Shown here one piece after another: positions 1-33,659 of a stretch of 33,659 nt of DNA. Source of the DNA: an uncultured Candidatus Poseidoniales archaeon (lineage in GTDB: Archaea > Thermoplasmatota > Poseidoniia > Poseidoniales > Poseidoniaceae); assembly GCA_902520595.1 (NCBI GenBank), contig CABYOM010000012.1, positions 1-33,659 on the forward strand, written 5' to 3'. Below the pieces are notes generated by a model. The model was given only the letters and a program-made list of their open reading frames with translations. It was not told the origin of the DNA and did no database searches. The position numbers and the translations under genes were made by a program. Every line of letters begins with the position of its first letter. Position 1 is the first letter of the stretch.

Positions 1-484
1 TCATCGATCTTGAAAAACCACGGTTTAGCAACCAACTTTCAGATGTTTCATCACCTTCTAAATATACATTTGAAACAGAGCCTCTTCTCACTTTGGAGCG
101 AAGAAAGGCAATTCGCAGTAAATTAAATGGGGAGGTAAAACCATTCAATCCAGTCAGCATGCCTTGTAATGGGCGACGGAATGGATCTGATAATCGCCAA
201 AATTTAGCTTTGCTTTTGCCTTTTTTAACTACCAAAGCACCGGGCTCAAATGCTTGAGCACCGAGTAAGTCAAAGTCAAAGATTCGCTGGGAAGTGGGAT
301 AGGCTGTTTGCATAACGTGGAATCCATGGTCGAGTAGGAAGCCGTTCACGCTTTCAGTTACCATTCGACCACCAATGTGGTTTTGACGCTCAAAAACCTG
401 CACATCAACACCGGATTCCTTCAGTAAGAGGGCGCACTGCAAGCCAGCGATTCCTGCCCCAATCACTGCAACAGTTTGCCCCAC
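1..484 (-). CDS. FAD/NAD(P)-dependent oxidoreductase (amine oxidase / phytoene desaturase-like), C-terminus truncated by window edge
   Basis: Manual reverse-strand translation from GTG at 484: M(V)GQTVAVIGAGIAGLQCALLLKESGVDVQVFERQNHIGGRMVTES...LDHGFHVMQTAYP; GxGxxG dinucleotide-binding motif; SD-like GAGGTGA upstream. Not in the supplied ORF track. Confidence 0.8.
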   Translation of the reverse strand, partial: MGQTVAVIGAGIAGLQCALLLKESGVDVQVFERQNHIGGRMVTESVNGFLLDHGFHVMQTAYPTSQRIFDFDLLGAQAFEPGALVVKKGKSKAKFWRLSDPFRRPLQGMLTGLNGFTSPFNLLRIAFLRSKVRRGSVSNVYLEGDETSESWLLNRGFSRSM

Positions 485-493
485 TGACTCACC

Positions 494-1711
494 TCAAATT
501 TTCAATTTTGTTTTGAATTCTTCTAGATACGGCCCCATAGACTGAATCAAAAGAGCGTCGGGGTGGGTTCGAATAACCAACCCATCCAGATACATGAGAG
601 CACGAATGATGGGGAATGCCTCTTCACCAAAATTTGCACCAGCGTGTTCAACAGCCGCCCGGACGGTCTTCATCATGATACGCGTGAGACTTTGTTCTCC
701 GACGGGTTTCAATTCAAAGTCATGATAGATTTCAGCCATAGTGGAATAATATTTTTCCAATTTCTTAGGCTTAGGAGGTAGCTCTGTCATCGCAAGTAAT
801 GCAGTAAATGCTTCAGTTCGCTCTTGTCGAGAGAGATGGTCAAAGAAAGTAAACAAGGAATGTGCAACATGTTGAGGCGCATGGCAAATCGCACCGTTAT
901 CAATGAAGACGAATTTTCCATCATCATCAACAATACAATTTCCAGGATGGAGGTCTCCATGGAAAGTGCCTATTCCAAACAAATAAGCACCGTGAATTCG
1001 GAAGAACTGGAGTAAGAAATCCCAACTCAATGCTTTTTCTTCAATTCCCTGTTCAAGTGACATACCGTCAATAAACTCAGAGACCAGGATATCTTCATTT
1101 GAGAGTTCTGCATAATATACCGGGAAACGTAAAAGTGACATGTCAAAATCTTTCGAAATTGATGCCTGAATTTCTTTTAGTTCGTCTGCCCCCTTGATTT
1201 CATTTCGCAAATCAAGTTCGCGCAACGTGTAATCTGCAACGTGATTGATGAGGGCCATTGGATTCCCAACTTTGCGTAATTTAGGAGCAAAGATAAGAAA
1301 TATGCGTAACCATCTTCTCATTCGTACAACTTCTTTTTTGAATTCAACTGCGTTCGTTTGCTTAATGAATTTGATGACTACTTCTTCACCTGTTTTCAAT
1401 CGTCCGCGATGAACTTGACCTACGGAGGCAGCAGCGAGTGGCTCGTCATCAATAAATTCGAACGCATCACTAAACCCTGCGGGTGCTTTCAGAGCAATAG
1501 TTTCGTGAAGGTTTTCAGATTCTATCGAAGCTGCGTGCTGATACAGTTGCTGTAATTGACGGCATTTTTCAACTCCAAGTAAATCAGGCCGCAATGCAAA
1601 AATTTGAGCGAGCTTAACTGCAATGAGTCCCTGCTTTTGGATCCAATCAAGGTCAGCGGGTTTTTTACGCAAAATCTGACGCATAAATCGAAAGAAGGTC
1701 AGCATTCGCAT
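494..1711 (-). CDS. ABC1/UbiB/AarF-family atypical kinase
   Basis: 405 aa; KxGQ-like 'KQGLIAVKLAQIFALRPDLL', 'PLAAASVGQVHRGRLKTGEEVVIKF', 'FHGDLHPGNCIVDDDGKFVFIDNGA' motifs of the ABC1 kinase family. Confidence 0.9.
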   Translation of the reverse strand: MRMLTFFRFMRQILRKKPADLDWIQKQGLIAVKLAQIFALRPDLLGVEKCRQLQQLYQHAASIESENLHETIALKAPAGFSDAFEFIDDEPLAAASVGQVHRGRLKTGEEVVIKFIKQTNAVEFKKEVVRMRRWLRIFLIFAPKLRKVGNPMALINHVADYTLRELDLRNEIKGADELKEIQASISKDFDMSLLRFPVYYAELSNEDILVSEFIDGMSLEQGIEEKALSWDFLLQFFRIHGAYLFGIGTFHGDLHPGNCIVDDDGKFVFIDNGAICHAPQHVAHSLFTFFDHLSRQERTEAFTALLAMTELPPKPKKLEKYYSTMAEIYHDFELKPVGEQSLTRIMMKTVRAAVEHAGANFGEEAFPIIRALMYLDGLVIRTHPDALLIQSMGPYLEEFKTKLKI

Positions 1712-1735
1712 TACTTCACCTCATAGTTTTCAATT

Positions 1736-3139
1736 TCAATCAGAGTCTTCGTCTAAATCTTCTTCGATGAAAATCAGAGTGTATCGCCATTTAGGGCCAA
1801 CATCATCTTCCAACATTTCGCGCCGAATTCGTACGTTACCAGTTTCGGGATATCGAGCCATAAGTGCGCCTTCAATAATTCCATCATCAAGTTCCCAAAG
1901 AGGGAGAGATTCTGAGTCACTAAAATTCGCAGGATGAGCAAGTTTTACGATGATATGGAAGAAAGGATCGCTATCGTAATCCAATTCACCCAGGCCTGCA
2001 TGTTCCCACCAGTCCATCAATTCACTTAGATATTCAACGTGACCCTCGATCTTTCTTAGACTAAACGTCAACTCTTCACCGATTCTTTGACCGACTTGAC
2101 GCAGCATTGTATTAATGTCAATTCCAAGCTGCTTTAGACTCTGTACTGTGCCGTCTTGGAGTGCTGCACGTGCTTGGTTGATTTCTCTTGTAGATGCCAA
2201 GAATGATTTGGGGTTAAATGGAGTATCGTTTTCAGGAAGTTCGGTACTCACTTCAAGAGCGTCCCTGAACTGATCCAGGAACGAGCCTTGCCCTACTGTT
2301 AGTCGGAGTGGGTCAACAATTCGCTCTTCCGTAAATCGCTTTTTAGCACTTTCAAATTCTACAGCCTTATTCCAGATAGCAGAAACAAAATCAGAATGTG
2401 AACTGTTGAATACGTCGGAATTGATTACGAGGGCTGCATCATCTCGCCCTCGCCCAACTGGATTTTCTTCGACATGAAGGAATTGAATCACTTGATTCAT
2501 ATCTTGGAGAACGCCAAGGGAACTGATTTCGTCAGTATGACGAATTTCGATAGAGTCATCCAGTTGATCATAGAAGCGAGTTGTACGACGGTCAAGTTGT
2601 GCGAGGACCGTAACTACAACACCTCTTTTTGCTGCTGAATTCACTTCATCTAATCCAGAAGAACGGCACAAATGTAGAATTCCAAATCTCCCCAGGAGGA
2701 GGACTAAGCGCTCTTCGGCCTCATCAGCAAAATTTGCAATCTTCTTGTGAATATGTTCTCGGCCCTTAAGCACTGCAAATCGAGCATTGGTTTCTGCAGA
2801 AGATGCATCATCATCTTTATCATAATCTGGTTTGGCACCTGACATGAGTTTCTCAAAGGATTGGCTGGTTCGGTCAATACGCTCTCTCTGGTCTTTAATG
2901 AGCCGTTCAAATAACACTGGAAGTGATGAGCAAGAGAAGCGCATAGGACGATCGGCGGTTACGCTAACCAATCCGATTTCGGTAAGCCTCGAAAGAGAAT
3001 TGTAAGCATCCAAACGATTTGTTCCGAGTTTTTTAGCCAATTCGCTCGCCTTGAGTTCCTTCGAAGTTGAAAGAATTACTACCGAGCGTGCCTCACGTTC
3101 TGAAAGGCCAGCATCTTGGAATAATTCTGCCCAATTCAT
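1736..3139 (-). CDS. TrmB-like winged-HTH transcriptional regulator
   Basis: N-terminal HTH 'LSEREARSVVILSTSKELKASELAKKLGTNRLDAYNSLSRLTEIGLVSV' followed by a long effector-like region. Confidence 0.7.
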   Translation of the reverse strand: MNWAELFQDAGLSEREARSVVILSTSKELKASELAKKLGTNRLDAYNSLSRLTEIGLVSVTADRPMRFSCSSLPVLFERLIKDQRERIDRTSQSFEKLMSGAKPDYDKDDDASSAETNARFAVLKGREHIHKKIANFADEAEERLVLLLGRFGILHLCRSSGLDEVNSAAKRGVVVTVLAQLDRRTTRFYDQLDDSIEIRHTDEISSLGVLQDMNQVIQFLHVEENPVGRGRDDAALVINSDVFNSSHSDFVSAIWNKAVEFESAKKRFTEERIVDPLRLTVGQGSFLDQFRDALEVSTELPENDTPFNPKSFLASTREINQARAALQDGTVQSLKQLGIDINTMLRQVGQRIGEELTFSLRKIEGHVEYLSELMDWWEHAGLGELDYDSDPFFHIIVKLAHPANFSDSESLPLWELDDGIIEGALMARYPETGNVRIRREMLEDDVGPKWRYTLIFIEEDLDEDSD

Positions 3140-3621
3140 TTCATTTTTCCTCCTGAAGAAAGTTCACTGAAGGCGTCTAGAATTCTGGCAACGTGGCGAC
3201 GAGGTCTGAACAGCCAATCATAACAGTAGTGCACCGAACGATCTGGTCCGATTAGGAACGAGGATTTAGCAGGAAATAATCCGAGGTGAACCGGTACGCC
3301 GTAAGCGTCGGCGACCTCTCGGTCAGGGTCACTCAACAGTGAGAAAGGCAATTTCAGTTCGGTTTTAAAGCGACGATGATCTTCAAGAGAGTCTTGACTA
3401 ATACCGATTATCTCGACAGGAGGTGTGAGTGACTGGAATAAATCGTATTGCTGCTTGAAGGTTAAACAGCCTCGCTTACAGGTTGGAGAACCGTCTTTGG
3501 CGTAGAAAAACAACACTTTCCACTTGCCATCATAGTCGGCGAGCGAGATCATTTCATCGGTTGATGACGGTAGAGTGAAATTCGGAGCTTTTTCGCCTAC
3601 AAGTTGACTTCCCATATTCAC
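3136..3621 (-). CDS. Peroxiredoxin (AhpC/TSA, Bcp/PrxQ-like)
   Basis: 161 aa; 'GEKAPNFTLPSSTDEMISLADYDGKWKVLFFYAKDGSPTCKRGC' thioredoxin-fold peroxiredoxin motif; ATGA overlap with the downstream regulator. Confidence 0.85.
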   Translation of the reverse strand: MNMGSQLVGEKAPNFTLPSSTDEMISLADYDGKWKVLFFYAKDGSPTCKRGCLTFKQQYDLFQSLTPPVEIIGISQDSLEDHRRFKTELKLPFSLLSDPDREVADAYGVPVHLGLFPAKSSFLIGPDRSVHYCYDWLFRPRRHVARILDAFSELSSGGKMK

Positions 3622-3652
3622 TCCTCACAGGTCTTGCATGTTAATGTAGTGT

Positions 3653-4261
3653 CTAAGCCTGTTCTGGAATGAGATGACCCATTCGGTCTGCTTTAGTGGA
3701 CAGATAGTGACTGTTTGTCTGGCAACGTCCGGTAATGTGGGCTACACGCGCCTCGACTTCGATGCCGTTTTCATGGAGTCCGTTTATTTTGAGAGGATTG
3801 TTCGTCATCAATCGAACGCTATCAATGCCAACTTGATTGAGCATGAATGCACTGAAGGCGTAGTCTCGACCATCCGCTGGAAGATTGAGGGCTAGATTTG
3901 CATCGAGGGTGTCGAAGCCTCTTTCTTGCAAAGCATAGGCACGCATCTTTTGTTCGAGTCCTATTCCTCTACCTTCTTGTCGCATGTAAAGAATTGCTCC
4001 GCATCCCTCTTCTTGTATCCGTGCCATCGATGCTTTGAGTTGAGGTCCGCAGTCACACTTGAGTGAACCAAATGCATCACCAGTCAAACACTCAGAGTGT
4101 ATTCGTACCAACGGAGACTTCGAGGTGTCATCAAGGCCAACAGAAAGAACGGAGTGCTCTGCGCCTTTTTCGTCTACGAATACTCGCATGCGAAAATTCC
4201 CTAGTTCTGTGGGCAATATGGTGTCTGCTTTAACATCATCAATGTTCAAGTTATGTTTCAT
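3653..4261 (-). CDS. ribA: GTP cyclohydrolase II; start MKHNLN at 4261 more likely than the ORF-track start at 4309
   Basis: 'CLTGDAFGSLKCDCGPQL' zinc site (C-x10-C-x-C), 'YMRQEGRGIGLEQKMRAYALQERGFDTLDAN', 'MTNNPLKINGL'. Confidence 0.92.
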   Translation of the reverse strand: MKHNLNIDDVKADTILPTELGNFRMRVFVDEKGAEHSVLSVGLDDTSKSPLVRIHSECLTGDAFGSLKCDCGPQLKASMARIQEEGCGAILYMRQEGRGIGLEQKMRAYALQERGFDTLDANLALNLPADGRDYAFSAFMLNQVGIDSVRLMTNNPLKINGLHENGIEVEARVAHITGRCQTNSHYLSTKADRMGHLIPEQA

Positions 4262-4325
4262 AGACGCTACTTTGGCGATGTAGATATAAACGAGTGTATG
4301 AAACCTCATTTTTGAAAAACACTTC

Positions 4326-4332
4326 TTTATAT
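4326..4332. promoter_or_regulatory. TATA-like element (TTTATAT) in the 45-93 bp gap between divergent ribA and Nudix genes
   Basis: A/T-rich TTTATATCATAAAA about 25 bp upstream of the Nudix ATG at 4355, matching archaeal TATA-to-TSS spacing. Confidence 0.4.
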
Positions 4333-4354
4333 CATAAAAGGTAGAAGTTTACTC

Positions 4355-4846
4355 ATGCACACAGTAGAATGCGACGTTGGAGTTGCGGCAATAGTCCGTA
4401 AATCTCGGTCCATTCTGCTCGTCAAAGAAGCCCATGGACGCTACAAGGATTGCTGGGGCCTACCAAAAGGCTACGTCAACAAAAACGAACTTCCAAGTCA
4501 TGCTGTACTTAGAGAACTCCAAGAAGAGTGTCATGTCGAAGGGGAAATTATCGGCGTTCAAGCTGTTCGCGAGCGCTTGCTCGACGGAATGCCTGCAATC
4601 TTCATTGCATACAAGGTAAAACTTAACCCGAAACAAAATCCTATCCCAGGCGATGAAGTCACGGAAGCTCGCTTTGTCCACGCAGATGAATTCGAAGAAT
4701 TGGCATGGATCAGCGACGCAATGCATTCAATGGCGAGTACTGCTGTCAACTCAAATCAAGCACTCAAAACAATCGATTACGAACCAAGCCGTGGCCATCC
4801 ATACATGTTGCACACTCTCTCAAAAAAGTGGGGTGGCGAAGCATGA
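4355..4846 (+). CDS. Nudix hydrolase
   Basis: Nudix box 'GYVNKNELPSHAVLRELQEECHV' (G-x5-E-x7-REU-x-EE). Confidence 0.9.
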   Translation: MHTVECDVGVAAIVRKSRSILLVKEAHGRYKDCWGLPKGYVNKNELPSHAVLRELQEECHVEGEIIGVQAVRERLLDGMPAIFIAYKVKLNPKQNPIPGDEVTEARFVHADEFEELAWISDAMHSMASTAVNSNQALKTIDYEPSRGHPYMLHTLSKKWGGEA

Positions 4847-6336
4847 ATCCAAGACTCGTTGACCGAGTTCGCACGTGCAACGATAAACCGATCAATACCG
4901 ATGGACAATATATCTTGTATTGGATGATTACGAATCGCCGCATCAATCATAATGCTGCCCTCGAATATGCTGCTGAAATGGCCGTTCATCACAATGTCCC
5001 ACTACTCGTCTTGGAAGAAATTTCAACCAGTCACAGATTTGCAAATGATCGTATTTGCACTTTTATGGTCCAGGGCATGCTTGAAAACATGCAAATTTTC
5101 AAAGACCACAATATTCGATACATTCCATGGGTCGAAACTCCTTTGAGCGGTATCAAGGGAATCCTCCACGACCTTTCTCAAGATGCTGTCATGGTCATCA
5201 CCGATGATTATCCGACTTATTTCCCACTGAAAGCCGTACGATATGCAAGTCGATCCTGCAACCGAAGAGTCATAGCAGTTGATTCAAACGGTGTATTTCC
5301 TATGTCATGGACAGAACGGGCCTATCCTACCGCACATGGATTTAGACGATTCGTCCATGAAAAATTTGTCGAATGTATGGAAACATGGCCAAAGTTTAAT
5401 CCGATTCCAGAAGGTAAAGATGTGTGGTTATCGGATGAATTGTTTGAAACACTCTCAAAAAAATGGCAGTTCCACGTCACACCATTTGAATGGCTATGGA
5501 GGGTTGGAGAGGTCGGAAGTGCTGGCCGTGAAGCATTGTCAACAATCGATATTGACCACACTGTTCCTGCGGTTCCTCACGCCAAAGGTGGCCGCAGCAC
5601 CTGCGTTCGAATGTTGCGTGAATTCCTGACCAACCGTTTGTATCGTTATGCTGATGATCGAAATGCGGTAAGCACACCTGCGACCAGTGGGCTGTCTCCG
5701 TGGTTCCACTTTGGCCACCTCTCCACGATTGAAGTCGTTCAAAACATTCTTCAAACGAACTCATGGGATCCTGAAACCGTCCAAATGCCGCGCAGAGGGG
5801 CGAGAGAGGGTTGGTGGAACTTAGACCGTTCAGTGGAAAGTTTCCTCGACCAAATCATAACTTGGAGAGAACTTGGATTCAATAACGCCTACCACAATCC
5901 TGACCATGACAAATTTGAATCTTTACCAAATTGGGCCAAGACCACTCTGATGGAGCATGCGAGTGATGAGCGTGTTCAATACACCTTTGAGCAAATCAGG
6001 GATGCGGATACTCATGATGAGATTTGGAATGCTGCTCAACGTCAACTAATCCGAGACGGGATAATCCACAACTATCTGCGAATGCTGTGGGGCAAGCGTA
6101 TTCTTGAGTGGGCTCCATCGCCCCAAGTTGCTGCTGAATGGATGATTGAACTCAACGACAAATACGCACTTGACGGAAGAGACCCCAATTCCTACACAGG
6201 AATTTTCTGGGTTCTCGGACGCCACGATCGAGCTTGGGGTCCTGAGCGTGCGATATTCGGTAAAATACGTTACATGTCTTCCGCAAACACCCGTAGAAAA
6301 TTTGATTTGAAACCTTACCTACAAGAATTTCGTTAA
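4843..6336 (+). CDS. Deoxyribodipyrimidine photolyase, class II-like; start MNPRLVDRV at 4843 (ATGA overlap with Nudix stop)
   Basis: 'QYILYWMITNRRINHNAALEYA', 'YLRMLWGKRILEW', 'LNDKYALDGRDPNSYTGIFWVLGRHDRAWGPERAIFGKIRYMS' are class II photolyase hallmarks. Confidence 0.9.
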   Translation: MNPRLVDRVRTCNDKPINTDGQYILYWMITNRRINHNAALEYAAEMAVHHNVPLLVLEEISTSHRFANDRICTFMVQGMLENMQIFKDHNIRYIPWVETPLSGIKGILHDLSQDAVMVITDDYPTYFPLKAVRYASRSCNRRVIAVDSNGVFPMSWTERAYPTAHGFRRFVHEKFVECMETWPKFNPIPEGKDVWLSDELFETLSKKWQFHVTPFEWLWRVGEVGSAGREALSTIDIDHTVPAVPHAKGGRSTCVRMLREFLTNRLYRYADDRNAVSTPATSGLSPWFHFGHLSTIEVVQNILQTNSWDPETVQMPRRGAREGWWNLDRSVESFLDQIITWRELGFNNAYHNPDHDKFESLPNWAKTTLMEHASDERVQYTFEQIRDADTHDEIWNAAQRQLIRDGIIHNYLRMLWGKRILEWAPSPQVAAEWMIELNDKYALDGRDPNSYTGIFWVLGRHDRAWGPERAIFGKIRYMSSANTRRKFDLKPYLQEFR

Positions 6337-6348
6337 TGAGGTTATTTC

Positions 6349-7722
6349 ATGGAATACAAGCATTCGACTAAAGTCGTAACCAGTGTTGAAGACACGTTTG
6401 CATGGCATGAACGAAAAGGAGCTTTTCGCAGATTAATGCCGCCTTGGGAAGAAGCGGAGCAAGTCGGAGAACTGTCTTCTTTGGAAAATGGAACACGACT
6501 TACATTCAAGGTCCCAATGGGCCCCGTGAGTATGAAATGGATTGCAGAACACTCTGGATATAATCCGCCTCATGCATTCGAAGATACTATGATCAGCGGC
6601 CCCTTCAAAAAATGGCACCACGTTCACTCTTTCGTTGAAACAGAAGACGGTGCATGCCGAGTAGATGACCATGTAGAATACACGCTTCCAATGGGAGTAC
6701 TTGGTCGGATATTTGGCAGTGGCAACATTAAACGGCGTTTGAAGAGAATGTTCCGCGCAAGGGAAATTCGATTGGTTAAAGATTCAAAAAGATTCCAAGA
6801 TTTCGCTCATATGAAAAAGAAAAAAATTCTCATCGCTGGCTCCTCAGGACTTATTGGACGTCAACTCATCGCCTTTTTCGACACCGTTGGCCACGATGTT
6901 TGGCGCCTCGTACGAAAAGACCCTAAAGGTAAGCAGATATTTTGGAAACCGAGTGAAGGAAAAATCAATCCTAAGGATTTGGAAGGGTTTGATGCGGTAA
7001 TTCATCTTGGCGGAGCAGGCATAGGTGACAAACGTTGGACAAAAAAGCGTAAGATTGTTCTCGAAGAGAGCAGGACCAAAAGTACTGAACTCCTTTCATC
7101 CACCTTAGCAAATCTTGAGAATAAGCCTGAAGTTTTTATTGTCTCGAGTGCCATTGGAGTTTATGGGAGCCGTGGTGATGAAGAACTTACTGAGAGTTCC
7201 ACTGCGGGAGAAGGCTTCCTCCCAGACCTCTGCAAATCCTGGGAACTTTCAGCCAAACCGGCAATAGATGCTGGAATCCGCACAATTCACTGCCGTACAG
7301 GTTTAGTTCTGGATGCAACTGGTGGCGCACTGAAGAAGATGTTACTACCTGCACAACTTGGAGCAGGAGGCCCAATCGGATGGGGGAAACAATGGTATTC
7401 ATGGATTTCTATGGATGACCAAGTCTACGCAATGAATCATGTAATGATGACTGAGGAATGCGAAGGAGTTTACAATTTCTCATCCCCAACCCCATTAAGG
7501 CAAAAGACATTTGCAAAAGTACTCGGCAAAGTTTTGTGGAGACCGTCTTTTATGCCCGTCCCGCCTTTTGGCATCTGGTTCCTGCTAGGAAAAATGGGCG
7601 TAACTCTAGCGACTGATAGCGCCAAAGTATTGCCAAATCGCCTCATTGAAAGCGGTTATGAATTTGAATACTCTACACTCGAACCCGCTCTTCGAGATGC
7701 ACTTGGCAAATGGAACGATTAA
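6349..7722 (+). CDS. Two-domain protein: N-terminal SRPBCC/START-like + C-terminal TIGR01777-type SDR/epimerase
   Basis: N-term 'HSTKVVTSVEDTFAWHERKGAFRRLMPPWE' SRPBCC-like; from about residue 155 'KKKKILIAGSSGLIGRQLIAFF...VIHLGGAGIGDKRWTKKRK...VSSAIGVYG'. Confidence 0.85.
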   Translation: MEYKHSTKVVTSVEDTFAWHERKGAFRRLMPPWEEAEQVGELSSLENGTRLTFKVPMGPVSMKWIAEHSGYNPPHAFEDTMISGPFKKWHHVHSFVETEDGACRVDDHVEYTLPMGVLGRIFGSGNIKRRLKRMFRAREIRLVKDSKRFQDFAHMKKKKILIAGSSGLIGRQLIAFFDTVGHDVWRLVRKDPKGKQIFWKPSEGKINPKDLEGFDAVIHLGGAGIGDKRWTKKRKIVLEESRTKSTELLSSTLANLENKPEVFIVSSAIGVYGSRGDEELTESSTAGEGFLPDLCKSWELSAKPAIDAGIRTIHCRTGLVLDATGGALKKMLLPAQLGAGGPIGWGKQWYSWISMDDQVYAMNHVMMTEECEGVYNFSSPTPLRQKTFAKVLGKVLWRPSFMPVPPFGIWFLLGKMGVTLATDSAKVLPNRLIESGYEFEYSTLEPALRDALGKWND

Positions 7723-7769
7723 TCAAATCATGAACCATTGATTTGAACAAACCCTTTCTATGTAGGGTT
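7723..7769. terminator. Candidate bidirectional terminator: two short hairpins between convergent genes
   Basis: TCAAATCA (7723-7730) / TGATTTGA (7739-7746), and AACCCT (7750-7755) / AGGGTT (7764-7769), followed by ATTTT. Confidence 0.45.
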
Positions 7770-8784
7770 ATTTTGTCGAGGGAGAAAGTAATGTTGAGAA
7801 AGCGAACTGCACTTTACGATAAAAGTTCAGTGTTAATCGACGACTCAGCACGTCTCCATTTCGACGAACTGCCTCCGAGAGAATAGCATTGTAGGCAGCA
7901 TACATGAGACGTGGCGAGCGGCGGGCATCTTTGTCCAAGAGAGGCAAAAGACCGAGTGCATTTTTTCGATGTGCTTGGATGTGATCGATGTAGTGACGCA
8001 TGAAATTTTGCCAAGCTTTGGTGCTGGCAAGTGCAGGATCTTGAAGTTCCGTTTGTTTAATGCCAAATTTAGCAAGTTCTTCTGAAGGTATGTATATTCT
8101 ATTTCGTGATAAATCCTCTTGGATATCCCGAAGCACGTTCACTAATTGAAGGAAGATACCCATCTCAACCGCATGCCTACGAGCATTTGGGTCGTTGTAG
8201 CCATAGATTTCGATGAGACAAAGTCCTACTGTAGAAGCAACCCGATAGCAATACTGACGCAAATCTTCAAAGCGTTCATACGAAGTATCAAACAAATCAT
8301 CTTCCATACCGTTGATGAGTTCACGTAGGTGAATCACTTCGATAGGATAACGGTTCAATGTGTCTGCTAATGCGATAAACATCGGTTCACTCATTGCCAC
8401 GCCAGATTCGATGAGATCAAGATTTTCTCGAAAGGAGTTGAGCGCACGAAGACGTTCAAAATTCTCTCGTTTCGAATAAAGCGCATTAAAATCACGCTCT
8501 TTGCGCAATTCTTCACTTTGAATTTCAGTCATAGCATCAAGATGGCTTAGATCTCGTGACGGCAACCAATCACCGTCAACGATATCATCGACTCGGCGAC
8601 AGAATGCATACAGTGCATTTACAGCTTTACGCTTCGGTTCTGGAAGATGACGGAATGAACGGAAAAAGGAAGACGATGCTGAGCGTGCGATACTTTCGCA
8701 TTCCATGTAAGCAAGATGAACTCGCTCTGATGCTCCGATATCAGTTTCATCATTGAGAAGGAAAATCGAAGCCATATGAGTCAC
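7768..8784 (-). CDS. crtB: Squalene/phytoene synthase family protein (GTG at 8784 or ATG at 8775)
   Basis: 'SSFFRSFRHLPEPKRKAVNALYAFCRRVDDIVDG', 'YCYRVASTVGLCLIEIYG', 'LQLVNVLRDIQEDLSRNRIYIP' (two Asp-rich motifs). Confidence 0.88.
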   Translation of the reverse strand: MTHMASIFLLNDETDIGASERVHLAYMECESIARSASSSFFRSFRHLPEPKRKAVNALYAFCRRVDDIVDGDWLPSRDLSHLDAMTEIQSEELRKERDFNALYSKRENFERLRALNSFRENLDLIESGVAMSEPMFIALADTLNRYPIEVIHLRELINGMEDDLFDTSYERFEDLRQYCYRVASTVGLCLIEIYGYNDPNARRHAVEMGIFLQLVNVLRDIQEDLSRNRIYIPSEELAKFGIKQTELQDPALASTKAWQNFMRHYIDHIQAHRKNALGLLPLLDKDARRSPRLMYAAYNAILSEAVRRNGDVLSRRLTLNFYRKVQFAFSTLLSPSTK

Positions 8785-8852
8785 CCAACATCACTTGCTC
8801 TTTGTGTGCGTATATGAACTGTGGTTTTTTGATAGAGTTGAAAGAGATTTTT

Positions 8853-10481
8853 TCAAGCGAGTTGTGTCCAATCGACTTCAGCTTCAGCCATTTCAATTTC
8901 GTCAACATCCATTTGTGCAAGTTGAAGTTTTCCTGAAAGTTCATCATTGACTGCATGCCAATAGGAGTAAGCCTCAATTACCCATATTCCCGATTCTCGT
9001 GTTCCGTTTCCAGAACCTTTCACTCCGCCAAATGGCAAATGAGCTTCTGCTCCGGTTGTTGAGTTGTTAATTCCGGTCATTCCAGCCTTGATTCCAGTCT
9101 TGTAACGGTATGCTTCAAGACGGTCGTTGGTGTAAATCGCAGATGATAGCCCGTATGGACTGGCATTCGCTAAGTGAAGAGCATGGTCGAAATCATTCGC
9201 TTTACAAATTGTTACAGCGGGTCCGAAGACTTCTTCATGGAAACATGTCATATCCTCAGTTACCTCTGTAAAAACGTGAGGCCACATGAACACACCATCT
9301 TCAGCAGTGCCAAGGAAATTTGCAGGCTTGTTATTGCTGGTAATTCGTCCCTTACCGAAGATTTGCTTTGCGCCAGAAGCATTGCACATTTCCACGCCAG
9401 TAAGGAAATCTTTAGCGTATTTTTCTGAGAGCATTGGGCCGTAGAGTACCCCGTCATGAACAAGTGAATCACCAATGGTTGTCGATTCAACCTTTGCCAT
9501 AAATTTGGTCATAAACGCATCATAGATATCTTTGTGGAGAATCAGATTTCCAAGGGATGTGCAACGTTGTCCTGCGGTTCCAAAAGCACCCCAGTATGCA
9601 CCTTCAACAGCGTTGTCAAGATTCGCACTTGGCATAACGACCAATGGGTTCTTGCCACCGAGTTCAAGAGAACACGAGACGAGGTTTCGGCCACATACTT
9701 CGCCAATCATCTTACCAACTTCAGTCGAACCGGTAAATGAAATCTTATTCACCATTCCTTCGTCAACTGCATCAATCAGATATTGACCTGCTCCACTTCC
9801 TTTTCCGTGAACTAAGTTGATGACACCATCCGGAAGGCCCGATTCGTGCATTATGCGAGCAAGAGCGAAGGAAAGTAGAGGGGCATCTTGAGGGCTCTTC
9901 CAAACACACGTGTTCCCACACATGATGGCTGGAATCATTTTCCAAAATGGAACCGCAGCAGGGAAATTGCACGCGTTAATGATACCACAGACGCCGAGTG
10001 GACGGCGATAGGTGAACAGTTCCTTGTCAGGTAATTCAGAGTTTACCGTTTGGCCGTAGAGCCTTCGCCCTTCTGACTGAAAAAACAGACAAGTATCGAT
10101 GGCTTCTTGCACTGAACCCGCAGATTCCTTCAAAGTTTTTCCAATCTCTCGGGTCTCAAGAGCCACAATTGCGTCCTTGTGCTCCATCAATAACCGGCCC
10201 ATATTCCCTATGATTTGGCCACGAGTTGGGGCTGGAGTTGCTGCCCAGTCAGGGAAAGCAGAACGAGCCGCTTTTAGGGCATCGTAAACGTCATCTCGTG
10301 TCGAAAGAGGGAATTCACCCAAAGTGTCGTTAAGAATTGCAGGGTTAATGGATGTGAAAGTTGCTCCATCGCTTGCCAATGAGAGTTGTCCGTTAATGAT
10401 ATTGTAGCCTTTAACGGAGGGTTTTCCGTTTGGATTTTCAATAGCAAGGAATTCGAGACCTGTTTCAAGAACATGAACCAT
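8853..10481 (-). CDS. NAD(P)-dependent aldehyde dehydrogenase
   Basis: 542 aa; 'PLGVCGIINACNFPAAVPFWKMIPAIMCGNTCVWKSP', 'FTGSTEVGKMI', 'SLELGGKNPLVV', catalytic 'AFGTAGQRCTS'. Confidence 0.92.
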   Translation of the reverse strand: MVHVLETGLEFLAIENPNGKPSVKGYNIINGQLSLASDGATFTSINPAILNDTLGEFPLSTRDDVYDALKAARSAFPDWAATPAPTRGQIIGNMGRLLMEHKDAIVALETREIGKTLKESAGSVQEAIDTCLFFQSEGRRLYGQTVNSELPDKELFTYRRPLGVCGIINACNFPAAVPFWKMIPAIMCGNTCVWKSPQDAPLLSFALARIMHESGLPDGVINLVHGKGSGAGQYLIDAVDEGMVNKISFTGSTEVGKMIGEVCGRNLVSCSLELGGKNPLVVMPSANLDNAVEGAYWGAFGTAGQRCTSLGNLILHKDIYDAFMTKFMAKVESTTIGDSLVHDGVLYGPMLSEKYAKDFLTGVEMCNASGAKQIFGKGRITSNNKPANFLGTAEDGVFMWPHVFTEVTEDMTCFHEEVFGPAVTICKANDFDHALHLANASPYGLSSAIYTNDRLEAYRYKTGIKAGMTGINNSTTGAEAHLPFGGVKGSGNGTRESGIWVIEAYSYWHAVNDELSGKLQLAQMDVDEIEMAEAEVDWTQLA

Positions 10482-10612
10482 AACCGACCCAAAGGAACGC
10501 CCCTCTTGAAATTGATGGACGATTCGGTAAGGAAAAATTCTCCAATTGGTTCATCGAATCTTATCTTAAGGTTAAAAGGGGGGCGGCGTGAAGAGCAAGA
10601 AGAGAGGCGGTC

Positions 10613-10632
10613 AGCCTATCATTAAATAGGCT
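10613..10632 (+). promoter_or_regulatory. Short inverted repeat upstream of the Cdc48 gene
   Basis: AGCCTAT-cattaa-ATAGGCT, 7-bp perfect arms, 28 bp before the ATG at 10660. Confidence 0.4.
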
Positions 10633-10659
10633 CGACTGTTGAACGAATGAAGTGAATGT

Positions 10660-12885
10660 ATGGCGAAAGATGAGAAAACAATGTCCTTGCGTGTGTCAAA
10701 AGCAATTCCGTCCGATGTTGGTCATGGAAGAGCCCGTATTTCGGGAGAAAATGATCTCGGTTTGAAACCGGGTGACATTGTAGAAATTAAAGGCGAAAAG
10801 CGCTCTACTGCTGCGATATACTGGCGAAGCCGACCTGAAGATTCGAAGATGGAAATCATCCGCGTCGATGGTATCATTCGCAAGAACGCAGGCGTAAGTC
10901 TAGGTGACAGAGTCACAGTAAGCAAAGTCGAAGCAAAAGAATGCACGAAACTCGTACTCTCTCCAGTCATGGCCAACAAGCAGAAAGTGAAGTTTGGCCC
11001 GGGAATAGAAGGCTTTGCCCGAAGAGGACTCTCAAAGAGACCCGTTGTTCAGGGCGACCGAATATTCATTCCTGGGATGACGTTGTTTGCTGAAGCGCTT
11101 CCATTTGCTGTTATTCAAACAACGCCGAAAGGAATTGTCAAAGTGACTAATGATACTGACATAGTCATAAAAGACGAAGCAGTTGATGATGTTAATGTTG
11201 GTCAATCGGAAGGTATTACCTACGAAGATGTTGGAGGAATTGGACAACAATTACAAAAGGTTCGTGAGATGATTGAACTTCCTCTTAAGCACCCTGAATT
11301 ATTCCGCCGACTTGGCATTGATCCGCCGAAAGGTGTTCTTCTTCATGGTCCGCCAGGAACGGGTAAGACCATGATTGCAAAGGCTGTAGCAACTGAAGTT
11401 GATGCACACTTCAAAATCATCAATGGACCCGAAATAATTTCAAAGTATTACGGGGAATCTGAGAAACAACTCCGAGAAATCTTTGATGAAGCTGCCGACA
11501 ATGCACCTGCGATTGTTTTTATCGATGAAATAGATTCAATCTGTCCGAAGAGAGAAGATGTAAGCGGTGAAGTCGAGCGACGAGTTGTAGCTCAAATGTT
11601 GACCCTCATGGATGGTATGCAAGGGCGAGATAACGTTGTTGTGATTGGTGCTACCAATCGAAGAGATGCCTTGGACCCTGCACTTCGGCGCCCCGGGCGT
11701 TTTGATCGCGAAATCGAGATAGGCGTTCCTGACCGCGAAGGACGAAGTGAAATCATGGATGTGCACACGCGTCAAATGCCAATTTCTGACGACTTCGAAA
11801 TCAACTGGGTTCTCGACAACACATATGGGTTTGTCGGAGCCGACCTTGCAGCTCTCGTTCGAGAATCTGCTATGAAGGCACTTCGACGCTATCTACCTGA
11901 AATCGATTTGGAAGAAGAAACAATTCCGCCGGAAGTTCTTGAAAAGATGGAAGTTCGAATGGATGATTTCCGTGAAGCGATTAAGGATGTTGAACCGTCT
12001 GCACTTCGTGAGATATATGTCGAAATCCCCGAGATCACTTGGGATGAAGTCGGCGGGCTCGATGAGGTCAAAGACCGTCTCAAAGAATCGGTTGAGTGGC
12101 CTCTTACAAAACCCGAATTATTCGAACACTTCGGAATCAAACCCCCTCGAGGCATCGTTCTGTTTGGTGCACCTGGGACCGGTAAAACCTTGCTTGCAAA
12201 GGCAATCGCGAATGAAGCACAAGCTAATTTCATCAGTATCAAAGGACCTGAAATGATTTCAAAGTGGGTCGGTGAATCTGAGCGCGGTATTCGTGAAATT
12301 TTCAAGAAGGCGAAGCAATCTGCACCTGCGATTATCTTCTTGGATGAATTTGAATCCATTGCGAGCATGCGCTCATCTTCAGGATCCGAAGGTAGCGATG
12401 TTGGTAATCGTGTTGTCAATCAACTCCTTGCCAGCATGGATGGAGTCGAATCGCTGGACGGTGTAATTGTCGTTGCTGCAACTAACCGGCCTGAAATGAT
12501 TGACCCAGCGCTTCTCAGAAGCGGGCGATTTGAGCGAGTTCTTCACGTTCCTCCTCCGGATGCAGGCTCCCGTGAAGTTATCTTCAACATTCACAGCCAG
12601 GGAATGCCTCTGTCCAAGTTTTCTTTGAAAGACATCATCGGTGGTCTTGACGGATTTACGGGTGCTGATATCGAAGCAGTATGCCGAGAAGCCGCCCTTA
12701 TCTGCATGCGAGCAGACAAGAAAAAGGTCACAAAAAAGCACTTTGAAGAAGCGATTAAACGCGTTCGACCAACAGTTAATGCTGAGATGTTGTCATACTA
12801 TCAAAAGATGGAAACACTGCTTACATCAGGGCTATCCAATATCAAGCGAAATCGCGATACTGGATTCGGCATGGAATCAATGTGA
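10660..12885 (+). CDS. Cdc48/VCP-family AAA+ ATPase with two AAA domains
   Basis: Two Walker A motifs ([16 protein letters not shown]), two Walker B motifs ([16 protein letters not shown]), double-psi-barrel-like N-domain. Confidence 0.96.
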
Positions 12886-12955
12886 TGCATTCTCTGGAAT
12901 CGACGCATTGATGTGCTGCACTGTTGTGGTCAACCCATAAGTGAGGTGAAATCGA

Positions 12956-13195
12956 ATGGCTGTCTTTGCTCGTGAAATTGTTGGTCGCCAAGTGGTTGAT
13001 TCACACAGCCAACTTCTCGGCACCTTGCGAGATATTGTCTTTGACAAACAGTCAGGCACAGTCTTAGGTATTCGAGTCAAAATTGAAGAAAACCTTGACC
13101 CAACTGCTCTGCCATGGGATATGAATGAGGGATTGATGGAGATCCCTGTAGATGAGGTCGCTCGAATCGCCTCAAAAATTCACTTGAAGCGATAA
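12956..13195 (+). CDS. PRC-barrel domain protein
   Basis: 79 aa; 'AREIVGRQVVDSHSQLLGTLRDIVFDKQSGTVLGIRVKIEE'; SD GAGGTGA upstream. Confidence 0.85.
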   Translation: MAVFAREIVGRQVVDSHSQLLGTLRDIVFDKQSGTVLGIRVKIEENLDPTALPWDMNEGLMEIPVDEVARIASKIHLKR

Positions 13196-13232
13196 AATCG
13201 TAACATTGAACATTGAAAAGGAGCAAATGCTG

Positions 13233-13316
13233 ATGAGCATTTATCTCCCACATGATAACAACCTTCTAAACACAACCGAACACGTGGCTATGTCGGAACA
13301 GTGCTCTAGAAGGTGA
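13233..13316 (+). CDS. Candidate 27-aa leader ORF (MSIYLPHDNNLLNTTEHVAMSEQCSRR); in-frame ATG also at 13227
   Basis: AAGGAG at 13218-13223 followed 9 nt later by ATG 13233; stop TGA 13314-13316 lies within the SD (AAGGTGA) of the next gene, 4 nt before its ATG. Confidence 0.4.
   Translation: MSIYLPHDNNLLNTTEHVAMSEQCSRR
13261..13314 (+). promoter_or_regulatory. Bulged hairpin that would sequester the ribosome-binding site of the DUF4350-like gene
   Basis: ACCTTCTA (13261-13268) pairs with TAGAAGGT (13307-13314); inner CAC/GTG (13271-13273/13301-13303) and CCGA/TCGG (13276-13279/13293-13296). Confidence 0.4.
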
Positions 13317-13320
13317 CCTC

Positions 13321-14955
13321 ATGCTCGGCAACGTGAATATCAATTACCGAAGAATAGGCCTACAAGCCGCATTCTGGCTCGTAATGTCACTGTTGTTGAT
13401 GAGCGTTTTACTCAATTTCGTGAACCTTTCCAGTTCAAATCAATTATCAGCTTACGATGATGACTGGAATGACATGTCAGCATTCCGGCAAGATATCAAA
13501 GACATGGGGATTCAAACCAGTTCACTCGTGAGTAGTCCTCTCCTTTTAGCCGATATTGAAGACCCTCGCAACACAACATACATTCTTGCCGGAGTTGAAC
13601 GCGATACCCTTTCACTCCCTCAATTTGATAGTGACGGATTCATTACAATCGCGGCTGAAGACGGTTACTCACCATCTGAAATAGATGCTATTGTCGAGTT
13701 TGTCGATGCAGGTGGCACCGCTTTGATTCTCGAAGATTATGGATTTGCAGGAAGTATTGCCCAGGCTTACGGCGTTCGCTATACTGGTTACCAACTTTAT
13801 GACACAACTTATGTTGAAGAACTCGATTACAATTATGTTTGGATGTGTGTTCAAGCAACTCCGTGCGGCATGAACGGTAGCAGTATTGACCCTGAGACCA
13901 TCTCTGTTCATGAACGGTGGAGTGGAATGAATGGCGAAGGCGCTCATCCGTGCAGTCTTCTCAACGGGCAGACAATGCCTCTTGAAGACGCAGGTTTATG
14001 CTCTCAGCACTGGATAAATGGAGAAATCCAGTACAACGCTACTTACCAGTTATTGTTGAATAATATCACAGCACTCGAACTCATTCCCGGAGTAAACGGA
14101 GCACTTTCTGAAGTCTCGATACGTGCAGTTACCAGTAACGAAGCTACCGTAGATGTCAACGGCGATGGAGAAATATGGGTGGGTAATGAACAGACATCAG
14201 AAACCCCAGATTTATGGGGCCAGTTTAATCTCAGTATCGAAGCATGTGCACGCAAGTCATGTGACCCAGATGAAGGTGGAAGAATCGTATTCATGGCTGA
14301 TGGTTCAGCATTGATTAACGCAATTTACGATTATCAAGGGTTTAATGATCCGAACAACCCACTTTATGGAAGCAATGATTGTGTTACGAGTAACGAAAAA
14401 TGTATTCCTGAAAACGATAATAGAAAGTGGGCGATGGACTTCATTGCAGAAGCCCTCATGTCCACGGTTCCAGGCGAGGAAGGTCAACCTGCGGAAGATG
14501 CGATGGTTATTTTCGATGAATCGAGACATCCACAAAACGCATTATTCGCTGATTCTTACAATACGGTATACTTCTTGTTAGTCTATTTTACCGGTGAAGG
14601 ATTAGCAATGCTTCTGCTGTTCCTTGTTCTGTTTATCGCCTTCGAAGCGGTTCTCATCAAAAAGCGAGACCCTGAACCATGGCGCCACGTCTTCAGCATT
14701 ATTTACTACGGATTCGGTGATGCGAACAGATACACCTACTATGCAAAAACCGATAAAATACGCCAAGTATTCCTCTCGAAGGTACGAAATCAAAATGGCT
14801 TGAGCAGAGAAGAATTCCACGCGATGCCAGCTCGTGAACTTGTGTCACTCATCAACGATCCCGTACTGGCTAAATTTGCCATAGAGCCAACAAAATATTC
14901 ACTTGAGCAGACTGTAGCGGTCGTCAAACGAATCAAATCGTGGGGACGAACCTGA
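13321..14955 (+). CDS. DUF4350-like membrane-anchored protein
   Basis: N-term TM 'AAFWLVMSLLLMSVLLNFVN', 'IDAIVEFVDAGGTALILEDYG', C-term TM 'FLLVYFTGEGLAMLLLFLVLFIAFEAVL'; upstream of a DUF58 protein. Confidence 0.65.
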   Translation: MLGNVNINYRRIGLQAAFWLVMSLLLMSVLLNFVNLSSSNQLSAYDDDWNDMSAFRQDIKDMGIQTSSLVSSPLLLADIEDPRNTTYILAGVERDTLSLPQFDSDGFITIAAEDGYSPSEIDAIVEFVDAGGTALILEDYGFAGSIAQAYGVRYTGYQLYDTTYVEELDYNYVWMCVQATPCGMNGSSIDPETISVHERWSGMNGEGAHPCSLLNGQTMPLEDAGLCSQHWINGEIQYNATYQLLLNNITALELIPGVNGALSEVSIRAVTSNEATVDVNGDGEIWVGNEQTSETPDLWGQFNLSIEACARKSCDPDEGGRIVFMADGSALINAIYDYQGFNDPNNPLYGSNDCVTSNEKCIPENDNRKWAMDFIAEALMSTVPGEEGQPAEDAMVIFDESRHPQNALFADSYNTVYFLLVYFTGEGLAMLLLFLVLFIAFEAVLIKKRDPEPWRHVFSIIYYGFGDANRYTYYAKTDKIRQVFLSKVRNQNGLSREEFHAMPARELVSLINDPVLAKFAIEPTKYSLEQTVAVVKRIKSWGRT

Positions 14956-14956
14956 G

Positions 14957-16219
14957 GTGGTAGAAATGTGGACACGTAAGGCATCATTCACCTTCACTGG
15001 CGGTATTGCGCTGATACTTATTGGCATGATGATTGCGAATCTCCAAATGATGATTCTTGGAATTTCCTTCATCGCCTTTATTGTCGTCAATTCATGGATT
15101 TCAGGTCATGGTGATGTTGAAGTGCAACGCACACTTTCTGCAGATAATCTCTACAAAGGAGATGATTTGTACGTTGAACTGTTAGTAACAAACCGTTCCA
15201 ATCGCAATACTCAACTTTTGGAAGTCTACGATAATATTCCTCACGAAATGAAGTTACGCAGTGGGCTAAATCAAATGCGTTTGAATCTGCGTCCTGGAGA
15301 AAGTGCCCGGATTCGCTACGTTCTGCGATGCCCGTTACGAGGCCACTATTCCATCGGGCCCGTTTCTCTTCGATCACGAAATACATTCAACCTCGGTGTT
15401 GATGAGATGTACGTTGACCACCACAGTGACATTGTCATTTTCCCGCAAATCAAAGAAGTGGAAGAAGCCTTCCTCCGCTCGAGAACGCCGAAGATGTATA
15501 CCGGCGCTACAACATTGAGAACACCTGGACAAGGCTCAGAATTTTATTCGCTGAGAGAGTATGTCCCAGGAGACCCGTTCAAGAACATTAACTGGAAAGC
15601 ATTTGCTCGAACTGGAGAACTCATGGTCAATGAAAAGTGTCGAGATGCCGTTACTGACTTGTACATTCTCTTAGACAGTCGAGACATTGCTCGAATCGGT
15701 ACTGTGCTCAAAAATCCACTCGAAATGGGTACCGTTTCTGCTGCGAGTCTTGCAGCATTCTTCCTCAAACGACGCGATTCGGTAGCCTTAGCAATATTTG
15801 ATGACAATCTCTCTTACTTGCCCCCAGATACCGGAGATAAACAATATTTCAAGATTCTAAGCGCACTTGCTGGCGTCTCACCTAAAGGCGCAATGCCACT
15901 TCAAGCGGTCACCAACTCACTTAGTGGCAGATTTAGTCGAGGCAGTCCTGTTTTCATTATATCATCGTGTGAAGGAGATGGTACTGTCCCAGCCGCAGTA
16001 CGTGACCTCGTTGGTCGTGGACATGAGGTTACGGTTCTCTCACCATCGAGTATCGACTTTGAACGATTGGTTAGTCGAATTCCACGTATGTCGTATGAAG
16101 TTCTCAAACTTGAACGTCAAAACCGTCTTACGACTTTAGCTGGTTCTGGTGCTATGGTTATCGACTGGATGCCAGACATGGATCTGTCACAAGCGCTGAT
16201 GCAAGTGAGGGGGTATTAG
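14957..16219 (+). CDS. DUF58 domain protein (GTG start at 14957 or ATG at 14966)
   Basis: 'SLREYVPGDPFKNINWKAFARTGELMVNEK' is the DUF58 signature; two N-terminal TM helices. Confidence 0.9.
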   Translation: MVEMWTRKASFTFTGGIALILIGMMIANLQMMILGISFIAFIVVNSWISGHGDVEVQRTLSADNLYKGDDLYVELLVTNRSNRNTQLLEVYDNIPHEMKLRSGLNQMRLNLRPGESARIRYVLRCPLRGHYSIGPVSLRSRNTFNLGVDEMYVDHHSDIVIFPQIKEVEEAFLRSRTPKMYTGATTLRTPGQGSEFYSLREYVPGDPFKNINWKAFARTGELMVNEKCRDAVTDLYILLDSRDIARIGTVLKNPLEMGTVSAASLAAFFLKRRDSVALAIFDDNLSYLPPDTGDKQYFKILSALAGVSPKGAMPLQAVTNSLSGRFSRGSPVFIISSCEGDGTVPAAVRDLVGRGHEVTVLSPSSIDFERLVSRIPRMSYEVLKLERQNRLTTLAGSGAMVIDWMPDMDLSQALMQVRGY

Positions 16220-16220
16220 A

Positions 16221-17435
16221 ATGGCAGATGATGTTGGACTTCAAGGAGACGTCACCATTAGTGGTGAAGTCAAACCCAGAACACTGCACCTGAAAATGCT
16301 GCGTAAACAATGGCAAATCATCACCCTGCAAATTATCGCTACAGTGGCACTAATCGGTATGTATCTTGAAGTCGTATCGACCTATGTTGTAGGTTCAATT
16401 GACCATACTATGCTCTTTGACACCATCGAAATTCTCATTGGAGACCAATTACCAATCGGTGATTGGTTAACTGGAGAAGGCCGGACTGGTTTAGCCCGAT
16501 TCTTTGTACCCCTCATATTGGGATTGGCAGTTGGTGGAGGAATGGCGCTTCTTGCATTCCAAACCCCAACTGTACAACAACGGGTAAAACTCGGATTTAT
16601 CATTACTCTCATTGTCGTATTGGTCGGTCAACTGTTGTTTTCTTGGCTAACTGGAATGCTCTTTAGTTTCAATTTACGACTTCCAAGTTCAAGTGAATTA
16701 AGTACCTTGGAATGGCCTTTGTTGATGATTTTGTCGTTGATGATTCTCTTCATCTATCTTTTACCCGTCATCATGGGAGCCAGAGGAATATGGGGTCTTT
16801 CACGACGTTCTATCGCATGGGCAATTGGATTCACGCTGTTGTTCCTCGGTGTTCATGCGATCCTTGCATTCCCGCTCATTAACGGCCAACTTGGTGATTA
16901 TGGCAATTCAGTAAGTGTCATTGGCGCCCAATTCAGTGAGCCAACCATTGGTATCTTCGGACTTATGTTGGTGACAAATGAACAATTTGCCCTCATCATG
17001 ATCGCCATACTCATCATGGTCTTCCAAGAGTCGTCTTACGGTGTTATTCGCTACCTTGAATACGCTTACCGCCTTCCTGAATCGTGTAAAAGAGACCCCG
17101 AATATGTTCGACAGATGGACAATGTTCTCAACACGCACCTCAAGCATACTTTTGGGTTCCTCGGATTAACTGCAATTGCAACAATAGTCGCACTTGGATT
17201 CCATAGTGTTCTGCTCGATATTGTAAAAGATTCAACTGGAAGTCAATGGGCTGGCCAAGTTTCTGAATCCATCGAGTTATCGTTAACCTACGGATTAGTT
17301 ATCTCTGCTGCCATGTTTTTGAGTATTATGGCTCTGCTTCGATTCTTCGTTCCATGGGAGAGAATATGGGGCCTCATCTATGCTCGTAATACCCCAGAGG
17401 CCTCTTCCCAAACAAAGGAAATTGTTGAAATTTGA
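16221..17435 (+). CDS. Multi-pass membrane protein of the DUF58 operon
   Basis: Several hydrophobic segments; starts 1 nt after the upstream stop. Confidence 0.65.
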   Translation: MADDVGLQGDVTISGEVKPRTLHLKMLRKQWQIITLQIIATVALIGMYLEVVSTYVVGSIDHTMLFDTIEILIGDQLPIGDWLTGEGRTGLARFFVPLILGLAVGGGMALLAFQTPTVQQRVKLGFIITLIVVLVGQLLFSWLTGMLFSFNLRLPSSSELSTLEWPLLMILSLMILFIYLLPVIMGARGIWGLSRRSIAWAIGFTLLFLGVHAILAFPLINGQLGDYGNSVSVIGAQFSEPTIGIFGLMLVTNEQFALIMIAILIMVFQESSYGVIRYLEYAYRLPESCKRDPEYVRQMDNVLNTHLKHTFGFLGLTAIATIVALGFHSVLLDIVKDSTGSQWAGQVSESIELSLTYGLVISAAMFLSIMALLRFFVPWERIWGLIYARNTPEASSQTKEIVEI

Positions 17436-17436
17436 T

Positions 17437-17685
17437 TCAGTCTCCAGATGAATGAAGGGATTGAACGGCTCGTCCGAGTAATTCTACGCACATGAGTAAG
17501 AGCAACGGCAGGCCACACCAAGCTGCCAGACTCCCGATTATCCCTTCTTTCAAATCAAGAGCATACGGGTACAAAAAGTAGAATCCAATACAGGCTGAAA
17601 GAAAGAGAAGCCGTTCAATGATTAACGGATATTTCTTACCCACAGACTCATCACGATGAGTCAATGTATTGACTTCTGAAGACAT
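17437..17685 (-). CDS. Small (about 82 aa) membrane protein, start MSSEVN at 17685
   Basis: Two hydrophobic segments 'LLFLSACIGFYFLYPYAL', 'GIIGSLAAWCGLPLLLLMCVELLG'; SD GAGGTGG upstream of ATG 17685 avoids overlap with the preceding gene. Confidence 0.6.
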   Translation of the reverse strand: MSSEVNTLTHRDESVGKKYPLIIERLLFLSACIGFYFLYPYALDLKEGIIGSLAAWCGLPLLLLMCVELLGRAVQSLHSSGD

Positions 17686-17695
17686 CCTTACCACC

Positions 17696-20600
17696 TCAGA
17701 GGTCAAGGCCAGACAAACGTGCTTCAAGTGCCGCTAATGCTGGGTCTGTTGCTTGTTCTACCGTTGGTTCTTTTCGATGATTCCAAGAGGCATCGAGTCG
17801 GGCGAGTTCCGCCTCTAATTCGGCTCGTTCATCACTTTGACTTGAAGCAGAATCTACAGACATAGGAAGAGGTTCACGAACGCTAACATTCATCTCACCT
17901 TCCTCCTCTTCATCAACCGGCACCGGTAGGGATTCCCACCCCGCTTCGTCAACGACAACTTCACTGGGTTCAGCATCCAATGATACAGGAATATTTCCTG
18001 CAAGTGAAGATTCCATATCATTCAACATTTCTTCTTCGACAGGAGTTCGCTGAGCGGCAGGCACGGCATTACGCTCATACGGTAGTAAACCATCTCGCTG
18101 GAATTCCCATAGCATACCTCGAGGGACTCCATCTGCAAGTCCTGATGCATCGAGTTGAGTAATCAATTCTTCCAAAACTCGTGCTGTATCTTCCAGAGCA
18201 ATTGCTTCTCCTGCATCTCGCTGATCAGCCTCGAGGTAAATGTCATCGAGAGCAACCTGAATCAACTTACGAGTTGCTTGAGCAATACTTGGAAGTGCCT
18301 CTGGCCGGGTACAATTGTTGAGTAATGCCTCGACTTCTTGTGGAGGCGCCCCTAAGCGAACGAGCTGTTCTAGGACGTTTCTTAGACGGCGAAGCATCGT
18401 AATTGAACGATCAAAGTCTTCTAACAAATGCTCCAGGTCAATGACAACATGACCGACTGTCTCTCCGAGTTGATGTTCGAGTCTTTGTTGCACTGACCAT
18501 CGTGCAAGTCCACGAACTGCGCCTGCGGTCTGGGGCACTTGGCGTTCCAGTAACGTCATGACCTCACTTGAAAGAAGGTGGCGAGGCGTTGCTGCAACAT
18601 GGTCTACAGTCGATTGAATTACTTGTAAACCACGTTCCACAGCACGGTCCAGAAGCGTGACTGAATAGCCAAGTGCACGTGCGCTTTCAAGACGTTCTAG
18701 CACAGGTCCGAGACCGTCAAAGGTTGAAGCATCATCAAGCAGGGCCTGAGCTAAAGGCTCTTCAGCAAGACGTGCTCGAAGTCGTTCTGCTTCCTGAATA
18801 TCTGAAAGTGCATCTTCGTGAGCCTGTGAAAGTGCTTCAGCTCGCTCGATTAAAGAAATCAATTCTGCTTCAGCATGACCGCGCCTAGCACCTAAATCAC
18901 CGAGTTCGCGTAAGGTTTGGCGCCTTTCAGTCATCAGTTCCCTTAGTTCAGCCTGAACTTGGGCTTGACGAGCCTCGTCGGCACTCAAACGGTTACGGTC
19001 TTCTTCTGATCGACGTCGAGAGGCTTTTGCCTCAGCATCAATGGTTTCCAACTCCGAGGTTTGGGTGTGAATCTTTTCCTCCAAGAGCATTGATTCAGCC
19101 TGTACTCGAGTGTGCCGCTCACGAGTTGCTTCAACTTGCTCTTGCAAAACTCGCAATCGACGCTCATCATCTTCTGATTGTTGACGAATTGTCGCAAGTT
19201 GTTCACTGCTTGCTAGTAAGTCTGCATTAAGTTGAGATTCTTTCAAGGCTAATTCCTCAATTTCAGAGCGCAGCGCTTCACTTGAAGATGCATCTCCAAG
19301 TGCTTTAGCAAGTTCAGATGCCCGCACACTGACTTGATGTTCAAGTTCATTTACCCTCTTTACCAAACGTTCAGCTCGATTTTCTGCTTGTTCAGTCGCA
19401 GCCTTCGATTCTGCAAGGTCGAGTTGCATACGATCGAGTGAGGAGTCTTTTTCCTCAATCTTGGTGATCGATTCCATTCGTGATTCTGAAGCTTCTCGAG
19501 CGAGAATTTGAGCGGCGTTCTTCGCCGTGAGGGTTTCCTCTAAGCGACTTGCGAGTGCGGCCTTTTCTTTCACCAACTCATCAATTCTGTGATCTGCCGC
19601 TTCCAAACGGCGACGGAGACCTGAGTCAACTGCCAAATCTTGAGGGACTTCGCCACCCAATCCACCACTAACATCTTCAAAGGTTTCTGAAAATTTCACC
19701 GATGCACGCTTAGCACGGAGAATCCCCATTCCAATTTCAAAACCAAAAAGGTCACTCAGTTTCGCATTGAGATTTGCACGACGGCTTTCCGAACGAGTGC
19801 GGAGAGTAACCAATAATTCTCTAAACGCCTCAAGGGTGAATGCTTCGATTGTCCCAGATTCTCGTGAAACAATACTGCCAACTGGAAGTCGGTGGAGCTT
19901 CAAAACCCATTTTGAGTCGGTGAATTTTTCCATTGCTTTCTCAAATGTATCTCCTTCTGGCGCTGAAATTCCGACTGGAATTCCCCTCGACAAAAGAACT
20001 GATACGGAATTGGATGATTGTCCAGCCTGTAAATGTCCAGTGACTTCCTCGGTAACTGCTGCCGTCAACATTGAAACAATGGCATCCGGCCCTCCTCGAC
20101 CTTCCCGCAATACGAACCCTTCGGGAATTGCTCCTCCTTGAGCACCGATTGCGCCAACTTCACCATCGAGAAGTGAGGATGCTGCCGAGATAAGACGTGC
20201 GTGATTGGTATTGGCTTCCGTCCAAACCCCCAAGGAAATATCTCCAGATTCTGCAAGGAGAAGTGCACCATCGTTCGTGTGGAGAGTCCAATGGCTCGAA
20301 CCGCTTAGGCCAAGTCCATCATTGAGGGTCTCCATACGAATATCGGAAAGTGTCGAATGGATTTGTGCGGAAAGGCTTTCAGGTTCGGAAGGCAAGTCGC
20401 CGATAAAATCGATAAGCATACCTTGGTCAACAACAACTCCTCCACGAACTGTGTCTTGTTCAAAAAGGACGCGTAGAACTGCCGATAGGTCTCGGCTCAT
20501 CAAACGTTGAAGAGCATTACCACGTGCTAACAAACCTTGCCTATCCGCAGTAAATTCAAACGCTTCAGGAACAGTTTCTGCAACGCTTCCAAGACCAGCG

Positions 20601-20884
20601 AGAGAATATCGACTTGCAGTAAATCTGAACGAACCTTCTGCTTCAATCTCCTCAAGTCGAATACGAGCTTCTTTTCCACCTAACATGAGTTTGCCCGAGC
20701 CAGGCTCTGCAAGCCAACCGACAATACGTCCAGCGCGAACTAAACGATGACCTGCAGGAGTTTTTCTACGACCAACCCAGGTGCTGATAACACCATGGTC
20801 GAAGGGTTGGATTGTGCCTTCGCTAACATCGATTTCTTCTTCAACTTTGATTCCTTCTGGTAGGTTAAACATGGTATCACTCAC
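17696..20884 (-). CDS. Large coiled-coil protein with an N-terminal roadblock-like region
   Basis: 1062 aa; long heptad-rich region 'RLEAADHRIDELVKEKAALASRLEETL...'; GTG start overlapping the upstream stop (GTGA). Confidence 0.75.
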   Translation of the reverse strand: MSDTMFNLPEGIKVEEEIDVSEGTIQPFDHGVISTWVGRRKTPAGHRLVRAGRIVGWLAEPGSGKLMLGGKEARIRLEEIEAEGSFRFTASRYSLAGLGSVAETVPEAFEFTADRQGLLARGNALQRLMSRDLSAVLRVLFEQDTVRGGVVVDQGMLIDFIGDLPSEPESLSAQIHSTLSDIRMETLNDGLGLSGSSHWTLHTNDGALLLAESGDISLGVWTEANTNHARLISAASSLLDGEVGAIGAQGGAIPEGFVLREGRGGPDAIVSMLTAAVTEEVTGHLQAGQSSNSVSVLLSRGIPVGISAPEGDTFEKAMEKFTDSKWVLKLHRLPVGSIVSRESGTIEAFTLEAFRELLVTLRTRSESRRANLNAKLSDLFGFEIGMGILRAKRASVKFSETFEDVSGGLGGEVPQDLAVDSGLRRRLEAADHRIDELVKEKAALASRLEETLTAKNAAQILAREASESRMESITKIEEKDSSLDRMQLDLAESKAATEQAENRAERLVKRVNELEHQVSVRASELAKALGDASSSEALRSEIEELALKESQLNADLLASSEQLATIRQQSEDDERRLRVLQEQVEATRERHTRVQAESMLLEEKIHTQTSELETIDAEAKASRRRSEEDRNRLSADEARQAQVQAELRELMTERRQTLRELGDLGARRGHAEAELISLIERAEALSQAHEDALSDIQEAERLRARLAEEPLAQALLDDASTFDGLGPVLERLESARALGYSVTLLDRAVERGLQVIQSTVDHVAATPRHLLSSEVMTLLERQVPQTAGAVRGLARWSVQQRLEHQLGETVGHVVIDLEHLLEDFDRSITMLRRLRNVLEQLVRLGAPPQEVEALLNNCTRPEALPSIAQATRKLIQVALDDIYLEADQRDAGEAIALEDTARVLEELITQLDASGLADGVPRGMLWEFQRDGLLPYERNAVPAAQRTPVEEEMLNDMESSLAGNIPVSLDAEPSEVVVDEAGWESLPVPVDEEEEGEMNVSVREPLPMSVDSASSQSDERAELEAELARLDASWNHRKEPTVEQATDPALAALEARLSGLDL

Positions 20885-21231
20885 ATTCTTGGGGTTGTCG
20901 CCAAAATACGACGGTCTCGATCTAGGGCATGACGCCAGCGAGCTAATCGCCCGCCATCGCCACTGAGAACTACGATTCTATTCGGTGCAGCAATGTCAAC
21001 AACCATACGTTTGCCTCCTTCACACCACACTTCATAGACTTGGCCAAGACCAAGTGCATGCCCTGTTTCTTGAGCAACATGAATCATTTCAATCGCATCT
21101 TGGAAAGGAGGGAGAATCCCTTCTTCACCAACGCTTGCTAATAATTGTCCTGAGTCATCAATAAGCATTGCTTGTTCAACACCTTCAAGGCGAACAAATC
21201 CAGCAAGAACTCGTTGCAACATGGCCCTCAA
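20881..21231 (-). CDS. Roadblock/LC7 domain protein
   Basis: 116 aa; 'MLQRVLAGFVRLEGVEQAMLIDDSGQLLASVGEEG...' followed by alpha-beta-beta-beta-alpha-like alternation. Confidence 0.65.
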   Translation of the reverse strand: MRAMLQRVLAGFVRLEGVEQAMLIDDSGQLLASVGEEGILPPFQDAIEMIHVAQETGHALGLGQVYEVWCEGGKRMVVDIAAPNRIVVLSGDGGRLARWRHALDRDRRILATTPRM

Positions 21232-21252
21232 ACTTTCCGTCTACGCTGTAGC

Positions 21253-21371
21253 CTTCAAGTAGTTTTGCGCTTTTATCCCCCTAAAGGGGGATTTGAAGAC
21301 CTAAATTGATTTTCCAACTGGAGAATCAAAAAAAGTGGTCGCGGAGATGTCTGACATTACTCTTTTCCGCG
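21253..21371. ncRNA. Candidate structured RNA or multi-hairpin regulatory region (speculative)
   Basis: Three successive inverted repeats: CTTCAA/TTGAAG enclosing ATCCCCCT-AA-AGGGGGAT; TTGATTTTCC-AACT-GGAGAATCAA; CGCGGA...TCCGCG. Confidence 0.3.
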
Positions 21372-21434
21372 CTCATACTTTCGCCCAATACGTGTTTTTA
21401 GAACAGCGATTCTGCAAGTAAAGAGTCAAAATAT

Positions 21435-21462
21435 TCAATTGAAAAATTGAAAAATCAATTGA
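21435..21462. promoter_or_regulatory. Two TCAATTGA dyads with centres 20 bp apart in an A-tract region upstream of ttuA
   Basis: TCAATTGA at 21435-21442 and 21455-21462. Confidence 0.35.
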
Positions 21463-21549
21463 AAAAATACACGCAGCCAAATGAGGACATTTCCATCGAA
21501 TCTCCAACCAAGCGGTGAACTCAAACCATAGAGGCGCACGCAAGGACAC

Positions 21550-22551
21550 ATGGCGAAGGAGGTGAAACCGGTATTTTCCATTCCAACCTGCGATAGTTGC
21601 TCTAAACCCGCCATACTCGAACAAGCCTATTCTGGCCGGATTTTGTGCAGTGAACACATGGCAAAATCAGTGCGGAAAAAAATTGGCAAAGAGTTACGCA
21701 ACCAACTCAAACTTCCACGTGATAAAGACACGACCATTTTCGTAGCGATATCAGGAGGAAAGGACTCAGCTGTCTTGCTCGATAGTTTAGTCGACCGCTT
21801 AGGACAAAGACCGGACGTCACAATTATTGCTGGGACGGTCGATGAAGGAATTGACGGATATCGCCCTCCATCGCTTCAGTGCGCCCAAGAGTTGTGTGAC
21901 CGGCTGGGCGTAGAATTCATCACCGTGTCCTACCCGGAATTAAGTTTCAAAGAAATGGATGAAGTCGCTACTCGAATCCCAAACCTGACCAAAGAAAACA
22001 AACAGGCTCCTAGAATGCCGTGCTCATATTGCGGAGTTTTTCGTCGCCAGGGTATCAATCACTTGGCAAAAAAAGTTGGAGCTGATTACGTCGCTTTAGG
22101 GCATAATCTTGACGACATGGCACAAACCGTCTTGATGAATGTGACAAATGGCGATCTTGAACGAACGCTCCGGCTCGCACCGCATACAACGACTCCAGTT
22201 GACGGACTAGCACCAAGAATTGTCCCTCTAAGATGGATTCCAGAGCAGGAAATTCATCTTTATGCACTGCATAGAGACCTACCTCTGCACCATGAAGAAT
22301 GCCCACATGCTAAAGGAGCACTTCGATGGCGTCACCGAGAGATGGTTGCCCAAATGGAAGCCGATGTTCCTGGCACGCGACACGGTTTGTTACGAATGGC
22401 GGACAACATTAAGCAATTACGAGACCAAGTGATTGACTTGGGTGGTGCTAAAGCTCGACCTGCTCCACCCACGCCCTGCGTAAACTGTGGAGAATTAACA
22501 TCGGCTAAACAATGCAAGGCATGCGATTTACGAGCCCTAATGAACGACTAA
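21550..22551 (+). CDS. TtuA/Ncs6-family tRNA 2-thiolation protein
   Basis: 'CDSC...CSEH' N-terminal zinc-finger-like site, PP-loop 'ISGGKDSAVLLD', 'CSYCGVFRR', 'LGHNLDDMAQTVLMN', C-terminal 'CVNCGELTSAKQCKAC'. Confidence 0.92.
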   Translation: MAKEVKPVFSIPTCDSCSKPAILEQAYSGRILCSEHMAKSVRKKIGKELRNQLKLPRDKDTTIFVAISGGKDSAVLLDSLVDRLGQRPDVTIIAGTVDEGIDGYRPPSLQCAQELCDRLGVEFITVSYPELSFKEMDEVATRIPNLTKENKQAPRMPCSYCGVFRRQGINHLAKKVGADYVALGHNLDDMAQTVLMNVTNGDLERTLRLAPHTTTPVDGLAPRIVPLRWIPEQEIHLYALHRDLPLHHEECPHAKGALRWRHREMVAQMEADVPGTRHGLLRMADNIKQLRDQVIDLGGAKARPAPPTPCVNCGELTSAKQCKACDLRALMND

Positions 22552-23031
22552 TCACAAGACATTGTTTGCTAACTCAGCAAGGTCTTGAGGCCTGCCACAA
22601 TAATGGCAACGCAACTGCAGTGGGTCTCTTTTTACAACTTTTAATCGATGGTCCTGAGGTTCTCGTAGGTTTGTAGTAATGCAGTTTGAGAAGGTACACC
22701 TCACAACATTGACGACTTCTTCTCCAAGATTGATCGTTAATTTCTCAGCAACAGAATACGCACGAATAATTGAAACATGAGCATCTGGAGCAACCAAAGC
22801 TAATCGATCGAGTTCAGGTTGAGTCACTTCTCTGTCTTCGACTTTGATGATGTCTTTTGAGCCCATTTTCTTGGAGGGTACGTTCATCACCAAAGAAACA
22901 GGAACTGCTGTAGCCCCTCCAATGCCGAGCATTTCTAGAACCCGCATGGCTTGCCCAGAAGGAATGTGATCAATTACTGTGCCATTTCGAATCGCTGTTA
23001 CTCTTCTCATACTGTGTTCATTTGACATCAC
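22552..23031 (-). CDS. pyrI: Aspartate carbamoyltransferase regulatory subunit
   Basis: 'VTAIRNGTVIDHIPSGQAMRVLEMLGI', zinc site 'CTFSNCIT...LRCHYCGR'. Confidence 0.95.
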   Translation of the reverse strand: MMSNEHSMRRVTAIRNGTVIDHIPSGQAMRVLEMLGIGGATAVPVSLVMNVPSKKMGSKDIIKVEDREVTQPELDRLALVAPDAHVSIIRAYSVAEKLTINLGEEVVNVVRCTFSNCITTNLREPQDHRLKVVKRDPLQLRCHYCGRPQDLAELANNVL

Positions 23032-23972
23032 AAAGCACCTCCTTGCACTACTTCAGGAACAGGAACACCAAGTAATCGGCACAGGAGAGCCATTCGAGCC
23101 ACTACTCCATTGAATGCTTGCTCAAAATAACGTGCATGACGTGTAGCATCAACAGAGGGGTCAATTTCATCCACTCGAGGAAGAGGGTGCATGATAATCA
23201 TGTCAGTCTTAACTTCATTGAGATGGCGAGCGTGAAGCTTGTATGCACCAGCGCATCTTGCATATTCATCTTCATCAGCAAATCGTTCTTTTTGAATTCG
23301 AGTCATATAGACGACATCTGCATCGTTCATTGAATCATACAAGTCTTCAGTTTCGACAACGTCAGCACCTTGAGCCCGAAGGTCAGATACTATTTCTTCT
23401 GGCATCTTAAGTAAATCCGGACTTGCGAAAATTAATTCACAACCAAACCGAGTGAGAGCATGTGAAAGAGAGTGGACGGTCCGTCCATATCGCAAATCTC
23501 CAGCCAATACAACTTTCAACCCTTCAAGTCGGCCGTGAGCCTGCTTTATTGTGAACAAATCCAACATCGTTTGAGTGGGGTGATGACCTGCTCCATCTCC
23601 ACCGTTTAGGATAGGTACACTTGCTGCGTCTTGGGCATATTGAGCAGCACCTTGACGAGGATGCCGCATCGCTATAATGTCTGTGTAACCGTCGACCATT
23701 TGGATAGTATCAAACAAAGTCTCGCCTTTTACGACCGATGAAGTCTTGACATCTCCGAGATTGACAACATCTCCACCAAGCCTTTTCATTGCAGTTTCAA
23801 AGGACATTCGAGTTCTCGTACTCGGTTCAAAAAACAAATTGCCAAGAATTCTACCTTGCAATAAAGGAAGATATATCTCTCCCCGAGCCACTGGAAGAAG
23901 GCGTTCAGCATCTGCTAATATCTCTAGAATCTGTTCGTTTGTCAAGTCGTCCATAGTAATGAGTCCAGCCAT
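23028..23972 (-). CDS. pyrB: Aspartate carbamoyltransferase catalytic subunit
   Basis: 'FFEPSTRTRMSFETAMKRLGGDVVNL', 'RHPRQGAAQYA', 'NGGDGAGHHPTQTMLDLFTI', 'MHPLPRVDEI'. Confidence 0.97.
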   Translation of the reverse strand: MAGLITMDDLTNEQILEILADAERLLPVARGEIYLPLLQGRILGNLFFEPSTRTRMSFETAMKRLGGDVVNLGDVKTSSVVKGETLFDTIQMVDGYTDIIAMRHPRQGAAQYAQDAASVPILNGGDGAGHHPTQTMLDLFTIKQAHGRLEGLKVVLAGDLRYGRTVHSLSHALTRFGCELIFASPDLLKMPEEIVSDLRAQGADVVETEDLYDSMNDADVVYMTRIQKERFADEDEYARCAGAYKLHARHLNEVKTDMIIMHPLPRVDEIDPSVDATRHARYFEQAFNGVVARMALLCRLLGVPVPEVVQGGAL

Positions 23973-24107
23973 ACGCTCTCTTCCTTCTTCTAAAGGCAGC
24001 CTAAGACACCCATGAACATTACCATTGAATTGATTGATTTCAACGCTTCAATCACATTGTATGAACAGCGAGTGAAGAAGCGAAAAAGCGGAGTGGTTAT
24101 CACCGTG

Positions 24108-25892
24108 ATGTCTGTGTCGATGTGTATGGCTCTCGATGCTTGGGCGGATGTTGACGCTGCCCTTGATGCTGCTCGAAAGTCGAGACAACTTCGACTCGAC
24201 CGCCTTACAGGTGGCTCAGCGCTGCTCATACTGACAGGAGCAGTATGGCTAATGTGGCCGAGTCTTGAAGCGGCAATAAATGGCGAATCTGGTTTACTTG
24301 AAGGTCTTGGCTACCCACTCATCATCATCGCTTACGGCTTGATTCTTCAAGATTCGATTCTCGACAATGCAAAAGCGAGAACCAGAGTCGGTTCTTTCGC
24401 ATCCATTGCTTGGCCTTTACTACTCATGATCGCCTCACTGCAACTCTCACTTGATGAACCTGCATCAGCCGTTGGCTGCGTGTTGATTATACTCGTTGGT
24501 TACTCATGCTTCCAAACCTCAAGCGGGGTTCTACAGGGTGGCCTCGATGTCATGCGCTGGCGAGCCATAATGACAGGGCTTGGAGTGGTTGCGGCGTTTT
24601 CTCTTTTTGTCGGAAAAATTCCTGAATCGATGACCTACGAGTGGTTGGCTTCGATGACTTCACTTCTTCTCGGTGGAGTGGCAACTGGCTACATTTGGCT
24701 TGTCGGTGATGATCAACGTGTAAAGCGCAAACATTTCGCTAAACGGTTGGATGGTTTAGAAATCCGATTACTGGAACTCAAAGCACAAGGTTCAGCAGTC
24801 GACCAGGCAGCAAGTTTAGTGATGACTGCTAAAGAAGAAGGGCATATAGACCCGGGATATGGAATGAAGCTTCTTGATGAAGCAGAAGAAGATATTGAAC
24901 GAGCGCTTTCATTAAGTGGCGATGTGGAAATAATCCAAGCAGATGCTATAGCGGCCATCGAAAAGGCTGAATCAATTGCACCTGCAGCAAAACGACCGCG
25001 TAAATCCTTCGACATGGGTGCTCGCGAGGTCAAACTTGGTTCATTGCGAGAAGGAGAAATGTTGTTCCGGCAATCCAAAAAACTCGCACAGGATATCATC
25101 GAATGGTGGGATCTCGCTGAAAAATCCATTGCTGAAGCCAGTCGTTTACTCTCCGATAACGATGCTGAAAGTGTCCAACACCTGAAAGAATTATTGTCAG
25201 ACGCTCGAAAGAAACTCGCTGCTGAAGCCCCCCGTGAAGCATATGAATTTGCCAGCGTGATACCCCAACAAATACTTGCAGACGAGGACGCACAAGGTCG
25301 TGCATTTGAATCTGTGAAAGAAGCACAGCGACAACTGGAGCAAACTGATGGTCTGGATACTTCAGAACTCGTGCAACGTCTACAACACGCAGAAAATGCA
25401 ATAGATGCAGGTAATCCGAGTCAGGCGATTGGATTGGCAGACGGCGTTGTTCGAACGATTGAAGCCGAGCGAAACGCAATGGATAATGTTCGTCGTGCTC
25501 TCAAGCAAAGGAAAAAATTGGTTGAACAATACAAACAGAGAGATGACAAAGACCTTTGGGACCTTCGCCTCTCTCGCATTGAAGAAGCCGCTGACAGCAG
25601 ACAATGGTCTCAAGCCAAATCCTTACTTGATGGAATGACTACTGACCTCGATAATGAAGGACAAGCGAGTGATGAAGCACTTGAATTGTATGATTTTGTC
25701 TCAGAAGAATGGAAAGTTCTTCGCAATCAATGCGATACAAATGGCATCTCGATTAAAGATGAAGTCCGAAGAGAATGCGAACAGACAATCGCTCTTGCTG
25801 CTGAATCTCTCGCTGGCGGTCGTGTTGAAGATTGCCTCAAACACTTGTCTGAGGCAGATATATTAATGGAAAAACTTCGAAGGCGCATCTGA
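24108..25892 (+). CDS. Uncharacterised membrane protein with long alpha-helical cytosolic C-terminus (start between 24105 and 24126; ORF track starts at 24012)
   Basis: Five or so hydrophobic segments, then about 350 aa of Glu/Ala/Lys/Arg-rich helix-forming sequence. Confidence 0.65.
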   Translation: MSVSMCMALDAWADVDAALDAARKSRQLRLDRLTGGSALLILTGAVWLMWPSLEAAINGESGLLEGLGYPLIIIAYGLILQDSILDNAKARTRVGSFASIAWPLLLMIASLQLSLDEPASAVGCVLIILVGYSCFQTSSGVLQGGLDVMRWRAIMTGLGVVAAFSLFVGKIPESMTYEWLASMTSLLLGGVATGYIWLVGDDQRVKRKHFAKRLDGLEIRLLELKAQGSAVDQAASLVMTAKEEGHIDPGYGMKLLDEAEEDIERALSLSGDVEIIQADAIAAIEKAESIAPAAKRPRKSFDMGAREVKLGSLREGEMLFRQSKKLAQDIIEWWDLAEKSIAEASRLLSDNDAESVQHLKELLSDARKKLAAEAPREAYEFASVIPQQILADEDAQGRAFESVKEAQRQLEQTDGLDTSELVQRLQHAENAIDAGNPSQAIGLADGVVRTIEAERNAMDNVRRALKQRKKLVEQYKQRDDKDLWDLRLSRIEEAADSRQWSQAKSLLDGMTTDLDNEGQASDEALELYDFVSEEWKVLRNQCDTNGISIKDEVRRECEQTIALAAESLAGGRVEDCLKHLSEADILMEKLRRRI

Positions 25893-25894
25893 TA

Positions 25895-28447
25895 TTAGAA
25901 TTCCAGTAAGCCTTTCTTTTCAATCATACCAAGATCAAGGGTCCCAGGGAATCCAAGGTCAACTGGCATTCCCGAAACCGTGATGATAATGCCTGTCAGG
26001 TGGATATGAATGCACATCGGCAACCCATTTGGCCAAACCTTCTGGATTACTTTCCAGCCGTTTGATTTTTTCTTAACTGCTTCAGCAAGACTACCTGAAC
26101 CATCTAGTGCAGTCCAACCGTTTGAGTTCCAGGCATGCTGGAACAGGGGTTTTTTGGTAAAGGTTGGAGGAGGCGATACAACGTGTTTTCGAATCCAACT
26201 GTCCAACCAGTCGAGGCCAGAATCGTTGAGCCATTCAATCGGCGTAGTTTCAGAAGGTAACATCTTGACATGCCCCTCCCTTGACAGAGCACCTATGAGA
26301 TTCCGAACGTGTGGGTGGCGGGCATGGCTCAATGCCAACTTTTCTGCCAGTGTTACACCGGTGTTGATTCGACCTGCATCAATATGTAGGAGGGCTCGAA
26401 CCACTTCTCCGTGAGTCCAATCTGTAATTTCGTTAGCCTTGATGAAATCTTCAAGCAAATTGAGCGCCTTATCCGGAATTCCAGCCAATCGCATTCGCGC
26501 TATATCACTCAGCAGGAAAAGGCGACCTGGGGGTGTGTCAAGATACTTCAAGTTACTTTGAGGGATTCCGTCTCTAAAACGTCGCACGAGGTCGATATTG
26601 CGCTTCATCACCGGATCAATAGAGAGTAAAGCCGTGTGTTCTGGCTGGAGAGATCGATGCTTTGGATTAAACAGAGAGGCAGCCCAATGCAATCGTGCTG
26701 ATTCAATATCGTCTTTGTTTAGTAATTCGAGACGGGGCTTTGCTTCTGCATAATCGCGTTGAGCAAGACTCGATGCCGCGAGCACTATTCGAGCAACTTG
26801 TGCTTCACGACCACCTCTCAATGCGAGAAGAGAGATTGCTTCTTGTTCTGCTTCATTCCAACGACCGAGTCCTGCATAAAGTTCCATCATTGCGTCTGTC
26901 TTTCGCGCCAAAGTTAGCCCTTCTAACTGAGAGTCATGACTTTCATGAATCTTGTCTAAGCGGTCAAGTGCTATGGGCCATTGGTCAAGTGAAATCAATT
27001 CTGTAAACGGCTTTTGTTTGAGATAAATGATGTCTTGCATTTCGGACAGGCGGGCTCTATTCTCCCCAACTGCTGCATCAAAAGTAATATCTTCAAGTTT
27101 CAAACCAATTTGGCGAGAGTTTACCCATACGATGAGGAAAGCAATCTGTCCGCCAGATGCGAGCATCCAAGTAAGTTCTTCAAGTGCATCTTTTTCTAAA
27201 ATGGAACAGACAGTGTTCTCCCATTGACCGCATTGAGAACCTTGTGGTAAGAAACTTGAATCCCAAAAGGTAATCATTGCTAATGCTAACAAAAGCATCG
27301 ATTGGCCCGCAAAACCCGTGAAACAAAAATTGAGAACTTTAGCTTGTTGACTCGGCTCGGCTCTTAACAAACGGCTGTCTGCAAGTTTGATTCCCCCCTT
27401 TCCAGATACATCTTGAACATCGAGGAAAAGAATACGGGCAACTTCATACACGAAGAGGAAACCAATAACAGCGACGTTCAACAATAAAAAGAGCAGAACA
27501 AAGGTAACGATAGGAACGCGTATTCCTGATTGTGGAATGAATGAAAACAGTTCAATAAGCGCGAATCCAAGAATTCCACCCTCCTCCATGAAGGTCGTTT
27601 GAACTCTATACTCTGGCAATTCAAGAACCCGGTCAGAGTGCACGAGCATGTTCGGATCGTATAGCAAAAGAAGCAGTGAGAGTAATGTATTCAAGGCCAC
27701 ATAAGGCATGACAATTAGGTTGAGATTAACGATTTGGGCAATGCCTTGTTGTTTTGCGCTTGGAACATGGTTGTGGAATGGAGATGGTTCTCCTCCCGCA
27801 ATTTTTCGAGAAGACTGTCGTAGTGCCTGCCATGACGAGCCGAGAATCCGACCGTAGGCAAGAATAGAAGGGGCAAACATAGCAAATGCAGCAATACTAA
27901 ATCTTCGGGAAGGTGGTACATCGGCTACATCGAGGAGCAAATACAAAGCAATTACCAAGCCAATCCAAAGAATCATGAGCATGAAAAAAGTATACACTCG
28001 CCAAATATTTGATTCTTGCAAAGATGCCCTATCTTGGCCAATTGGCTTTATGACTTGAGCACCTAGAGAAGTTCCCGCAGAGATCAAAGCTGGAAGAGCG
28101 ATGAAAATGAGTGCTATACTCAGCGAAGGGGCATGGTATCCATCAGACAAATCGAATCGAATCATCAAGAACTCGAAAAACAAAAGTAATGCCCCTACAA
28201 GAGCAAAAATGTAGGTTGCTACTCCAGAGAACATTCCTCTTGAAGAGAGTAAGTCTCGTGCATCTTGGGTTGAGGAGGTTATTTGGTGAACTTCATATCG
28301 CTTAACACCGGTTTCAAAAGCCACCTGCAGCCCACGTAATTGGCGAGGAACCACACGTGTCCAGAAAAACCAAGCGGTAGCCGCTGCCAAGATATAGGGA
28401 ATCAAGGCGGCGGGAGTTAATCCGCTTACAATGGGTGGGGCAGACAT
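25895..28447 (-). CDS. Uncharacterised multi-pass membrane protein with a TPR-like C-terminal half
   Basis: About ten hydrophobic segments, then helical-repeat-like 'DAMMELYAGLGRWNEAEQEAISLLALRGGREAQVARIVLAASSLAQRDYAEAKPRLELL'. Confidence 0.65.
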   Translation of the reverse strand: MSAPPIVSGLTPAALIPYILAAATAWFFWTRVVPRQLRGLQVAFETGVKRYEVHQITSSTQDARDLLSSRGMFSGVATYIFALVGALLLFFEFLMIRFDLSDGYHAPSLSIALIFIALPALISAGTSLGAQVIKPIGQDRASLQESNIWRVYTFFMLMILWIGLVIALYLLLDVADVPPSRRFSIAAFAMFAPSILAYGRILGSSWQALRQSSRKIAGGEPSPFHNHVPSAKQQGIAQIVNLNLIVMPYVALNTLLSLLLLLYDPNMLVHSDRVLELPEYRVQTTFMEEGGILGFALIELFSFIPQSGIRVPIVTFVLLFLLLNVAVIGFLFVYEVARILFLDVQDVSGKGGIKLADSRLLRAEPSQQAKVLNFCFTGFAGQSMLLLALAMITFWDSSFLPQGSQCGQWENTVCSILEKDALEELTWMLASGGQIAFLIVWVNSRQIGLKLEDITFDAAVGENRARLSEMQDIIYLKQKPFTELISLDQWPIALDRLDKIHESHDSQLEGLTLARKTDAMMELYAGLGRWNEAEQEAISLLALRGGREAQVARIVLAASSLAQRDYAEAKPRLELLNKDDIESARLHWAASLFNPKHRSLQPEHTALLSIDPVMKRNIDLVRRFRDGIPQSNLKYLDTPPGRLFLLSDIARMRLAGIPDKALNLLEDFIKANEITDWTHGEVVRALLHIDAGRINTGVTLAEKLALSHARHPHVRNLIGALSREGHVKMLPSETTPIEWLNDSGLDWLDSWIRKHVVSPPPTFTKKPLFQHAWNSNGWTALDGSGSLAEAVKKKSNGWKVIQKVWPNGLPMCIHIHLTGIIITVSGMPVDLGFPGTLDLGMIEKKGLLEF

Positions 28448-28456
28448 GGTTGTACC

Positions 28457-30484
<2,028 letters not shown>

Positions 30485-30498
30485 TGGGCTCTCTCCTT

Positions 30499-30515
30499 CA
30501 ACCCCTACGGGGTTG
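30499..30515 (-). promoter_or_regulatory. Hairpin in the thrS leader directly upstream of the SD
   Basis: Minus strand CAACCCC-GTA-GGGGTTG followed by AAGGAGAGAGCCCA-ATG. Confidence 0.5.
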
Positions 30516-30581
30516 TTCTCCCTTCATCAAACCATCACTCTCTCAACAGTGGAAATGGCACACCTTTGCCCCAAACAAGCC

Positions 30582-31133
30582 TTACCAAGGAAATTTGAGG
30601 TTCCAATAGATTCCATCGAAAATGATGCATTGAATACCGAGTAGTATTGAGCCGATTAACATCTTTCGGCCTCCTGGCATTTCATCGACATATGCTGAAT
30701 AAGCAAGTAACCCCATCAGGACATTTCCGACACACGCTAAGAGTAATACGCCAATGACCAAAAAAGGTGTCCAGCTGTATTCATTTTCAATGTGAAATAT
30801 TGTAGCTTCAAGCCATAATGCAGAAGGTATCACCAATAAGGCAAATGCAAGCAATAACCGTGCCCCTCCACCACCGTCAGATTCTCCCCAAGGCCATCGT
30901 AAAGACTCCATAGCAGATTCGTCATTTTGATAGAGAATGATCCACCAATACATCAAGAATCCAAAAGCGGCCAAAAACATGAAGGGTACAATGAATTGTG
31001 CTTGTGACCAAGGTATCCCACCCCAAAGTGCATCTTTGTCAGAAGCATGAGAAAGACCGTACACATAAGAAACGAGAACCAGTGTTCCGAAGATGAAAAT
31101 GAATATTCGTACAAAGTTACGCGTGACTTTCAT
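30582..31133 (-). CDS. Small multi-pass membrane protein, start MKVTRNF at 31133 more likely than 31184
   Basis: Several hydrophobic segments; GGTGGGT SD-like sequence before ATG 31133. Confidence 0.6.
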   Translation of the reverse strand: MKVTRNFVRIFIFIFGTLVLVSYVYGLSHASDKDALWGGIPWSQAQFIVPFMFLAAFGFLMYWWIILYQNDESAMESLRWPWGESDGGGGARLLLAFALLVIPSALWLEATIFHIENEYSWTPFLVIGVLLLACVGNVLMGLLAYSAYVDEMPGGRKMLIGSILLGIQCIIFDGIYWNLKFPW

Positions 31134-31177
31134 ACCCACCGCTAGAGGTTTACACTGATAAGGACCTGTACTGATGC

Positions 31178-31507
31178 TCACCATTCAACATCGAAATCAT
31201 CCCCTATGGATGTGCTCGGACGGTCAAGGATTTCGACTTTTTTCGGTTCTAAATGCTCGGATTCTTCTTGAACGGGTGGGTCTGTTTCTTTTCTGCGAAC
31301 GACGAAACTAGTTTTTTGTGCAACATGCTGCGTTGGTCCGCTGTAATCTGGGAGAGGTATTTGCTCATCAATCACCTCTTCTTGATTCTCTTGAGTTGCA
31401 TCGACATGATTGGAGGGTGACGCTTCTTCATCTTCCGCATTGAGTTCGGCAAATCCTTTGGCTAATGCATCAGCAAGCGAGGGGACCTGCGGCTTCCTTC
31501 GACTCAT
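31178..31507 (-). CDS. Small hydrophilic, acidic, probably disordered protein
   Basis: 109 aa 'MSRRKPQVPSLADALAKGFAELNAEDEEAS...'; in series with same-strand neighbours. Confidence 0.55.
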   Translation of the reverse strand: MSRRKPQVPSLADALAKGFAELNAEDEEASPSNHVDATQENQEEVIDEQIPLPDYSGPTQHVAQKTSFVVRRKETDPPVQEESEHLEPKKVEILDRPSTSIGDDFDVEW

Positions 31508-31554
31508 AGTTCATCCAAAGCAAGCAAAGCACATCAATCCTTGCGCTGAATGTT

Positions 31555-32337
31555 TTATTCTTCTTCCGAGGTTGGTTCTTCAAAAACAACTTCAGGCAAA
31601 AAAGAGAGAATCGTTCCAAGAATCCCGAAAACGAGTACATATTCCCATACTGCTGCCACATTGAGCAAAGGATAATTGGAACTGGTACAAAACTCAAGCA
31701 TGTTGCCGGTTGTGACGTTATACGAATCCCAATCAAAATCTGGACCCCAAACCTTAGCCTGGATAGAAATCATTTGGACTAATCCGACAAATGCTGATAA
31801 TGCAGCAAAGACTCGCAAACCGAGTACGGTTCGAAAACGGTCATGATTCCACCATATCCGAATGGTGACTGCGGTCACAAGTAAACACCAATATACGCCG
31901 TTATTGAAAATATCAAAAGCGTAGTGACCATGCATTGGCCCATCAATGTCCCATGGCACAGTCCCGATGCGAATACAAGAAAAAGCACCGATTAAACCAG
32001 GGAAAACAGCGAGATGATTCAATCCGTGCCAAATGGAATGGTGACCTCCTTCAGAAATACGTTTCATGTTCATCGAATGAATTTCCATGATGATCCAAAA
32101 AACAAGATAGCCACTTACAAAAGTCCCAACCGTGAAAATCGTATCTCCTGGTTCATACAAATCAAAGTCTGAAATAAACGGCATATAGGCCTTACAACCG
32201 TTCCAAACCCAGGTCACATATCCAGCAATCAGCCATACCATTGTCGATACGACCATGAGAACAATCGCAAGGCGGCGGCGTTGAATCGTGTCCACAAGAG
32301 ACCCTCTCGGCTCTACTTTTTCATGCCATCGCTTCAA
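31555..32337 (-). CDS. Uncharacterised multi-pass membrane protein
   Basis: Repeated hydrophobic segments 'LAIVLMVVSTMVWLIAGYVTWVW', 'TIFTVGTFVSGYLVFWIIMEIHS', 'EYVLVFGILGTILSFL'. Confidence 0.65.
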   Translation of the reverse strand: MKRWHEKVEPRGSLVDTIQRRRLAIVLMVVSTMVWLIAGYVTWVWNGCKAYMPFISDFDLYEPGDTIFTVGTFVSGYLVFWIIMEIHSMNMKRISEGGHHSIWHGLNHLAVFPGLIGAFSCIRIGTVPWDIDGPMHGHYAFDIFNNGVYWCLLVTAVTIRIWWNHDRFRTVLGLRVFAALSAFVGLVQMISIQAKVWGPDFDWDSYNVTTGNMLEFCTSSNYPLLNVAAVWEYVLVFGILGTILSFLPEVVFEEPTSEEE

Positions 32338-32385
32338 AAATTAGTAATGCAGGTCTTCTTGAAGGAGATACGCTTGCAGGGTATC

Positions 32386-33582
32386 ATGCGCATCGGAATT
32401 GTAGTGAATCCTGATGCTGGACTTGGAGGTCGTCTAGGATTCAAAGGCAGCGATGGAAGGGCTGCAGAAGCTCGCGCTGCGGGTGCTGAAGACAGAGCTG
32501 GTCCTCGAATGATGCAAACTCTTGAAGCGCTGAACTCTCTGCTTGAAAGTTCGCTTAATCGAGCTAATGTCGAAATGGAATGTATTGGATGGCAAGGTCG
32601 AATGGGTGAATCATGGGTGCCGTCAAATAAGGAAAAAATGACCTTCACAAGTATTGGTCAGACGCCTGAGAATACATCTGATGCTGAAACCAGCCAATTG
32701 GTTCGAGCCTTAGTAGAATCAGGAGCTGAAGCTATTCTCTATGCTGGTGGTGACGGAACAACCCGAGACATTGCTAACACTCTTGAAAGCATCAACAAAA
32801 ATGCGCAAGAAATGCCGCTTATTGGAGTTCCAGGTGGAGTGAAAATGCATTCTGGATGTTTTGCAACAACCCCGAAAGCTGCTGCAGAAGTCACTCTAGC
32901 ATTCCTTTTGGGAGATTTGCGTTGTGCTATTACAGAAGTTATGGATTTAGATGAAGAAATCTATCAAGAAGGCGTGTGGAAAGTCCGAATGTATGGAGAG
33001 GCTTGGACACCATCAAGTCCACGATTTATGCAGGGTGCAAAAGAGCAGGTTGAACGAACCAGTGAATCCGATACAATCGAAGGTTTGGCTCAACATGTCA
33101 AATCACTCCTCTCATCAGAAGAAGATTTGATGATTATCTGGGGAAGTGGTGGAACCCTTCGTCGAATCGGAGAGTTCTGTGACCAAGAACTCACCTTGCT
33201 GGGTATCGATATCCTAGGACCTGTCGAAAACGGTGTTCGAAAACTCCACAGTGATTTGAACGAACAGCAACTTCTCAAAATTATCGCCCAGCATGTGGAC
33301 GATAACGGAGAACCACGCCAGCGCTTACTTCTGCTTTCACCAATGGGTGGACAAGGATTCCTCATTGGTAGAGGAAATCTTCAACTCTCTCCAGAAGTGT
33401 TGAGAACAATTGGAATTGAAAATATACTTGGCGTAGCAACACCTGCAAAATTGATTGGACTCAATGCCGTTCGCATCGATACTGGAGATGCAGAACTTGA
33501 CAAAGTGTTTCAAACCAAGCGATTCATCAAAATTTTACAAGGGTTCAGAACGACTCGCCTCATTCGAATTGAAGAAGCGTAA
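32386..33582 (+). CDS. ATP-NAD kinase/AcoX-like protein, start MRIGIVVNPDAG at 32386 (in-frame TTG at 32374 also has good SD spacing)
   Basis: 'MRIGIVVNPDAGLGG', 'ILYAGGDGTTRDIANTL', 'IGVPGGVKMHSGCFATTP', 'LSPMGGQGFLIGRGNLQLS'. Confidence 0.85.
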   Translation: MRIGIVVNPDAGLGGRLGFKGSDGRAAEARAAGAEDRAGPRMMQTLEALNSLLESSLNRANVEMECIGWQGRMGESWVPSNKEKMTFTSIGQTPENTSDAETSQLVRALVESGAEAILYAGGDGTTRDIANTLESINKNAQEMPLIGVPGGVKMHSGCFATTPKAAAEVTLAFLLGDLRCAITEVMDLDEEIYQEGVWKVRMYGEAWTPSSPRFMQGAKEQVERTSESDTIEGLAQHVKSLLSSEEDLMIIWGSGGTLRRIGEFCDQELTLLGIDILGPVENGVRKLHSDLNEQQLLKIIAQHVDDNGEPRQRLLLLSPMGGQGFLIGRGNLQLSPEVLRTIGIENILGVATPAKLIGLNAVRIDTGDAELDKVFQTKRFIKILQGFRTTRLIRIEEA

Positions 33583-33659
33583 TCACAATTGCCCTGTTGC
33601 TGCTTTAAGCAAACCAAGGAACGGTGGACTTGGACGGTTCGGACGGCTCTTGAATTCAG
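33583..33659 (-). CDS. C-terminal fragment of a minus-strand ORF running off the window edge
   Basis: Manual translation ...EFKSRPNRPSPPFLGLLKAATGQL*; stop abuts the convergent stop at 33582, as at other pairs in this window. Confidence 0.4.
   Translation of the reverse strand, partial: EFKSRPNRPSPPFLGLLKAATGQL

Follow-up and report, generated by a model that had tools for sequence, protein, structure and literature searches.

The 33,659-nt stretch of an uncultured Poseidoniales archaeon analysed here (the window; source assembly 1.42 Mb, 70% complete) carries a three-gene unit, entirely on the minus strand, which encodes in order a stand-alone roadblock protein (LC7a), a giant coiled-coil protein (CC) and a small two-helix membrane protein. 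The fold of LC7a is predicted to recur as an internal domain of CC, and LC7a and CC behave as one unit both in inheritance and in loss. The pair puts a known domain into a new architecture, and the usual partner of that domain was not found in the lineage that carries it. Roadblock domains are usually explained as regulators of Ras-like GTPases, and a conserved roadblock system without a detected GTPase lets one ask what the fold does alone, and whether its use in scaffolds is older than GTPase control. Marine Group II archaea, which are among the most abundant archaea of the surface ocean, are uncultured, and to our knowledge their cytoplasmic architecture is essentially unknown; LC7a/CC gives them a concrete candidate for a system that organises the cell interior. 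We hold the anatomy described below with high confidence, and consider it about an even bet that it amounts to a multi-roadblock Poseidoniales protein scaffold operating without a Ras-like GTPase.

The three-gene unit

The open reading frames reported in a preliminary description of this DNA are present at their positions (Table 1), on the minus strand, which that description omitted. It had also noted a 4-base GTGA overlap between the first two genes, and this exists for the mechanically called reading frames but disappears when the starts favoured by conservation are used. For LC7a the favoured start is the ATG at 21222, from which a conserved M-L-Q-R is read, the called frame beginning at a TTG 9 nt earlier (21231); for CC it is the ATG at 20872, followed by M-F-x-L-P in nearly all homologues. 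With these starts LC7a and CC are separated by an 8-nt gap, and the spacing is still tight; the proposed translational coupling requires start codons other than those favoured by conservation. The small transmembrane protein said to follow CC is indeed encoded there, and is better read with the limits given in Table 1; its gene begins 10 nt past the CC stop codon, behind a ribosome-binding-like GAGGTGG, and is conserved downstream of CC at most loci. A scan for promoters and terminators gave no excess over shuffled sequences. Homologues of CC are conserved along the whole protein, at 34-96% identity, with matches in 80 of the 144 genomes of the class, so that the LC7a and CC frames cannot be attributed to chance.

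Table 1. Positions of the genes of the unit and of the parts of CC within the window
Feature	Coordinates	Strand	Remarks
LC7a, stand-alone Roadblock/LC7 protein	20881..21222	-	113 aa
CC, giant coiled-coil protein	17696..20872	-	~1058 aa from ATG 20872; 1062 aa from GTG 20884
Small two-helix membrane protein	17437..17685	-	82 aa; third gene of the unit
CC N-terminal beta-rich domain, residues ~5-121	20522..20872	-	AlphaFold bbbb-a-b-a, pLDDT ~87
CC internal Roadblock/LC7 domain (predicted), residues ~124-241 (numbered from GTG)	20162..20515	-	AlphaFold, Foldseek, profiles
CC third alpha/beta domain, residues ~257-360, then helix	19805..20116	-	AlphaFold b-a-b-b-b-a-b, pLDDT ~87
CC coiled coil, residues ~420-708	18761..19627	-	3.5-residue periodicity of conserved hydrophobics
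CC C-terminal helical domain, residues ~709-945	18050..18760	-	Most conserved part of CC

Roadblock domains in LC7a and CC

Judged by profile matches, LC7a is a true member of the Roadblock/LC7 superfamily, as had been proposed from the letters of the sequence. Of 16 family members, 9 match the Pfam model Robl_LC7 (best 9e-8), the copy in the window falling slightly below the Pfam cut-off (21.9 versus 23 bits), and the LC7a family profile matches the solved roadblock proteins of Thorarchaeota (PDB 7f8m, E=2.4e-8, over positions 6-95 of 112) and of MK-D1 (7yh1, E=3.1e-7).

The preliminary description had further parsed residues 132-240 of CC as a roadblock-like succession of helices and strands, and had proposed AlphaFold as a check. 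The model of the first 416 residues (40-sequence input, mean pLDDT 78.6) returned a roadblock fold and agrees with that parse element by element, residues ~124-241 forming an alpha-beta-beta-alpha-beta-beta-beta-alpha arrangement. When the N-terminal model was compared with the PDB by Foldseek, 108 matches with E<=0.001 were obtained (best 5.5e-6), which we assigned to this segment by topology; the best 50 of the 108 all belong to the roadblock/LC7 family, and include Asgard roadblocks, MglB, Ragulator subunits and dynein light chains. Profiles point the same way: that of the CC domain matches the roadblock protein CvnB5 (3leq, 3.4e-4), the independent roadblock profile of a third family, LC7b (see below), also detects it, and Robl_LC7 weakly matches 7 of 19 members (best 0.0013), the window copy itself giving no match. 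Direct profile-profile comparison aligns LC7a with the CC domain in the correct register, but the similarity is weak (E 0.015-0.025). Taken by predicted topology and by profile, this part of CC carries the roadblock fold.

Other parts of CC

The beta-rich domain that precedes the roadblock domain has no recognised relatives in a PDB profile search (only E>=0.06), and the alpha/beta domain that follows it has none in Pfam or PDB. For residues 248-402 we considered PATAN/DUF4388, suggested by pattern and by a published link between PATAN and MglB, and rejected it for want of profile support: even at a threshold of E=10, DUF4388 matched no CC member, and the domain was found in none of 147 genomes of the phylum.

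The long coiled coil of the earlier account is borne out by a 3.5-residue (heptad) period that spans residues ~420-710 and lies well above shuffled controls. If continuous, it would extend for ~40 nm (289 residues, each adding about 0.15 nm). It leads into a C-terminal domain marked by the motifs EEPLAQALL and TPRHLLSxEVMxLLERQxPxTAxxVRGLxRWSVQxRLE; residues 640-950 show 74% mean column identity across both families. The model of this domain is all-helical and of moderate confidence (pLDDT 75), and with Foldseek all PDB matches had E of 0.19 or more; a search with such a model makes a weak negative, and the domain is thus unrecognised rather than proven new. Profile searches likewise yielded no significant relative, and matches to FliS (E=0.014) and bHLH_IRO3 were judged to be due to chance.

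Distribution, linkage and joint loss

Within the phylum sample CC is confined to Poseidoniales, in agreement with the archaeal origin assumed earlier. It occurs in all sampled genera of family f1, which we equate with Poseidoniaceae, and in four early-branching genera (g14, g16, g18 and g21) of family f2, equated with Thalassarchaeaceae by elimination. Matches elsewhere in the phylum (genomes G222, G282 and G336) cover the coiled coil alone and were dismissed as chance. The conserved linkage of the two genes in Poseidoniales, offered as a check on the original proposal, holds throughout: LC7a lies immediately upstream of CC at 75/75 genome loci with enough sequence, and even in the most divergent genera, g14 and g18, a diverged LC7a is detected there by HMM. 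The CC tree broadly matches that of the flanking genes, which argues for vertical descent.

The surrounding neighbourhood, CDC48-PRC-DUF4350-DUF58-404aa on one side and TtuA-PyrI-PyrB on the other, is syntenic across the whole order, and it shows a natural deletion. In 15 CC-lacking Thalassarchaeaceae genomes the flanks are intact, with the CDC48-PRC-DUF4350-DUF58-404aa block on one side and TtuA on the other, and both LC7a and CC are missing. The CC-lacking genera form one clade (bootstrap 100) nested among CC-bearing ones, which is most simply explained if LC7a plus CC were lost once, in the streamlined Thalassarchaeaceae. A homologue of the membrane gene (profile-profile E=2e-15) is left alone at the site in 13 of the 15 genomes, and the membrane protein is therefore neither dependent on LC7a and CC nor their obligate partner. 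The membrane linkage proposed earlier had this adjacent gene as its sole basis, and stays conjectural.

A search with Robl_LC7 across the class uncovered another roadblock family, LC7b (105-125 aa), at a separate locus, next to a coiled-coil protein of 250-350 aa and usually also a GNAT acetyltransferase. The LC7b profile matches 74 genomes, a few of them on weak matches, from 13 of the 14 CC-bearing genera and from none of the CC-lacking ones. This co-occurrence is suggestive rather than strong, since the absence maps to one branch and hence to one event. The coiled-coil protein linked to LC7b was considered as a CC homologue, and no homology was found.

Possible role of the LC7a/CC system

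Roadblock proteins are dimeric platforms, and the layout of CC, with its roadblock domain, rigid spacer and conserved docking domain at the opposite end, suggests a scaffold, the anatomy in this respect agreeing with the scaffold proposed in the preliminary description. We envisage that LC7a, and perhaps LC7b, would pair with the roadblock domain of CC, using the interface by which roadblocks usually dimerise, so that a roadblock platform would cap the N-terminal end of a coiled-coil dimer with parallel chains; the coiled coil would then act as a fixed-distance spacer between this platform and a target bound by the C-terminal domain, and the neighbouring membrane protein may tether the whole. 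The roadblock modules would thus serve as protein-docking or dimerisation surfaces, like the Ragulator scaffold or dynein light chains, and not as GAP or GEF. Some roadblock/longin proteins function outside GTPase regulation (PMC10933270). The most specific version, a Ragulator-like, GTPase-free scaffold of CC, LC7a and LC7b, in which the roadblocks are purely an assembly platform, set on a ~40-nm coiled coil, and the C-terminal domain founds a new family, is put forward tentatively, as somewhat less probable than its negation.

GTPase control is the classic role of MglB and Ragulator (PMC4316618, PMC10933270), and the two-part roadblock-containing GAP formed by MglB and RomY (PMC9481161) resembles LC7a plus CC, so that the pair might regulate, in the conventional roadblock manner (as GAP, GEF or effector platform), a small MglA/Rag-like GTPase encoded elsewhere. 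The absence of a GTPase partner noted earlier for the window, however, extends to the CC-bearing genomes. Ras-like GTPases were sought with one model, Roc, which detects them in 11 of 14 archaeal control genomes and has a match in the majority of genomes from the sister family f3; in Poseidoniales genomes, those with CC included, it found none except in one (G080), where a single contig holds consecutive pieces of one Roc domain in separate frames. Such exon-like splitting, as in intron-containing DNA, indicates that the G080 matches are probably eukaryotic contamination. Nor is there a GTPase gene in the LC7a/CC operon or at the LC7b locus. By the Roc model alone, then, the cognate Ras-like GTPase that an MglB- or Ragulator-type regulator would have was not found, and with CC-bearing genomes devoid of a match, one probable contaminant aside, GTPase regulation is unlikely; a diverged partner could be missed with Roc as the sole model. 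We accordingly regard the conventional regulator as quite improbable.

The other readings concern the genes around the pair and the kinds of protein that CC recalls. LC7a and CC might be functionally separate and merely neighbours, in a gene block whose order is kept throughout Poseidoniales, and mere adjacency carries correspondingly less weight as evidence of coupling than does joint loss, the two having vanished together while the flanks and usually the membrane gene remain; with a heteromer-forming fold present in both proteins, such independence appears unlikely. An accessory role in the type IV pilus or archaellum, with CC and its roadblock partners as a cytoplasmic or polar assembly platform, would accord with the occurrence of archaellins in nearly all Poseidoniaceae genomes and in the CC-bearing g14 and g18. 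The mismatches, however, run both ways: g16 (3 genomes) and g21 (1 genome) have CC without archaellin, g13 and g20 archaellin without CC. No pilus gene lies in the CC neighbourhood, and FlaD/E is absent from the class. Published surveys show a comparable partial pattern: archaellum genes have been reported from all MGIIa and only some MGIIb, and oligosaccharide use from MGIIa and only the three most basal MGIIb subclades (PMC6336850; PMC6461757), Tully et al. assigning motility to MGIIb subclades that coincide only in part with those using oligosaccharides (PMC6336850). Under a putative matching of our genera to these subclades, CC seems to track the oligosaccharide-use pattern better than the archaellum pattern. 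An archaellum-specific role was set aside, the two distributions overlapping only in part, and the broader pilus or archaellum accessory is rather doubtful. Finally, the NCBIfam SMC and Rad50 models weakly match CC residues 432-708, as might befit an SMC/Rad50-like chromosome or DNA-tethering coiled-coil protein, but the matches are confined to the coiled coil and fall far under the cut-offs. The ABC ATPase heads that members of that family have at both ends are not recognised in CC, whose ends fold otherwise, with a roadblock at the N-terminus and no ATPase fold in the C-terminal domain; membership in SMC/Rad50 was rejected, and a protein of this general kind is very improbable.

Comparison with known systems

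In the literature searched we found no description of the LC7a/CC pair. The proposed scaffold bears some likeness to Ragulator (LAMTOR1-5), in which different roadblock modules, the LAMTOR2/3 and LAMTOR4/5 heterodimers, sit on the extended LAMTOR1 near a membrane; LAMTOR structures are among the fold matches of the CC roadblock domain, whose profile also weakly matches LAMTOR4. The proposed scaffold differs in that one of its roadblocks forms part of a giant coiled-coil protein, and in that no Rag-like or Ras-like GTPase was found with the Roc model. The MglA regulators of Myxococcus, MglB, MglC and RomY, likewise combine a small roadblock protein with a second protein of roadblock kind; the CC model matches MglB by fold and the LC7a profile matches MglC, whereas no MglA-like GTPase was found here, and CC greatly exceeds these proteins in size and has a coiled coil as well as an unrecognised C-terminal domain. 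Another archaeal roadblock/LC7 group, arCOG02603, belongs to type IV pilus loci (PMC4858521), in contrast to LC7a, which lies outside any pilus locus and does not strictly follow archaellin in its distribution. The nearest solved relatives, of LC7a by profile and of the CC domain by fold, are the Asgard roadblocks 7f8m, 7yh1 and 9jue, which differ in being stand-alone proteins with no coiled-coil fusion, from genomes with many small GTPases (PMC10933270).

Surroundings of the coiled-coil unit

The block CDC48-PRC barrel-DUF4350-DUF58-uncharacterised 404-aa protein, kept order-wide, is convergent with the unit formed by the roadblock gene LC7a, the giant coiled-coil gene CC and a small membrane protein gene. 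In CC-lacking Thalassarchaeaceae (L195-L209), the LC7a-CC site, flanked by the 404-aa gene and TtuA, is empty, the small membrane gene usually being the sole remnant there; the conserved start of its product (TLxGRxE...YPxxxER) suggests a function of its own. The start of LC7a is preceded, at a distance of about 53 nt, by the palindrome ATCCCCCTTTAGGGGGAT, a possible operator.

Coordinates of features (LC7b loci are examples; further ones exist)
Feature	Location	Strand
CDC48 to 404-aa block	window 10660-17435	+
Palindrome	window 21275-21292	
Split CC (L018, L100)	G002:C1:1852802-1855980	
LC7b	L222:9788-10138	
LC7b	L223:9774-10079	
LC7b	L225:6201-6521	

Other loci and assemblies

A second roadblock protein, LC7b, adjoined by a 250-350-aa coiled-coil protein, is encoded at an unlinked locus and was found only in CC-bearing genera. 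In the closed MG-II chromosome CC is spread over two reading frames and contains one TGA, which may represent a frameshift, a real disruption or a sequencing error. An assembly titled Flavobacteriales bacterium carries an archaeal LC7a-CC locus (L157, PAYR01000017.1; 54% identity), and is probably mislabelled or a mixed bin. Ras-like GTPase matches on G080:C15 and G080:C7, one split into consecutive exon-like pieces, likely reflect eukaryotic contamination of that assembly.
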